From: Rhodoferax sp. OV413
Lineage (GTDB): Bacteria; Pseudomonadota; Gammaproteobacteria; Burkholderiales; Burkholderiaceae_C
Assembly: GCA_945861785.1 (NCBI GenBank)
Contig: CAMAWD010000032.1
Span: 1-58,164 of the forward strand
Direction of reading: 5' to 3'
Length of the DNA stretch: 58,164 bases
The notes under the pieces were generated by a model. That model saw only the letters and a list, made by a program, of their open reading frames with translations, had not been told where the DNA came from and did not search any database. Both the position numbers and the translations under genes were made by a program. This document shows positions 1 to 58,164 of this stretch, piece by piece; positions within the stretch are counted from its first letter, which is position 1, and each line of letters opens with the position of its first letter.

Positions 1-346
1 GCGCCCCGTCTAAGCTGAGCAAGGGCGTACGGTATTGGGCTGCACAAGCAAGCAAATAAGCGTCATACGCGTACATTCGAAACTGTGCCGCCAAACCCAG
101 TGCATGAATCAAGTCGACCTCCACCAGCTTGACAGGAATTTCACGGTAGGCCTGCATGCAGGCTTGTGCTTGCGTCAAATCAATTCGGCCACGCTTTAGC
201 ATGGCCGACAGCGCATTGCCCATTTCCCAGTGAACCGAAGCTGGCGCGATCAAACTTGCACCAGCAGTAAGACCCACGAGCCTAGACTTGCTGGATTCAT
301 TGGTGCATACGGCCAATAAAACAGAGGTATCGACGGTAGTTTGCAT
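1..346 (-). CDS. VapC-type PIN-domain toxin, 3' end outside window
   Basis: The minus strand reads a PIN-domain ribonuclease that runs off the left edge. It begins MQTTVDTSVLLAV, with the first acidic residue at D6. A Glu follows in HWEMGNAL and a third acidic residue in YAYDAYLLA, the usual spacing of PIN metal-binding residues. Such proteins cleave RNA and are the toxin half of VapBC pairs. A second in-frame ATG lies two codons upstream (352); neither start has a clear ribosome binding site. The cognate antitoxin would be expected just upstream, but that stretch holds only a palindrome and unrelated debris, so the antitoxin appears to be lost. The family call is firm; activity is unknown. 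Confidence 0.8.
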   Translation of the reverse strand, partial: MQTTVDTSVLLAVCTNESSKSRLVGLTAGASLIAPASVHWEMGNALSAMLKRGRIDLTQAQACMQAYREIPVKLVEVDLIHALGLAAQFRMYAYDAYLLACAAQYRTPLLSLDGA

Positions 347-354
347 GAACATTG

Positions 355-366
355 ACTTGTACAAGT
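355..366. promoter_or_regulatory. perfect 12-bp palindrome upstream of the PIN toxin
   Basis: ACTTGTACAAGT is a perfect palindrome just upstream of the toxin start. Short palindromes of this kind are bound by VapB-type antitoxins in autoregulated VapBC operons. The binding role is inferred from position only. Confidence 0.4.
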
Positions 367-419
367 GAAGTCATCTTAGCACTTTAGCCATCAGCGCTGC
401 CTAAGGCAAAAGACCGTGC

Positions 420-600
420 TCAAGCAAATTTCAGCGGGTGCGCGATGCGAAGATGGTCCGCGGTGAGTTCGGTGAGAAACCGGCTGGTGGCGGTTGTCCG
501 CACCACCAGATCGCCCCGGCTGACGTAGCCCGCTGCAGGCCCGTCGCCGTGGCGCCGGGAGTAGCTGATCCCCCCAAAGGCGGATGCGTAGGCCCGCGCG
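420..600 (-). pseudogene. unrecognised C-terminal protein fragment
   Basis: A minus-strand frame ending in HLRIAHPLKFA-stop has ordinary protein-like composition (about 60 residues including SRRHGDGPAAGYVSRGD and VVRTTATSRF). It has no plausible start and is cut off upstream by IS91-type debris. I do not recognise the family. It may be the tail of a gene destroyed when the insertion sequence arrived, or a chance frame. Confidence 0.2.
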
Positions 601-642
601 CCCTGAGAAGCTGCACCACCCCAGATTCTCCATGCCCAGCGC

Positions 643-1030
643 GTGCAAACCAACGCTCACCAGACCGGGAGGGCGCATTGCGATGGCGCCCCGGTCCACT
701 GCGCGCGCCACCAACCCGAGCAGACCACGCTGTACCGCCTGGTGCAGCAACACGCAGCGACTTTCTTCGCCCAGGCCGAAGACGCTGCCGGGCGTCGCGG
801 GTTTTGCCCCTCATGCGGCGCGCGGCGCATGGCCCAGACCGCGGCGCATCTGGTCGACCACGTCATCCCCCATGTGCCGGTGCGCCAGTGGGTGCTGTCA
901 ATGCCCATCCCCCTGCGCTTGGTGCTGGCCGCACAGCCCAAGCTGGTGACTCCGGTGCTGCAGGTGGTGCACCGGTCGGCGGCCAATCTCAACATACATC
1001 TGCATTGCCTGGTGCTGGACGGCGTGTATC
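643..1030 (+). pseudogene. IS91-family transposase remnant, copy A
   Basis: One open frame carries pieces of an IS91-type (rolling-circle, Y2) transposase: an N-terminal piece (HQPEQTTLYRLVQQH), then half of the zinc-finger region (GFCPSCGARRM), then the QTAAHLVDH / PVRQWVLS block. It finally jumps to [15 protein letters not shown]. Compared with copy B (2040-3135), the first zinc-binding pair and the segment between VVHR and SAAN are missing, so at least two in-frame deletions have occurred. At about 1030 it is fused directly to a P-type ATPase fragment. It cannot encode an active enzyme. Confidence 0.8.
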
Positions 1031-1456
1031 TTCGAGGTTCTTCCCGCAGACAAGGCAGCAGTGATTCAGCAACTGCAAAAGGATGGGCGCGTGGTCGCCA
1101 TGGCTGGCGACGGTGTCAACGACGCTCCTGCGTTGGCAGCCGCCGAGGTCGGCATTGCCATGGGTACCGGGACGGATGTCGCCATGGAGAGCTCGGGCGT
1201 GACCTTGCTCAAGGGCGACCTGATGGGCATCGTGTCGGCGCGCAATCTGTCCAAGGCCACGATGCGCAATATCCGACAGAACCTGTTTCTATCGTTTGCC
1301 TACAACGTCGCCGGCATTCCGATTGCAGCCGGCGTGTTGTACCCAATCACCGGAATGCTCCTGTCGCCGGCCGTCGCGGCAGCGGCCATGGCCTTGTCGT
1401 CGGTGAGTGTCATTGCGAACGCGCTGCGCTTGCGTTCGACCAAGTTGGAAGGTTGA
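1031..1456 (+). pseudogene. C-terminal fragment of a P1B-type (copper-like) ATPase
   Basis: The frame reads [19 protein letters not shown], then the hinge motif [10 protein letters not shown] of P-type ATPases, then two C-terminal membrane segments ending in [11 protein letters not shown]. This is the last 140 or so residues of a heavy-metal-translocating ATPase of the CopA type. The phosphorylation domain, metal-binding domain and the first membrane helices are absent. The 5' side joins an IS91 transposase remnant without a start codon. A GTG at 1061 could start a short peptide, but no known function needs only this piece. Confidence 0.85.
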
Positions 1457-1636
1457 CAAAAGCAAGAGGGATGCGTCGTCCAGCAGGAGCCGTCGCCCGC
1501 GATGTGAGCCTGCCGAACAACAAGTCGCGTCAAGACACCATCGAACTCTGACCGGCAATTTTTTTGCATCCTGACAGATGCTATAAGACAATGATGGATT
1601 AGGGGCGCACCATTGCGGTTAATCGAGGAGATTGAA

Positions 1637-1885
1637 ATGATGACGACACTGACCATAGAACTCCCGGTCGATGGGCTGCCTTCGGCTGCTGAACTGCCCG
1701 CCAATTTTTCGGATGAAGCGCGCTTTCTCTTGGCGGTGAAACTCTTTGAACTGGGCCGTATTTCATCGGGCAAGGCGGGGCGGCTATGTGACATGGGGCG
1801 CGTCGAATTCCTTTTGGCCGCCAGCCGATCCGGGGTGCCAGTCGTCGATTTGAGCGGCGATGAACTGGCCGAAGAGTTCGCCTGA
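1637..1885 (+). CDS. UPF0175 family antitoxin-like protein
   Basis: An 82-residue protein resembling the UPF0175 family: a short N-terminal strand (TLTIELPVDGLP), then a helix-turn-helix-like segment (FELGRISSGKAGRLCDM) that resembles antitoxin DNA-binding regions, ending VVDLSGDELAEEFA. The start at 1637 is chosen for its GAGGAG ribosome binding site. UPF0175 proteins are usually encoded just before a DUF3368/PIN toxin, and here the stop overlaps the next start by one base (TGATG). That toxin is truncated, so this antitoxin gene is now effectively orphaned. Confidence 0.7.
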   Translation: MMTTLTIELPVDGLPSAAELPANFSDEARFLLAVKLFELGRISSGKAGRLCDMGRVEFLLAASRSGVPVVDLSGDELAEEFA

Positions 1886-2036
1886 TGCTGCTTGATCGTG
1901 GGGTCTGCTGGTCGAAGCGCATCGACGCGGGTTGCTTGGCGATGTGCGCGCAACCTTGCTGGACTTGAAGCGGGCCGGCTATTTTCTGTCCGATACGGTG
2001 ATTGACGCCGCGTGCACAGCGGCCCAGCGCAACTGA
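1885..2036 (+). pseudogene. DUF3368 (PIN-like) toxin remnant
   Basis: After an ATG overlapping the UPF0175 stop, only MLLDR is readable before a frame change. The next frame reads GLLVEAHRRGLLGDVRATLL, then DLKRAGYFLSDTVIDAA. This matches the C-terminal part of DUF3368 toxins (a Gly-Leu-Leu-x-Glu-Ala-Lys/His region followed by a leucine-rich helix and a LSD motif). The N-terminal PIN core is deleted. The stop at 2034-2036 abuts an IS91-family remnant, the probable cause of the damage. Confidence 0.55.
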
Positions 2037-3420
2037 AGGCGCTGTATGTTGCGCCGCTTCAGTTCTCGGCGGGCTGCGGCGACTGCGGCCACGACAAGCT
2101 GGTTGCGTTCAGCTGCAAGCGGCGCGGCTTCTGCCCCTCGTGCGGGGCCTGACGCATGTCGCAGACCGCGGCGCATCTGGTAGACCACGTCATCCCCCAT
2201 GTGCCGGTGCGCCAGTGGGTGCTGTCAATGCCCATCCCCCTGCGCTTGCTGCTGGCCGCACAGCCCAAGCTGGTGACTCCCGTGCTGCAGGTGGTGCACC
2301 GCGTGATCACGCGCCATCTGCTCGGCCAGGCTGGGCTCAAGGCCGAGGAAGCCGACAGCGGCGCCGTCACGCTGATCCAGCGTTTTGGGTCGGCGGCCAA
2401 CCTCAACATACATCTGCATTGCCTGGTGCTGGACGGCGTGTACCGGCGCAGCGACGAAGCTGCACCGCAGTTCGTCGAAGTAGCGGCGCCAACCGACGAA
2501 GCGCTGCAGGCGGTGTTGCACCGGATCATCACCCGATTGACGCAAGCTGCTCACCCGTCGGGAGGTGATTCAGCCTGCACGCCGCCGTGCGCTGCGCGGC
2601 CGACGACCGCGATGCGCTGGAGCAACTGTGCCGAACCATCACCCGCCCGGCGCTGGCCAACGAGCGCGTTCAGACCAACGCCGCCGGCCAGGTGGTGCTC
2701 AAGCTCAAGACTGCCTGGCGCGACGGCACCACGCACCTGGTCATGTCACCGCTGGAGTTCATGCAGCGGTTGGCGGCGCTGGTGCCAAGGCCACGGCTGC
2801 ATCTGATCCGCTTCCATGGCGTGCTGGCACCCAACGCCAAGCTGCGCGCGCTGGTTGTGCCGCAGGAGCCCGAGACGCCCGCCCAATCTGTGGCGCCTGC
2901 CGAGTGCGAGGCGAACTGTGTGCACCACCGAGCGGTGCGGCTGAGCTGGGCCCGGCTGCTCAAGCGGGTGTTCGAGCTCGACCTGGCGCACTGCCCGAAC
3001 TGCGGTGGCGAGCTCAAGATCATCGCGGCGATCCTGGAGCCGCCGGTCATCGAAAAGATCCTCACGCACTTGGGTCTGCAGGCGCGGGCGCCGCCTCGGG
3101 CACCAGCCCGTGGCCAGGCGCTGCAAACGGCCTGAGGCTGCCCACCCGTGACAGTTCAAGCGACCCGGCGACCAGGGCCGCTGGGGTCGGCTGCGCCCGA
3201 GGGTTTTCGGGACCGATGGAAGGGCCCCGAAGGCAAGGGATAACCCGTAGACGGTGCCATAGGGAGGCGCTTTTTGGCAGGGCCATCAACGCACCACAGC
3301 TCGCCAGCAGATTCAGCCTGCGTCCAAAGACAGATTCAAGCGCGTCGGGCGCTGTGTGCCGCCCCTGTTCTGCCGCATTCGGGGTGCCGTGGGGAAGGAA
3401 AAGGGGCGTTTGAAAAGCCT
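2037..3420 (+). mobile_element. degenerate IS91-family element, copy B (largest copy)
   Basis: This is the longest remnant. It contains most of the transposase (2040-3135), a roughly 280-bp downstream region, and the terminus GGCGTTTGAAAAGC near 3405-3418. The region 3177-3290 reappears at about 44165-44285, and 3313-3420 reappears inverted at 39867-39975, showing that these sequences belong to one element. IS91-type elements move by rolling-circle transposition and have no terminal inverted repeats, consistent with what is seen. Confidence 0.75.
2040..3135 (+). pseudogene. IS91-family transposase, copy B, inactivated
   Basis: The frame shows the zinc-binding N-terminal domain (CGDCG, then CKRRGFCPSCGA), the QTAAHLVDH block, the metal-binding [12 protein letters not shown] motif and the long C-terminal domain ending LGLQARAPPRAPARGQ. 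Two lesions are visible. A TGA stands where RRM normally follows PSCGA (about 2150-2152). At about 2545-2572 the frame changes across a deletion that removes the segment between LLTRR and FSLHAAVRC. The missing segment is retained in copies E and F. The copy is therefore inactive unless helped in trans. Confidence 0.85.
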
Positions 3421-3423
3421 ATC

Positions 3424-3667
3424 CTCCTAGTGCTCGTCGACAACTTCTACGAGCCTTGCCATGAAACAGGCAAAGCAGTTCGAACACAGATCAGGCTCAA
3501 GTCGGAGGAGCCGTTTGCAATTGCTTGCCTGTGGGCCAGATGGAAGCGACCAAAGACAGGAGACGTCGTCACAAGCTTCTCAATGCTCACGGTGAACGCT
3601 TGACCAGCATCCTGTGATGAGGCGATTCAATCGAGATGGTGATGAGAAGCGAACGCCAGTCATCGTC
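3424..3667 (+). pseudogene. SRAP (HMCES/YedK-type) C-terminal fragment, frameshifted
   Basis: The frame after the IS91 terminus reads VDNFYEP, then FAIACLWARWKRP and SFSMLTVNA. This is the characteristic C-terminal core of SOS-response-associated peptidases, which bind abasic sites in single-stranded DNA. A one-base shift after TVNA leads into HPVMRRFNRDGDEKRTPVIV, the expected next block (the conserved HP-x-R-MP region). The N-terminal catalytic Cys2 half is missing. The fragment is bounded on the left by the IS91 terminus and on the right by a 27-bp IS5-type end. Confidence 0.7.
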
Positions 3668-3694
3668 CCAAATTTCGATTTATTCAACAACGCC
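3668..3694 (+). repeat. solo 27-bp end of an IS5-family element
   Basis: These 27 bases are identical to 20550-20576, the right end of the intact IS5-family element in this window. They contain the inverted-repeat core GATTTATTCAACAACGCC. No transposase accompanies them, so this is a solo terminus left by deletion. It ends the SRAP fragment. Confidence 0.8.
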
Positions 3695-3729
3695 CACGTC
3701 CATGCTGCTGTGCCGGAAAAAGGGGCACC

Positions 3730-3753
3730 GTTGCGACTGTTGGCAGTCGCAAC
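3730..3753 (-). terminator. rho-independent-like terminator of the catabolic operon
   Basis: A perfect 10-bp stem (GTTGCGACTG / CAGTCGCAAC) with a 4-base loop lies just beyond the stop of the last operon gene. On the minus strand it is followed by a CCCCTTTTT tract after a few bases. Position and structure fit a transcription terminator for the 3784-17328 operon. Confidence 0.6.
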
Positions 3754-3783
3754 GCACCATCTTACTGCCGCCCCCGACGGAAA

Positions 3784-4575
3784 CTACTTTGCAGCCGCGG
3801 CGGCCGCAAGTCGCACCAGCAGTTTGCGAATCCTGTCTCTCGGCTCTTCATCGTTGATAAGGCGGTGGAACGCCTGCGCCTCGACAGCGCCCGCTTCCTC
3901 ACGGCCGTTACGACGGCTCGCCGCCAGAAGGCGCTTCGCCTCGCGCAAAGCGGGGACGGACTGTTTCGCGACACGCTTGACCAGCGCGTCCGCCTGGCGC
4001 TCCAGCTCATTCTCCGGTGCGATCCAATGGGCGAGCCCCAGGCGAAAGGCCTCGGTCCCGTCGATGATGTCGCCGCCCAACAGCAAACGCTGCGCAGCCA
4101 CCATTCCGGCGAGCCCGACCAGCCGATCCACCGTCATTCCGGCAGGAAGGAGCCCGACTCTCACCTCGGGGACGCCGATGCGAGCGGCAGCCGAGACGAT
4201 GCGCAAGTCGCAGGCCAGCGCAAGCCCCAGCCCCGCGCCGAGCGCATTGCCTTTGACTTCCGCGAACACGATGGTTTCTTGTTGTTCGATGCGCCGAAAC
4301 AGACTCGCCCACCGATCGCCGTCGGATCGAAGCGCTTCGTCACCTCCTTCTTCGAGCCATCGCGCGACGCGCGCCGGGTCCGCGCCGCCGCAGAAATGCG
4401 GCGTGGCTGTCCGCAGATGCAGCAATGCGGCACCTCTTCGCTGCGCCTCGTCCAGCGCATGCTCGATCGCATCGGCAAATGCATCGTCGATCGTGTTCTG
4501 GACCCCGCGGCCAAGCGTGGCGACCAGCACGTTGTCGTGCGATTCGATGCGCACCATTTCGTTGGAGACTTCCAT
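3784..4575 (-). CDS. enoyl-CoA hydratase/isomerase family protein
   Basis: A 263-residue crotonase-fold protein, full length for the family. Oxyanion-hole elements are HFCGGAD (60-66) and GNALGAGLGLALACDLRI (109-126). A Glu sits at PEV (137), matching the first catalytic Glu of crotonase. The second catalytic Glu is not seen at the expected spot about 20 residues later, where the sequence reads GMVAAQRL. It may therefore act as an isomerase, hydrolase or lyase on a CoA thioester rather than as a classic hydratase. It is the last gene of the operon; a terminator-like hairpin follows. Substrate unknown. Confidence 0.85.
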   Translation of the reverse strand: MEVSNEMVRIESHDNVLVATLGRGVQNTIDDAFADAIEHALDEAQRRGAALLHLRTATPHFCGGADPARVARWLEEGGDEALRSDGDRWASLFRRIEQQETIVFAEVKGNALGAGLGLALACDLRIVSAAARIGVPEVRVGLLPAGMTVDRLVGLAGMVAAQRLLLGGDIIDGTEAFRLGLAHWIAPENELERQADALVKRVAKQSVPALREAKRLLAASRRNGREEAGAVEAQAFHRLINDEEPRDRIRKLLVRLAAAAAAK

Positions 4576-4619
4576 ATTGCCTTGTTCCTGCGAGTGAACA
4601 GCCGCGTGGTCGCGGGCAG

Positions 4620-5576
4620 TCAGTCCTTCCGATTGAGCCAGTGCAAGGGGAGCCCGGGCCGAGGCCAGTCCATGGCGATGAGCTCGCCACTCGAAGAGAG
4701 AGTGATGTACGCGGTTCGCAGATCGGGACCGCCGAAGCAGATGTTCGTCACGAAGATGTCAGGCATCGCGTACTGCTCCACGATCTTCCCCTGCGGCGAG
4801 ATCACGGTAATTCCGCCGTAGGGGATGTCCGCGACGCACACGTTGCCTGCGCTGTCCATCGCGAGCGAGTCGAGCACCGAATAGCCGCCGAGGCCGATCA
4901 GCAGGTGGCCCCGTTCCCAGGGCACAGGACCGAAGGCTCTCCGGATCTCTCCGGGTCCGGCGATCTCGTAGGACCACACTCGTCCGGACCACGATTCGGC
5001 GACGTACAAGGTCTTGTCATCGGGAGAAAGTCCGACGCCGTTGGGGCCGTCGAGCGGGAAGATCACCTGCTTGATGAACGATCCGTCAGTGCGTGCATAG
5101 AAAACCGCACCACGATCGCGCTGGCGCGCCATGACCTTTCCGCAATCGCTGAACCAGAAGCCGCCATGCTGGTCGAACACCAAGTCGTTGGGGCCGCGCA
5201 GCGGAATGTCGCCGCAATTGCGGTACAGCACTTCACTGCGCCCGGTCGAGAGATCGACCGCCTCGATCCAGCCGCCGGCATAGTCCGGCGGCGCGATGCC
5301 CGGCAGCGTCTTGCCGTTCTTCTTGTGGAATGAGAACCCACCGTTGTTGGTGATGTAGCAGCGGCCGTCGGGACCGATCGCCGCACCATTGGGGCCGCCT
5401 CTGAGCTCCGCCACGACCGTCTTCGTTCCGTCGGGCAGCACGCGGACCAGCGCCTTGCCTTCGATCTCGACGACAAGAACGCTGCCGTCGGCCATGGCGA
5501 CGGGGCCTTCCGGAAAGCGAAGGCCGGTCGCGACGGTGCGCAGGCCGGGAACATTCTCGACTTTGATTTGCGTCAT
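4620..5576 (-). CDS. SMP-30/gluconolactonase-family lactonase, copy A
   Basis: A 318-residue six-bladed beta-propeller of the SMP-30/LRE family, enzymes that open lactones using a divalent metal. Putative metal ligands are visible: the Glu of FPEGP (E23), the Asn of GPNGVGLS, and the Asp of SVLDSLAMD. No signal peptide is visible, so it should be cytoplasmic. It closely resembles the protein at 10142-11080 (shared motifs include GPNGAAIGPDGRCY, ADIPxGGITVISPxG and a WPRPGLxLHW tail). The two are diverged paralogues in one operon. A lactone intermediate in the pathway is the natural inference. Confidence 0.85.
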   Translation of the reverse strand: MTQIKVENVPGLRTVATGLRFPEGPVAMADGSVLVVEIEGKALVRVLPDGTKTVVAELRGGPNGAAIGPDGRCYITNNGGFSFHKKNGKTLPGIAPPDYAGGWIEAVDLSTGRSEVLYRNCGDIPLRGPNDLVFDQHGGFWFSDCGKVMARQRDRGAVFYARTDGSFIKQVIFPLDGPNGVGLSPDDKTLYVAESWSGRVWSYEIAGPGEIRRAFGPVPWERGHLLIGLGGYSVLDSLAMDSAGNVCVADIPYGGITVISPQGKIVEQYAMPDIFVTNICFGGPDLRTAYITLSSSGELIAMDWPRPGLPLHWLNRKD

Positions 5577-5594
5577 GAAGAATCCTCGAAGGGT

Positions 5595-6014
5595 TTACTT
5601 GGGTCGGAAGCGCGGAACGAACTGGCCTTGACCGATGTCGTCCCACCACAATTCGAGAGGCATGCCGATTCGAACGCGGCCGGGCTCGATGTCGGTGACG
5701 TTGGAAACCAAACGGACACCCGACATCGCCGGGAACTCGACCAGGCCGACCACGTAAGGCAGGTTGGCGGCGACGACTGCATGGCTTGCGTGGTGCACGA
5801 CAGTGAACGAATAGAGGACGGCCTCGCCGTGCGCCTCTTTCCACTCCACCTCGCTCGACAGGCATTTCGGGCACAGCGGCCCCGGCGGATGACGCAATGT
5901 GCCGCACTTCGCGCACGCTTGAAAGCGAAGCGAACGCTGCCCGCAGAACGCCCAGAACTCGCGGTCGTCGAAGTCGGGCTCCACGCCAGGCATGTCGGCT
6001 GGAAAATAAGCCAT
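5595..6014 (-). CDS. DUF35 Zn-ribbon/OB-fold protein A, partner of the thiolase-like protein
   Basis: A 139-residue protein with a rubredoxin-like zinc ribbon (C34, C37, C48, C51) followed by an OB-fold typical of DUF35 acyl-CoA-associated proteins. The start overlaps the stop of the upstream thiolase-like gene by one base (TGATG), implying translational coupling and a protein complex. In steroid side-chain degradation, DUF35 domains form obligate complexes with Ltp2 retro-aldolases. The same architecture is repeated at 15684-17328. Zinc ribbon and fold are read from sequence; the partnership is inferred. Confidence 0.85.
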   Translation of the reverse strand: MAYFPADMPGVEPDFDDREFWAFCGQRSLRFQACAKCGTLRHPPGPLCPKCLSSEVEWKEAHGEAVLYSFTVVHHASHAVVAANLPYVVGLVEFPAMSGVRLVSNVTDIEPGRVRIGMPLELWWDDIGQGQFVPRFRPK

Positions 6015-7189
6015 CAGTGGACTCCCAGAATCAGGCCGCTGGTCGGGGACACGCCGAGCCCGCCCGTCACTAGGCAGGTCCGAGCATCCTTGACTTGCGA
6101 AGTCGACGTGCCGCGCAGTTGCCGCACGCCTTCGTTCACAAGGCTCAGGCCGTGGACATAGGCCTCCGACAGCTGGCCGCCCGACGTGTTGATGGGCATG
6201 CGTCCATCGGGCCATCGGATCGCGCCGCTCGCGACGAACTCCCCGCTCTCGCCCGGCGCGCAGAAGCCGTAGTCTTCGAGCGCCATCAGGACCAGCCCTG
6301 AAAAGTGGTCGTAGATCTGCGCCACGTCGATGTCCTTGGGTGCCACGCCCGCCTTGGCGAAAAGCTCGGTGGCCAAGCGCCGGCTGTTCGTGGTCGCATA
6401 GTCGGCTGCAGGCATGTTGTGGCTGCCGAGCGGGCCCGTGCCCCAGCCCGGCCCGCTGCCCTGGGCCGCTGCCAGCACGTGAACCGGCTTCGACGGAAGG
6501 TCGCGTGCCCGCGAGCTGGTGGTGAGCACTAGTGCACACGCACCATCGGTCTCGAGGCAGCAGTCGAACAGCCTGAACGGCTCGGCGATCCACCGTGAAG
6601 CGAAATACTGTTCCCGCGTCATCGGCTTGCCGTACATCAGCGCGCGCGGGTTGCGGTTCGCATTGGCGCGCGCGTTCAGCGCGATCTCCGCCATGGCGTC
6701 GTGCGTGATGCCCGTCTCGTGCATGAAGCGCTGCATCTGCATCGCGAGCATCTGGGGCGGCGCGAACATGCCGAAAGGGTGGACGAAATTGCCCTGGACG
6801 CGCGCCTGGTTCAGACGGCCATAGCGTCGCGTCTGGCCCTGGCACAGGCCTCGATAGGCGACGACGACTTCCGCCTGGCCGCTTTCGATCGCGGCACAGG
6901 CCAGCGACACCGCACCGCAGCTTCCGCCGCCGCCGCCGCCCCATTGCATCGCAGAGAAGCGAAGCGCCTCGGCGCCGAGCGTCACCTGCATCAGGTTCGC
7001 CTCGTTCGTGTCGTTCGAGAACGAACTGAATCCGTCGACGTCCTTCGCGGCAATGCCGGCATCAGCCAAGGCCGTTCGAACCGCTTCCGCGGTGATCTGG
7101 AACTGGGACCGGTCCATGATCCCGCCCCACTTCGTGAATTCGCTCTCGCCGATGCCGACGATGCAGGGACTGCGGTCTTGTGGAGTCAT
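6014..7189 (-). CDS. thiolase-fold protein A (Ltp2-like, probable aldolase)
   Basis: A 391-residue thiolase-superfamily protein. Classic thiolase catalytic features are altered. The nucleophile region is a glycine run followed by SCGAVSLA, so the usual Cys position seems to be Gly. The NEAF-like motif is YDHF (293-296). The GHP histidine position carries Tyr (SEAYVHG, Y344). The final Cys-Gly-rich motif is TGGLG. Paired tyrosines in place of the histidines are the signature reported for Ltp2, the steroid retro-aldolase. A role in C-C cleavage of a CoA ester is therefore more likely than thiolysis. Its stop overlaps the DUF35 start, and its start overlaps the acyl-CoA synthetase stop. Confidence 0.8.
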   Translation of the reverse strand: MTPQDRSPCIVGIGESEFTKWGGIMDRSQFQITAEAVRTALADAGIAAKDVDGFSSFSNDTNEANLMQVTLGAEALRFSAMQWGGGGGGSCGAVSLACAAIESGQAEVVVAYRGLCQGQTRRYGRLNQARVQGNFVHPFGMFAPPQMLAMQMQRFMHETGITHDAMAEIALNARANANRNPRALMYGKPMTREQYFASRWIAEPFRLFDCCLETDGACALVLTTSSRARDLPSKPVHVLAAAQGSGPGWGTGPLGSHNMPAADYATTNSRRLATELFAKAGVAPKDIDVAQIYDHFSGLVLMALEDYGFCAPGESGEFVASGAIRWPDGRMPINTSGGQLSEAYVHGLSLVNEGVRQLRGTSTSQVKDARTCLVTGGLGVSPTSGLILGVH

Positions 7190-8805
7190 GTCTGATTCTT
7201 TCGGGATTCTTGCTGCGTCTTGCGCTCACGGTCGAATGCGCCGTCATTCGGACGCTTTCTCAAGGAGGCACGATCCACTTCCATCTTCGTGACAGAGCGG
7301 GGGAGCTGCTCGATGAACTCGACGAAACGCGGAATCTTGAAGGCGGCGATTTTTCCCTTGCACCATTTGACGATGGACGATGGGTCGAGCTGCGCACCGG
7401 TTTCGGGAACGACGAAAGCCTTGACCTCGTCCTCCCCAAGCTCGGACGGAACCGCCACGACGGCAGCTTCACGCACGCCTGGGCAGGCGGCAACGACCGT
7501 TTCGACTTCCACGGCGGAGATGTTCTCGCCCCGTCGGCGCAACCAGTGCGCCTCGCGGCCGATGAAATACAGCTTGCCGTTCTTGTCGAGCAAACCGAGG
7601 TCGCCGGTGTGCAGCCAATAGTCCTTGTAAACCTGCGCGGTACGCACCGGATCCTCGAAATAGCCCGTCATGAACATGAACGGAAAGTTCGGCCGCAGGA
7701 TGATCCGGCCCGTCTCGCCCGAGGGCAACGGAAATCCCTTCTCATCGACGATCCGTATGTCCATCCAGCCGTGCGGTTCGCCGTTGGATTCATCTTTCTG
7801 ATCGCGGTTGGTCGTGAGCAATGCTCCGCCCCCTTCGCTCAGCCCGTAGACCAGGACGAGCGGGATGCCGAAACGCCGGGTGAATTCCGCGGGAATGTCC
7901 GGGGGCAGCCCGTGCGTAGCCCCGACGGCGATGCGCACCTGGTGCTCGCGGTCCAGCGCGCTCGCAGGCTGCAGGCACACCATGGTCATCATCACGCCCA
8001 GGGGATCGATCACGTTCGCCTTGACTTCGCGCACCCTCTCGAAATAGCGGCTGGCGCTGAAGCGCCTGTCCACCACCGTGGTCATGTCGCAGACTAGGGG
8101 ACCCATGAATCCCCATTGCAAGGCGCCGGCATGAAAGAGAGGCATGGTCGAGTAGTGCACCTCGCCCGCCTTGACGGAAAAGGATTCGCCGTACCTCACG
8201 CCGGCGAGGATGAACGAGAACTGCGGCAGCACCGCGCCCTTGGGCAAACCGGTCGTCCCGCCCGTGTACAGGACCGCGCCGGGATCCTGCGGCCGGGTGA
8301 CGGGGAGCGCGCGCCCGTCGCCGCTTTCTTCCAGCCGCGAAAATGGAATCGCATCCGCCGGCGAATCCGCGGGGACAGCGCCGCCGCCTCGGGTCGTCAC
8401 GTACAAGCTCAGCGCCTGCACCTGGTTGCGAACAGCCGCGAACTTGACGGCGCATTCCTCATCGGCCACCAGCACCCGTGCGCCCGAATTGGCGAGCGTG
8501 TACTTGAGGTCGTCTCCGACGAGGCCCGCGTTCAAGGGGACCCACACATAGCCCGCGCGCACGCTGCCGAACCAGGTCAGGATCTGCTCCACGGCATTGA
8601 GCATGAACGTCGCTACACGCTCCCCCGGCGCGAGACCCAGCCCCATCAGCGCGGTGGCTACGCGTCGCGACCGATACTCGAGTTCGTTATAGGTGATGGA
8701 CACGCCGTCGATGACGGCGAAGACCTTGTCGCCGTGCTTCGCCGCCTTGTCGGTGAGGACGTCGCCCAGCGTCTTCCACGGGATGTTCCTGCCATTCAAA
8801 AGCAT
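7186..8805 (-). CDS. AMP-dependent acyl-CoA synthetase/ligase
   Basis: A 539-residue ANL-superfamily enzyme that activates a carboxylic acid to its CoA thioester through an acyl-adenylate. The ATP-binding loop YTGGTTGLPKG lies at 180-190, with VYGLSEGGG, LHTGDLG and a C-terminal catalytic Lys in RSVTKMEVD. It has full family length and no targeting signal. It overlaps the thiolase-like gene by four bases. Together with the CoA-transferase and lactonases it suggests that imported acids, or ring-opened lactones, are converted to CoA esters for beta-oxidation-like breakdown. The substrate cannot be read from sequence. Confidence 0.9.
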   Translation of the reverse strand: MLLNGRNIPWKTLGDVLTDKAAKHGDKVFAVIDGVSITYNELEYRSRRVATALMGLGLAPGERVATFMLNAVEQILTWFGSVRAGYVWVPLNAGLVGDDLKYTLANSGARVLVADEECAVKFAAVRNQVQALSLYVTTRGGGAVPADSPADAIPFSRLEESGDGRALPVTRPQDPGAVLYTGGTTGLPKGAVLPQFSFILAGVRYGESFSVKAGEVHYSTMPLFHAGALQWGFMGPLVCDMTTVVDRRFSASRYFERVREVKANVIDPLGVMMTMVCLQPASALDREHQVRIAVGATHGLPPDIPAEFTRRFGIPLVLVYGLSEGGGALLTTNRDQKDESNGEPHGWMDIRIVDEKGFPLPSGETGRIILRPNFPFMFMTGYFEDPVRTAQVYKDYWLHTGDLGLLDKNGKLYFIGREAHWLRRRGENISAVEVETVVAACPGVREAAVVAVPSELGEDEVKAFVVPETGAQLDPSSIVKWCKGKIAAFKIPRFVEFIEQLPRSVTKMEVDRASLRKRPNDGAFDRERKTQQESRKNQT

Positions 8806-8816
8806 TTGTCTGCCTC

Positions 8817-10145
8817 TCAGGAGCTTCGGTGCGACAGCGTGCGCAACTCGTCGCGAGCCGCGCGTTCCAGGGACTCGCGGAAAGCGGGATGCGCAATCGA
8901 GATCAGCAACCGCGCGCGGTCGTCGAGCGACTTGCCGCGCAGATCGACAGCGCCGTACTCGGTGACCACGTAGTGAATGTCGTTGCGGGGAATGCTGACC
9001 GCGGTGCCGGCGGGAAGCATGGGAACGATTCTGGAAACGGTGCCATTCTTCGCCGTCGAAGGCACCGCGATGATGCCCTTGCCGTCATCGGCGAGCGATG
9101 CGCCGTAGTGAAAATTCCATTGCCCGCCGAGCCCGCTGTGATGCAAGTGGCCAAAGCCTTCGGACGCGCATTGACCTTGAAGGTCGACCTGGAGCGTGGC
9201 ATTGATCGACACCGGCCGATGCCCCTGGGCGATCGTCCGCGGGTCGTTCACATACGAAATCGGCCTCATCGCAACCCCAGGATTCCGGTCGACGAATCGA
9301 TGCAGCCGGCTCGAGCCGATCGCCAGCGCGGCCATCATCTTTCCGCAGTCCAGCGTCTTGCGGGCATTGGTGATGACGCCCGTCTCCGTCAGGCGGATCA
9401 CCCAGTCGAAGTAGGCTTCGGTGTGGACGCCCAGGTCCTTCACGCCGCTGCTCGCCAGCTGCAGGACCACGGCCTCGGGCAGGTTGCCGGCACCCACCTG
9501 CAAGGTCGCGCCGTCTTCGACCAGCTCGACCACGTGGCGGGCGATCCGTTCTTCGACTTCGCTGCGGGTCGCATTGGCCTGGGGCAGTTGCACGAGTTCG
9601 TAGTCGACCTCGAAGAGGCCGTCGACGCGACTGATGTGCACGGTGTTGTCGCCGAAGACCTGCGGCTGCGCGGGATTGATCTCCAGCACGAGACGCTTGG
9701 TCTTGGGCAGGAAATCGGGCACCCACCCTCCGAAAGCGCCGAGATTGAAGTACCCATGCGCGTCCATCGGCGCCGCACTGGTCACGAACACATCGATGTC
9801 ATAGGGAAATCGCTTGCCGCTGTCGCTGCCATGGGCGGGTCTGTAGCTGGCGCGGCCGGCACGAATGGCATCGCGCACCGGCGCGTCATAGGTGAAATCC
9901 GAAACATGGAAGATGTGATCTTCCAGCGCCGCCGCGGTCGGATCCGGGGTGAGCGCCAGGACTTCGCGGCGCATCGGATGAAAGAGCCGGACGCCGTGAA
10001 GCTTCTGGCCGTTGGCAGCCAGGCTCTGCATGAACCGGTTCGGGAATCCTGTCGCGCCATTGACGCACACGAGGGCACCGTCCTTCACGAAGGACAGACC
10101 TGCGTCGTCGACGCGTTTCGATTCGTACTCGTCCCTGAGATTCAT
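8817..10145 (-). CDS. acetyl-CoA hydrolase/transferase-family CoA-transferase
   Basis: A 442-residue class I-like CoA-transferase of the Cat1/4-hydroxybutyrate CoA-transferase group. The motif HTEAYFD (241-247) supplies the catalytic Glu (E243) that forms the glutamyl-CoA intermediate. GQCASEGFG and GAGNLPEAV are further family signatures. The start at 10145 (MNLRDEY) is four bases inside the upstream lactonase gene, so the two are likely co-translated. It could swap CoA between acetyl-CoA or succinyl-CoA and the pathway acid, as an alternative to the ATP-dependent synthetase downstream. Confidence 0.85.
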   Translation of the reverse strand: MNLRDEYESKRVDDAGLSFVKDGALVCVNGATGFPNRFMQSLAANGQKLHGVRLFHPMRREVLALTPDPTAAALEDHIFHVSDFTYDAPVRDAIRAGRASYRPAHGSDSGKRFPYDIDVFVTSAAPMDAHGYFNLGAFGGWVPDFLPKTKRLVLEINPAQPQVFGDNTVHISRVDGLFEVDYELVQLPQANATRSEVEERIARHVVELVEDGATLQVGAGNLPEAVVLQLASSGVKDLGVHTEAYFDWVIRLTETGVITNARKTLDCGKMMAALAIGSSRLHRFVDRNPGVAMRPISYVNDPRTIAQGHRPVSINATLQVDLQGQCASEGFGHLHHSGLGGQWNFHYGASLADDGKGIIAVPSTAKNGTVSRIVPMLPAGTAVSIPRNDIHYVVTEYGAVDLRGKSLDDRARLLISIAHPAFRESLERAARDELRTLSHRSS

Positions 10146-11080
10146 GATGCCTCCGCCCAATGCAGTCTCAATCCGGGTCGCGGCCACTGCATGGCGACGA
10201 GTCGGCCGGTGGAAGAAAGCGTGACGAACGCGGTGCGCAGCTCCGGTCCGCCGAAACAGATGTTCGTCGTGAACATGTCGGGCATCGGGTACTGGGCGAT
10301 GCGCGTGCCCTCGGGGGAAATGACCGTGATGCCACCGTGAGGAATGTCGGCCACGCAGACGTTGCCGTCACCATCGATCGCCATCGAATCGAGAATGCAG
10401 TAGTAGTCGGGGCCCCAGAGCATGTGCCCCTTTTCCCAGGGCACACTCGCCTGCGGATGCCGCACCACGTGACCCGGTTCGCCAACAAGGAACGACCAGA
10501 CTCGACCGGTATGCGATTCGGCGACGTACAGGATCGAGCCATCCGGCGACAGCCCGATGCCGTTGGGTCCTTCGAGCGGAAAGATGGCGCGGCGAATGGC
10601 CGACCCGTCGGCGGCTGAGTAATACACGGCGCCGCGATCGCGTGCGGTTTTGCCCTTGAAACTCTTGCCGAGATCCGTGAACCAGAAGCCGCCATGGCGG
10701 TCGAAGACGATGTCGTTCGGTGCACGGAGCGGATTCTCTCCGCAGGATGAATACAGCCGCTGCACGGACCCCGTCTTGAGATCCACCGCATCGATCCAGC
10801 CGCTTGTGTAGTCGTCGCTCGCCAGACCCGGCACGATGGTTCCGTCCCGGCGGGTGAACGTCATGCCGCCGTTGTTGCAGACATAGCAGCGGCCGTCCGG
10901 CCCGATGGCGGCCCCATTGGGCGCACCGCCCAGCTCGGCCACGACGGTGTATGCGCCAGTGGCGGACACCGAGCTCAAGGCCCCTCGTGCAAGCTCCACA
11001 AACAGCACGCTGCCGTCCGGCATTGCGATCGGCCCTTCCGGAAACTGCAGTCCGCTTGCGAGTTCCTTGATGCCGGTCAT
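10142..11080 (-). CDS. SMP-30/gluconolactonase-family lactonase, copy B
   Basis: A 312-residue beta-propeller lactonase paralogue of the protein at 4620-5576. FPEGP (E15), EGPNGIGLSPDG and CILDSMAIDGDG carry the expected metal ligands. It overlaps the LivF gene upstream by four bases and the CoA-transferase downstream by four bases. Having two related lactonases in one operon suggests two different lactone substrates or stereoisomers. The enzymatic class is clear; the substrate is not. Confidence 0.85.
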   Translation of the reverse strand: MTGIKELASGLQFPEGPIAMPDGSVLFVELARGALSSVSATGAYTVVAELGGAPNGAAIGPDGRCYVCNNGGMTFTRRDGTIVPGLASDDYTSGWIDAVDLKTGSVQRLYSSCGENPLRAPNDIVFDRHGGFWFTDLGKSFKGKTARDRGAVYYSAADGSAIRRAIFPLEGPNGIGLSPDGSILYVAESHTGRVWSFLVGEPGHVVRHPQASVPWEKGHMLWGPDYYCILDSMAIDGDGNVCVADIPHGGITVISPEGTRIAQYPMPDMFTTNICFGGPELRTAFVTLSSTGRLVAMQWPRPGLRLHWAEAS

Positions 11081-11832
11081 TCGGCTTCCTTGCTGCCGGG
11101 CGTTACCACTTCGATGCCCAGGTACCGCGCCATCAGGTCGGGGGCCGCGCGCAGTTCGTCGGGCGTCCCCGTGTAGGCGATGCGGCCATTCGCCAGAACG
11201 TACATGCGATCGGCCACGCGCAAGGCCTGCTGGATGTTCTGGTCGACCAGCAGTACACTGGCGCCGTCGCTGCGCAGGTCCCGCAAGCGGGGGACCAATT
11301 CGGAGGTGACCTTCGGGGACAGACCGAGAGACAGTTCGTCGATCAGGATCAGTTGGGGTTTTGCGAGCACCACCCGTGCGATGGCGAGCATCTGCTGCTC
11401 TCCGCCGGACAGCATCCCCGCCGCTTGCAGATAGCGGTCGAACAAGATGGGAAACCAGCTCCGCAGCTTTGCGAGCAACGCGGGGTCGGGCTCGCCATGA
11501 ACGTATCCGCCCAGCCGAAGGTTGTCCTTCACGGACAGCGCGGCAAGAATGCCCCGGCCTTCCGGAATCTGCGAAATGCCGAGCTCGACGATGCGGTGCA
11601 CCGGAAGCTTCGTCACATCGGCATTTCGAAACTCGATCTGGCCTTCCGCCGCCCGCACCAGTCCGGAGATGGCGCGAAGCAGCGTCGTCTTGCCGGCGCC
11701 GTTGGCGCCGACGACGGCCACGATCTCGCGCGGGGCGACGTGAAGCGATATGCCGTGCAACGCCTGCGCCGCGTCGTAGCGCACGACCAGGTCCTTCACA
11801 TTCAATAACGGTTCGATCGGTGCGCCTGTCAT
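11077..11832 (-). CDS. livF: branched-chain-type ABC transporter ATPase (LivF)
   Basis: A 251-residue ATPase with Walker A GANGAGKTT, signature LSGGEQQ and Walker B LILIDE, of LivF type (IPEGRGIL motif). It is one of two ATPases energising the Liv-type importer encoded by 11077-15620. The terminal four bases overlap neighbouring genes on both sides. In this catabolic context the transporter probably imports an aromatic, cyclic or dicarboxylic acid rather than amino acids, as is common for HAAT transporters next to CoA-dependent pathways. Confidence 0.9.
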   Translation of the reverse strand: MTGAPIEPLLNVKDLVVRYDAAQALHGISLHVAPREIVAVVGANGAGKTTLLRAISGLVRAAEGQIEFRNADVTKLPVHRIVELGISQIPEGRGILAALSVKDNLRLGGYVHGEPDPALLAKLRSWFPILFDRYLQAAGMLSGGEQQMLAIARVVLAKPQLILIDELSLGLSPKVTSELVPRLRDLRSDGASVLLVDQNIQQALRVADRMYVLANGRIAYTGTPDELRAAPDLMARYLGIEVVTPGSKEAE

Positions 11833-12593
11833 TCGTCTGTTCCGATATACGCTGCACGAACCCGCGCGTCCGTCTGCAGAAGTCGCGGGTGGCCGTCGGC
11901 AATGACGCGGCCGAGATCGAGCACCGTGACGCGGTCGGCGACTTCGAGGAGGAACTCGATGTGATGCGTGATGAGCAGCACCGTCAGGTCGAGCGACTCG
12001 CGCATGCGGTGGACCGTGCGTGCGAGAGCCGCCATTTCCGAAGCGTTCAATCCGGCAGTGGGTTCGTCGAGCATGAGGAGTTGAGGCGCCGCGCACATGG
12101 CGCGTGCGATCTCGACCGACTTGCGAAAACCGTAGGGGAGGCTTTTGACGTTCGCTTCTGCATGACCCTCGAGGCCGGCACGTGCGAGCGCGGCAAGCGC
12201 CGTGTCGCGATCCTCGCGTTCCAGCCGGTGGCGAGCCGGCGTCGGCAGAAAATCGTGAATGCCGAATCCTTCGCGCCGGCGCCGACCCGTCAGGACGTTA
12301 TCGAGCACCGTTGCGTCGTCCACGAGCGCAAGGTTCTGAAAAGTGCGTGCAATGCCCAGTGCTGCGAGCGCGTGCGCGGGGAGGCCCAGCAAGTCGCGGC
12401 CTTCGAATCGGATGCTGCCTTGCACCGGCTCGATGACTCGACCGATGCAGTTGAGAAGCGTAGTCTTGCCGGCGCCGTTCGGGCCGATCAGGCCGTGCAC
12501 GGATCCCTTGGCGACGCTCAAGTCCACGCCCTGCAGCGCATCAACTCCGCCGAACCTGACGGCCAATCCGCTCACTTCAAGGAGTGCCGTCAC
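11829..12593 (-). CDS. livG: branched-chain-type ABC transporter ATPase (LivG)
   Basis: A 254-residue LivG-type ATPase with Walker A GPNGAGKTT, the family-specific ARTFQN motif and Walker B LLMLDEP. The usual C-loop signature (LSGGxQ or LPYGxQ) reads SLPYGFRKSVEIARA here, a variant in which the Gln is Arg, yet the pattern is clearly homologous. Translation starts at a GTG (12593) overlapping the LivM stop. It forms the second nucleotide-binding subunit of the importer. Confidence 0.9.
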   Translation of the reverse strand: MTALLEVSGLAVRFGGVDALQGVDLSVAKGSVHGLIGPNGAGKTTLLNCIGRVIEPVQGSIRFEGRDLLGLPAHALAALGIARTFQNLALVDDATVLDNVLTGRRRREGFGIHDFLPTPARHRLEREDRDTALAALARAGLEGHAEANVKSLPYGFRKSVEIARAMCAAPQLLMLDEPTAGLNASEMAALARTVHRMRESLDLTVLLITHHIEFLLEVADRVTVLDLGRVIADGHPRLLQTDARVRAAYIGTDE

Positions 12594-13552
12594 GCGGGCG
12601 CTCCCGCGAATCGCTTGCGCACGTCGGACACGATCTGGTAGAGGCCGCCCGGAAACACCGTTGCGACAACGAGGAACAGAAGCGCGTAAACGATGGCACC
12701 CAGGTTCTGGACCGACTGTGTCAGCTCCGGAATGAGCACGATGAACAGTGCTCCGAGCACGGGCCCCCAATAGCGTGAGGAGCCGCCGATCATCACCGCG
12801 GCGAAGATCTGAATGGAGAGTTCCGGTGAATAGGCTTCCGGTGCGATATAGCCGGTGGCCAATCCCAGCAGGCTTCCCGCCACGGACCCGTAGACCGCGC
12901 TCACAACGAAGGCGAGCGTTCGAACCCGCATCAGGTTCACGCCAAAACTCTGGGCCATCAATGGATTGGCGGCCGAAGTGCGCAATGCGCGTCCGATCCG
13001 CCCGCGCTCGATGCAGCGCGCCACGATCAATCCGAATACGAGGGCGGCAACGGCGATGCCGTAGAAGATGCGGCCGTCGAACGCCTTGACGACGGCTTGC
13101 TCCGGCAGGAACAGCCCCTGGGGGCCACCCGTGACCTTGAATACCTTGACCAACTGGAACAGCAGGGTCGACGCACCCATCGTGACGATGGCCAGCGCAA
13201 AGCCGGACAAGCGCAGCGAAGGCAAGGCGAGCATGGCTCCGACGAGGGCAGCCAGCACCAAGGCCGTGAGGATCGCCAGCGGAATCGGAAATCCGCCCAG
13301 CATGATGGCGAGCGCCATCGCATAAGCGCCGATCAGCATGAAGGCACTGTGCCCGAAAGAGTAGATGCCTGCCTGGCCGATCGGGATGTACAGGCCGACC
13401 GCCGCGATCCCGTAGATCATCCACAGCGTGGCGATATAGCGCACATAGCCGGAGACGAACATCGGCGCCGCAGCGATGGCGACTACCGCGATGAGTCGGG
13501 CGGCCGCCCAGCTTCGGCTGCGGCCGTCCGATACGGACGTCACGCCGCTCAT
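12590..13552 (-). CDS. livM: branched-chain-type ABC permease (LivM)
   Basis: A 320-residue inner-membrane permease with about nine hydrophobic segments. It carries LivM hallmarks such as GQAGIYSFGHSAFMLIGAY and the loop AANPLMAQSFGVN near the ATPase-coupling site. Starts and stops overlap neighbours by four bases, typical of a tight transporter operon. It forms the translocation pore with LivH. Confidence 0.9.
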   Translation of the reverse strand: MSGVTSVSDGRSRSWAAARLIAVVAIAAAPMFVSGYVRYIATLWMIYGIAAVGLYIPIGQAGIYSFGHSAFMLIGAYAMALAIMLGGFPIPLAILTALVLAALVGAMLALPSLRLSGFALAIVTMGASTLLFQLVKVFKVTGGPQGLFLPEQAVVKAFDGRIFYGIAVAALVFGLIVARCIERGRIGRALRTSAANPLMAQSFGVNLMRVRTLAFVVSAVYGSVAGSLLGLATGYIAPEAYSPELSIQIFAAVMIGGSSRYWGPVLGALFIVLIPELTQSVQNLGAIVYALLFLVVATVFPGGLYQIVSDVRKRFAGAPA

Positions 13553-14436
13553 ACCCGGCTCTGCGCCTTGTTGGTCGTGAACAGACCCGCGGGGCGCAGC
13601 AGCAGCACGAGCAGAAGAACCGCAAAGGCCAGCGGCTCCCGGACGTGAATCGAAGTCGCCGACGCCGCGAGCGTCTCGGCAATGCCGAGGATCAATCCGC
13701 CGGCCACGACGCCCGGAAAACTGTACATGCCGCCAATGATCGCCGCGGTGAAAGCCTTGAGAAGGTACGGTTGCATCATTCCGGTATCGAGGAAAGAGAT
13801 GGGCGCGACCAGAAGCCCGACGACGACACTGATGATGGTTGCCACGACCCACACAAGAACGTTCGTCCGCTGGACATCCACGCCCTGCAAGGCGGCCACC
13901 TCGCGATTGAGCGCCACTGCGCGCATGGCCAGGCCGGCACGCGTATACCGGAAGAACAGGAAAAAACAGGCCGCCATCGCAATGGCGACCGTCAGGGTGC
14001 CGACCTGGTCGCGGCTGACTGAGATCGGACCCAATGCGAAATTCCCCGCGCCGAAGAGGCTGGGAAATTTGTAGGGCTCGTTCGATCCCCAGCGCAGCAC
14101 GTCGATGGCGTGCAGCAGACCGGACAAGCCCAGGGTTCGGACCGCAAGATTCAAGTGATCCGCGTTCCCCCTGGGCCGGATGATCACGAAATAGATGACG
14201 GCCCCCAGCACGCCCATGAGCGCGACCGTGAAAAGCCACGCGGAGGGCAGCGACAAGCCAAGCGGCAGCACCAGCATGAACATGGCAAAGGCGCCGAACG
14301 TCGCCAGCTCCCCCTGCGCGAAATTCGCGACCCCCGTCGTGCTGAAGATCAGCACTATCGCAATGCCGAGCAACGCATAGAGCCCGCCGTTGATTGAGCC
14401 GCTGACCAGCGCGGCCATGAAGATGCTGAATGTCAT
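13549..14436 (-). CDS. livH: branched-chain-type ABC permease (LivH)
   Basis: A 295-residue LivH permease with multiple membrane helices. It has the conserved TTGVANFAQGELATFGAF segment and a coupling loop ALNREVAALQGVD. It lies five bases downstream of the substrate-binding protein stop and overlaps LivM by four bases. It pairs with LivM in the inner membrane. Confidence 0.9.
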   Translation of the reverse strand: MTFSIFMAALVSGSINGGLYALLGIAIVLIFSTTGVANFAQGELATFGAFAMFMLVLPLGLSLPSAWLFTVALMGVLGAVIYFVIIRPRGNADHLNLAVRTLGLSGLLHAIDVLRWGSNEPYKFPSLFGAGNFALGPISVSRDQVGTLTVAIAMAACFFLFFRYTRAGLAMRAVALNREVAALQGVDVQRTNVLVWVVATIISVVVGLLVAPISFLDTGMMQPYLLKAFTAAIIGGMYSFPGVVAGGLILGIAETLAASATSIHVREPLAFAVLLLVLLLRPAGLFTTNKAQSRV

Positions 14437-14441
14437 GGCGT

Positions 14442-15620
14442 TTACTGCAGCGGCAGCGGTGCCCCGAGCACCTTGAACTTGCCGCCCTCAATGCCGACCG
14501 GGTAGACCGAGGTCAGGCCCTGATGCGCGGACGGACTGAAGGTGATGGGGCCGCTGAATCCCGATTCGAAGCCCTTCGTCTTTTCGATTTCGGCGACCAG
14601 CGATGCACGCGTGGGCTCGGCCCCGGCCCGCTTCAGCGCATCGACGAACACCTTGGCCCCGAGGCAGCCGAACATGGTGAAGCTCGACGGCGTCAGCGCC
14701 TTGTCGTACGCGCTCAATGCGTCGACGCACTCCTTTGCTTTCGGATCGGCCGTCGGCAGCATCGCGGACGGCGCAACCACCACACCTTCGGCCGCGGCGC
14801 CGGCGGCACGCAGGAAGGATTCGTCCGTCAGCGTGCTGATGCCGGTGATGACCTTCGGCTTCCAGTTCTGGCGCGCCATCTCGAGCACATAGCGGGCCGC
14901 GCCGGGGGAGGAATCGATCATCACGACCATGTCGGGGTTCTTCGCCTTCATCTGCGTGACGAAGGTCGCCTTTTCAGGGGACGTGACATCGATCAGCTGC
15001 TCGTCGACAATCTGGATTCCGAGCGCGGCAAGCTTGCTCTTGACCGCGGCAAGCCATGCCTCGTGGCCGGCGATGTTGATCATCGAGATCGCCGCGGTCT
15101 TGGGCGATCGGCTCTTGGCCACGTAGTCGATCATCGTGGTGAGTTGCTGCCCATACAGCGGCAGGATGGAAAAGACGTTCTTCTTCACCGGATTCACCAG
15201 GCTGTCGAGGCCGACGTTGGGAAACAGGTAGGGAATGGAATCCTTCTCCACGATGGACAGCACCGCCGCGCCGGTGGCCGTGCCGCAACCTGAGAAGATC
15301 GCGAAGACCTTGTCCTGCCCCATCAGGCGGCGCGTGTTTCCGATCGCACGCTGGGTGGAGTACGCGTCGTCGAGCACGGTGAATTTGATCTTTCGCCCGT
15401 TGACGCCGCCCGCATCGTTGATCGTCTTGAAGTAAGCCGAGGCGCCGTCGCCCACACCCGCGCAAACCGCAATGGGTCCGGTCACGGCGAGCGAAGTCCC
15501 CACGTGGATCTCCGACTTCGACACGCCATCTTCCGCGCTGACCTGCGTCACGCTTGCGGCAGCCACGCCGCCCAATGCGACAGTACAAAGTGCTCGGACG
15601 CTCTTGGCAAAGTTACTCAT
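14442..15620 (-). CDS. branched-chain-type ABC substrate-binding protein
   Basis: A 392-residue periplasmic binding protein (type I fold, HAAT/Leu-Ile-Val family). The N-terminus has a signal peptide (KSVRALCTVALGGVAAASVTQ, likely cleaved near VSA-E). Typical features follow: VGTSLAVTGP near the ligand site, GGVNGRKI and the KVFAIFSGCGT region. It is the first of the transporter genes in transcription order. The ligand is not predictable from sequence; the neighbouring CoA pathway suggests an organic acid or lactone. Confidence 0.9.
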   Translation of the reverse strand: MSNFAKSVRALCTVALGGVAAASVTQVSAEDGVSKSEIHVGTSLAVTGPIAVCAGVGDGASAYFKTINDAGGVNGRKIKFTVLDDAYSTQRAIGNTRRLMGQDKVFAIFSGCGTATGAAVLSIVEKDSIPYLFPNVGLDSLVNPVKKNVFSILPLYGQQLTTMIDYVAKSRSPKTAAISMINIAGHEAWLAAVKSKLAALGIQIVDEQLIDVTSPEKATFVTQMKAKNPDMVVMIDSSPGAARYVLEMARQNWKPKVITGISTLTDESFLRAAGAAAEGVVVAPSAMLPTADPKAKECVDALSAYDKALTPSSFTMFGCLGAKVFVDALKRAGAEPTRASLVAEIEKTKGFESGFSGPITFSPSAHQGLTSVYPVGIEGGKFKVLGAPLPLQ

Positions 15621-15683
15621 ATAGATATCTCCGGTTGGTTATGGTGTAGTACCGTGTGAAACTGCTCGACTGACTTGGGATGC

Positions 15684-16094
15684 TCACTTGATTGCCTGAC
15701 AGCGAAACACAGGCGCCCAGCGGCCTTCCGGCACGGCCCGGAAAGTGACTTGCACCGCATCGCCGATGCGAAGCCGTTCCGGCTGCTCCTCCCCGACGAT
15801 GCTGGTGAGCATCAACGGACCTTCCTCCAGCCGCACATAGGCCAGCAAGTCCGGCGCGCCGTGCGGTCTGCGAATGACGGTGAACGTGTGCAGGGTGCCG
15901 CGGCCTGAAGCCTGCTCCCACCGCAGCGCATCGGAGCGGCAGAACGGGCACTGCGCGCGCGGGTGCCAGTGCGTCGCGCCGCACACGGTGCAACGCGGCA
16001 GCAGCAGGACCGAGCGCGCCGCAGCTTCCCAGAACGGCACGAGTTCCGGGAAGGCGGCCACATACGGGTCGCGCAGAAGTTCGTCGCGGGTCAT
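15684..16094 (-). CDS. DUF35 Zn-ribbon/OB-fold protein B
   Basis: A 136-residue DUF35 protein with zinc-ribbon cysteines C35, C38, C49 and C52 followed by the OB-fold domain. It lies directly downstream of thiolase-like gene B (58-bp gap), repeating the thiolase/DUF35 arrangement at 5595-7189. It is expected to form a complex with its neighbour. The two DUF35 proteins are clearly different in sequence, so the pairs are diverged paralogues rather than a recent duplication. Confidence 0.8.
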   Translation of the reverse strand: MTRDELLRDPYVAAFPELVPFWEAAARSVLLLPRCTVCGATHWHPRAQCPFCRSDALRWEQASGRGTLHTFTVIRRPHGAPDLLAYVRLEEGPLMLTSIVGEEQPERLRIGDAVQVTFRAVPEGRWAPVFRCQAIK

Positions 16095-16152
16095 TGGACT
16101 CCCCTCCGCGCTGCGCGCTGCGGGGCTATGAGCCTGCGGGCGGCCGTGCGGC

Positions 16153-17328
16153 TCATGGCAGCCGCTCCAACAGCACGGTCGCATGCGCATGGCCCGCGCC
16201 CATCACCAAGCCGGGCCCGCTCGCCAGCGCGATATCGCAATTGCGCACCTGCACAGCGGGATGCGCCTCACCGCGCAACTGGCGTACGGCCTCGATCACC
16301 TTCGTGATGCCGCCGCGGTTCTGCGGATGGTTGTTGCACATGCTGCCGCCGTCGGTGTTCCAGGGAAGCCGGCCACTGCCGGAGATCAGGTTGCCGTCCG
16401 CCACGAATCGTCCGCCCTCCCCCTTGGCGCAGAAACCGAGGTCTTCGAGCTGCATGGCGACCATGATGGTGAAGTTGTCGTACACGGACGCGTACTTCAC
16501 GTCCGCCGGGCCGAGCTCCGCCATTTCGAAAGCACGCGGCCCGGTGACCGCCGCGCCCGTCTGCAGCAGGTCGAGCCGGCCGGCCTCGTTGGTGCGGATG
16601 GTTTCCGCATAGCCGCGCACACCCACTGGCGGGCGCGGGAGCGATTTCGCGATCTCGGGGCTCACCAGCACCAAGGCACCGCCGCCGTCGGTGATCACGC
16701 AACAATCGCCGCGCCGCAACGGGGCAGCCACCAATGGGGAGGTCAGCACGTCCTCGGTCGTGAACACCTTGCGCAGTAAAGCCTGGGGATTGTGCTGCGC
16801 ATGGTGGGAGGCCGCCACCTTCACCCACGCGAGTTGCTCCATGGTGGTGCCGTACTCGTGCATGTGCCGCCGGGCCAGCAGGCCGTACATCCCCGCCACG
16901 CTCCAGCGGTAGGGCTGCTCGAAGGGCGCAGCCGGGCGCTCGGGCGGGATCTGGCGCAGTTCGGTACCGGTGGCCTGACCGCTGCTGCGCGGCTTGCCGG
17001 CCAGCGTGATCAGCGCAACCGAACACTTGCCCTGCGCAATTGCGGTGGTGGCGTGTCCCACGTGCGCAATGTAAGAACAGCCGCCGGATTCGGTGCCGTC
17101 GACATGGCGCAGCTTCGTCAGGTGAAGATAGTCGGCCATCAAGGCCGGCATGCCGCCGGGGGCATCGGCCGCACAGAAATAGCCGTCGACGTCATCGAAT
17201 CCGAGGCCGGCGTCCGCCAGTGCCCCGCGCGCGCACTCAGCGTGCAATTGCGCGATCGACTTGTCGGGGGCGTAGCGCGTCGGGTGCTCGTAGGCGCCGG
17301 CAATGAATGCGGAATGCCTGAAGGCCAT
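16153..17328 (-). CDS. thiolase-fold protein B (lipid-transfer/acetyltransferase-like)
   Basis: A 391-residue thiolase-superfamily protein and the first gene of the operon. A GAGGTGAGG ribosome binding site supports the start at 17328. Key positions differ from both true thiolases and copy A. The NEAF-like motif is YDNF, while the GHP-like region NNHPQ keeps a His. A Cys is present in ESGGCSYIA near the nucleophile site, and the C-terminal motif is SGPG without Cys. It may be a distinct aldolase or acyltransferase acting before or after copy A. Translation coupling with DUF35 protein B is likely. Confidence 0.75.
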   Translation of the reverse strand: MAFRHSAFIAGAYEHPTRYAPDKSIAQLHAECARGALADAGLGFDDVDGYFCAADAPGGMPALMADYLHLTKLRHVDGTESGGCSYIAHVGHATTAIAQGKCSVALITLAGKPRSSGQATGTELRQIPPERPAAPFEQPYRWSVAGMYGLLARRHMHEYGTTMEQLAWVKVAASHHAQHNPQALLRKVFTTEDVLTSPLVAAPLRRGDCCVITDGGGALVLVSPEIAKSLPRPPVGVRGYAETIRTNEAGRLDLLQTGAAVTGPRAFEMAELGPADVKYASVYDNFTIMVAMQLEDLGFCAKGEGGRFVADGNLISGSGRLPWNTDGGSMCNNHPQNRGGITKVIEAVRQLRGEAHPAVQVRNCDIALASGPGLVMGAGHAHATVLLERLP

Positions 17329-17456
17329 GGTCCTCACCTCGGGGTGCCCGCACGGCCGAAGCTCAGCAGAGCCACACCAGCGCCTTGCGCGTGGAACGCA
17401 CGCAGCACGTTGCGGCGACGAGGTGTGATCAAGGGAGTGTTTTTCACAGGAATATA

Positions 17457-17466
17457 AAAACGTTTT
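17457..17466. promoter_or_regulatory. candidate LacI-family operator near the operon promoter
   Basis: AAAACGTTTT is a perfect 10-bp palindrome centred on CG, the usual core of LacI/GalR-family operators. It lies in the divergent promoter region on the operon side, about 130 bases upstream of the thiolase-like start. Binding by the adjacent LacI regulator is inferred. Confidence 0.4.
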
Positions 17467-17513
17467 CAGATATGTAGTTATGATAGATATTCCGCAAAAC
17501 GAGTGCAATACTG

Positions 17514-17526
17514 TGGAACGTTTCCA
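17514..17526. promoter_or_regulatory. candidate LacI-family operator upstream of the regulator
   Basis: TGGAA-CGT-TTCCA is an inverted repeat just before the ribosome binding region of the LacI gene. It resembles the GGAAACGTTTCC-type sites of this family. With the palindrome at 17457 it could support autoregulation plus control of the divergent operon. This is position-based inference. Confidence 0.45.
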
Positions 17527-17538
17527 TAAGGGAAAACC

Positions 17539-18549
17539 ATGAGCGGCCGGGTCTCCGTGCGTGAAGTTGCGGCAGCGGCGAGCGTCTCGATCGCCACCGT
17601 CTCACGGGTTCTGAATGGCAGTGGCTACGCCAGCGCCGACGTCCGCGAACGCGTGCAGAGGGTGGTCGCGCGGCTGGGGTACGAGCCCGACTACACAGCA
17701 CGGCATCTCCGCACCGGCCATAGCAAGACGATCGGCTACCTGTTGCCCAGCATCGCGAATCCTTTCGCCGCCATCCACCTGAGCGAGGTGGAACGACTGC
17801 TGCAGCAAGAGGGCTATTCCCTGCTGGTGGGGAGTTCGGGGCGGCCGGCCCGCGACAAGGAGTTGGTGGCGTTCTTCGAGAACCGGCGGCTGGAAGGCAT
17901 CATCGCCTCCCCGGCGAGCGAATACGAAGACCAGGCCTCGCCTTTCAGCACGACGAAGCTGCCCACCGTCGTGATCGACCGCGAGCTCGGGTCCGGGTTC
18001 GACGCCGTGCTGATCGACCACTTCGAGGGCATGCGTCAGGTGATGCACTATCTGCTGGGTCTCGGACACAAGCGTGTTGCCCTCTTCGCCTTGGGACGGC
18101 AGTTGCGGCCGGGTCGCGAGAAGCTGCGTGCCTACCGGGCGGCGCTCAAGGCCGTGGGGCTGCCGTTCGACGAGCGCCTCGTCCACCTGACGGACTCGTC
18201 GCTGGAATCGTCGCGACAACCGATGCAAAGCATGCTGCAGCTGGACCAGCCGCCCACGGCGATCGTGGCCGTCGGCACGCAGCTGTTGTCGGGCGCGGTG
18301 CATGTGGTGCGCGAGAGTGGCATGGACGTTCCGCGCGATGTATCGGTGGTGGGCATCGGCACCCTCGAGACGCTAGCGCTGATGTACCCCCCGGCCACGG
18401 TGCTGCGCTACAACTTCCAGCAAAGCGCCCAGGCAGCGGTGCAGTTGATGCTGGAACGACTGGAGGCGACGGGGAAAGCGAAGGCGCCGCGGACGGTGGT
18501 GATTCCCTCGGATCTCGTGCTGGGCGGCTCGTGCGCGGCAAACAAGTAG
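17539..18549 (+). CDS. LacI-family transcriptional regulator
   Basis: A 336-residue regulator with an N-terminal helix-turn-helix and hinge (VREVAAAASVSIATVSRVLN, then the ARHLRTG hinge). A periplasmic-binding-protein-like effector domain begins at TIGYLLPS. It is divergent from the 3784-17328 catabolic operon, the standard arrangement for a local repressor. Two palindromes with a central CG lie in the shared promoter region. The inducer is probably a pathway substrate or CoA ester; this cannot be read from sequence. Confidence 0.9.
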   Translation: MSGRVSVREVAAAASVSIATVSRVLNGSGYASADVRERVQRVVARLGYEPDYTARHLRTGHSKTIGYLLPSIANPFAAIHLSEVERLLQQEGYSLLVGSSGRPARDKELVAFFENRRLEGIIASPASEYEDQASPFSTTKLPTVVIDRELGSGFDAVLIDHFEGMRQVMHYLLGLGHKRVALFALGRQLRPGREKLRAYRAALKAVGLPFDERLVHLTDSSLESSRQPMQSMLQLDQPPTAIVAVGTQLLSGAVHVVRESGMDVPRDVSVVGIGTLETLALMYPPATVLRYNFQQSAQAAVQLMLERLEATGKAKAPRTVVIPSDLVLGGSCAANK

Positions 18550-18620
18550 TCTCGCTGCAACTCGGACACCCAACCGCACGGGCGACCGGAGCCACGTCCA
18601 AGCGGCAATCGGGATAGAGG

Positions 18621-18639
18621 GTGAGTCATTGTGACTCAC
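18621..18639. terminator. hairpin downstream of the LacI gene
   Basis: GTGAGTCA-TTG-TGACTCAC is a perfect 8-bp inverted repeat with a 3-base loop, about 70 bases after the regulator stop. There is no long T-run, so it may be a weak terminator or part of adjacent mobile-element debris. The next 40 bases (CACACCACCCGGCATGCGGG and onward) resemble sequence that accompanies bacterial group II introns; I cannot confirm this without a search. Confidence 0.35.
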
Positions 18640-18821
18640 TCCCCTCCCACACCACCCGGCATGCGGGGCCGCACCGGGCGGTTGGAATGGTTGAGGTCAT
18701 GCAGAAGGTTGCCCTACTGCACGCCTGGTTTCACTGATCCTCTTTCCGGCAGTTGATATTGCATAAACCGGCTGCAAACTAGACTGGAAGCGAGTTTCAA
18801 CGGATTTACAGAGGTCACCAA

Positions 18822-19483
18822 ATGGGTGAAGCCAAAAGGCGTCAACTTACTGTTCAAACGCAGGCTCTGCAGGCCATGGTGGTGGACACCCCCGGGGGTC
18901 GAATTCACGTGCAGTGGGATCACGGTGCCAGCGCCACGCCGAACGCGCAGCTGACATTTTTTGTCGAGTTCCTGGCCACCACCGGCGTGTACGACGCCTG
19001 GGTCGATGGTTGTCCCTTGAGCTACACAAGTCCCAACGCACCGAGCAAACGCGATGTGCTGGCCACATGGCTGCTGGCGATATTGGCCGGTCACAACCGC
19101 TACGCCCACATCACTGGGCTGCGCGCAGATGCGGTGAGTCTGCAGATTTTGGGGATGAACAAGATCATCAGCGAAGACGCGCTGCGGCGCTCGTTGTCGC
19201 GCATGAGCGCCGAGCAAAGCCAAGCCTGGCTCGCGCCCCAACTCCTGAGCAGCGTGCAAGCGGCACTGAGCATCCCGTGGTTTCTGGATATCGACACCAC
19301 CATCAAACCCTTGTACGGCAAACAAAGCGGCGCTGAGGTTAGCTACAACCCGCACAAACCCGGGCGCCCCAGCCACGCGCTGCACACTTACTGGGTGGGC
19401 AATCTGCGCCTTGTGCTCGATGTCGTTGTCTCGCCCGGCAAAGAACACAGTGCTGCCAAAGCACGCCCTGGCTTGATCGCCGT
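18822..19483 (+). pseudogene. DDE transposase (IS4/IS1380-like), truncated by an IS5-family insertion
   Basis: About 220 residues of a transposase are readable. MGEAKRRQLTVQTQAL begins the protein, FLDIDTTIKPLYGKQ carries the first catalytic Asp, and PGRPSHALHTYWVGN is typical of IS4/IS1380-type enzymes. The frame is interrupted at the inverted repeat of the IS5-family element. The C-terminal half is not found on the far side, so the insertion was accompanied by deletion. Inactive. Confidence 0.7.
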
Positions 19484-20579
19484 GGCGTTGTTGAATAAAT
19501 CGGAAATCCAGTCAATCATCCAGCGAACTGGCATGATTCGTGTCGAGCCCACCTTCAAAAGCAGCCAGTGCCCTACAAACACAACGAGAGCCGCCGCCAC
19601 AAGTTCACCAAGCCCAAATACAAGGTGACCAACTGGCCCGAATACAACGACGCATTGCGTCGGCGCGGTGAAATCACAATCTGGTTTACTGAGGCGGCGA
19701 TCAACGAATGGCATCCAGCCAAAACCGGACTGCGCGGCCGGCCACAGGAGTATTCCGATCACGCCATTGAAACGGCCGTTTTGATCCGCCAAGTCTTTCA
19801 TCTGCCGCTGCGCCAGACCGAAGGCTTAATGAACTCGGTCGTGCGCCTCATGAAAGCGCAGATCAGCATTCCCAACTTCAGCAGCATCTCCAAGCGCAGC
19901 ATCGAACTGCCCCGGCATGTCCTGAGCAAAGCACAGGAGCCGGGCAGCCTGGTCATCGTGGACTCAACCGGACTGAAGGTCTACGGCAAAGACGAGTGGC
20001 AACAGGAGAAACACGGTGTCCCCGCTCGCAGAACGTGGCGCAAGCTACATCTCGCGGTCGATGAAAACCACCAAATTCTGGCCTGCGAATTGACGACTCC
20101 AGAGGTGGGAGACCCCACTGTTGTGCCAGACCTCTTGGCCCAAATTGAAGCGCCGTTTGAGGTCTTCATGGGCGATGGTGCCTTTGATGGCGAAACCGTC
20201 TCCAATGCCGTATTGGCCAAACAGCCTGAGGCACAAGTCGTGGTGCCGCCCCACAAAACGGCAGTCAATTCACAGGCAGGCGACACCCAGCGCGACGAGC
20301 ATATTCGAGCCATTGCAGCGCACGGTCGGCTCGCCTGGCAAAGGCAAAACGACTACGGCTTGCGCAGTCGGGTCGAGCTGGCCATTCAGCGCTACAAGCG
20401 CATCATTGGCAACTGCATGAAGGTGCGCGCATTGCCACAACAAAAGACCGAAGCGTGGTTCAGTGCGTCTGCACTGAACCTGATGACAAACCTTGGAATG
20501 CCAGTGTCGGTGAAAATCTAAAGAGAGTCGGAAAACGGACGCGCTTTAGCCAAATTTCGATTTATTCAACAACGCCACG
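19481..20579 (+). mobile_element. intact IS5-family insertion sequence
   Basis: About 1.1 kb bounded by inverted repeats with the core GGCGTTGTTGAATAAATC at 19484-19501 and its reverse complement at 20559-20576. The match extends three bases outward on each side, so the exact ends are uncertain. The single transposase gene is complete. A solo copy of the right end lies at 3668-3694, showing earlier activity of the same or a related element. Confidence 0.85.
19568..20521 (+). CDS. IS5-family transposase
   Basis: A 317-residue DDE transposase starting at GTG (MPYKHNESRRHKF). Catalytic candidates are the Asp in VIVDSTGLK, the Asp in FMGDGAFDG and the Glu in RSRVELAIQRYK. Length and motifs match full-length IS5-group enzymes, and no frameshift is seen. 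It would cut and join the inverted repeats flanking it. This appears to be the only intact transposition system in the window. Confidence 0.9.
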   Translation: MPYKHNESRRHKFTKPKYKVTNWPEYNDALRRRGEITIWFTEAAINEWHPAKTGLRGRPQEYSDHAIETAVLIRQVFHLPLRQTEGLMNSVVRLMKAQISIPNFSSISKRSIELPRHVLSKAQEPGSLVIVDSTGLKVYGKDEWQQEKHGVPARRTWRKLHLAVDENHQILACELTTPEVGDPTVVPDLLAQIEAPFEVFMGDGAFDGETVSNAVLAKQPEAQVVVPPHKTAVNSQAGDTQRDEHIRAIAAHGRLAWQRQNDYGLRSRVELAIQRYKRIIGNCMKVRALPQQKTEAWFSASALNLMTNLGMPVSVKI

Positions 20580-20665
20580 CCAAGGGTGTTAGTGGCCTTT
20601 GGAAACCGCGCTCATATGGCTTTCAGAGAGCGGTTTTATACTGGGCAGCACCGACGCGCGACGCT

Positions 20666-21478
20666 TCATTTCTTGCTGGCCTTGCGCCCTGTGCTGGCGC
20701 GTGCTGCGGCCTTTTGCGCGGCGCGCTCTTTGGCCTCCTTGAGTCGGTACGATTCCCCCTCGATGGCCACCACCTCGCAGCGGTGTACCAGGCGGTCGAT
20801 CAGCGAGACGACGCACGATGCGTTGGGGAACACCTCGTGCCACTGGCCAAAGGGCTTGGTGGTCACCACCGTGCTCTTGTTCTGGTAGCGCCGGCTGATC
20901 AGCTCGAACAGCAGGTCTGCATGGCGGTTGGAGTACGACAAATACCCGACCTCGTCAATCAGCAGTAGATCGGGCCGCGCGTAATGGCGCAGCCGCCGGC
21001 GCAGCGCCGAATCACTGTCCAGAGCGGCCAGCTCACCCAGTAGCTGACCGGCGCTGGTGAACAGCACTGTGCGCCCCTGGATCAACGCCTCGTGCCCCAG
21101 GTTGCATGCCAGCATCGATTTGCCCACGCCGTTGGGGCCCACCAGCACCACGTTGGTGGCGTCCAGCATGAACGACAGGCTCATCAGATCCTGCACCGCG
21201 GCGCGGTCGCACTGCGTGGGCCAGCCCCAGTCGAAGTCCGCCAGCGGCTTGAAGCGCCCGATATGGGCCGAGCGTAGCCGGCGCTCCAGGCTGCGCCGGG
21301 AGCGTTCGCGCTCCTCCCAGCCCGCCAGCTCGTTGACCCAGCCCAGCCGCGCCGGGTCGCCTTGCACCGAGGACCAGTTGGCCAGCAGGCCCATCAGGTT
21401 GAGCGCGCGCACACGGCCCTGCAATTGCGCCGCATCGATGGCGCCGCCTTCGCGTGAGACTCCTGGTGGCGGGTTCAT
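20666..21478 (-). CDS. istB: IS21-family ATPase helper (IstB)
   Basis: A 270-residue AAA+ ATPase with Walker A GPNGVGKS and Walker B LLLIDEVGYL. It resembles DnaA/DnaC and assists IstA in target capture. The C-terminus is rich in Lys and Ala. The start overlaps the istA stop by four bases. The gene is intact, but its partner transposase is broken, so it is an orphan helper. Confidence 0.9.
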   Translation of the reverse strand: MNPPPGVSREGGAIDAAQLQGRVRALNLMGLLANWSSVQGDPARLGWVNELAGWEERERSRRSLERRLRSAHIGRFKPLADFDWGWPTQCDRAAVQDLMSLSFMLDATNVVLVGPNGVGKSMLACNLGHEALIQGRTVLFTSAGQLLGELAALDSDSALRRRLRHYARPDLLLIDEVGYLSYSNRHADLLFELISRRYQNKSTVVTTKPFGQWHEVFPNASCVVSLIDRLVHRCEVVAIEGESYRLKEAKERAAQKAAARASTGRKASKK

Positions 21479-22352
21479 GGGGTGTCCTCATCCTTGGGGC
21501 CATGGGTGTCATCGCAGGCGGGCTTGCCCGGGGCCAGATCGTCATAGGAGTCCAGCGCGTGAGGGCGTACCGTCACGTCCAACTTGCGCGCGCGCTCAGA
21601 CAGCTTGGCCAGAACCGGTGGATTCTCGTGGCGGGCCTCGCGCGCACGCTCAAGCGCCAGGCGCACCGCGTTGGGGTGGGGCACATCGTGGGCCAGCGCC
21701 TCGACGATGGCCGCCTGCAACGCTTGTGCCCCATAACGCTCCAGCAGCCTGGACAGCGCCGCCGTGATCGATCCCAGGTTGTAGCCTCGTACGGCTGCGC
21801 GCTGGAGGAATTCGCTCGCCGCTGGGGCCGCGTGCGCCAAGGCGTCGGTGGCGCGGTGCGCACGGGATGCGCGTTTGTGCGCCACCAGCGCCTCAATGTG
21901 GGCTGCCACCTCGATTTGCTGGGCGCTGTCGTAGCTGCGCGCGTGGCTGGCCACCTCGGTTTGGCCATCCAGGACGCGCACCCGCTGCGGGGTGGCCACC
22001 ACGGTGAGAGTGCGCCGCACATGTTTGTGGGGTACGGAGTAGTCGTTGAGGTCAAAGCGCACGTACGGCGTCTTGGCTACCTGCACCTCCAGGCGCTCGT
22101 GCACGGGATAGTCGGATGGGGGCAACGCCATCAGGCTGGCGCGCTCGATCTCGAAGGCCTCGCGCACACTCATTCGGGTGTCCTCGGGCCAGCGCAGATC
22201 GCCCGCCTGGCCCTCGCATCAAACCCGCGCCTGGGCGTTGAGATCGTCCACATCCGTGAACTCTCGCGCGGCGAAGAAGGAGTCGCGGATGAAGCGGATC
22301 TTACGTTCGACCCGTCCCTTCTCATTGTTATGGGCTCGAGCCCATAACAATG
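21475..22352 (-). pseudogene. istA: IS21-family transposase (IstA), truncated with a nonsense codon
   Basis: The C-terminal part is open from 22173 to 21475 (MSVREAFEIERASLM onward). Upstream the frame continues as QARV-stop-CEGQ, where a TGA (22219-22221) stands where a Trp codon is expected. It then reads [20 protein letters not shown], a conserved IstA stretch. The homology ends in a palindrome at 22323-22352. The N-terminal helix-turn-helix and most of the DDE core are missing. Confidence 0.8.
22323..22352. repeat. perfect 30-bp palindrome at the IS21/IS91 junction
   Basis: A perfect uninterrupted palindrome centred on CTCGAG. One arm is authentic istA coding sequence (codons for A-H-N-N), and the other is its mirror image. 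It is followed immediately by an IS91-type terminus. As RNA or single-stranded DNA it would form a 15-bp hairpin. Confidence 0.9.
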
Positions 22353-22376
22353 AAAAGGGGCGTTTGAAAAGCCTAT
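22353..22376 (+). mobile_element. solo IS91-family terminus, copy C
   Basis: AAAAGGGGCGTTTGAAAAGC plus CTAT is identical to 3399-3422, the terminus of copy B. No transposase sequence accompanies it. It separates the broken istA from a broken Bug-receptor gene. Confidence 0.75.
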
Positions 22377-22388
22377 GCTCCGGCCCCA

Positions 22389-22670
22389 TTAGTCCGGCTC
22401 GGCGCGTATGAACGCGGCCGTTTGCTCAGGCGTGCCGGCAAGCAGCTCCGCGCCCAGGCCGGCCGGCGAAGCGTTGCACGTAGGCGGGCTTGACGATCAG
22501 CTTGTTGACGTCGGCATTGAGCAGCCTGACGATCTGCGCCGTCGTGCCGTGCGTGCTCGATACCACCAGCCGCCCGATCACTTCGGTGGTGCCGCCGGGC
22601 GGAAAGCCGGCGATGATTTTCACCGGCTGGGTGGGATGGTGTTGTTGGATATTCCCGGGCGATCCGCGGT
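22389..22670 (-). pseudogene. Bug/TctC tricarboxylate-receptor relic with internal deletion
   Basis: The minus strand reads QPVKIIAGFPPGGTTEVIGR, the N-terminal signature of Bug receptors. It jumps directly to a C-terminal segment with IVRLLNADVNKLIVKP. A frame change at RFAG leads into [19 protein letters not shown]. It then stops at a TAA, where a Tyr codon is usual (EPD-stop-WG). About two thirds of the gene is missing. Bug proteins are periplasmic binding proteins greatly expanded in betaproteobacteria, which supports the taxonomic inference. Confidence 0.75.
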
Positions 22671-22687
22671 TCAGGCAGTGTTTGAGC

Positions 22688-23728
22688 TCAGTGTTCGAAG
22701 GGGAAGCGCGGACGCACGTCCGGATTCACGATCGTCGCCGCCGCCGGCATCCGGCCGGCGCGCAAATCGAACAGGTTCTGCACGCCGGCATCCATCATGT
22801 CGAAGTGCGCCTGCACCGAAGCGGCCGCGGTGTGCGGCGACAGGATCACGTTTTCCAGCGACGCCAACGGCGTCAGCGGCGGGTCGATGCGGTCGACGAA
22901 GATGTCGATGCTGCCCCAAGTGTCGATGCCGGCCCCGGCGATGCGCTCCTGCATGAGCGCCCGGTACAACGCGGCCTCGTCGACCAGCTTGCCGCGCGAG
23001 GTGTTGATGAGCACCGCCCCGGGCTTCATCTTCGCCAGGGCTGCGTCGTCGATCATGTTTTCGGTGTGCCGGGTCAGCGGCACGTGCAGCGAGACGTAGT
23101 CGCTCTCACGCAGCACCGTGTCGAGATCGGTCATCTCGACCCCCAGCGCATCCGCCTCGTCGCGCGGCGCGTCGGGCCTGGAGCGCGTTGCCAGCACGCG
23201 CATGCCAAAGCCGCGTGCGCGTCGCGCCGCATGAACCGCGCTGTGTCCGAATCCGATCAGGCCGAGCGTCGAGGCGCTCATGCGATTGGTCTTGCCGATG
23301 AAGCGCCGCGCGCGCGCGAGGTCGCCATCTTGCATCGCGCGATGCGCGGGGCCGAGCCCGCGGTTGAAATAGAGAATCATGGCCATCACGTGGTCGGCCA
23401 TCTCCTCGACGCAAAAATACGGCGTGTTGCAAACCAGGATGCCGAGCTCCGTCGCACGCGCCACGTCGATCTTGTCGGTGCCGGTGCCGAAACGCGCGAT
23501 GGCCCGCGCGCGTCCCTTGCCGAGCGCATCGATGACCTGCCTGGGCATCGGCGTGCCGATCGTCGCGACGACATCGGCATCGGTGACGGCGCGCGCGATC
23601 GCCGCCGGATCCTCGTCATCACACTGCACGACGGCGAAGCCGTTCTCGGCAAGGCGCCGCAGTTCGAATTCGCCGGGTTGGAATATTGGCGCGGTCAGGC
23701 GCACGACCTTGAAGTCAAATCCGCTCAT
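22688..23728 (-). CDS. D-isomer 2-hydroxyacid dehydrogenase
   Basis: A 346-residue NAD-dependent dehydrogenase of the SerA/formate-glycerate family. RFGTGTDKIDVAR begins the nucleotide-domain junction, LINTSRGKLVDE carries the catalytic Arg and ILSPHTAAAS the catalytic His. Two features are unusual. The Rossmann loop reads GFGHSAVHAA rather than GxGxxG. The catalytic Glu region, normally DVFxxEP, reads DTWGSIDIF then DRIDPP, with Asp where Glu is expected. Activity may be altered. It is divergent from a dehydrogenase pseudogene, with a palindromic operator between them. Confidence 0.8.
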   Translation of the reverse strand: MSGFDFKVVRLTAPIFQPGEFELRRLAENGFAVVQCDDEDPAAIARAVTDADVVATIGTPMPRQVIDALGKGRARAIARFGTGTDKIDVARATELGILVCNTPYFCVEEMADHVMAMILYFNRGLGPAHRAMQDGDLARARRFIGKTNRMSASTLGLIGFGHSAVHAARRARGFGMRVLATRSRPDAPRDEADALGVEMTDLDTVLRESDYVSLHVPLTRHTENMIDDAALAKMKPGAVLINTSRGKLVDEAALYRALMQERIAGAGIDTWGSIDIFVDRIDPPLTPLASLENVILSPHTAAASVQAHFDMMDAGVQNLFDLRAGRMPAAATIVNPDVRPRFPFEH

Positions 23729-23849
23729 CTCGATGTCCTTTCAACCCGTGAAGGCGCCGCCGTCCACAGCACTGCCGATTCACCTCAACCCGAAGCGCGC
23801 CGACTGGTTCTGAAAAGACGGGTCAGCGGTCCAGTACAGTACTTGCGGA

Positions 23850-23869
23850 CATACTATCATAATAGTATG
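23850..23869. promoter_or_regulatory. candidate GntR-type operator between divergent dehydrogenase genes
   Basis: CATACTAT-CATA-ATAGTATG is a perfect 8-bp inverted repeat in AT-rich sequence between 22688-23728 (minus) and the pseudogene at 23931 (plus). A GntR/UTRA regulator is encoded nearby at 24791, so this is a plausible binding site. Assignment is inferred from symmetry and context. Confidence 0.5.
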
Positions 23870-23930
23870 CTTTCATGCTGCCTCCCAGGGCTGCTAGGAA
23901 GAACGCCTGGGCCAGCAGCAGGCGAACCCA

Positions 23931-24715
23931 ATGACCAGTGTGCCGCGCATCGTTGTCACCGACTACACGTTTCCCGATTTGGGCCCCGAGTCTGCACGCG
24001 TGCAGCAATCGGGTTTCCAGTTGGTCGGTCACCATTGCAAAACCCAGGACGAACTGATCAGCGCCGTGGCCGGCGCCGATGCAGTGATCTCGCAGTTTGC
24101 GCGTACCACACCGGCCGTGATCGCGGCAATGGACAGAGCGCGCTATCGTGCGTTATGGCATTGGTGTCGACAACGTGGACCTGGATGCAGCACGGGCGCA
24201 TGCCATCCCGGTTTCGAACATCACCGACTATTGCATTGAGGAAGTTGCAGACCATACCCTGTCGTTCATACTTGGCTTGACGCGCCAGGTGGTGACCCAC
24301 ACCCGTGCGGTGCAGGCCGGACGCTGGGGCGTGGCGGTGCCAGTTCAGGAAATGCGGGTATTGCGCGAACAGACCGTGGGGGTGCTGGGCTTCGGACGAA
24401 TCGGCCGCGAGGTGGTGCGCCGCCTGCTGGCCTTCAAGTGCCGCGTCCTGGTGCACGACCCGGTGTCGGCAGCGGCGGACATTCTGACCCTGCACTGTCC
24501 CTCAACACCGGCCACGCGCAAGCTGATCGGACCCGCCCTGCTGGTCAACCTGTCACGCGGGGATCTGGTCGATACCGACGCGCTGGTTGTGGCCTTGCCG
24601 GCGGAGCATCCGCTGCGCACGCTGCCCCAGGTGATTGTTGCACCGCATATCGCTTCGGTCAGCCCGACCGCGAGGCGAGTTGCCCCCCAATGTGGTCCAT
24701 GGCATCACAGTCGCG
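23931..24715 (+). pseudogene. 2-hydroxyacid dehydrogenase, frameshifted and internally deleted
   Basis: The first frame (MTSVPRIVVTDYTFPDLG to AAMDRARYRA) shifts at about 24145 into YGIGVDNVDLDAAR and continues through VGVLGFGRIGREVVRRLL. Two segments are collapsed. After VHDPVS the text jumps to AAADILTLHCPST, and after DALVVALP it jumps to LPQVIVAPHIASVSP. The catalytic Glu loop is therefore missing. The frame then reads on without homology. It is a decayed relative of the intact dehydrogenase upstream. Confidence 0.8.
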
Positions 24716-24790
24716 CGCAGCGTGGGCTGAAACGCGCGGTCTCTTGCGGCGGGGCAGCACGATCACCTGTCCCCAACAATGAGGACCCCA

Positions 24791-25618
24791 ATGAAGAACA
24801 AGCAGCAGCCAGCAACCCCTGGCACCGCGGACAGTGACGTGAATGAAGCGGAACAGCAGGAGCTTGCCCTGCTCGCGCTGCAACCGGCGCCCCTGTTGCG
24901 TGAGCATGGTCCGCTGTACCGGCAACTGACGAACCGTCTGCGCGCCCCGATCGAGAGTGGTGCACTCGCGACCGGCCACACGCTGCCGCGCGAGGCCGAC
25001 ATTGCTACGCGGTTTGGCGTGAGCCTGATCACCGTGCGCCAGTCGCTGCGCTACCTGGAAGGCGAGGGACTGATCAAGAAGCGCAATGCCAAACCGGCCG
25101 TGGTGACCACGCCGCAGTCGCCCAGCGCGGCGCTGAATTTTCAAAGCCTTTCGTCGATTGCCGCCTCCACCCTGGATCGGCGCCTGGTAATCAAGAGTTA
25201 CCGAAAGGAGCGCTCGTCGCTGGCCTGCGAGGTGTTTGGGTTGCCAGCCACAACTGCCTGTTATTGTTTGCGCGCTCTGTTGCTCGAGATGGATAAACCG
25301 ATCACACAGGATGCGTTCTACTTTCCGCCAGCCGTTGGCAGCCGGCTCAAACGCGCAGACTTCGACGATGTTGTGGTGTTTCGCGCGGTGCAGCGCCACC
25401 TGGGCATCACGCTGTCGCGGGCCCGGATCAGGATAAGCGCGGCGATTGCCGACGAGGCGCTCGCCAAGGTGCTGGGCTATGAGTTGGGTGGCCCGATTCT
25501 GGCCACCGAGATGTTGTACTTCAACGCTTCCGGCGAGCCGGTCGAACTCACCGTTTCGCGCAAGCGCGGCGACCATTGCAGCATCACATTTGACGCGCCC
25601 AACGACATGTTGCAGTGA
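24791..25618 (+). CDS. GntR-family regulator with UTRA domain (HutC group)
   Basis: A 275-residue regulator. The winged helix-turn-helix is near residues 35-105 (LYRQLTNRLRAPIESG, then EADIATRFGVSLITVRQSLR), followed by a UTRA effector domain ending in SRKRGDHCSITFDAPN. The start at 24791 is preferred over an ATG four codons upstream, because GAGG lies nine bases before it. It sits between pseudogenes of a catabolic operon and the intact transporter at 26901-31183, and may control both. A strong terminator follows. Confidence 0.85.
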   Translation: MKNKQQPATPGTADSDVNEAEQQELALLALQPAPLLREHGPLYRQLTNRLRAPIESGALATGHTLPREADIATRFGVSLITVRQSLRYLEGEGLIKKRNAKPAVVTTPQSPSAALNFQSLSSIAASTLDRRLVIKSYRKERSSLACEVFGLPATTACYCLRALLLEMDKPITQDAFYFPPAVGSRLKRADFDDVVVFRAVQRHLGITLSRARIRISAAIADEALAKVLGYELGGPILATEMLYFNASGEPVELTVSRKRGDHCSITFDAPNDMLQ

Positions 25619-25695
25619 TGCGTGCCATTCCACTTCAATAAAGACGTTACCCATGTAGTAGCAGTCTTCATGTACTACCGCTGACTGTGCGGCGT

Positions 25696-25732
25696 GATCC
25701 CCGTCAATCTGATGATGGGGATCTTTGTTTTC
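25696..25732 (+). terminator. rho-independent terminator after the GntR gene
   Basis: GATCCCC (25696-25702) pairs with GGGGATC (25717-25723) and is followed by TTTGTTTT. This is a classic intrinsic terminator separating the regulator from the downstream gene remnants. Confidence 0.75.
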
Positions 25733-25770
25733 TAACTGCTCAATTAACCGAGAGAACGAGGAGACTGACG

Positions 25771-25959
25771 ATGGCACGTGCTCCTTATATCGACATGGAA
25801 ACGCTCGATTCGATCCGCGAGGATCCCAGCCCCTACAACCACGTCATCCGCCTGGTAGCGGCCCTGCAGATCGGCATCGAGTCCGAGGAGGGTGAAGCCA
25901 CTCTTGCACCCTGCCTGGAGCGCTACCCTGCGCCGCATCAGGTCGGCCGCTGGCGTTGA
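25771..25959 (+). pseudogene. short open frame, possibly a carboxymuconolactone-decarboxylase-like N-terminus
   Basis: A GAGGAG ribosome binding site precedes an ATG starting MARAPYIDMETLDSIREDPS, followed by YNHVIRLVAALQ. This start is reminiscent of AhpD/carboxymuconolactone-decarboxylase proteins, but the similarity is weak and the CxxC or catalytic region is not present. The frame then degenerates and stops. It is most likely a truncated gene with its original translation signals. The family is uncertain. Confidence 0.35.
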
Positions 25960-26103
25960 CGACAAGGTTGTCTCGCTTGGCTCGAAATGCGAAACCGGCA
26001 TGAGGTCAGATCAAGTCCATCTGCTGGTTAGGGCGCCGTCGGACTGGCGGCGAGTTTGTAATAGACACTTAAGAGAGGGGTCCCAAATGGCGATAGAAAA
26101 GAG

Positions 26104-26689
26104 ATGTTTGACCTGCGCGGAAGAGTGGCGCTGGTCACCGGGGCGGCAGGCAGTCTGGGAAGTGCGATCGCAACCGTGTACGCGGATGCAGGCGCAGACC
26201 TGATGCTCGTCGACGTCGACGTCGACGAACTGCAGAGACGGGCGAAAGAACTTCAGCTGCCAGCAGGCAGGCAAACGGATGCTGGCAGCGGGGAAGGGCA
26301 GCATCATCAACATTTGCTCCATTACGGGCATCACGGCCAATGGCCGCAGTAACCTGCCTTACAGCACGTCGATGGCCGCCGTCGCGCACATGACCCGGGA
26401 GCTGAGCACGGAATGGAGCGGCCGAGGGGTACGGGTGAATGCCATTGTCTGCGGTCAGATCAGCAACAAGCGTCTGGAAAAGAGGATGGAAGTCGATCCT
26501 CGAGAGAGAAAGAACTTCCTGCGGGGTATCCCGATGGGACGCCTCGGAGTCAACGAGGACATCAAAGGGCTGGCGCTCCTTCTGGCTTCGGACGCCTCGT
26601 CGTTCATCACCGGCGCCTTGATCCCCCTGGATGGAGGGAATCTGGCGAAGAATGCGGGCGGTTCGCATCCGGGGATGCCCGAGTTTTGA
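26104..26689 (+). pseudogene. short-chain dehydrogenase (SDR), deleted and frameshifted
   Basis: The N-terminal frame reads [20 protein letters not shown] (cofactor loop TGxxGxxG) to about 26265. It then changes frame into [18 protein letters not shown] and runs to the normal SDR C-terminus (SFITGALIPLDGGNLAKN). About 90 residues between the two parts are gone. The catalytic YxxxK motif reads YSTSM, so the active-site Lys is replaced by Met. Both lesions indicate a dead gene. It is the last broken enzyme before the intact transporter operon. Confidence 0.8.
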
Positions 26690-26900
26690 GACGCAGGCGG
26701 CGCTGACGAGTAGCGCAACCGTCAACCCGCGCAGGCGGATTTGCGATTGGCCCGACGAGCCGGGAAGTGCTTGTCTGCAAAACACCCTCGAGACGCATGG
26801 ACAGGCCAAGCTGAAAGAGAGAGTTGCTTTTGGATCAGCTATTATGTTATTATAATTTGCGACTGAGAAGAAGGCCCCAAAACACGAGGAGACGACCACC

Positions 26901-28223
26901 ATGACCAAACGAATCTCATCTTCCGGAATCACCCGCCGCGGCGTGCTCGCCATGGCGGCGGCACTACCAGCAGTCTGCGCAGCGCCAGCGATCGCGCAGA
27001 ATGCGCTGAAGGGCACCAAGCTGACCGTCCTGGCCAGCAATTGGTACGTACCTGAATGCAACACCCAGCTGGATCAACTCGCCGCCGACATCACGCGCGA
27101 CACCGGCATGGAGGTGCGCATCGAGCGCTTCGTGGGCGACGAACTCACGACCAAGACGGCGGCGATCATCGGCAGCGGCCGCGGCGCGGATCTCGCGGTC
27201 GGCTACGAGTTCGACACCTATGCCTACGCGCCCAAGCTCACCGACGTGACGGCGCTCGCCGACGAGATCGGCAAGAATTATGGTGGATGGCTCGACAGCG
27301 GCAAGGCGGCGTCGGTCGTCGGCGGGCGTTGGAAGAGCCTGTGCATCGGGCAGGCGCCGACCGCCTGGAATTACCGTACCGACCAATTCGCGGCCGCTGG
27401 CCTGAACGCTTTCCCCGATACCTTCGACGATCTCCTTAAGGCGGCCAAGCTGCTGCATGCCAGGGGCACGCCGATCGGCATGACACTAGGCCATGCGAAC
27501 GGTGACGGGCGGTCGACGAATTATCCGGTGCTCTGGGGATTCGGTGGCAAGGAGTTCGAGACGGACGGCAAGACGGTCGCCATCGATTCGCCCGGCACGC
27601 TGAAGGCGGTCGAGTGGTACGCGGAAATTTACAAATACTTCATCCCCGGCACGACGGCATGGCTCGATCCCGACAACAACCAGGCCTTCCTGGCTGGCAA
27701 GGTCTCGGCGACGGTGAACGTCAACACGATCTATCTCGCGTCGCGCAAAGCCGCGGCGACGGATCCGGCGCGCAAGTTGATGATCGAGAACATGGACCAT
27801 GGGAATTGGCCGCGCGGGCCTGCGGGTCGCTTCGCCAACTACAACATCAATGTCTGGCTGCCCTTCGCCTCCAGCCCGAACAAGGCAGGACAACTGCATT
27901 TCCTGCGCGAGTGGTACAGCCGCAAATTCCTGCTGAACTGGACGAAGACGGGTCAGTCCTACTTCATTCCGACTTTCGCCGGCTTCGACAAGGAGGACGT
28001 GTGGCCCGATGATCCGAAGCTCAAAATCTTCCGCGAGCTGAACAAGCTGAACCGGCTGGCCGGCTATGCCGGGCCGCCGACGCCGATCGCTGCAGAGGCG
28101 GTAAACAAATACATCCTGGTCGACATGTTCGCCAAGGCCTGCACCGGCGAGCTGACGCCGAAGCAGTCGGTCCAATGGGCCGCCAAGGAATACCAGCAGA
28201 TCGCCAAGAAACGCCGGGCGTAG
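26901..28223 (+). CDS. sugar-type (family 1) ABC substrate-binding protein
   Basis: A 440-residue extracellular binding protein with a Tat-like leader (ITRRGVLAMAAALPAVC, likely cleaved after AIA). Its length and motifs, such as the C-terminal AVQWAAKEYQQIAKK, fit family 1 solute-binding proteins, which capture sugars, glycerol-phosphate or similar polyols. A GAGGAGAC ribosome binding site lies upstream, and an AT-rich promoter-like segment is at 26835-26860. It is the first gene of a four-gene CUT1-like transporter operon. Confidence 0.85.
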   Translation: MTKRISSSGITRRGVLAMAAALPAVCAAPAIAQNALKGTKLTVLASNWYVPECNTQLDQLAADITRDTGMEVRIERFVGDELTTKTAAIIGSGRGADLAVGYEFDTYAYAPKLTDVTALADEIGKNYGGWLDSGKAASVVGGRWKSLCIGQAPTAWNYRTDQFAAAGLNAFPDTFDDLLKAAKLLHARGTPIGMTLGHANGDGRSTNYPVLWGFGGKEFETDGKTVAIDSPGTLKAVEWYAEIYKYFIPGTTAWLDPDNNQAFLAGKVSATVNVNTIYLASRKAAATDPARKLMIENMDHGNWPRGPAGRFANYNINVWLPFASSPNKAGQLHFLREWYSRKFLLNWTKTGQSYFIPTFAGFDKEDVWPDDPKLKIFRELNKLNRLAGYAGPPTPIAAEAVNKYILVDMFAKACTGELTPKQSVQWAAKEYQQIAKKRRA

Positions 28224-28240
28224 CGCGAGGACGTATCCGC

Positions 28241-29185
28241 GTGAGCGCATCGTTGCACAGGGCGACGTCAGTACTGCTCGTCCGGGCAGTCTGGCGTCGC
28301 CGTCTGACCAAGTGGGCCGATGATGAGCGGGTGCTCGGCTACCTGCTCGTCGGCCCGGTCGTCCTGTTGCTGCTCGGCCTCGTCGCCTATCCCTTCGTGG
28401 TGGCGGTCGGTTATGCGCTGTCCGACCGCACCCTGGCCGAGCCGGGTGAGTTCATCGGCCTGGAAAATTTCTACAACCTGTTCGACAACCAGATCTATCG
28501 CCAGACCCTTCGCAACACGTTCATCTTCACCGCCGGGTCAGTGACGATGCGTCTGGTCTTCGGCGTCGGGCTGGCGCTGATCCTGAACGAGGCCTTCAAG
28601 TTCCAGCGCCTCGTGCGCTCGGCCGTGCTGCTGCCCTGGATCGTGCCGACCGTGCTCGGCACGATGGCGTGGCTGTGGATGTTCAATCCCAATTTCAGCG
28701 TCATCAATTGGGTGCTCGTGCATTCCGGCCTGATGGCGCAGGGACCGAACTGGCTCACGGATCCGAATCTGGCGTTGTTCTCGGTGACGCTGGTGAATGC
28801 CTGGCGCGGCACGCCGTTCATGGCGATCACCGTATTGGCGGGATTGCAGTCCATTCCCAGGGAGCTCTATGACGCGTCGGCGATCGATGGCGCCAACAAG
28901 TTCCAGCGCTTTCGCCACATCACACTGCCGCTCGTCATGCCCGTGCTGCTGACTGCGCTGGTGCTGTCGATCATCTGGACCTTCTCGGATTTCGGCATCG
29001 TCTATGGGCTGACCAAAGGCGGCCCGATGAACGCGACCCATGTGCTGGCCACGCTCAGCTACCAGACCGGTCTCGCATCGGGGAACATCGGCGAGGGTGC
29101 CGCGATCTCGCTGACCATGTTGCCGATTCTCTTCGTCCTGATCCTCTGGCAATTGCGCCGCATCCGCAGGATGAACGTCGTATGA
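28241..29185 (+). CDS. CUT1-type ABC permease (MalF/UgpA-like)
   Basis: A 314-residue permease with six or so membrane helices. The coupling motif of binding-protein-dependent permeases is seen in IPRELYDASAIDGANKFQRF. The GTG at 28241 is chosen, preceded by GCGAGGA; a longer in-frame extension overlaps the preceding gene and is rejected. It forms a heterodimeric channel with the next gene product. Confidence 0.85.
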   Translation: MSASLHRATSVLLVRAVWRRRLTKWADDERVLGYLLVGPVVLLLLGLVAYPFVVAVGYALSDRTLAEPGEFIGLENFYNLFDNQIYRQTLRNTFIFTAGSVTMRLVFGVGLALILNEAFKFQRLVRSAVLLPWIVPTVLGTMAWLWMFNPNFSVINWVLVHSGLMAQGPNWLTDPNLALFSVTLVNAWRGTPFMAITVLAGLQSIPRELYDASAIDGANKFQRFRHITLPLVMPVLLTALVLSIIWTFSDFGIVYGLTKGGPMNATHVLATLSYQTGLASGNIGEGAAISLTMLPILFVLILWQLRRIRRMNVV

Positions 29186-29195
29186 CGAGGCCGGC

Positions 29196-30068
29196 ATGAG
29201 CGCGCCGATGCCTTCCGCCGTAGCGTATGGGCGCCACCCCAAGGCGGAACGCTGGCTGTTCTTGTACGTGCCGCTCGGCTTCGCGCTCGTCTTCCTGGTC
29301 GGGCCGTTCTACTGGATGCTGATCACGGCGCTTAAATCGGATTCCGAGCTCTACGACGGCACGAAGTCGCCGCTTTACGTGGCGCGGCCCACCCTCGATC
29401 ATTTCGTCTATCTCCTGACCAAGACGGATTTCATCACCTGGGTTGGCAACACGATGATGGTGGCCACCCTGTCCACCGCGATCGCCTTGCTGATGGGCGT
29501 GCCGGCGGGCTACGCGCTGGCGCGGCTGCGGTTCCGGGGCTCGGAGCTGATCGGAACCGCGATCTTCGTCACCTATCTGGTGCCCACGACCCTGCTGTTC
29601 ATCCCGATGGTCGAGGTGATGGCGAGCCTGCATCTCGACGACAACATCTGGGCGCTGGTGGTGGTCTATCCGACATTCCTGGTGCCGTTCGTGACGTGGC
29701 TGATGAGCGGCTATTTCCGCACCACGCCGCCGGAGCTCGAGGATTGCGCGCGCATCGACGGGCTGACGCGGCTCGGCGCTTTTATCCGGATCGCGATTCC
29801 TCTGGCGAAACCGGGTATCCTGTCGGCCGCCATCTTCTCGTTCACGCTATCGTGGAACGAATTCATCTACGCCCTGACCTTGGTGACTGCGAGCAGCGAG
29901 CGAACCATACCGGTCGGCGTGCTGGTCCAACTAACGCGCTCGGATTTCTATTTCTGGGGCCCGCTGATGGCGGGTGCCTTGCTCGGCTCGGTTCCCGTCG
30001 CGCTGGTCTATTCGTTCTTCGTCAATCATTACACCTCGGGCTTGACGGCAGGGTCGGTCAAGGGCTAG
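29196..30068 (+). CDS. CUT1-type ABC permease (MalG/UgpE-like)
   Basis: A 290-residue inner-membrane permease with the EAA loop ([19 protein letters not shown]). It begins ten bases after the previous gene and ends with the typical [17 protein letters not shown] tail of MalG-like proteins. It is part of the 26901-31183 importer. Confidence 0.9.
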
Positions 30069-30109
30069 GCCGTTTTTCGTTTCTTGTCAACAGGCAGTAT
30101 TGGGGCAAC

Positions 30110-31183
30110 ATGGCAGACGTAAACATTCGGGCAGTGCACAAGCATTTCGGGTCGACGCATGTGCTCCGAGGTGTTGCCATCGACATCGCCGACGGCGAGT
30201 TCTGCGTGCTGATCGGACCGTCGGGCTGCGGCAAGTCGACGCTGTTGCGCATGATCGCGGGCTTGGAGGAGACCCGCGAAGGCGAAGTGTTGATCGGGGG
30301 CCAGGTCGTCAACCAGTTGCCGCCAAGGGATCGCGATATCGCAATGGTGTTCCAGAACTACGCGCTGTACCCGCACAAGACGGTGCGCGAAAACATGGCG
30401 TTCGCGTTGATGCTCGCCAAAAAACCGAAGGCCGAAATCGCGGTGCGGGTGAAGAATGCGGCCGACATTCTTGGGCTAGAACCCTACCTTGAGCGTTACC
30501 CGCGGGAGCTTTCTGGTGGCCAGCGCCAGCGCGTGGCGATGGGCCGCGCAATCGTCCGCGATCCGCAGGTTTTCCTGTTCGACGAGCCGCTTTCGAACCT
30601 GGACGCCAAGCTGCGGGTGCAGATGCGCACCGAAATCAAGGCACTCCACCAGCGGCTCAGGACGACTTCCATCTACGTCACGCACGATCAGATCGAAGCG
30701 ATGACGATGGCGGACAAGATCGTGGTGATGAAAGACGGGGTGATCGAGCAGATCGGCGCTCCGCTCGATCTGTACGACCGTCCCGTGAATACGTTTGTTG
30801 CCGGGTTCATTGGCTCGCCGACCATGAACATGATTCCCGGGACGGTCCGGGTGAACGGCGGCGCGCCGCAAGTGATGTTCTCCGACAACGTGGCGCTGCC
30901 GCTGCCGTTCGGCGTGCGTGCCACCGATGGGCAGCCAGTGTTGTACGGCATCCGCCCCGAACATTGCGCGCACGGCGACGCCGGCGGCTTGCCAGTCAAT
31001 GTCGTACTGGTCGAGCCGACCGGCGCCGACACGCAACTCTATTGCCGGTTTGAGGGCCGCGAGATAACAGCGATGGTTCGCGACCGCATCGGATGCCGCC
31101 CGGACGATCGCATCGTGCTCGTGCCGGATGCAGCACGCGCACATGTGTTTGACGCCGCGACGGGGCTGCGGCTCGTGGCTTGA
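30110..31183 (+). CDS. CUT1-type ABC ATPase (UgpC/MsmK/MalK-like)
   Basis: A 357-residue ATPase with Walker [10 protein letters not shown], the ABC signature [14 protein letters not shown] and Walker [19 protein letters not shown]-terminal regulatory OB-fold (TOBE) domain includes YGIRPEH. ATG at 30110 is the natural start; there is no strong Shine-Dalgarno beyond GGGGC. It completes an intact sugar-type transporter. The enzymes to its left that should use the substrate are pseudogenes. Confidence 0.9.
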
Positions 31184-31219
31184 CTTCCCGCGCACGAATC
31201 ACACCTTGCCCGGGGATAT

Positions 31220-31240
31220 GGTTTTCAAACGCCCTGTTCC
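31220..31240 (-). mobile_element. solo IS91-family terminus, copy D (inverted)
   Basis: TTTTCAAACGCCCTGTTCC is the reverse complement of the GGCGTTTGAAAA terminus seen in copies B, C and E, with minor changes. The 346-bp gap from 31184 to 31530 otherwise contains no recognisable gene. One minus-strand stretch (PREFGDPQWSLWITQAG) looks protein-like but is unassigned. Confidence 0.5.
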
Positions 31241-31530
31241 GCCCTGTTCGGCCGTTTCCTGGCGCATTGTTGCCGGCTTGAGTGATCCAGAGCGACCATT
31301 GCGGGTCACCGAACTCCCGCGGAGCAGCCTCTGCACACTGGCCTGACACTGACTCGCTCATGGGTGCCCGGGTAGCGCGCGGGCTGTCAGCGTTTGATGC
31401 GTCCACGCCACCGGCTCCTGCCCCCATTTGCAGCTCTTACCCCGTTGGACAAGGCGCACCTGTGAAGCGCCCGAGGATATGCTGTACGCTTGCCTGCACC
31501 CATGCAACCCCATCTTGCGAGTCGAACCCC

Positions 31531-32013
31531 ATGAACCAGACGGACCTGCTGCATCTGCGTACCTCGATCGAACTTGCCTGGAAGGCACGCGAGCGCGGCA
31601 ACCATCCGTTCGGTGCGGTGCTGGCGAACGCGGACGGTCTGCGCTTGTTGATCGCGGAAAACACCGTCACCACCGAGCGGGATGTCACCGGTCATGCGGA
31701 GCTCAACCTGGTTCGGCTGGCGACCCATGACCTGTCTGCGGAGCAGCTCGCGCAGTGCACACTGTATGCGAGCACCGAGCCATGCGCGATGTGCGCAGGC
31801 GCTGCATTCTGGGCCGGCATTGGACGGGTCGTTTATGCCTTGGCAGAGACTGATCTATACGCGCTCATCGGCCACTCCGCGGGGCAATTGGTCATACCCT
31901 GCCGCGAGGTTTTCGCCCGCGCCGGACGCGCGACGCAGGTCGAGGGGCCGTGCGCGGAGCTGGGGCATGAGGCACATGCGGTGCACGCCGGTTTCTGGAA
32001 GCGTCGTGCCTGA
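31531..32013 (+). CDS. zinc-dependent nucleoside/nucleobase deaminase
   Basis: A 160-residue cytidine-deaminase-fold protein. The zinc site is complete: H55 and E57 in GHAELN, with C85 and C88 in EPCAMC. The PCxMCxGA pattern resembles guanine deaminase and TadA rather than cytidine deaminases. It precedes a LysR regulator by 27 bases in the same direction. Given the MtnP/MtnA/aldolase genes nearby, it could deaminate adenine or an adenosine analogue released during salvage. That role is inferred; the hydrolytic deaminase class is clear. Confidence 0.85.
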   Translation: MNQTDLLHLRTSIELAWKARERGNHPFGAVLANADGLRLLIAENTVTTERDVTGHAELNLVRLATHDLSAEQLAQCTLYASTEPCAMCAGAAFWAGIGRVVYALAETDLYALIGHSAGQLVIPCREVFARAGRATQVEGPCAELGHEAHAVHAGFWKRRA

Positions 32014-32040
32014 CGCGCGGCAGGTGCGGACCCTCGATCC

Positions 32041-32934
32041 GTGAACGTATCGCTGCGCCACCTGCGGGCCTTTGCCGCCATCGCCCGGGTAGGAAGCTTC
32101 TCGGCCGCGGCCAAGCAATTGCATGTCTCGCAGTCGGCTTTGAGTGTTCTCATCAAGGACCTTGAAGACGACCTGGGTGTGCGCCTGCTTGATCGGACGA
32201 CGCGCAACGTGCGGGTTTCCGAAGTGGGCCTGGCTTTTCTGCCACAGGTTCAGCGGATCCTGGAAGACCTGGAGCATGCGATCCACAGCATCGCCGACCT
32301 GCGCGATCTGAAGCGCGGCGTGGCGCGAATCGCTGCGCCGCAGCTGATGTCGGTGACGCTGGTCCCGTCCGTGCTGGCGGCGCACCGCGCCCGTTTTCCC
32401 GGCGTGGAGACGCGTATCGTCGAGTGCCTGATGGAGGAGGTGGAAGCCAAGGTGGCCAGTGGCGAGGCCGACCTGGGCGTGGGCCCTGAACGCGCGGTGG
32501 GCCCGGACGTCGAGACGGTACTGCTGATGAAACTGCCGGTCATGCTGGTATGCCCGAAGCGTCATCCACTGGCGACGGCCCGTCGTGTCACCTGGAGCGA
32601 CGTGGTGGAGCAACCGTTCATCTCGCAGCACGGCGCTTACCGCGCCCTGATCGATCTCGACCTGCACAACTGGTCGAAGGAGCTCAAGCTCAAGCCCACC
32701 CACGAGGTGACCTACCTGACCACCGCGCTGGCCCTGGTGAGCAGCGGTTTGGGGGTAACTGCGTCCCCGCGTCACGTGGGCAAGCTGGCGGCTTCGTTCG
32801 GCCTGGCGATGCGGCCCATCGTGAATCCCAAGATGGTGCGCCGCTTCTGCGTGTTCCTGCCACGCGGCCGGGACCTGAGTCCGGCTGCGACCAGCCTGCT
32901 GACCTGCCTGAAGGACGTGGCGCGCGAGCACTGA
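32041..32934 (+). CDS. LysR-family transcriptional regulator
   Basis: A 297-residue LysR protein starting at GTG. The N-terminal winged helix-turn-helix is LRAFAAIARVGSFSAAAKQL, then VSQSALSVLIKDLE; a LysR substrate-binding domain follows to the C-terminus. It is convergent with the ABC importer operon at 32947-37474. It may sense purine or methylthio-sugar intermediates and regulate both the deaminase and the importer, but no conclusive operator was found. Confidence 0.9.
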   Translation: MNVSLRHLRAFAAIARVGSFSAAAKQLHVSQSALSVLIKDLEDDLGVRLLDRTTRNVRVSEVGLAFLPQVQRILEDLEHAIHSIADLRDLKRGVARIAAPQLMSVTLVPSVLAAHRARFPGVETRIVECLMEEVEAKVASGEADLGVGPERAVGPDVETVLLMKLPVMLVCPKRHPLATARRVTWSDVVEQPFISQHGAYRALIDLDLHNWSKELKLKPTHEVTYLTTALALVSSGLGVTASPRHVGKLAASFGLAMRPIVNPKMVRRFCVFLPRGRDLSPAATSLLTCLKDVAREH

Positions 32935-32946
32935 GCCGGCGAGGGC

Positions 32947-33705
32947 TCAGGCCATGCGCCGATTAACGGCGTTTTCGGCCATCTTCGCAAGATTGAACAG
33001 CACCAGCGAACTGGCTGCGGCAACCACGCTGGCGGCCAGGGCGCGTTCGGCCTCCAGGTCGCCGCGCGCCAGCAGGAAGAGCCTTCCCAGTCCGTCGATG
33101 CCGGTGAGGAACTCGGCAACCATGGCGGCCAGCACGGCAAACGATGCCGATATTCGGACCGAGGCGAACAGTTGCGGCATCGCGGCCGGCAGCGCGATCA
33201 ACACCAGCTTGCGCCAGCGCGTGGCACCGAATACCAGGCAAAGATCCGAGGCCGCGGCCGGCAGGCCGGCCAGGCCGGAGGAAACCAGCACGAAGCTCGG
33301 GAAGAACGAGAACACCGTGACGACGAAGATTTCCATCGAGGTGTTGTAGCCCATCAGGCGCGAGAGTATCGGGATGAAGACGATGAAGGGCACGGACCGC
33401 ACCAGCAGGGCGAGTGGCGCCACGATGCCGGAGAGAAAGCGCGAACTCCAGGCGACTACGGCAACGACCGTACCGAGAAACGCACCGGCGAGCAAGCCGG
33501 CGACCGCTGCCCGCAGGGTCAGCAGGAGCTTGGCGCCGAGCGTGGGCCAGTCATTGGCCAGCGCACGCGCGACGGTCCATGGGTCCGGCAGCACGATGAC
33601 ATTGAAACCTTTTAGCCTGACGTACAGGTCCCAGGCGAACAACAGCAAAACCAGCCACCACCAACTGCGAAGCAGGGACGCCAGCACGCGACCCAGCGTC
33701 ACCAT
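32947..33705 (-). CDS. ABC permease (SsuC/TauC-like), distal
   Basis: A 252-residue permease. The start at 33705 (MVTLGRVLASLLRSWWW) overlaps the upstream permease gene by seven bases; longer starts would read deep into that gene. Five or six hydrophobic segments are present, with an EAA-like loop in DLCLVFGATRWRKLVL. It is the last gene of the importer operon and forms a heterodimer with 33699-34457. Confidence 0.85.
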   Translation of the reverse strand: MVTLGRVLASLLRSWWWLVLLLFAWDLYVRLKGFNVIVLPDPWTVARALANDWPTLGAKLLLTLRAAVAGLLAGAFLGTVVAVVAWSSRFLSGIVAPLALLVRSVPFIVFIPILSRLMGYNTSMEIFVVTVFSFFPSFVLVSSGLAGLPAAASDLCLVFGATRWRKLVLIALPAAMPQLFASVRISASFAVLAAMVAEFLTGIDGLGRLFLLARGDLEAERALAASVVAAASSLVLFNLAKMAENAVNRRMA

Positions 33706-34457
33706 GTGTACCTCCGGTGCGCCCATCGGTGCAGCATGGACAGTGCCGTGTAGGCGATCAGCGAACACGCCACACACAGCAACGCCGCCGCCCACAACTG
33801 GGGAATCCGCACGTTCTGCAGCGAACTGATGATGAGGACGCCCAGGCCGCGCGGGGCACCGAACCACTCACCCAGAGCGGCGCCAATCACTGCGCCTGGC
33901 GCGCCCATGCGCAGGCCATCGATGAATCCGGGCACGGCGGCAGGGAAATGGATACGCACGAATGCCCGCGTGGGCGACGCGCCCAGCACGGCTGCAAGGT
34001 CGTGAGGTGCGCGCGGCGCGAACTTGAGCGCCGAGTCGAGCGCGACCATGATGGGGAAATACGCGGCCAGCGCGCTCAGGACCACCGGCGTCGTCTCGGG
34101 ACCGGCGACCAGGATCAGCACCGGCCCGAATGCAATGGTGGGAATCGCGTGGATCGTGGTGGCAAAGGAGTCAATCCCCTGGTGCAGCGGTTTGAGCAAG
34201 TGGCCTATGGTCACGAGCAACAGGCTGGCGCAGGCACCGATGCATAGTCCGAGGCTGGCCGACGTCGCGGTGCGCAGCAAGGCCCGTCCGAGGATTTCGC
34301 GCCTGACCGGTGTGTCGTAAGCGTCCAGCATCGCCGACAAGGCCGGAAACGAGTCGCCCCAGAGCCGGCTGCGCCCTATCCACTCCCACGCCGCGAGTAC
34401 CAGGACCAGCCCAAGTATCCGGAACACCGGGCCCCAGTCGAATTCGCCCCGGCTCAC
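33699..34457 (-). CDS. ABC permease (SsuC/TauC-like), proximal
   Basis: A 252-residue permease with six hydrophobic segments and the coupling loop DLAAVLGASPTRAFVRIHFP. It overlaps the ATPase stop by four bases. Two distinct permease subunits, rather than one, distinguish this transporter from classic SsuABC. Confidence 0.85.
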   Translation of the reverse strand: MSRGEFDWGPVFRILGLVLVLAAWEWIGRSRLWGDSFPALSAMLDAYDTPVRREILGRALLRTATSASLGLCIGACASLLLVTIGHLLKPLHQGIDSFATTIHAIPTIAFGPVLILVAGPETTPVVLSALAAYFPIMVALDSALKFAPRAPHDLAAVLGASPTRAFVRIHFPAAVPGFIDGLRMGAPGAVIGAALGEWFGAPRGLGVLIISSLQNVRIPQLWAAALLCVACSLIAYTALSMLHRWAHRRYTW

Positions 34458-35293
34458 GCGCCCGACTCCACGCTGCGGCCCGACGCAGCCGAGGCGTCAT
34501 CGAGGCTCGCCGAGACCGCCTGCACCAGTTGCAGAAAGGCCATTGTGTCGGTCACCGCGCGGTCACGCGGTCGTGGCAGGTCGACGGGAAATTCGGCATG
34601 GATGCGCCCTGGCCGTGCCGCCATGATGACGACGCGGTCCGCCAGTTGAACGGCTTCCTCCACTGAGTGCGTGATGAGCAAGGTGGTGGTGCCCAGCGTG
34701 GCCCAAAGGCTCTGCATCTCCCGGTTCAACGCGCGTCGGGTCACCAGGTCGAGCGCGCCGAACGGTTCATCCAGCAGCAGCAGTACCGGGTCGAGCACGA
34801 TGGCGCGGGCAATCGAGACCCGTTGGCGCATGCCGCCGGAGAGTTGCCGTGGCACGCTGTCGAGGAAATCCGACAAACCCACCATCGCGGCGAGTGATGC
34901 GATTCGGGCCTTGTCCACCGGCATGCCGGACAGGCGGTAGGGCAGCGCGATGTTCTCGCCGACGCTGAGCCAGGGCAGCAGCGCATGGTCCTGAAACGCC
35001 ACACCCAGTCGGTGCTGGCGCGTCAAGGCGTCTGGCGTTTCGCCTCCGATGCGTACCGCGCCGGTGTCGGGCGTTTCCAGGCCCGCGATGATGCGCAGCA
35101 GTGTCGACTTGCCACACCCGCTGGGACCCACGACCGCGACCAGCTCGCCTTTCTGGATGCCGAAACGCAGGTCGTCCAGCGCGAGCAGGTTTTGCCTGCG
35201 GTTCAGCGCAAAGGTCTTGCTGATACCGGAAACCTCGACGTAGACGGGACCCCTGGCCGGCGTTGTTGCAGTGACGCCCGGCGTGACGCTCAT
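34454..35293 (-). CDS. ABC ATPase (SsuB/TauB-like)
   Basis: A 279-residue ATPase with Walker [11 protein letters not shown]-loop VAFQDHALLPWLS, signature LSGGMRQRVSIARA and Walker B LLLLDEPFGALD. The LPWLSVGENI wording is typical of nitrate/sulfonate/taurine-type transporters. It overlaps the binding-protein stop by four bases, indicating co-translation. Confidence 0.9.
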   Translation of the reverse strand: MSVTPGVTATTPARGPVYVEVSGISKTFALNRRQNLLALDDLRFGIQKGELVAVVGPSGCGKSTLLRIIAGLETPDTGAVRIGGETPDALTRQHRLGVAFQDHALLPWLSVGENIALPYRLSGMPVDKARIASLAAMVGLSDFLDSVPRQLSGGMRQRVSIARAIVLDPVLLLLDEPFGALDLVTRRALNREMQSLWATLGTTTLLITHSVEEAVQLADRVVIMAARPGRIHAEFPVDLPRPRDRAVTDTMAFLQLVQAVSASLDDASAASGRSVESGA

Positions 35294-36369
35294 CGTTTGT
35301 ACGCGTCGCGCAACAGCGACATATCCACGTACTTTTCAACCTCCGGGAGCTTGTCCATTCCACCTGCGCGCAAGGCATCGTAGATCGGTCCGTTGATCCG
35401 GTTGTTGTTCACCCAGAACAAGCCATTGGCCTTGGTGTCGTCACTGTGCAGATACGGCACCTGCAGGATATTGGCCCGGGTTTCGCGCTTGAGGTCGAGG
35501 TTGAACTCGGCGCCGTACTTGTCTACGGCCAGTTTGGCGCCATAGGCGGGATTGGCCTCGTTCTCGGTCCAGCCACGGATTTCGGCGCGCAGGTAACGCA
35601 CCAGCGCGTCGCGGTTGTCGGCGACCCACTTGCGTGTGCCGAACAGCACGTTGCTGTAGGAAGGGAAACCCAGCTCGTCGAACGAGCGGAAGAAGAAATC
35701 CTTGTTCTTGACCATGCCCTTGTCTTCCAGCGCGAGCGGCTGGTTGGTCTCGAACACCAGCATGGCGTCGCCCTGCCCGTCGAGCAAGGGGGCCGGATCG
35801 AAGCCGCCTGGCACGTAGGTGAAGGAGTTGGGCGCGGCCGGCAGCTTGTTCATTCTCAGGACCGTCTCGATGGTGCGCACATCGACCGGCGAGGGCAGGA
35901 TCAGCCGTTTGCCCAGGATGTCCTTGGGCTCGCGGATCGGTGCCTTCGCCAACGACATCAGTCCACCCGGACCGCGCTGGAAACGGCTCGCGATCACGAC
36001 CAGGTCATTGCCCTTGTTGATGGCGTCGAGCAGGCCGCGGAATCCCGAAATCTGGCCCAGGCCGACTTCGCCGCTCGACACGCGTTCCGCCGGATTGGGC
36101 GTGTTGGGGCCGCCCGGACGCCACTCCACTTTCAGGCCTGCATCGGTGAAATACCCTTTCTCCATGGCCACCCACATGCCGGAGAACTGGTGGTTGGGAA
36201 TCCAGGACAGGGACGTGACGATGGTCGCAGGCCGCGCCTGCGCATGCAACGGGCCGGAAAAATGCAGGGGCAGGGCGGTTGCCAGGGCGGTTGCGCCGAG
36301 GCGCTGCAGCGTGCCACGGCGTGTCAGGGCAGGGCTGCGTGAGGGTGTGGGTGTTTCGGGGTGGTTCAT
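35290..36369 (-). CDS. NMT1/THI5-like ABC substrate-binding protein
   Basis: A 359-residue periplasmic binding protein of the NMT1/SsuA class. A twin-Arg leader is visible (LTRRGTLQRLGATALATAL). The mature protein starts near TIVTSLSWIPNHQFSGMWVAM, the hallmark region of NMT1-like proteins, which bind thiamine-precursor pyrimidines, riboflavin or related heterocycles. A nucleoside or nucleobase ligand fits the downstream salvage enzymes. It lies 67 bases downstream of the MtnA-like gene in the same operon. Confidence 0.85.
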   Translation of the reverse strand: MNHPETPTPSRSPALTRRGTLQRLGATALATALPLHFSGPLHAQARPATIVTSLSWIPNHQFSGMWVAMEKGYFTDAGLKVEWRPGGPNTPNPAERVSSGEVGLGQISGFRGLLDAINKGNDLVVIASRFQRGPGGLMSLAKAPIREPKDILGKRLILPSPVDVRTIETVLRMNKLPAAPNSFTYVPGGFDPAPLLDGQGDAMLVFETNQPLALEDKGMVKNKDFFFRSFDELGFPSYSNVLFGTRKWVADNRDALVRYLRAEIRGWTENEANPAYGAKLAVDKYGAEFNLDLKRETRANILQVPYLHSDDTKANGLFWVNNNRINGPIYDALRAGGMDKLPEVEKYVDMSLLRDAYKR

Positions 36370-36436
36370 GGGGTCTCCTGGTGTGGGTGGTTAGATGAAG
36401 CTGTCCGTGACAAACTGGATGTGCCTGGCGGCGCGC

Positions 36437-37474
36437 TCAAGCGCCGGCGGCCAGGCTGGCCTGCAATGTGGTGGCGGGAAAGATGCCCTGGCGGCACACG
36501 ATCGCCGACACCAGCGATGGCGGTGTGATGTCAAAGCTCGGGTACCAGCCCCGGGCCAGCGGCGTGGCGGTGCGCTGGCCCATGCAAAACAGGCTTTCCT
36601 GGGGGTCGCGTTCCTCGATCGGCACGTCCTGCGGTGTTGGCGCTTTGGGATCGGGCTGGCTCACGGTGACGTAGTACGGCAGCTTGTAGGCGTTCGCGGC
36701 GATGGCCAGCTGCAGCGTGCCGATCTTGTTCACCACATGGCCAGACATCGTCACGCGGTCGGCCGCGGTGATGAACACGTTCACGCGTCCCCGGTCCATG
36801 GCCCAGGCGGCCATGCCATCGGTGATCACGGTGACCGGCAGTCCCATTTCGGCCACACTGTGGGCCGTCAATCGGGCGCCTTGCAGGTACGGACGGGTTT
36901 CGGTGCAGGTGACTTCGAGGCGCTTGCCACTGCGCCCCGCTGCCGCCAGGGTCTCGATGAATGCCGCGTCGGCCCAGCAATGGGTCAACACGTGGTCACC
37001 ATCGTGGAGCAAGGTGGCAGCCTGGGCACCGATGTGGCGAGAGATCGCGCGCCGCTCGTCCCACAGGCGCCGCACCTGGGCCTCTACCGTGATGGAAAAG
37101 TCCGGGCCGCTCTCGGTCAGCATGGCGGACTCGTGCAGGATACGACCCACCGCCGTGGCAATGTTGTTGTTCGTGGCGCGCGTCGCGATCAGCCGGGCGC
37201 CCGCCAGGGCCATCTTCCTGCGGCGTTCTGCAGCATCCGGTTCGTGGTTCAAGGCGCGTGCCGCCAGCACCAGGCCCGCGCTCGAGGCGAAGAACGGCCC
37301 GTTGCTCTGCGTCACCATGTCCTCGATGGCCCGGGCGACCTCCTCGCAGGTGTCGCATTCGACAAAACGCTTCTGGAACGGGAACACACGCCGGTCGAGT
37401 ATGCGCACCCGGTCGGGATCCAGGATCACGCTCTCGGTCAACAGGGTTGGCAAGGAAGGTTCCGGGTTGGTCAT
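36437..37474 (-). CDS. MtnA-like aldose-ketose isomerase (eIF2B/MtnA family)
   Basis: A 345-residue homologue of methylthioribose-1-phosphate isomerase. The catalytic Cys is kept in LTHCWADA (C166) and the catalytic Asp in AADRV (D239). NKIGT and VITDGMAAWAM are also characteristic. The Asn-Thr-Gly after the Cys of classic MtnA (HCNTG) is replaced by WAD, so it may belong to a subfamily with altered substrate, for example 5-deoxyribose-1-phosphate. The start at 37474 is favoured over an upstream ATG by family length. It is the first gene of the importer operon and is divergent from mtnP-like. Confidence 0.8.
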   Translation of the reverse strand: MTNPEPSLPTLLTESVILDPDRVRILDRRVFPFQKRFVECDTCEEVARAIEDMVTQSNGPFFASSAGLVLAARALNHEPDAAERRRKMALAGARLIATRATNNNIATAVGRILHESAMLTESGPDFSITVEAQVRRLWDERRAISRHIGAQAATLLHDGDHVLTHCWADAAFIETLAAAGRSGKRLEVTCTETRPYLQGARLTAHSVAEMGLPVTVITDGMAAWAMDRGRVNVFITAADRVTMSGHVVNKIGTLQLAIAANAYKLPYYVTVSQPDPKAPTPQDVPIEERDPQESLFCMGQRTATPLARGWYPSFDITPPSLVSAIVCRQGIFPATTLQASLAAGA

Positions 37475-37581
37475 TGGTAAGAGATGCTCGATAAAGGGTA
37501 TCACGCCGGCCTGGTGGTCATCACGCGACGCGCACAGCCCATGGGCGAATGCTGCGCCTGCGGCATTCATAGGACAAGTTG

Positions 37582-37613
37582 ATTCTCTTCATTGGTTCAT
37601 GTGAATCGAGAAT
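37582..37613. promoter_or_regulatory. inverted repeat in the divergent mtnA-like/mtnP-like promoter region
   Basis: ATTCTC (37582-37587) and GAGAAT (37608-37613) form an inverted repeat across AT-richer sequence. It lies in the 244-bp region between the two divergent genes and could be a LysR-type site. Evidence is symmetry and position only. Confidence 0.3.
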
Positions 37614-37718
37614 AAATAACAAGGCCTTTTTTTTATCAGAACCGGGGGTATGCTTTGAGAGATGCGGTCCCGGGTCATCCCGGCCGACCCACCGATACTT
37701 TCAGGAGCGGAGCCTAGC

Positions 37719-38474
37719 ATGCATGCAATCATTGGCGGAACCCAGACCATGGCCCTTCCCGTGCTGGAGGGAATTCGTTCTGAAGTGGTGGAGACGCCGT
37801 ATGGCAGTCCGTCCGGGGCCATCACCATCGGGGTGATCGGCGGGCGGGAGTTTGCCTTTCTGCCCCGGCATGGCAATCCGCACATGTTGCCCCCGCACAA
37901 GATCAATTACCGTGCCAACCTGTGGGCGCTGCGCAAGCTGGGGGTCACCAGCGTGGTTGCGATCTGCACGTCCGGCGGCCTGGCCGACCGGTTCGGTCCG
38001 GGCACCATCGTTTGTCCGGATCAGATCATTGACTACACCTGGGGCCGCGAACACACGTTGTCGGATGGCCTGTCGGACGAGCCGGTGGTGCATGTCGATT
38101 TCACGATTCCGTTCACCGCCTCGCTGCGGCAAAGCCTTCTCGGTGCCGCATCGCTGGCGAAGGTTTCGGTGTACGACGGCGGTTGTTATGCATGTTTCAA
38201 CGGCCCGCGGCTGGAAACGGCTGCCGAGATTCGCGCGCTGGCGCGCGACGGTTGCGATCTGGTGGGCCAGACCATGATGCCGGAAGCCGCCCTGGCGCGG
38301 GAGTTTGGGCTGGACTACGCGGCCTTGTGTCCGATCGTCAATCACGCCGCGGGCCTTGGCGATAGCCGCAGCGGCATCTCGCGCGCTGAATTGCGCGCGA
38401 CGCGCGAAGCGGCGATGGAGCGGGTAATGCAGCTGCTGGTGCAGTTCGCACGGGCCGAGAGCGCCGCGCCATGA
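37719..38474 (+). CDS. MtnP-like 5'-methylthioadenosine/methylthioinosine phosphorylase
   Basis: A 251-residue purine-nucleoside phosphorylase-fold enzyme of the MTAP/MTIP group. Indicators are MHAIIGGTQTM at the N-terminus, TSGGLADRFGPG, FNGPRLETAAEIR and GQTMMPEAALAREFG. It would cleave a 5'-modified nucleoside with phosphate to a 1-phospho-5-deoxy-sugar plus purine base. The start at 37719 is supported by CAGGAGCGG upstream. It is followed after 58 bases by the class II aldolase gene. Specificity for MTA, methylthioinosine or 5'-deoxyadenosine cannot be settled from sequence. Confidence 0.8.
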   Translation: MHAIIGGTQTMALPVLEGIRSEVVETPYGSPSGAITIGVIGGREFAFLPRHGNPHMLPPHKINYRANLWALRKLGVTSVVAICTSGGLADRFGPGTIVCPDQIIDYTWGREHTLSDGLSDEPVVHVDFTIPFTASLRQSLLGAASLAKVSVYDGGCYACFNGPRLETAAEIRALARDGCDLVGQTMMPEAALAREFGLDYAALCPIVNHAAGLGDSRSGISRAELRATREAAMERVMQLLVQFARAESAAP

Positions 38475-38532
38475 GCGCCGCCGGGCCGCTCCCAAGGGGC
38501 TCACACCGCAGTGCGCAGCACGGAGGTACACC

Positions 38533-39183
38533 ATGAGCACCGATGTCCAGGCGCTGCGCGAGGCGGTGGTCCAGACCTGCCGCGACATGAGCCGGCTCGG
38601 TGTGGCCAAAGGCACCTCGGGCAACGTGGGGGTACGCCACGGCGAAGGTTTCCTGATCTCGCCGACTGGCATTGGGTACGAGCAGATGCGTCCGGAGCAG
38701 GTCGTGCAGGTGTTCTGGGATGGGTCCTTCGAAGGACAAACGCTGCCATCCAGCGAGTGGCGTTTCCACCGGGATATCCTGTTCCACCGACGCGAGTTCA
38801 ACGCTGTCGTGCACACACACTCGGTGCACGCCACTGCGCTGTCCATCCACGCGCGCGGCATACCGGCGATCCACTACCGCATCGCGGCTGCCGGCGGGTC
38901 GGACATCCGCTGTGCCGAGTACGCGACCTTCGGTGAGCAGGCCTTGTCCGATAACGCGCTCAAGGCCATGCAGGGCCGCAAGGCCTGCCTGCTGGCACAC
39001 CACGGTGTGATCGCGGCGGAGAGTTCCCTGCCGCGCGCCCTGGCGCTGGCCGTCACGGTGGAGGAATTGGCGCAACAGTACCTGCTCAGCCTGGCGCTGG
39101 GCACGCCACCGGTGCTCGATGACGAGGAGATTGCCCGCGTGATCGCGAAGTTTCGCAGCTACGGCCAGCAGCGCCCCGGCTGA
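38533..39183 (+). CDS. class II aldolase (fuculose-1-phosphate aldolase family)
   Basis: A 216-residue zinc aldolase. Catalytic Glu E75 lies in SSEWRFH, and zinc ligands are H94 and H96 (VVHTHS) plus H157 (LAHHG). Family members split 1-phospho-ketoses into dihydroxyacetone phosphate and an aldehyde. In bacteria with the DHAP shunt, such an aldolase acts after MtnP (or MtnN/MtnK) and MtnA to yield DHAP plus acetaldehyde or 2-methylthioacetaldehyde. Co-directional placement with the mtnP-like gene supports that role. Plain fuculose or rhamnulose metabolism is the alternative. Confidence 0.85.
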   Translation: MSTDVQALREAVVQTCRDMSRLGVAKGTSGNVGVRHGEGFLISPTGIGYEQMRPEQVVQVFWDGSFEGQTLPSSEWRFHRDILFHRREFNAVVHTHSVHATALSIHARGIPAIHYRIAAAGGSDIRCAEYATFGEQALSDNALKAMQGRKACLLAHHGVIAAESSLPRALALAVTVEELAQQYLLSLALGTPPVLDDEEIARVIAKFRSYGQQRPG

Positions 39184-39246
39184 CGCGCGCATCGATCAGC
39201 TATGGGGTAACACTGACCGTGAAACGGATACAGTGTGAGCACTATT

Positions 39247-39264
39247 GTTGGCATAATTGCCAAC
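39247..39264. promoter_or_regulatory. operator-like inverted repeat at the tumE start
   Basis: GTTGGCA-TAAT-TGCCAAC is a perfect 7-bp inverted repeat that ends at the base before the toxin ATG. It is well placed for repression by the TA complex. The antitoxin that would bind it is truncated. Confidence 0.5.
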
Positions 39265-39549
39265 ATGCAAGCGCAATTGATCACGAAGTTCAAGAACATC
39301 GCGCCTGATGGCGGAGCCGTTGAGCTGGTGGTCTGGAGGGGTCCCACCCCGGTTCCGCCTACCGAGCATGGCTACAAATACCGAGCGGTCTACGCCCTGA
39401 ATGGTGAGCGAATCGTTGGCTTTGGCAATGAGCGTGGCAAGGGTGGCCACTGCCATCTGGACGGAGTCGAATTGCCGTATCACTTTGTCAGCGTAGAACA
39501 ACTTGTTGAAGACTTCATTGCAGCTGTTACCACAAGGAGATCATCATGA
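39265..39549 (+). CDS. tumE: TumE-family toxin (DUF6516)
   Basis: A protein of 94 residues starting MQAQLITKFKNIAPDGGAVE. Conserved features are the WRGPTPVPPTEHGYKYR strand region and GKGGHCHLDG, ending FVSVEQLVEDFIAAV. These are typical of the DUF6516 toxins called TumE. A start ten codons upstream (GTG, 39235) is possible, but ATG 39265 follows the operator-like repeat. Its stop overlaps the start of the antitoxin gene by four bases. The toxin gene looks complete while the antitoxin does not. Confidence 0.7.
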   Translation: MQAQLITKFKNIAPDGGAVELVVWRGPTPVPPTEHGYKYRAVYALNGERIVGFGNERGKGGHCHLDGVELPYHFVSVEQLVEDFIAAVTTRRSS

Positions 39550-39647
39550 ACAAGCGTCGCCTCACGATCACGATGCAACCCGACTGGCAAGGTGCGCTGC
39601 GAGTTGCTGGTAAATCGGCCAAGGCCAACACGTACCAGGGCGCATGA
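39546..39647 (+). pseudogene. tumA: TumA-like antitoxin, truncated after 33 residues
   Basis: MNKRRLTITMQPDWQGALRV, then AGKSAKANTYQGA, then a stop. This is the expected N-terminus of TumA-type transcriptional-regulator antitoxins, which normally continue for 80 or more residues with a DNA-binding domain. The truncation is next to a ketopantoate-reductase fragment and the inverted IS91 copy E, suggesting a deletion junction at about 39645. Confidence 0.65.
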
Positions 39648-39699
39648 TCACCATTCAACAATGGCAATTGCCCCCGTTTTAATCACATCGGCTGATGTA

Positions 39700-39866
39700 G
39701 TGGGGCGTTTTGTCTGGCCGACCCGATGCGAAGTCGCCCTTGCTGCGCCTGCAACGTGCGCGTCGGCGCAAAGCGGCAGAGGTCCTCGATCGTTGCATGG
39801 GTCAGCGCCGAGAGTGGATTGAAGCTGACGTTGCCCCAGAGCTTGACCCAGACCACGCCACGGATG
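39700..39866 (-). pseudogene. 2-dehydropantoate 2-reductase (ApbA/PanE) fragment
   Basis: On the minus strand, immediately after the IS91 terminus, the frame reads YPIRGVVWVKLWGNVSFNPL, then SALTHATIEDLC. This is the conserved start of the ApbA C-terminal domain (xxxWxKLxxNxxxNPxxALT). The rest diverges and no N-terminal Rossmann domain is present. It is a short relic whose parent gene was cut by the IS91 copy. Confidence 0.6.
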
Positions 39867-40369
39867 GGATAGATGCTTTTCAAACGCCCTTTTCCTGCCC
39901 CACGGAACCCCGAATACGGCAGAGCAAGGGCGGCACACAGCGCCCGACGCGCTTGAATCTGTTTTTGGACGCAGCCGACCCCAGGTGCCCTGGTCGCCAG
40001 GCAATCTTGCGCTTGCGCACCACCTGGCTGGCGGCGTTGCACTGCACGCGATCGTTGGCCAGCGCCGGCCGGATGATGGTGCTACACAGTTGCTCCAGTG
40101 CCTGCTGGTCATCGGCCGCGCAGCGCACGGCTGCGTGCTACTCTGTTTCCATTGATGTCAGTGCACAGCGTCTGCTTGAACGCCGTCTGCCTGGGCATGG
40201 CGCCCTGCACCGTCAGCACCTTCTGACCGGCGCGCGGACCGAGCGCGATGCCGTAGGTACACGCTGCGGCCTGCTGCGGCCTGAGCGTGCGGGCCTCGTC
40301 CGAATCGCCGTCGTTGTCGGCTTCGTCAGCCTTGAGTGCGGACTGTTGATGCGTGATGCGCGTCGCAAT
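39867..40369 (-). mobile_element. IS91-family remnant, copy E (inverted)
   Basis: Read on the minus strand, it contains the mid-transposase segment lost from copy B (DEARTLRPQQAAACTYGIAL, then GQKVLTVQGAMPRQ). A frameshifted C-terminal part (ALEQLCSTIIRPALANDRVQ) follows. It then jumps across a deletion to the downstream region and the terminus GGGCGTTTGAAAAGC. Positions 39867-39975 are an approximately 110-bp inverted copy of 3313-3420. No functional transposase remains. Confidence 0.75.
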
Positions 40370-40645
40370 TCATAAGCGGCGCGCCGCCGAATCGGTGCGT
40401 GCGTGATGGGCCCCGTTATTGGCAGACGATGCCTCCAGGCGCTCGGCAAGCCAAACCTTGATGACCGATTGGCGAGTGACACCCAGCCTATTTGCTTCGC
40501 GATCCAGTGAGTCGACCATCCAGGCTGGAAAGTCGACGTTTACGCGTCTTGGCGTCAGCAACACACGTTTTGCCTTGGACAAGTCCAAAGACCCGGTGAT
40601 GTCGACGCCGGCGTCAAACTGCTCTTCGAACGTCTTGGCTTTCAT
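40370..40645 (-). CDS. brnA: BrnA-type antitoxin with altered C-terminus
   Basis: A 91-residue ribbon-helix-helix antitoxin: MKAKTFEEQFDAGVDITGSL, then RRVNVDFPAWMVDSLDREAN and RQSVIKVWLAERLE. The last 19 or so residues (SSANNGAHHARTDSAARRL) do not resemble BrnA and run up to the IS91 copy E junction, so the natural C-terminus seems to have been replaced. The DNA-binding part is intact. It follows brnT with an overlap of about 32 bases, as in other brnTA operons. Confidence 0.75.
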   Translation of the reverse strand: MKAKTFEEQFDAGVDITGSLDLSKAKRVLLTPRRVNVDFPAWMVDSLDREANRLGVTRQSVIKVWLAERLEASSANNGAHHARTDSAARRL

Positions 40646-40898
40646 ACAACTCCACCTCCTCAAAGCGTGACCGACGAACCGAAATCAGTCTGATATTCGG
40701 ACCCCGATAGGTTATGACGGCCGACCAGTGCTTGCCGTCGACAAGCCCGATCACCAGATAGCGCGCCGCATCATCTGTTCTTGCCGGGATCTCAAGCAAC
40801 CCGGCGTCTGTCCAGAGCATCTGGGCATCGTTGAAGTCGATCCCATGTTTTGCCAAGTTGGACTGGCTCTTTGCTTGATCGAATTCAAAAACACCCAT
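40614..40898 (-). CDS. brnT: BrnT-type ribonuclease toxin
   Basis: A 94-residue toxin: MGVFEFDQAKSQSNLAKHGI, then LVDGKHWSAVITYRGPNIRL and SVRRSRFEEVELYE. These match BrnT (RelE-like fold, mRNA cleavage). The start at 40898 is selected because upstream frames carry transposase debris. Toxin-first order is normal for brnTA. It appears complete. Confidence 0.8.
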   Translation of the reverse strand: MGVFEFDQAKSQSNLAKHGIDFNDAQMLWTDAGLLEIPARTDDAARYLVIGLVDGKHWSAVITYRGPNIRLISVRRSRFEEVELYESQDVRRAV

Positions 40899-40899
40899 T

Positions 40900-41136
40900 G
40901 AGGAGAAATTGCGGCAGGCACGGACGCAGCGCGGTGGTGACGGCCAGCTCCGAGGGTGGAATTTCGGGTCTGATGGTGCGCAGCCAGGAACCAAATGAAG
41001 CCCACACGAGCGCAGGGAATATGCTCGAGAGGTACTGGGCCAAGCCCTGCGCGATATGGCACGCTTGAATGAAGACGTGATAGGCATGGACCTTGCACTT
41101 GACGTTGTGACGGTACTGCGCAGATTCGCAAGGCAT
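40900..41136 (-). pseudogene. C-terminal fragment of a transposase
   Basis: The frame reads VKCKVHAYHVFIQACHIAQG, then WASFGSWLRTIRPEIPPSEL and ALRPCLPQFLL. This resembles the C-terminus of DDE transposases of the IS4-like group. There is no N-terminal part. It lies between the BrnTA module and the gnd-zwf pair. Confidence 0.55.
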
Positions 41137-41274
41137 GTATTTATCGAACCACCGCCACGAAGCGCACGAGGCGCCCTGTTCTACCTCTGACCCGTCCGCC
41201 CTGCGCTGGCGCTAAACAGCAGCGCCTGAGCAAAGCAGCATAATTCCGCGGTCGTCGCAAGTTGTTAGCAATTG

Positions 41275-41287
41275 GGCACCGGGTGCC
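41275..41287. promoter_or_regulatory. inverted repeat upstream of gnd
   Basis: GGCACC-G-GGTGCC lies 62 bases before the gnd ATG in the 212-bp gap. It may be an operator for the gnd-zwf operon. No regulator gene is adjacent, so the assignment is weak. Confidence 0.3.
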
Positions 41288-41348
41288 AATGACCACCCTG
41301 CCGGGGGCGATGTATGGATCCTGACTACAACAACTTGAAGGAGACGCT

Positions 41349-42329
41349 ATGGAACTAGGCATGATCGGTTTGGGCCGCATGGGCGGCAACATTGTCAGGC
41401 GGCTGATGCGCCATGGACACCCTTGTGTGGTGTACGACACCAACGCAGCTGCGGTGGTGCAGCTCGGGGGCGAGGGGGCAAGCACGGCGAAGGATATGGC
41501 CGACCTGGTTCGCAAGCTCAGCCGGCCGCGCGCGGTATGGGTGATGCTGCCGTCGGGCCCTGTCACCGAGGCCGCGGTAGTTGCGCTGGGTGAACTGCTT
41601 GAGCCCGGCGACTGCATCATCGACGGCGGCAACTCGAACTTCAAGGACGACGTGCGGCGCGCCCAGACGCTGGAGCCCAAATCTATCCACTATATTGACG
41701 TAGGAACCAGCGGCGGCGTCTGGGGACTCGAGCGGGGTTATTGCCTGATGATTGGAGGCGACAAGGCGTCGGTGGAGCGGCTCGATCCGATTTTCAAGAC
41801 GCTCGCTCCTGGCATCGGATCCATCGAAAAAACGCCTGCGCGCGGGGTTCGCAAGTCGACCGCCGAAGACGGCTACCTCTACACCGGTCCCGCCGGGTCG
41901 GGCCATTTCGTAAAGATGGTCCACAACGGAATCGAGTACGGCCTGATGCAGGCCTACGCTGAGGGGCTCGATATTCTCAAGGGCGTGGCCCAAGAAAGCG
42001 TTCCGGCCGAGCGGCGCTATAACCTGGACTTGGCCGAAATCACCGAACTGTGGCGTCGCGGCAGCGTGGTGTCTTCCTGGCTGCTGGACCTGAGCGCTAA
42101 CGCGCTGGCCGAAGACCCGCAACTGAGCGGATTTTCCGGCCATGTGGACGATTCAGGCGAGGGCCGCTGGACGATCCAGGCGGCCATCGAGGAGGCGGTT
42201 CCGGCCGACGTGCTGACGGCCGCCCTCTACACCCGGTTTCGCTCGCGCCAGGACCATACTTTTGCGGAAAAGCTGCTGTCGGCGATGCGCAAACAGTTCG
42301 GTGGCCACCAAGAACCCGCGAAAGGCTGA
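41349..42329 (+). CDS. gnd: 6-phosphogluconate dehydrogenase, short (GntZ/YqeC-like) form
   Basis: A 326-residue oxidative decarboxylase that converts 6-phosphogluconate to ribulose 5-phosphate. Rossmann motif [13 protein letters not shown] at the N-terminus, [28 protein letters not shown] and the catalytic [14 protein letters not shown] segment are all present. The short length points to the approximately 300-residue form found in many bacteria, which often prefers NAD. An AAGGAG ribosome binding site precedes ATG 41349. zwf follows after two bases. Confidence 0.9.
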
Positions 42330-42331
42330 AC

Positions 42332-43873
42332 ATGGCTACCGCCCACGAGATTGAGCACGAGGCTATACCGCACGGCCAGCAGGCACCATCGTGCACCATG
42401 GTGATCTTTGGCGCCGCCGGCGACCTGACCAAGCGCCTGCTGATACCGGCGCTCTACAACCTGGCGCGCACCGAGTTGCTGCCGGCGGACTTCGCGCTGA
42501 TAGGCGTTGACCGGCTGGAAATGTCCGACACCGCCTTCCGCCAGCACCTCGACAACGCGGTGCGTGCTTTTGCCTCGGACAAGCATTACTCGCAGGCGCT
42601 TGACGAGAGCCACTGGGCTGAACTGCTCAAGCGCATCAGCTATTTGCAGGGCGATTTTGGCGACGCGTTGGCGTATGGGCGGCTGCGCGAGAAACTCGCC
42701 GAGGTCCGCAAGGAGCAGGTCAGCAGCGACAATGTTGTTTTCTATCTGGCAGTCGGTGCGCGCTTCTTTGGCGGCATCGTCGACCATCTGGGCCAGGCCG
42801 GGCTCGTCACCGAGACCCAGGCCGGCTGGCGCAGGGTGGTGGTCGAAAAGCCCTTCGGCCATAGTGTCGATTCGGCGCGCGCCTTAAACGCGCAATTGCG
42901 CCGCAGCCTGGACGAGCGCCAGATCTACCGGATGGACCATTTCCTGGGCAAGGAGACGGTGCAGAACATCATGCTGATGCGTTTTGCCAATGCCATCTTC
43001 GAGCCGCTTTGGAACCGCGACCATATCGACCATATCCAGATCACCGTGGCTGAAACCGTGGGCGTGGAAAGCCGCGCCGGGTTTTACGAGGGCACCGGCG
43101 CCATGCGTGACATGGTCCCGAACCATGTGTTCCAACTGCTGGCCCTGACTGCGATGGAGCCGCCGACGTCCTTCGCCGCCGACGCTGTTCGCAGCGAAAA
43201 AACCAAGGTACTCAACGCGGTGCACCGGGTCAACGCGGCGAGCGACAGTGTTCGCGGCCAGTACACGGTCGGGCAGCGTGACGGAAAATTGCTGCGCGGC
43301 TACCGCGAGGAAGACGGCGTTGCGGCGACGAGCACGACCGAGACCTATGTCGCCATGAAACTCGGCGTCGACAACTGGCGCTGGTCAGGGGTTCCGTTCT
43401 ACCTGCGAACCGGCAAGGCGATGGCCAAGCGCAGTAGCGAGATCGTGATCCAGTTCAAACGTCCGCCGCTGTCGCTGTTTCGCGATACCGCCACCGAGGC
43501 GCTGACGCCCAACGCGCTGGTGCTCAAACTGCAGCCCGACGAGGGCGCCGCGCTGATGTTCGGTGCGAAAATTCCCGGGCCGACCATTTCGATCGGCCAG
43601 GTCCACATGGATTTCCATTACAAGGACTATTTTCAGAACGCACCGAGCACCGGCTACGAGACGCTGATTTACGACTGCATGATAGGAGACGCTACGCTGT
43701 TCCAGCGCGCTGACAATGTGATCGCGGGATGGCAGATCGTCCAGCCGATACTCGATTACTGGGCCAATGACCCCGCCGCACCACTGACGCAATACGCGGC
43801 CGGATCCGAAGGTTCGCCCGAGGCCAGCGTCCTGTTGCAGTCGGAGGGGCGCAGTTGGAAGTCATTGCTGTGA
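42332..43873 (+). CDS. zwf: glucose-6-phosphate 1-dehydrogenase
   Basis: A 513-residue enzyme of the oxidative pentose phosphate pathway. The coenzyme loop is IFGAAGDLTKRLLIPAL and the substrate motif RMDHFLGKETVQN contains the catalytic His. RTGKAM and VHMDFHY segments are also conserved. It starts two bases after gnd, giving a gnd-zwf operon. No phosphogluconolactonase gene is beside it. It ends directly before an IS91 remnant. Family length and motifs are complete, so it is likely active. Confidence 0.95.
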   Translation: MATAHEIEHEAIPHGQQAPSCTMVIFGAAGDLTKRLLIPALYNLARTELLPADFALIGVDRLEMSDTAFRQHLDNAVRAFASDKHYSQALDESHWAELLKRISYLQGDFGDALAYGRLREKLAEVRKEQVSSDNVVFYLAVGARFFGGIVDHLGQAGLVTETQAGWRRVVVEKPFGHSVDSARALNAQLRRSLDERQIYRMDHFLGKETVQNIMLMRFANAIFEPLWNRDHIDHIQITVAETVGVESRAGFYEGTGAMRDMVPNHVFQLLALTAMEPPTSFAADAVRSEKTKVLNAVHRVNAASDSVRGQYTVGQRDGKLLRGYREEDGVAATSTTETYVAMKLGVDNWRWSGVPFYLRTGKAMAKRSSEIVIQFKRPPLSLFRDTATEALTPNALVLKLQPDEGAALMFGAKIPGPTISIGQVHMDFHYKDYFQNAPSTGYETLIYDCMIGDATLFQRADNVIAGWQIVQPILDYWANDPAAPLTQYAAGSEGSPEASVLLQSEGRSWKSLL

Positions 43874-43889
43874 GGCGCTCTGGCAGAGC

Positions 43890-44290
43890 ATTGCTGGACG
43901 AAGAGCAGAGTTCGACCTACATGGCCGACAACGACGGCGATTCGGACGAGGCCCGCACGCTCAGGCCGCAGCAGGCCGCAGCGTGTACCTACGGCATCGC
44001 GCTCGGTCCGCGCGCCGGTCAGAAGGTGCTGACGGTGCAGGGCGCCATGCCCAGGCAGACGGAGTTCAAGCCAAGCTGCGCGCGCTGGTTGAGCCGCAGG
44101 AGCCCGAGACGCCCGCCCAATCTGTGGTGCCTGCCGAGTGCGAGGCGAACTGCGCGCACTGCCCCGGGCCGCCGGGGTCGGCTGCGTCCGATGGGTTGCG
44201 GGGCCGATGCAAGCGGCCCGAAGGCAAGGGATAACCCATAGACGGCGCCGGCGCCATGGGGAGGCGCATTTTTGCTGGGCCATCAACACC
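43890..44290 (+). mobile_element. IS91-family remnant, copy F
   Basis: It carries the transposase middle piece (MADNDGDSDEARTLRPQQAA, then VLTVQGAMPRQTEFK). It then jumps by deletion to AKLRALVEPQEPETPAQ and the downstream region (GAAGGCAAGGGATAACCC), which matches 3177-3290 of copy B. It is complementary to copies A and B in which parts are kept. It lies between zwf and the convergent dehydrogenase gene. Confidence 0.75.
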
Positions 44291-44312
44291 CGGGAGGCGA
44301 GTGACTGGGCAC

Positions 44313-45254
44313 TCAAGCGACTCGGTGGCGCAGCGGTTGCCCGTCGATCAGGCTGCGGCAATTTTCAACGGCAAGATGCAACGCGCGATGAAACATGTCC
44401 TGCGTCAGCCAGGCCATGTGGGGCGTGGCGACGACATCGTCACGCTTCAGAAGCGGGTGGTCGGCGCAGACGGGCTCGTTTGTGAAGACATCCAGGCAGG
44501 CCACCGACACCCGTCCGAGGTCCAGCGCCTCGACCAGTGCATCTTCGTCCACCAACTCGCCGCGCGCCGTATTGATGAACACCGCCCCCCGTTTCATTTG
44601 AACAAACCGTTGCCTGCCGAACATGCCCCGGGTTTGCGCTGTGAGCGGCACATGCAGACTCACCATGTCGCTCTGGGCCAGCAGGTCTTCCAGCGACAGG
44701 CGCGGATAGTCGAACTGGTCGGCCTGGGACCGGCCGCAATACACCACGCGCATGCCCATCGCGGCCAGCCAGGGCGCTAGCATCCTGGGCACGTTGCCGG
44801 AGCCGACCAACCCCACCGTCTTGCCGTGCAACTCGAACAGCTTCTCTTGCAGCGGCTGCTCGATCGGCCATTGGCCCTGGCGCAGACCGGCACTGATACG
44901 CGTGAGCCGCCGCGCGGCTGCAAGCATCAGGCCCAGCGTCATCTCGGCCACGGCCCGGCTATTGACTCCCGGCATGTTGCACACCGCAATACCCCGCGCC
45001 CTGGCGGCGTCCAGATCGATGGTGTTGACGCCCACGCCGATTTTCTGGATCAAACGCAGCCGCGCACTGTGCTGCAGCATCGCGGCCGTGACGGGTTTGA
45101 GCACATGCCAGAGCACATCCGCGTCGGGCCAGTGCTGGTCAAACAGCGGCTGGTCGGTTTCGGGACAGCATACGATGTTCCATTGTGGCGGCGCATGTTG
45201 CTTCAGCCACTCCTGCAAGGAGGGGTTGACGTCGAAGTGGAACAGGACCTTCAT
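44313..45254 (-). CDS. 2-hydroxyacid dehydrogenase (hydroxypyruvate/glyoxylate reductase-like)
   Basis: A 313-residue NAD(P)-dependent D-2-hydroxyacid dehydrogenase. Conserved active-site residues are R231 (NTARGELVDE), E260 (DVFTNEP) and H279 (TPHMAW). The cofactor loop GLVGSGNVPRMLA lacks the third glycine of GxGxxG. The start at 45254 gives family-length protein. It is the last gene of a kinase-enolase-dehydrogenase operon (17 bases after enolase). It could reduce a 2-keto acid such as hydroxypyruvate to feed the kinase; the true substrate is unknown. Confidence 0.85.
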   Translation of the reverse strand: MKVLFHFDVNPSLQEWLKQHAPPQWNIVCCPETDQPLFDQHWPDADVLWHVLKPVTAAMLQHSARLRLIQKIGVGVNTIDLDAARARGIAVCNMPGVNSRAVAEMTLGLMLAAARRLTRISAGLRQGQWPIEQPLQEKLFELHGKTVGLVGSGNVPRMLAPWLAAMGMRVVYCGRSQADQFDYPRLSLEDLLAQSDMVSLHVPLTAQTRGMFGRQRFVQMKRGAVFINTARGELVDEDALVEALDLGRVSVACLDVFTNEPVCADHPLLKRDDVVATPHMAWLTQDMFHRALHLAVENCRSLIDGQPLRHRVA

Positions 45255-45271
45255 GGCGCCATTGTTCGTCT

Positions 45272-46555
45272 CTAGCGCTGCAGCCATGGGAAGATTCGCG
45301 GCGGCGGATAGGTGTTTGCCTGTGCCAATGACTGCTCGATGCGCAGCCCCTCGTTCCACTTGGCCATGCGCTCGGAGCGGGCGAAGCTGCCGACCTTGAG
45401 TTGCGCAACGCCCCAGCCCACGGCCAGATGCACGATGCTGACATCTTCCGTTTCCCCCGACCGCGCCGAGACGATACATCCCAGCTGGTGGCGGGTTGCA
45501 ACTTCAATGGCCTGGCGGGTCTCGGTCACGGTGCCGATCTGGTTGGGTTTGATCAGCACGGCATTGCATGCACCGAGCGCAGCCCGTTCGTCGATCCGGC
45601 GCGCGTTGGTGACAAAAAAATCGTCCCCGATGATCTGCAGCCGATGGCCCAGCCTTGCGGTCATTGCGCGCATGCCCTCGATGTCGTCCTCCGCAAAGCC
45701 GTCTTCCATCGAGATGATCGGGTAAGACTCGACCCACTGTGCATAGACATCCAGCAATTGTTCGCGCGTGAAAGACCGCGACTCGCTGCGCCAGTGGTAA
45801 CGGTCGTCGGCGAAGTACTGTGTGGACGCCAGATCCAGGGCTATGGAAACGTCTGCACCGGGGCGCAAGCCGGTGGCCTCAATGGCGCCTACCAGTGCTT
45901 CGATGGTGCCCTCGTTGGAGCCGAACTGCGGCCAGTAACCGCCTTCGTCGGCCACGCCCAGATTCTTCCCCTGGCTTGCCAAAGCCTTGCCAGCGGCGTA
46001 ATACACCTCGGCGACCCATTCGAGCGATTCGGCAAAACTGCCAGCCCCGTTCGGGATGGCCATGAAGTCCTGCACGTCGACGCTGCCGCGCGCATGGGCG
46101 CCACCGCCGAAGATCTGGATTTCCGGTAGCGGCAACCCCACCAGCCGGTCGCCGGCGAGGTACTGCCAAAGCGGCAGGCGCCGCTCGTTGCTCGCGGCCC
46201 ACAAGGCCGCCAGTGAGACGGCTGTCAGGCTGTTGCCACCCAGCCGGGACTTGTCTGGTGTTCCATCGGCGGCGATCATGGCTGCGTCGATTGCCGCCTG
46301 GTCGAAGATGTCCTGGCCCTGGAGCAACGGCCCAATTTCATCGTTGACGCGCTGCACCGCCTGGCGCACACCCCGGCCACGCAAGCGCGTGCCGCCATCG
46401 CGCAACTCGCGTGCTTCGCCAGCGCCGGTGGAAGCACCCGCCGGGGCGATGGCGCGGCCCACCACACCAGACTCCAGCGTCACCTCGGCCTCGACGGTCG
46501 GAAAACCGCGCGAGTCCCATACCGCCCTGCCTGTTACCTTCTGGATACGACTCAT
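45272..46555 (-). CDS. enolase-family enzyme with altered active site
   Basis: A 427-residue enolase homologue beginning MSRIQKVTGRAVWDSRG. Most catalytic machinery is kept: S42 loop, E204, metal ligands D241, E284 and the GDD at 311-312, general base K336 (LIKPNQIG) and K387. Two usual E. coli enolase residues differ. The Glu of NVDIQEFM is Asp (D163 in VQDFM), and the His of ISHRSGETED is Ala (A364 in VSARSGETED). It overlaps the upstream kinase gene by four bases. A substrate related to but distinct from 2-phosphoglycerate is plausible. Confidence 0.85.
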   Translation of the reverse strand: MSRIQKVTGRAVWDSRGFPTVEAEVTLESGVVGRAIAPAGASTGAGEARELRDGGTRLRGRGVRQAVQRVNDEIGPLLQGQDIFDQAAIDAAMIAADGTPDKSRLGGNSLTAVSLAALWAASNERRLPLWQYLAGDRLVGLPLPEIQIFGGGAHARGSVDVQDFMAIPNGAGSFAESLEWVAEVYYAAGKALASQGKNLGVADEGGYWPQFGSNEGTIEALVGAIEATGLRPGADVSIALDLASTQYFADDRYHWRSESRSFTREQLLDVYAQWVESYPIISMEDGFAEDDIEGMRAMTARLGHRLQIIGDDFFVTNARRIDERAALGACNAVLIKPNQIGTVTETRQAIEVATRHQLGCIVSARSGETEDVSIVHLAVGWGVAQLKVGSFARSERMAKWNEGLRIEQSLAQANTYPPPRIFPWLQR

Positions 46556-47556
46556 GGTTTGATTACTCTGTTGGCTGTCTGCATCACCGCGCCCAACCGG
46601 TCCGGCGATGCGCGCAGGCAACCCAGAGCGATCTGACGAACCGTTTCCTTGTCGGGCGCCCGGGTCAAGTATTCGACCGGCGACTTGCCATCCACGCGCG
46701 CCAGGAAAAGGGCCGGCAGCAAACGCGCCGCACGCGCCTCCAGCGACACGGCCGGTTCCCAATTGACCTGCGCAAGATAGGCTTGGTAGATCGTCTCGAA
46801 GGCGCAGAGAAATGCACCGGCCTGCGCCGGCCGGTGCACTGCCTTGAGCAGCATGTGGTTGAGGCAGAAAGCCAGATCGAAGGCAGGGTCGCCGTACCAG
46901 GCGCATTCGGCATCCAGGAACACCGGTGACGTCGGGCCGCACAGGATGTTCTTGGGGCTCACGTCACCGTGCACCAGTGCCAGCCGGGTGGTGGCCGTGG
47001 TGCGGCAGATGTCGCGCAACGTGTCGCCCAGCGCGGGATGCCGCTCGATGGTGGCCAGCAGGTAAGGCTCCAGCCGCAGAGAAAAGAACTCTGCGTCGCT
47101 CCTGAACCGCTCTGCAATGGCCGCGTTGTTGGCGGTGTGGGCATGGATGCGTCCGAGATGGTGCCCCACCTGGCGCGCCAGGTCCAGGTCGACGCGGCCC
47201 TGGAGCAACAGGGATTTCCATACCGGGTAACGCGCGGGCTCCAGAAACTCCATGAAGAAAATGCCGGCTTCTGCGTCGCGGCCGAGCATCCTGGGCGTCA
47301 TGCCCGGCAAGAACGGCGCCACGGTCTGGTACCAGGCGTATTCATAACTGTTGCGCGACAACGGCGCCTCCCATACGGCGGACACCTTGAGCCTGGACAA
47401 GGCGCGTTTGGCGCAGATGCTGTGGTCCGCCAAGTCGATGCGCCAGATATCCGACGACACGCCGCCGGTCAGCTGTGCAATGCCGCGAACGTCATGGTCC
47501 GATCCCAAGCCGAGTTTGTGCAGGGCGCCGGTGATCAAGCCGGTGGTGTCACTCAT
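46552..47556 (-). CDS. APH/choline-kinase-family phosphotransferase
   Basis: A 334-residue small-molecule kinase of the aminoglycoside phosphotransferase fold. The ATP-binding Lys is in ICAKRAL (K50), the catalytic loop is HGDVSPKN (196-203, D198) and the metal-binding Asp is in FLDAECAWYGDP (D215). The start at 47556 is chosen by family length. Substrates of this family include choline, homoserine, methylthioribose and antibiotics. Its translational coupling to the enolase-like gene points to a role in sugar-acid metabolism rather than resistance. This is inference from context. Confidence 0.8.
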   Translation of the reverse strand: MSDTTGLITGALHKLGLGSDHDVRGIAQLTGGVSSDIWRIDLADHSICAKRALSRLKVSAVWEAPLSRNSYEYAWYQTVAPFLPGMTPRMLGRDAEAGIFFMEFLEPARYPVWKSLLLQGRVDLDLARQVGHHLGRIHAHTANNAAIAERFRSDAEFFSLRLEPYLLATIERHPALGDTLRDICRTTATTRLALVHGDVSPKNILCGPTSPVFLDAECAWYGDPAFDLAFCLNHMLLKAVHRPAQAGAFLCAFETIYQAYLAQVNWEPAVSLEARAARLLPALFLARVDGKSPVEYLTRAPDKETVRQIALGCLRASPDRLGAVMQTANRVIKP

Positions 47557-47608
47557 GCAAGGGCTCTGCGTGTTGCGTGTATTGCATGGCGGCATTATCG
47601 AACGCCCG

Positions 47609-47896
47609 TCACCACCGCTGCATGCAGGGCAGCAGCGTCAGCGCCAGGATCAGCACGGTGAGCACCAGCGACACTTTTTGGATTTTCTGCTCCCACCGCT
47701 GGATGGCGGCATCGGCCACCTCGTCCAGGGATTTTCCGGCAACATCCACAAAGGTGTGAATCCCCAGGATCGCCTGGCCTTTGCTGATCTTCACGAAACC
47801 GTCCTTGTCATCGAGCTTCCAGTCCGATGGGTAGGAAACCGACCATCGATGCTGCGGGTGCCGTGGTGGCGGCGTCTTGCTGACCCAGGCGGTCAC
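47609..47896 (-). CDS. hypothetical protein, probably 5'-truncated
   Basis: A 95-residue frame starting at a GTG. The central part (RWSVSYPSDWKLDDKDGFVK) looks like a small secreted or surface protein of the PsbP/DUF1795 type, followed by a hydrophobic C-terminal segment (VLTVLILALTLLP). I am not sure of the family. The N-terminus is probably missing, because sequence immediately upstream belongs to other debris and an IS91 remnant. It precedes the kinase operon on the same strand by 52 bases. Confidence 0.4.
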   Translation of the reverse strand: MTAWVSKTPPPRHPQHRWSVSYPSDWKLDDKDGFVKISKGQAILGIHTFVDVAGKSLDEVADAAIQRWEQKIQKVSLVLTVLILALTLLPCMQRW

Positions 47897-48063
47897 AGCA
47901 TCGACCTGTTCCGCTCGCTGGTGGGTGTCAGCTCAGTAGTGGCTGCGCAGGCCTGCCTGAGACGGTCGAGATCTTCGGCGCGCGCGACAGCGCGGTGCTG
48001 CAGGACTTCGTCGCGGCCATCTTGCGGAAGTTCTGTCGGACGACGGGACGCGAGATCGGCGGT

Positions 48064-48215
48064 TTGCCCAGGCAGACGGAGTTCAAGCAGACCCTGTGCG
48101 CCGACACCAATGGAAACAAAGCAGCACGCAGCCGTGCGCTGCGCGGCCGACGACCGCGATGCGCTGAAGAAAGACGGGACCACGCACCTGGTGATGTCAC
48201 CGCTGGAGTGCGCAG
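48064..48215 (+). mobile_element. IS91-family remnant, copy G
   Basis: The plus strand reads PRQTEFKQTLCADTNG, then a deletion to HAAVRCAADDRDAL and KKDGTTHLVMSPLE, all pieces of the same IS91 transposase. The stretch 47897-48063 before it holds a protein-like frame (DSAVLQDFVAAILRKF) that I do not recognise. From 48216 to 48343 I see no gene. Confidence 0.7.
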
Positions 48216-48344
48216 GATGCCGGTCCGGTGGCACTTGCAGACACCTGTTTTGTTTATCAACCGGTCGAACGGCCTGCTGACGCCCCTCACCTAGGGTTTG
48301 TACCAGGCCGGAAGGACGTTTCGCCACGCTACCATTATGAAATA

Positions 48345-48365
48345 GTGTTTCATTCATTGAAACAC
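48345..48365. promoter_or_regulatory. IclR operator-like palindrome
   Basis: GTGTTTCA-TTCAT-TGAAACAC is a perfect 8-bp inverted repeat 28 bases before the IclR gene. IclR-family proteins often bind such pseudo-palindromes near their own promoters. It probably controls the whole 48394-57674 operon. Confidence 0.55.
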
Positions 48366-48393
48366 AAAGAATCACACAACCCGTAAACCCTTC

Positions 48394-49233
48394 ATGCAGC
48401 CGGCGAGCAAGGACACCGACACCGACACCACCGCCAAAGCCAGTGGCCGCAGCAAAGCCGCCACTGGCACCGTGGACCTGTCGCTGTTTCTCCTGGAGCA
48501 CCTGGTTGCCAGCCACAAGCCGGTCGGCATCAGCGATATGGCACGGGCCTTTCACTCCACCAAGCCCACGATCTACCGGCACATACAGGCGCTGGTCAAG
48601 CATGGATTCGCCCGCCAGGACAAGGAGACGAGCCGGTATGAAGCCGGCATCAAGCTGTTGGTGCTTGGCGAGTCGTTGCGCGAAAGGTTCAACATTGTGG
48701 CGCTGGCCCGCAGTGACATGCTTATGCTCCGCCAGGCGACGGGGCAGGCGGTCTCGCTGAGCACCTTGCGCACCGACGAAGTGATCACACTGGAACTCCT
48801 GCAAGGGCACACGGTGGTCGATTTCGGCATCAAGCCCGGCACCCGCATGGACCTGCACGCCACGGCGCACGGCAAGATAGCGCTGGCCTTCGGCTCCGCC
48901 GAACTGTTGGACGGCCTGACGCAGGCGACGCTGCGCTCCTGGACGCCAGACACGGTCACCAGCCTCTGCGCGCTCACAAAAACGGTGGCGCTGATCCGTC
49001 AACAAGGCTGGGCTACCGCTGCGAACGAGATCGTGCCCGGTGTCAATGCCCTGGCCGCCCCCATCTTCGACCATCGCGACGCCTACACCGGGGCGGTGGC
49101 CATCGTCGGCTCGACCCACATCATCGAAGCCACACCACGCGCGGACCTGATCGACCTGGTCACCAGTGCCGCGCAAAAAATCTCACGCGCGCTGGGAAGC
49201 ACTGGTTCCCGCACACAAGGAGAAAAAATTTGA
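48394..49233 (+). CDS. IclR-family transcriptional regulator
   Basis: A 279-residue regulator with an N-terminal helix-turn-helix (GISDMARAFHSTKPTIYRHI) and a C-terminal effector domain (LHATAHGKIALAFG and GVNALAAPIFDH). Its stop overlaps the TTG start of hyuA by four bases, so it is co-transcribed and translationally coupled with the enzymes it likely regulates. A palindrome lies immediately upstream. The inducer is presumably the hydantoinase substrate. Confidence 0.9.
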   Translation: MQPASKDTDTDTTAKASGRSKAATGTVDLSLFLLEHLVASHKPVGISDMARAFHSTKPTIYRHIQALVKHGFARQDKETSRYEAGIKLLVLGESLRERFNIVALARSDMLMLRQATGQAVSLSTLRTDEVITLELLQGHTVVDFGIKPGTRMDLHATAHGKIALAFGSAELLDGLTQATLRSWTPDTVTSLCALTKTVALIRQQGWATAANEIVPGVNALAAPIFDHRDAYTGAVAIVGSTHIIEATPRADLIDLVTSAAQKISRALGSTGSRTQGEKI

Positions 49234-51296
49234 CCTATTCACTGGCGGTGGACATCGGCGGTACGTTCACCGATATCGTCCTGCGCGGCTCTGGCGGCGA
49301 ACTGGTCATCGACAAGACATTGACGACACCCGACAACCTGCTGGAGGGGTTTTTTGCAGGTGTGAACGCCGTACTTGCCAAGGCACACCTGACACCTGGT
49401 GATATCGACGGCGTGGTGGTCCACGCAACCACGGTTGTCACCAATGCGCTGATCGAGCGCAAGGGACAAAAGACCGCCATGTTTGTCACCACCGGCTTCC
49501 GGGATGTGCTGTCGATACGCAACGAGCATCGCTACGACATGTTCGACCCCCAGATCGAATTCCAGCCCCCGCTGGTGCCCCGCGAACTCACCTACGGCAT
49601 TCGCGAGCGCATCCTGTCCGATGGAACCGTGCTTGAGGCGCCGTCCCGGCAGAACGTGCTGGAGGTGATCGCAGAATTGCGTCGCCAGGACGTCAAGGCG
49701 GTGGCGGTCTGTTTTCTGAACAGTTATGCGAATCCGGACAACGAATGCCTGGTCGGTGACATGCTGCGCGAGGAAATGCCTGAACTGTTCGTGTCGCTCT
49801 CGTCAGAAATCGCGCCCCAGATCCGCGAATATCCGCGCGCATCCACGACGGCGATCAACGCTTTTACGATGCCGATCTCGCAGCCTTACCTGAGTGCGCT
49901 GGCGGAAAGGCTCAAGCTGGAGAACTACGCGAACGAGCCCCTGATCATGTTGTCGTCGGGTGGCATCATCGGCACTGATGTCGCTGGTCGCAACCCGGTG
50001 CGCATGATCGAAAGCGGGCCGGCCGCCGGTGCCCTGGCTGCCAGCCACTATGCCAAGGTACTCGGCCTCGACCGCCTGATGTCGTTCGACATGGGCGGGA
50101 CGACCGCCAAAGCCTGCCTGATCGAGAATTTCGAGCCGCTGATCACGGGACTCTTCGAGGTGGACCGGCGTTACCGCTTCAAAGAGGGCAGCGGCATGCC
50201 AGTCACGATCCCGTCCATCGACATGATCGAGATCGGGGCTGGAGGTGGCAGCCTGGCTTACGTCGATGACCTGGGCTTGTTGAAGGTGGGGCCCAAGAGC
50301 GCGGGTGCGATGCCCGGCCCGGCATGTTATGGCCGCGGAGGTGAAGGTGCAGCGGTCACCGATGCCGACCTGCTGCTCGGCCTGCTCGACGCCGACAACT
50401 TTCTGGGTGGCGACATGCAACTCGATCGCACCGCCAGCGAACGGGCGATCACCGTCCTTGCGAAACGCCTGGGGACCACGACCAACACGGCCGCGCGCGG
50501 CATCTATCGGATCGTGGCGGAAGCCATGGCCGGCGCAACCCGGGCGCATGCCACGGACCGGGGCATCGACTACCGCGGCCTGTCCCTGCTGGCCTTCGGC
50601 GGCGCCGGCCCGGTGCACGCCTGCGAGGTGGGTGCGTTGCTGCAGAGCAAGTCCGTCATCTTCCCGCCGCAGGCCAGTGTGTTGTCCGCCTTCGGCACGC
50701 TGGTCACTCCGGTACGGCTCGATCTCGTGCGCAGCGCACTGGGCTTGCTCGAAACCAACGACTGGGCCCGGACCGATCGCCTGTTTGACGAAATGGGCCG
50801 GGAGGGACGCGACGCCCTGATATCGGCCGGCTGCAACCCGCAAGATATCACGCTGATTTTTGGCGCCGACATCCGGTACCTTGGACAGCAAAACGAAGTC
50901 AACGTGGCGCTGGAGACCGACCCGCGCACCAAGCACGACACAGCCGCCATCCAGGCGGCGTTCGATACGGTGTACCAAGCCCAGTACGGGTTCAAGCCTT
51001 CGCACGTTCCGACCGAGGTCGTCAGCTGGCGCCTGACCGCCCGCGGTCCCCTGGTGCCCTTCCATGCGGCGCTCGCACCACCATTGATTCAAGGACAACC
51101 CAAAACGTCCCGCAGGGTTCATCTGTGGCAGGACGACCAAATGGTGCCGGTCTATGACCGGACGTGTCTGGCCGTTCACCAGCGCATCGATGGCCCGGTG
51201 ATCATCGAGGAGCGTGAAACCACGATCATCGTCTTGCCCGGATGGGTGGCAACGGTAGATGAATTCGGCTGCATCGTAGCGACACAGAAGGAATGA
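49230..51296 (+). CDS. hyuA: hydantoinase/oxoprolinase subunit A (HyuA)
   Basis: A 688-residue subunit with the ATP-binding actin-like fold (DIGGTFTD at residues 8-15, FDMGGTTAKACL, GAGGGSLAYVD). A rare TTG start follows AAGGAG and overlaps the regulator stop. HyuAB enzymes hydrolyse hydantoins, N-methylhydantoins or 5-oxoproline with ATP; relatives carboxylate acetone or acetophenone. The exact reaction is not determinable from sequence. Coupling by overlap with hyuB indicates a heteromeric enzyme. Confidence 0.9.
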   Translation: MTYSLAVDIGGTFTDIVLRGSGGELVIDKTLTTPDNLLEGFFAGVNAVLAKAHLTPGDIDGVVVHATTVVTNALIERKGQKTAMFVTTGFRDVLSIRNEHRYDMFDPQIEFQPPLVPRELTYGIRERILSDGTVLEAPSRQNVLEVIAELRRQDVKAVAVCFLNSYANPDNECLVGDMLREEMPELFVSLSSEIAPQIREYPRASTTAINAFTMPISQPYLSALAERLKLENYANEPLIMLSSGGIIGTDVAGRNPVRMIESGPAAGALAASHYAKVLGLDRLMSFDMGGTTAKACLIENFEPLITGLFEVDRRYRFKEGSGMPVTIPSIDMIEIGAGGGSLAYVDDLGLLKVGPKSAGAMPGPACYGRGGEGAAVTDADLLLGLLDADNFLGGDMQLDRTASERAITVLAKRLGTTTNTAARGIYRIVAEAMAGATRAHATDRGIDYRGLSLLAFGGAGPVHACEVGALLQSKSVIFPPQASVLSAFGTLVTPVRLDLVRSALGLLETNDWARTDRLFDEMGREGRDALISAGCNPQDITLIFGADIRYLGQQNEVNVALETDPRTKHDTAAIQAAFDTVYQAQYGFKPSHVPTEVVSWRLTARGPLVPFHAALAPPLIQGQPKTSRRVHLWQDDQMVPVYDRTCLAVHQRIDGPVIIEERETTIIVLPGWVATVDEFGCIVATQKE

Positions 51297-52843
51297 CCAT
51301 GGACGGAATCGAACTCGAAATACTGTGGTCCAACCTGATCAGCATCGTCAGCGAACAGGCGAAAAGTCTGCAGCGCATCGCGTTCAGCCCGATCGTGCGC
51401 GAAGCCGGTGACCTGGCAAGTGCATTGTTTGACGCGCGCGGGCGCATGGTGGCCCAGGCCAACACGGGAACACCCGGCCATATCAATTCGCTCGCAGCTG
51501 CCGGCGGACACCTGCACCGGATGTTCGCAGGCACGCTCGAGGAGGGCGATGTCGTCATCACCAACGACCCCTGGTTGTCGGCAGGGCACTTCTTCGACAT
51601 CACGCTGCTGTCGCCCATCTTCAAGGACGGCCGCCTGATCGCCTACGTGGGCTCGACCATCCACCATACCGATATCGGTGGTTACGGCATCGGCGCCGGC
51701 GCCCGGGATATCCACGAGGAGGGTCTCTGGATTCCGCCGCTGAAACTCTTCGAGCGCGGGCAGCCCAACCAGACGCTGCACCACATCATCCGCAGCAACG
51801 TGCGCACGCCAGACCATGTGTTCGGCGACCTGGCGGCCCAGGTCTCCAGCGGCAAGTCCGGCGGGGAGCGCTTGGTGGCCATGTGCCGGCGCTACGGCCT
51901 GGCGGACATCGAGCAGCTGTCGGACGAGATCATCCGTCGCTCGGAAGAGTCGACGCGGGCCGAGATCCGCAAGCTCAAGCCGGGGACCTACCACGGCGTG
52001 AGCCAGTTCGACGTGCCTGGCGGCGAAATCATCACGCTGAAGGCTGCCGTGACCATTGACGCGGACAAAGGCGAGGTCACCATTGACTTTGAGGGAAGTT
52101 CCGGCGCCAGTGCGTCCGGCATCAACGTGGTGATGAACTACACACACGCCTACTCCACCTTTGCGATCCGCAGCTGCCTGAACCCGGATCTGCCCAACAA
52201 CCACGGCAGCCTCGCACCGATCCTCGTGAAGGCACCCAAGGGGTCCATCGTCAACTGTGAATACCCGGTTCCCGTCAACGCCAGGCACGTGGTGGGCATG
52301 TATGTGCCCATGCCGATTCTGAAGGCCCTGCACCAGGTCATTCCGGACCGCGTCCTGGCCGAAGGCGCAGGTGCCGTCTGGACGATCCAGATCCAGGGTC
52401 GACGCACCGATGGGGCAGCGTTCACGTCCTCGATGTTCAACTACTCGGGCGGCATGGGGGCGCGCAAGACCAAACCTGGTCCGTCCGCCACAGCCTACCC
52501 GACGGGTGTCGGCGCCGTGCCAATCGAAATCCTCGAGGCCGTGATCCCGATTGTTTTTGACCAGAAAGAACTGCGCATCGGCTCCGGCGGTGCCGGACGC
52601 CAGCGCGGCGGAGATGGCCAGACGATCCGGTTTCACATGCGCACGCCCTACCCCTGGCTGCTGAATGCGGTGCCAAGCAGGCTGCAACAAGGGCCCGACG
52701 GGCTCGATGGCGCGGGGCCGGGTGCAGCGGGCAGTTTCACGGTAGACGACAAACCATTCAAGGAGGCACGAAAGATCTCATTGCAGGCAAATGCGAAAGT
52801 TGTTCTGGAGACACCCGGTGGGGGTGGTTTCGGAAAAGCGTGA
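51293..52843 (+). CDS. hyuB: hydantoinase/oxoprolinase subunit B (HyuB)
   Basis: A 516-residue partner subunit. Typical segments are FSPIVREAGDLASALFDARG, NDPWLSAGHFFDITLLSPIF and GSGGAGRQRGGDG near the C-terminus. It starts in the ATGA overlap with hyuA. With HyuA it forms a cytoplasmic ATP-dependent amidohydrolase or carboxylase. The Liv transporter immediately downstream probably delivers its substrate. Confidence 0.9.
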   Translation: MTMDGIELEILWSNLISIVSEQAKSLQRIAFSPIVREAGDLASALFDARGRMVAQANTGTPGHINSLAAAGGHLHRMFAGTLEEGDVVITNDPWLSAGHFFDITLLSPIFKDGRLIAYVGSTIHHTDIGGYGIGAGARDIHEEGLWIPPLKLFERGQPNQTLHHIIRSNVRTPDHVFGDLAAQVSSGKSGGERLVAMCRRYGLADIEQLSDEIIRRSEESTRAEIRKLKPGTYHGVSQFDVPGGEIITLKAAVTIDADKGEVTIDFEGSSGASASGINVVMNYTHAYSTFAIRSCLNPDLPNNHGSLAPILVKAPKGSIVNCEYPVPVNARHVVGMYVPMPILKALHQVIPDRVLAEGAGAVWTIQIQGRRTDGAAFTSSMFNYSGGMGARKTKPGPSATAYPTGVGAVPIEILEAVIPIVFDQKELRIGSGGAGRQRGGDGQTIRFHMRTPYPWLLNAVPSRLQQGPDGLDGAGPGAAGSFTVDDKPFKEARKISLQANAKVVLETPGGGGFGKA

Positions 52844-52871
52844 CAGACACAGTAACACTAAGGAGACAACG

Positions 52872-54020
52872 ATGGAACACACACGACTAGCAACGAAACT
52901 CGGCGGCCTGGTGGCTGGCGCCGTGCTGATGGTGTCGGCGACAGCGGCACTGGCACAAACCTACAAGATCGGCATCTCTGCCGGCCTGACCGGTTATGCG
53001 GCCACGGTGGACCGGTCATGGAGCGATGGCGTCAAGCTCGCCGCCGACGCGATCAATGCCAAGGGGGGCATCAAGGGCCGAAAGATAGAGGTGATCGTCG
53101 AAGACAACCGATCGGAGCCGCAGGAGGCGGTGATCGTCTACCGCAAGATGATGACCAGCGACAAGGTGGACGTGTTCGCTTCCGGCTGTGTCTCGGCCGG
53201 GAACTTCGCCGCGGCTGCAGCCGTCGCCCGGGCCCAGATTCCCATGGTCCTGTGCTCCATCCTGCCGACCAAGGAGGATGAACTCAAATGGGCGTTCAGC
53301 ACGCTCCCGCCGGCACGCTTCGAGGTGGAGAGGCGCCTTGAATACATCCGCGACAACACGCAGATCCGCAAGATCGGCGTGCTCCATGACCCGTCGCCCT
53401 ATGCCAACCTGCAAAAGAACGTCGCCGAGAAATCCGCCGCCTCGTACGGTATCGAGGTGGTCGGGATCGAGCAGTACAAGACGGACGATCCGGACCTGTC
53501 CGTGCAGATCGGCAAGATGAACTCGGCCGGGGCCGGGGCCATCCTGAAGATCGGGCTGGGTGGCACCACACTGACGGCGGCCAAGAACATCAAGCAACTG
53601 GGCCTGCAGACGCTGATGCTCACCAGCCTGGAAGACCTGACCGTCTTCAAGCCGGTGGCGGAAGTACTGGGCGACAAGTTCCTGTTTGTCGCCGCACCGG
53701 CCCAGGTTGTCGACGCGCTTCCATCCGGCCCGCTCAAAAGGAGCATTTCCGACTTTCTGGCGCCCTGGAAGGCCAAGTACGGCGACCGGGACCCCAACTG
53801 GGCCGGCCGCGGCTGGGATGCGGTCTACCTGATCCAGGCCGCCATCCTGCGGGCGAATGCGTTTGAAGGCCCCAAGGTCCGCGATGCGATCGAGGGCATC
53901 ACGGGTTTCCAGGGTACGTCGGGTCTGTACGACTTCAGTCCCACTAACCACCAGGGGATCACCAACAACCCCCTCTTCCTGGCTACGATGTCCGGTACGC
54001 AGGTAAAAATCGTCAAGTGA
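52872..54020 (+). CDS. branched-chain-type ABC substrate-binding protein
   Basis: A 382-residue periplasmic binding protein with a clear signal peptide (LGGLVAGAVLMVSATAALA, cut before QTYKI). The mature start ISAGLTGYAATVDRSW, GGIKGRKIEVI and the later KTDDPDLSVQIGKM segment mark the HAAT/Liv family. AAGGAGAC precedes the ATG at 52872. The ligand is likely a cyclic ureide or N-heterocyclic compound, inferred from hyuAB. Confidence 0.9.
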   Translation: MEHTRLATKLGGLVAGAVLMVSATAALAQTYKIGISAGLTGYAATVDRSWSDGVKLAADAINAKGGIKGRKIEVIVEDNRSEPQEAVIVYRKMMTSDKVDVFASGCVSAGNFAAAAAVARAQIPMVLCSILPTKEDELKWAFSTLPPARFEVERRLEYIRDNTQIRKIGVLHDPSPYANLQKNVAEKSAASYGIEVVGIEQYKTDDPDLSVQIGKMNSAGAGAILKIGLGGTTLTAAKNIKQLGLQTLMLTSLEDLTVFKPVAEVLGDKFLFVAAPAQVVDALPSGPLKRSISDFLAPWKAKYGDRDPNWAGRGWDAVYLIQAAILRANAFEGPKVRDAIEGITGFQGTSGLYDFSPTNHQGITNNPLFLATMSGTQVKIVK

Positions 54021-54742
54021 ACATGCAGCCGCAGCTGACCCTTCAGGCAAGCGGGTTGACGGCGCGCTACGGCCCGGTCGAGGCCTTGCACCCGACCGAC
54101 CTGCATGTGAACGAGGGAGAACTGGTCGCAGTGCTCGGTCCGAATGGGGCTGGCAAGTCGACCTTGCTGCGGCGCATCGTGGGGCTGGTGCAAGGCGCAG
54201 GAACCGTCCGCTTCGCAGGCTCCCCGCTGCCGGCGTCGGACCCGCGCGGCTGCACCATGCGCGGCGTGGTGCTCGTGCCAGAAGGTCGCGGCATCTTCGG
54301 CCCGATGACCGTATTCGAGAACCTCGACCTGGGCTCCTACCTGGAGACCGACAAGGGCCAGATCAAGGCACGCATGGAGCGGGTGTTCGATTTGTTTCCC
54401 CGCCTGAAGGACCGTCAGAAGCAGTTGGGCGGCTCCCTGTCCGGTGGCGAGCAACAGATGCTGGCGATCGGCCGCGGCCTGATGGCGGCACCCAAGTTGC
54501 TCCTGCTGGACGAGCCGTCGCTGGGTTTGGCGCCACGGCTGGCAGAGGAAATTTTTGTCACGCTGGGTGCGCTCAACAAATCCGGCCTGAGCGTGTTGTT
54601 GGTGGAGCAGAAAGCGCCATTGGCACTCCAATTGGCGAAACGCGCCTACCTTCTCGCGGTAGGGCGGGTGGTCAGTGAAGTGACCCCCGACCAGATTCGT
54701 TCTCCGCATGATCTTGCCAGGTACTATCTTGCGACACACTGA
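54017..54742 (+). CDS. livF: branched-chain-type ABC ATPase (LivF)
   Basis: A 241-residue ATPase with Walker A GPNGAGKST, LVPEGRGIFG, signature LSGGEQQML and Walker B LLLLDEPSLGLAP. It begins at GTG 54017 in the overlap with the binding-protein gene; ATG 54023 is a possible alternative. It is one of the two nucleotide-binding subunits of this second Liv transporter. Confidence 0.9.
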   Translation: MNMQPQLTLQASGLTARYGPVEALHPTDLHVNEGELVAVLGPNGAGKSTLLRRIVGLVQGAGTVRFAGSPLPASDPRGCTMRGVVLVPEGRGIFGPMTVFENLDLGSYLETDKGQIKARMERVFDLFPRLKDRQKQLGGSLSGGEQQMLAIGRGLMAAPKLLLLDEPSLGLAPRLAEEIFVTLGALNKSGLSVLLVEQKAPLALQLAKRAYLLAVGRVVSEVTPDQIRSPHDLARYYLATH

Positions 54743-55676
54743 CTCCCACAGCCTGATTCGCTACGCGCTGATCGGCCTTGCTCTGGCCCTGTTCGGCTAC
54801 GCATTCGTCGCCGGCGGCTACCTGATCACGGTGCTGGGCTTCGCCGCCATCTACGCCATCTTCGTGACCGGGCTCAATTTCTTCATGGGGTATGCCGGCC
54901 AGGTGTCTTTTGGGCAAAACGCATTTGCTGCCCTGAGCGGGTACACCTCGGCAGTCCTCACCTCGACCTACGGTTGGCAGCCCATCGCGGCATTGCCGCT
55001 GGGAGTCGGCGGGGCCGTACTGGTTGCTTTGCTGGTCGGGTATCCGGCGCTGCGCCTGCGTGGCCACTATCTGGCAATGGCGACCCTGGCTCTGGGCATG
55101 ATCGTGTATGAGATTGCCGTCGAGTGGCAATCGATCACACAGGGTTACATGGGCATCTCGGGTATTCCCCCACTGGGTATCGGCGCGTGGGTGCTGGATG
55201 ACCCGCGCCATCAATTGCTGTTCCTGGTCGTGGTGCTGTGCGTTGCATTGCTGGCCGCCTACCGGTTGAAGGAATCGCGCTTCGGCATGGCTTTGACGGC
55301 CATAGCAGGCAGCGAGGATGCAGCCAAGGCCTTGGGCATCGACGTGTCGCACTACAAGCTCGCCGCCTTCCTGATCGCGGCGGTGTACGCAGCGGTCGCG
55401 GGGTCCTTGCTGGTCCACTTTGTCGGTTTTGTCAGCCCCGAGGTGTTCGGCCTGCACATGGTGATCGCCGGCTTCATGATGCTCTATGTGGGTGGTATCG
55501 GCTCCATCGCGGGGCCGGTGTTTGGCGCACTCATCATCAGCCTGCTGCCCGAGACCTTTCGTGCCTTCAAGGACTACCAGGACCTTGCGTATGGTGCCGC
55601 CCTGATCGTCATCCTGATTTTTGCACCCAAAGGGGCGGCCTCGTTGGCCCGCCTGCTCCCGAAAGGCGGCAAATGA
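54708..55676 (+). CDS. livM: branched-chain-type ABC permease (LivM)
   Basis: A 322-residue permease that overlaps the LivF gene by 35 bases if the first ATG is used. Hydrophobic segments, GYAGQVSFGQNAFAALSGY and the coupling loop AGSEDAAKALGID are typical of LivM. Its stop overlaps the LivG start by four bases. Confidence 0.9.
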   Translation: MILPGTILRHTDSHSLIRYALIGLALALFGYAFVAGGYLITVLGFAAIYAIFVTGLNFFMGYAGQVSFGQNAFAALSGYTSAVLTSTYGWQPIAALPLGVGGAVLVALLVGYPALRLRGHYLAMATLALGMIVYEIAVEWQSITQGYMGISGIPPLGIGAWVLDDPRHQLLFLVVVLCVALLAAYRLKESRFGMALTAIAGSEDAAKALGIDVSHYKLAAFLIAAVYAAVAGSLLVHFVGFVSPEVFGLHMVIAGFMMLYVGGIGSIAGPVFGALIISLLPETFRAFKDYQDLAYGAALIVILIFAPKGAASLARLLPKGGK

Positions 55677-56440
55677 AGATCCTCCAGCTTGACAATGTCA
55701 CCAAGAAGTTCGGGGGCCTCACGGCAGTCAACGATGTCAGCTTTTCCATCGATGCTGGTGCCATCAGTGCCATCATCGGGCCCAACGGGGCGGGGAAGAC
55801 GACGCTGTTCAACCTGATCTCCGGCTTCCTTGCGCCCACCGCAGGTACAGTCCTGTTCGAGGGCGAGCCTATTACCGGGCTGCCGGTGGCAGTGGTCGCT
55901 GCACGCGGACTGGTAAGAACCTTTCAACTGGTGCAGTTGTTTCCGGAACTCACCGCCTTGGGCAACGTGCGCGTCGGCGCGCACTTGCAAAGCACCGGCG
56001 GCGTCTGGTCGGCGCTGCTGCGTGGGCAGCGTGCCCGCGCACAGGCGGCGGCCGTCGATGCCGATGCCCGCGAATTGCTGGCCTTTGTCGGCCTTGGAGG
56101 CCGGGCCGAGGTCCTGGCCACGGAGCTGACCTACGGGCAGCAACGCCTGCTCGAAGTGGCCCGGGCGCTGGCCACCCGGCCCAAGTTGCTGTTGCTGGAC
56201 GAGCCCGCCGCAGGGCTGAACCGCGAAGAAACCGACCATCTGGCAAAGGTGATCGGCGAGATCGTCAAGCGCAAGATCACGGTGCTGATCATCGAACACG
56301 ACATGAGTCTGGTCATGAAGATCGCCAGCAAGGTCATCGTGATCGATTTCGGCAAGAAGATCGCCGAGGGAACACCGGCCGAGGTACAGCAGGACTCGGG
56401 TGTGCTGGATGCCTACCTGGGGGGGGTCGACTATGCTTGA
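55673..56440 (+). CDS. livG: branched-chain-type ABC ATPase (LivG)
   Basis: A 255-residue ATPase with Walker A GPNGAGKTT, VRTFQLVQLF, the LivG-type signature LTYGQQRLLEVARA and Walker B LLLLDEPAAGLN. It overlaps neighbours on both sides. A longer in-frame extension upstream is rejected because it lies within LivM and lacks homology. Confidence 0.9.
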   Translation: MKILQLDNVTKKFGGLTAVNDVSFSIDAGAISAIIGPNGAGKTTLFNLISGFLAPTAGTVLFEGEPITGLPVAVVAARGLVRTFQLVQLFPELTALGNVRVGAHLQSTGGVWSALLRGQRARAQAAAVDADARELLAFVGLGGRAEVLATELTYGQQRLLEVARALATRPKLLLLDEPAAGLNREETDHLAKVIGEIVKRKITVLIIEHDMSLVMKIASKVIVIDFGKKIAEGTPAEVQQDSGVLDAYLGGVDYA

Positions 56441-57320
56441 TCCGGTTTTCCTGGCGCAAACCCTCGTCTCCGGCATCGGCATCGGGTGTGTCTTCGGCCT
56501 GATCGGCATCGGCTACTGCGTCATCTACAACGCCAGCGGCATTGTCAACTTTGCGCAGGGCGCATTTGTCATGCTGGGCGGAATGCTCACCCATGCACTG
56601 CTGACCCGCGCCGGCCTGCCGCTGTTCGTGGCGGCGATCATCTCCATCGCCCTGGTTGCCGGCCTTGGCGTGCTGGTCGAACGCTTCGTTGTACGACCGC
56701 TGTGGCACCGCAATGCGACGCCCTTCGTCATGATCCTGGCAACTCTCGCGGTGCAGATCGTGCTGGAGCGGGCGACCCTTCTGGTGGCCGGTGACCAGCC
56801 CAAGACGCTGCCCAACTTCATCGACCTGCCACCCCTGATGCTGGGCAAGGTGGCGATCAGCTACCAGTTGATGGTGATTGCGCTCACGTCCATGGTCTTG
56901 GTGGGCTTGTTGGCGCTGTTTTTCGCGCGGACCCGTGTCGGCCGCGCCATGCGTGCCTGTTCCATCAACCGGGAGGCAGCGGCCCTCCAGGGGATTCCGG
57001 TGTCGCGCATGCTGGCCTATGCCTTTGCGCTCTCCGCCGGACTCGGGGCGATCGCCGGCGTATTGATCACTCCCACGCAGTTCACCGCCTTCAACATCGG
57101 GGTGTCGTTTGCCATCAGCGGATTCATCGCCGCGATCGTGGGCGGGTTCGGAAACCCTGGCGGTGCCTTTGTCGGCGGAATATTGCTCGGCGTGGCGCAG
57201 GCCATCGCCATCGTGACGCTCGGATCGGGCTTCAAGAACATCGCGGCACTGTCGATCCTGCTGGTCTTCATCACGATACGGCCGACAGGATTGTTTGGAA
57301 AACCCAGCAACGCAACTTAG
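56433..57320 (+). CDS. livH: branched-chain-type ABC permease (LivH)
   Basis: A 295-residue permease beginning MLDPVFLAQTLVSG, overlapping LivG by eight bases. YNASGIVNFAQGAFVMLGGM and the loop SINREAAALQGIPV are typical of LivH. It completes the second Liv transporter. Confidence 0.9.
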   Translation: MLDPVFLAQTLVSGIGIGCVFGLIGIGYCVIYNASGIVNFAQGAFVMLGGMLTHALLTRAGLPLFVAAIISIALVAGLGVLVERFVVRPLWHRNATPFVMILATLAVQIVLERATLLVAGDQPKTLPNFIDLPPLMLGKVAISYQLMVIALTSMVLVGLLALFFARTRVGRAMRACSINREAAALQGIPVSRMLAYAFALSAGLGAIAGVLITPTQFTAFNIGVSFAISGFIAAIVGGFGNPGGAFVGGILLGVAQAIAIVTLGSGFKNIAALSILLVFITIRPTGLFGKPSNAT

Positions 57321-57338
57321 GCACCAAGGAACACAGCC

Positions 57339-57674
57339 ATGAGTATTCACCACGTAGACTGGAACGCTATTCCCTGGACGCCGGTACGCCCGGGCGTGGA
57401 CCGCAAGTCGTTTGCGGGCGACGGCGCCACGCTGGCACTGCATCGACTGGCGCCCGGCCATGAACCGAAACCGCACCAGCACCCGAACGAGCAGATCGTC
57501 TACATCCTGGCCGGCCAGATCCGCTTCCATATCGGCGGCGAGACCGTGCTGTTGGCCGCCGGCGGCCTGCTGGTGGTGCCGCCCGACACCCTGCACTGGG
57601 GCGAGGTCGTGGGTGACGAGGAAGTGCTGAACCTGGATGTGTTCACACCCCGACGCGCGGAATACGGCGGCTGA
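57339..57674 (+). CDS. cupin-domain protein
   Basis: A 111-residue single-domain cupin. Metal-binding motif 1 is seen in PHQHPNEQIVYILAG and motif 2 in GGLLVVPPDTLHWGEVV. Small cupins often serve as isomerases, decyclases or epimerases in catabolic pathways, or as sensors. It follows livH by 18 bases, so it is likely in the HyuAB operon. It could act on a hydantoin-ring intermediate, but this is inference. Confidence 0.8.
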   Translation: MSIHHVDWNAIPWTPVRPGVDRKSFAGDGATLALHRLAPGHEPKPHQHPNEQIVYILAGQIRFHIGGETVLLAAGGLLVVPPDTLHWGEVVGDEEVLNLDVFTPRRAEYGG

Positions 57675-57781
57675 CCGGGTTGTGGTGTGGGCGGGGGCGT
57701 GTCGCTCCGGGCACACCTTGGGCGCGCTGGCACAGTGACGCCGGTCACCACACCATACTGCGACCCGCCTGCGCCACCGGC

Positions 57782-57870
57782 CCGGCCAGGCTGGGCTCAG
57801 GCCTGACGAAGCCGACAGCGGCGCCGTCACGCTGATCCAGCGTTTTGGGTCCGCCGCCAACCTGAATGTG
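57782..57870 (+). mobile_element. IS91-family remnant, copy H
   Basis: About 90 bases matching copy B around 2322-2412 (encoding EADSGAVTLIQRFGSAANLN in that copy), with a few changes. It marks the right-hand boundary of the HyuAB operon. The neighbouring 57675-57780 shows no gene. Confidence 0.7.
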
Positions 57871-57908
57871 CAGCCACAATACCCTCGTTATGCAAGTGAT
57901 TGATTCGT

Positions 57909-58163
57909 TTAGAACAGGGGCGCCTGTTCGGCCGACGGATCCCTGTCGAGCACCAGCTTGCCGGTGCTCTTGAGGTGCCCTATGATGCCCGCCACCGGCT
58001 CGTTGTCAAGATCTGCCCGTTTGATCTCCAGCGGCGCGTAGGGCGCGACCTGCTGCACCGCCAGCAGCTTGGCGCGGATCAGCCGCATCAGCGTCGTATC
58101 GCTGACGCCGGTGTGTTTCTGGGCCTGTGCCAGATTGAGGACGTCGGGGTCGGTCGCCTGCGG
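57909..58163 (-). CDS. C-terminal part of a recombinase/HTH-type protein, start outside window
   Basis: The minus strand has an open frame entering from the right edge and stopping at 57909-57911. It contains VLNLAQAQKHTGVSDTTLMR, then a stretch AVQQVAPYAPLEIKRADLDN. This looks like the helix-turn-helix tail of a serine recombinase or related integrase-associated protein. Only 85 residues are visible, so identification is tentative. Confidence 0.4.
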   Translation of the reverse strand, partial: PQATDPDVLNLAQAQKHTGVSDTTLMRLIRAKLLAVQQVAPYAPLEIKRADLDNEPVAGIIGHLKSTGKLVLDRDPSAEQAPLF

Positions 58164-58164
58164 T

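What the first reader, a model, noticed from the sequence alone, without database searches (positions are those of the whole stretch)
44313..47556. Kinase + enolase-like + 2-hydroxyacid dehydrogenase operon: a possible new phospho-acid pathway
The enolase-like protein keeps the general-base Lys (K336), metal ligands and Ser42 loop, but has Ala in place of the conserved substrate-binding His (A364) and Asp in place of a conserved Glu (D163). It is translationally coupled (four-base overlap) to an APH-fold kinase and followed by a D-2-hydroxyacid dehydrogenase. One testable model is: 2-keto acid reduced, hydroxyl phosphorylated, then dehydrated to an enol-phosphate. Hydroxypyruvate to glycerate to 2-phosphoglycerate to PEP would be the simplest version, but the altered site hints at another substrate.
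Basis: partly seen in the sequence, partly recalled or inferred. Interest (0 to 1): 0.75.

Follow-up and report, generated by a model that had tools for sequence, protein, structure and literature searches.

The report
Kinase paired with altered enolase
Some bacteria carry a second, altered copy of the sugar-breakdown enzyme enolase that in the genomes examined travels with one particular kinase, which points to a catabolic step in which a sugar-type acid is first phosphorylated and then dehydrated; what it acts on is not known.

Summary
Window 44313-47556 (- strand) holds an APH-fold kinase overlapping by ATGA an enolase paralogue with Ala364 and Asp163, followed 17 bases on by a D-2-hydroxyacid dehydrogenase. 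I ran the suggested checks. The paralogues form one group apart from canonical enolases (support 100), seen in four phyla (two of them by one MAG each). Asp163 accompanies Ala364 in all 119 variant rows, Glu accompanies His in all 30 canonical rows. The kinase is near in 100 of 104 loci; the other four start at a contig end. In samples of 274 and 398 genomes, kinase and variant enolase occur in the same genomes, on the same contig, above the cut-offs used. All 16 carrier genomes examined also hold a canonical enolase and 14 of 16 a glycerate-kinase family member, so plain glycerate to PEP is unlikely to be the job. Neighbours are often sugar-acid catabolic. I read the pair as phosphorylating O2 of an (R)-2,3-dihydroxy acid unlike glycerate at C3, then dehydrating it to an enol phosphate. 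The substrate is unproven. Seven paper searches aimed at the pair found none describing it. New variant of a known kind.

The parts
46552..47556 (-). APH-fold small-molecule kinase, 334 aa (P0002), predicted 2-hydroxyacid O2-kinase
   Evidence: Pfam APH 51.2 bits, the only family at 0.001; HGDVSPKN and DAE motifs; AlphaFold model pLDDT 94.8; 15 of the 16 top Foldseek chains are methylthioribose kinase, TMq 0.71-0.85
45272..46555 (-). Variant enolase, 427 aa (P0001), Ala364/Asp163 subfamily
   Evidence: Enolase_N and Enolase_C, TIGR01060 476 bits against cut-off 300; 47% identical to the same genome's canonical enolase; AlphaFold pLDDT 90.9, TM 0.95 to M. tuberculosis enolase
46552..46555 (-). 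ATGA overlap of kinase stop and enolase start
   Evidence: Sequence; the same -4 gap in 19 of 70 adjacent kinase-enolase pairs
46067..46069 (-). Codon of Asp163 (Glu in canonical enolases)
45464..45466 (-). Codon of Ala364 (His in canonical enolases)
44313..45254 (-). D-2-hydroxyacid dehydrogenase, 313 aa (P0003), predicted to make the (R)-2-hydroxy acid
   Evidence: Pfam 2-Hacid_dh_C 191 bits; best solved relative glycerate dehydrogenase/glyoxylate reductase 2cuk, 186 bits; catalytic Arg/Glu/His present

Best explanation
The genes encode a two-step phosphorylative dehydration module. Where present, the D-2-hydroxyacid dehydrogenase supplies an (R)-2-hydroxy acid; elsewhere the acid arrives ready-made. 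The APH-fold kinase puts phosphate on O2. The variant enolase holds that phosphate and the carboxylate as ordinary enolase does, takes the C2 proton with Lys336, and with Glu204/Asp163 expels the oxygen at C3 to give an enol phosphate. His-to-Ala and Glu-to-Asp make room around C3, so the substrate is not 2-phosphoglycerate but a 2,3-dihydroxy acid with an extra group at C3 (aldonate-like, C4 or larger). Shown: gene order, clade, pairing, intact catalytic residues. Inferred: phosphorylation site, stereochemistry, room at C3, substrate, product.
For: Kinase and enolase occur together in 100 of 104 loci and in 4 of 4 and 9 of 9 kinase-bearing genomes of two samples, own genome in both. Ala364 and Asp163 go together in every row of the group, with base, metal ligands, phosphate Arg and second Lys kept. 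The carriers examined hold a canonical enolase (16 of 16) and mostly a glycerate-kinase family member (14 of 16). In M. tuberculosis enolase Glu163 and Glu204 are described as acting at the terminal carbon through a water (PMC10619443, passages). Sugar-acid context in part of the loci: FAA hydrolase in 44 of 104; an SDR resembling L-2-keto-3-deoxyfuconate 4-dehydrogenase; XylB-type sugar dehydrogenases; a sugar ABC binding protein; kinase fold nearest methylthioribose kinase, whose substrate is a pentose derivative. D-2-hydroxyacid dehydrogenases make the R configuration that 2-phospho-D-glycerate has (established knowledge).
Against: I saw no enzyme conserved with the pair that would consume a C4+ enol phosphate. 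In Rhizobium N324 PEP carboxylase lies head to tail with dehydrogenase and kinase, and a PEP carboxylase match lies beyond LacI in Pararhizobium, which suggests PEP itself as product. One locus (L095) has a galactonate-dehydratase-like gene nearby, so an ordinary dehydratase can coexist. 48 of 104 loci show neither FAA hydrolase nor the dehydrogenase within 10 kb of the stretch held. The own genome has no close match to the comamonad FAA hydrolase (best 44%). TIGR01060, the canonical equivalog, passes its cut-off. No pocket geometry was computed, and no activity is known.
Confidence: 0.48

Rival explanations
1. Plain glycerate salvage: hydroxypyruvate to D-glycerate (dehydrogenase), to 2-phosphoglycerate (kinase), to PEP (enolase), as a dedicated copy of housekeeping chemistry.
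For: The best solved relative of the dehydrogenase is a glycerate/glyoxylate enzyme. PEP carboxylase is head to tail with dehydrogenase and kinase in Rhizobium N324. An FAA hydrolase acting on a 2,4-diketo-3-deoxyhexonate would release glycerate (inference). TIGR01060 passes its cut-off. No further conserved enzyme is needed.
Against: Canonical enolase in 16 of 16 and a glycerate-kinase family member in 14 of 16 carrier genomes make it redundant. Two active-site positions that are invariant in the 30 canonical rows are changed in every variant row.
Confidence: 0.2
2. Same product (PEP), different leaving group: the kinase phosphorylates a 3-O-substituted or otherwise 3-substituted lactate (for example a 3-O-alkyl or 3-O-glycosyl glycerate) and the altered site expels that group.
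For: Two of the changes lie (by recall) around the C3 leaving group while Glu204 is kept. Explains PEP carboxylase beside the kinase and why canonical enolase could not substitute. Two glutathione-dependent formaldehyde genes lie in the Rhizobium N324 stretch.
Against: Among the recurrent neighbour clusters that I scanned, no demethylase, glycosidase or sulfite gene appeared. The formaldehyde genes are about 7-14 kb away in one record.
Confidence: 0.12
3. L-glycerate assimilation: the kinase makes 2-phospho-L-glycerate and the enolase works on the mirror-image C2 with Glu204 as base and Lys336 as acid.
For: FAA hydrolase acting on an L-hexose-derived diketo acid would give L-glycerate (inference). 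Lys336 and Glu204 are both kept.
Against: The linked dehydrogenases are of the D-specific family. The phosphate- and carboxylate-binding residues are unchanged, which favours the ordinary C2 configuration.
Confidence: 0.07
4. The enolase is not an enzyme of this pathway but a regulatory or structural protein that travels with the kinase.
For: Enolases are known to moonlight (recalled). One degenerate homologue (L113) without the catalytic residues exists elsewhere.
Against: Base, metal ligands, phosphate Arg and second Lys are kept across the group.
Confidence: 0.04

Closest known systems
Canonical enolase (phosphopyruvate hydratase, EC 4.2.1.11; TIGR01060)
   Same: Fold (TM 0.95), length, metal-site carboxylates, Lys336/Lys387, Glu204, Arg365-Ser366, Ser42 loop
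   Different: His to Ala364, Glu to Asp163, plus 12 further diagnostic positions; accessory and patchy, paired with a kinase, present besides a canonical copy in the 16 carriers examined
Methylthioribose kinase and other APH-fold small-molecule kinases
   Same: APH fold and catalytic motifs; nearest solved fold
   Different: 13-17% identity to the methylthioribose kinase chains; TIGR01767 52.9 bits against cut-off 275; a conserved 'RVDGKSPVEYL'-like stretch; linked to an enolase
Glycerate 2-kinase plus enolase route (GlxK/GarK or MOFRL kinases, then enolase)
   Same: Same chemistry in outline: phosphorylate O2 of a 2,3-dihydroxy acid, then dehydrate to an enol phosphate
   Different: Kinase from another family; enolase with altered C3 site; most carriers examined own the ordinary families too
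Non-phosphorylating L-fucose/L-rhamnose pathway (2-keto-3-deoxyaldonate 4-dehydrogenase plus 2,4-diketo-3-deoxyaldonate hydrolase; PMC11199699, passages)
   Same: Roseobacter-type loci pair the kinase and enolase with an FAA hydrolase and related SDRs
   Different: No aldonate dehydratase is listed in the annotated stretches L084 and L085 (that gene table is incomplete by design); kinase and variant enolase are there instead
Carboxyphosphonoenolpyruvate synthase of phosphinothricin biosynthesis (recalled)
   Same: Recalled as a secondary-pathway enolase homologue
   Different: Not compared here

Membership tests
Canonical enolase (EC 4.2.1.11) | Enolase_N and Enolase_C domains, equivalog score above cut-off | tested here: met
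   156 and 277 bits; TIGR01060 476.2 against 300
Canonical enolase (EC 4.2.1.11) | Metal ligands, base Lys, second Lys, Ser loop, phosphate Arg-Ser, Glu204 acid | tested here: met
Canonical enolase (EC 4.2.1.11) | His at 364 and Glu at 163, as in all canonical rows here | tested here: not met
   Asp163 in 119 of 119 Ala364 rows; Glu in 30 of 30 His rows
Canonical enolase (EC 4.2.1.11) | Groups with canonical enolases in a tree | tested here: not met
   separate group, SH-aLRT 100 (L111 left out); root not determined
Canonical enolase (EC 4.2.1.11) | 2-phosphoglycerate dehydratase activity | not testable with these tools
   Needs an assay
APH-fold kinases | APH domain with HGDxxxxN and a D-x-D/E metal site | tested here: met
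Methylthioribose kinase | TIGR01767 above cut-off | tested here: not met
   52.9 against 275 bits
Glycerate 2-kinase (MOFRL or Gly_kinase type) | PF05161 or PF02595 domain | tested here: not met
   only APH matches P0002 at E 0.001; no match at this locus
D-2-hydroxyacid dehydrogenase | NAD-binding and catalytic domains with Arg, Glu, His | tested here: met
D-2-hydroxyacid dehydrogenase | Substrate specificity (hydroxypyruvate, 2-ketoaldonate or other) | tested here: inconclusive
   21 NCBIfam models matched, none above its cut-off
Carboxyphosphonoenolpyruvate synthase | Sequence grouping with that enzyme | not tested
   No reference sequence was fetched

The most novel reading that the evidence does not exclude
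A phosphorylative dehydration route for sugar acids: an aldonate is phosphorylated on O2 by an APH-fold kinase and dehydrated by a re-specialised enolase to a substituted PEP (2-phosphoenol-3-deoxyaldonate), standing in for the usual aldonate dehydratases and giving enolase proper, not only the wider enolase superfamily, a second metabolic substrate.
Probability: 0.3. Interest if true: 0.85.

Novelty: new variant of a known kind. Interest (0 to 1): 0.6.

Why it matters
Enolase proper is generally treated as a conserved single-substrate enzyme (established view, recalled). A separate, kinase-linked group with a changed C3 site, labelled 'phosphopyruvate hydratase' in the annotated plasmid records seen, would mean misannotation across several phyla and an undescribed catabolic step. 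The kinase offers a direct way to make the enolase's substrate in vitro, so the question can be tested with two purified proteins.

Tried and rejected
Plain PEP formation from glycerate was downgraded after finding canonical enolase in 16 of 16 and a glycerate-kinase family member in 14 of 16 carriers; the two without are G976 and G984. 'Kinase and enolase simply replace the aldonate dehydratase' looked compelling from the Roseibium and Paracoccus loci, but L095 carries a galactonate-dehydratase-like gene, so I keep it only as the most novel reading. Sulfolactate with sulfite as leaving group was considered and dropped: no sulfite-handling gene appeared among the clusters scanned, and acidic residues stay at the leaving-group site. 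A role for the HpaD-like VOC protein, CMD protein and Zn-ADH found in Rhizobium, Streptomyces, Variovorax and Paraburkholderia could not be worked out. Transporter relatives gave mixed hints: TRAP DctP, sugar ABC binding protein. Clustering artefact: 'cluster 1' merged other proteins, mainly a cupin, with the kinase; I then used direct P0002 hits. Paper searches: all ten were used; seven were aimed at the pair and none listed a paper describing it. Four of these returned nothing, one search listed 9, one (not opened) and 20 of 69 (titles and abstract starts only). The one listed paper that speaks of 'enolase paralogs' (PMC6946804, passages) concerns mandelate-racemase-type members of the superfamily. 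The library lacks most subscription journals, so absence is weak evidence.
Full report
What is there. On the - strand of the window a kinase (47556-46552), an enolase paralogue (46555-45272) and a D-2-hydroxyacid dehydrogenase (45254-44313) follow one another. Kinase and enolase share ATGA; the next gap is 17 bases. The enolase scores 476 bits against the TIGR01060 cut-off of 300, and in Pfam the kinase matches only the APH family. The own genome also has a canonical enolase, 47% identical to the paralogue.

Active site. Aligned with the canonical copy, the paralogue keeps Ser42, His154, Glu204, Asp241, Glu284, Asp311, Lys336, Arg365, Ser366 and Lys387 but has Ala364 for His and Asp163 for Glu. 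In the first set of related loci 81 of 81 show both changes. In 149 rows, each row has either Ala (119) or His (30) at 364, and 163 is Asp in all 119 and Glu in all 30. The groups were sorted by residue 364; 14 of the 119 rows are second fetches of loci already counted, one is the window protein besides its own locus, and one degenerate homologue, L113, was left out. Fourteen positions separate the two groups at 93% or more on both sides. From recall, yeast His373 with Glu168 and Glu211 surrounds the water or hydroxyl at C3; in M. tuberculosis enolase Glu163 and Glu204 are described as acting at the terminal carbon of PEP through a water (PMC10619443, passages). So these two changes lie at C3, not at the phosphate or carboxylate sites. 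Some of the other twelve (for example Ala to Trp208) could refill the space; no coordinates were available to measure it. The AlphaFold models are confident (pLDDT 90.9 for the enolase, 94.8 for the kinase) and show only that the folds are enolase and methylthioribose-kinase-like.

One group. A tree of 147 rows (132 different; L111 and the duplicate L002 left out), with canonical enolases of 15 carrier genomes from other lineages included, puts all variants on one side of a branch with SH-aLRT 100. An earlier tree of 119 rows gave 95, with the long-branched variant L111 next to the canonical side, so its place is unsure. The root was not determined. Organism labels span Pseudomonadota, Actinomycetota (Streptomyces), and one metagenome-assembled contig each of Planctomycetota (L012) and Acidobacteriota (L040). 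The group is patchy: 7 of the 40 genomes (own included; residues checked), and 3 of 299 genomes of one order at E 1e-140.

Kinase linkage. Of 104 variant loci, 99 contain a P0002-like kinase in the stretch held: 70 directly upstream on the same strand (gap -60 to 400; exactly -4 in 19) and 29 between 0.4 and 10 kb away on either side or strand. The short L111 stretch lacked it, but the longer L150 from the same contig has it (53%), making 100 of 104. The remaining four (L047, L068, L074, L077) begin at a contig end 0-3.5 kb upstream of the enolase. A few loci are near-copies (L060 and L098 are identical in the enolase). By whole genomes, the kinase at E 1e-40 or better is in 4 of 274 and 9 of 398 sampled genomes, own genome included in both; each also has the variant enolase on the same contig. 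Ala364/Asp163 was checked in all of these. The other strong enolase hits in those samples (3 and 2 genomes) proved canonical. Caveat: the enolase cut-offs (1e-124, 1e-122) would miss members as divergent as L111, so 'variant without kinase' is excluded only above that score. None of 30 canonical enolase loci has the kinase in its short flank of 0.3-1.5 kb.

Redundancy argument. Fifteen carrier genomes from other lineages and the own genome all hold a canonical enolase (16 of 16, residues). Glycerate-kinase families are present in 14 of the 16: MOFRL in 11 and Gly_kinase in three others; the functions of these members were not tested. A second glycerate-to-PEP route would add little in most carriers.

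Neighbourhood. Within 10 kb and within the stretch held, 46 of 104 loci have a D-2-hydroxyacid dehydrogenase, 44 an FAA hydrolase, 34 both and 48 neither (some stretches are short). Two main dehydrogenase types occur: the P0003 type at 46-64% identity, and others at about 31-34%, mostly CtBP-like. In the 16 FAA hydrolases compared, those of comamonad, rhizobial, Streptomyces, Variovorax and Paraburkholderia loci are 49% or more identical to one another, while those of the Roseibium/Paracoccus type form another set. In Roseibium and Paracoccus plasmids the order is LacI, kinase, enolase, FAA hydrolase, SDRs, sugar ABC transporter; L099 shows LacI, kinase, enolase, FAA hydrolase, SDR. One of the Roseibium SDRs is closest to human DHRS6 and to L-2-keto-3-deoxyfuconate 4-dehydrogenase (identity of 8XWK checked in PMC11199699, passages). 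Another SDR resembles XylB sugar dehydrogenase (278-332 bits in three loci, cut-off 400). The Roseibium binding protein's best matches are called sugar ABC binding proteins (305 bits), with a glucose-binding protein at 81 bits. No aldonate dehydratase is listed in those two stretches (the gene table is incomplete by design), but L095 has a galactonate-dehydratase-like gene. Several comamonad relatives add GFO/IDH/MocA genes, a TRAP transporter and DUF6807. Rhizobium, Paraburkholderia, Variovorax and Streptomyces loci add an HpaD-like VOC protein, a CMD protein and a Zn-alcohol dehydrogenase. In Rhizobium N324 PEP carboxylase, dehydrogenase and kinase are head to tail; a PEP carboxylase match is also nearby in Pararhizobium A13, beyond LacI. 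The own locus has no FAA hydrolase beside it, and the genome's best match is 44%.

Interpretation. Tight pairing says the kinase makes what the enolase uses. Retained base, metals and phosphate site say the chemistry is abstraction of the C2 proton from a 2-phospho acid. The C3-side changes and the redundancy argument say the acid is not glycerate. The context, in part of the loci, says sugar acid. The D-2-hydroxyacid dehydrogenase, where present, would provide the R configuration. What happens to the enol phosphate is open: if it is a C4+ compound, something must remove the phosphate, and I saw no such gene conserved; if a different group leaves C3, the product is PEP, which the rhizobial PEP carboxylase would favour.

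Novelty. Seven searches of a 5.39-million-paper open library were aimed at the pair and listed no paper describing it; most listed papers were seen only as titles and abstract starts. Among solved structures the best match scores 402 bits, about what the own canonical enolase scores (397), whereas clade members score 440 or more with exceptions (G023 358, G002 321, G616 413); structure sequences were not checked residue by residue. I rate it a new variant of a known kind.

Noticed in passing
window 40174-40321 and 43924-44071; 40090-40204 and 48058-48172: Inverted repeats of 148 nt (99% complementary, 3.6 kb apart) and 115 nt (84%), around the gnd-like/zwf pair and the kinase-enolase operon; possibly remnants of a mobile or repeated element.
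   Followed up: no
window 41349-43873 (+): A short-form 6-phosphogluconate dehydrogenase (NF007161, 475 bits) followed by glucose-6-phosphate dehydrogenase (zwf, 599 bits), convergent with the operon.
   Followed up: no
window 48394-55673 (+): IclR regulator, hydantoinase/oxoprolinase A and B subunits and a branched-chain-type ABC transporter, divergent from the kinase; the A subunit is nearest to caprolactamase CapA (482 bits, cut-off 1000).
   Followed up: no
L083 19641-24462 (-), Rhizobium sp. N324 plasmid: PEP carboxylase, a C-terminal-binding-protein-like dehydrogenase and the kinase lie head to tail; a PEP carboxylase match is also nearby in Pararhizobium L088, beyond LacI.
   Followed up: partly
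L039, L052, L065, L083 and relatives: A recurring set near the pair: HpaD-like VOC protein, CMD protein and Zn-alcohol dehydrogenase, in part of them also a cupin and an FMN-reductase-type protein; substrate unknown.
   Followed up: partly
L113 (G033 contig C42): A 29-32% identical enolase homologue lacking most canonical catalytic residues at the aligned sites.
   Followed up: no
L095 13187-18190 (-): Sugar porter, an SDR match, a galactonate-dehydratase-like MR_MLE protein and an MFS transporter upstream of the kinase-enolase-FAAH-SDR genes, with LacI between.
   Followed up: partly
P0003 residues 148-156 (window 44313-45254): The NAD-binding motif reads GLVGSGNVP, with Pro at the usual third Gly; several linked dehydrogenases of the same type share the Pro.
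   Followed up: no
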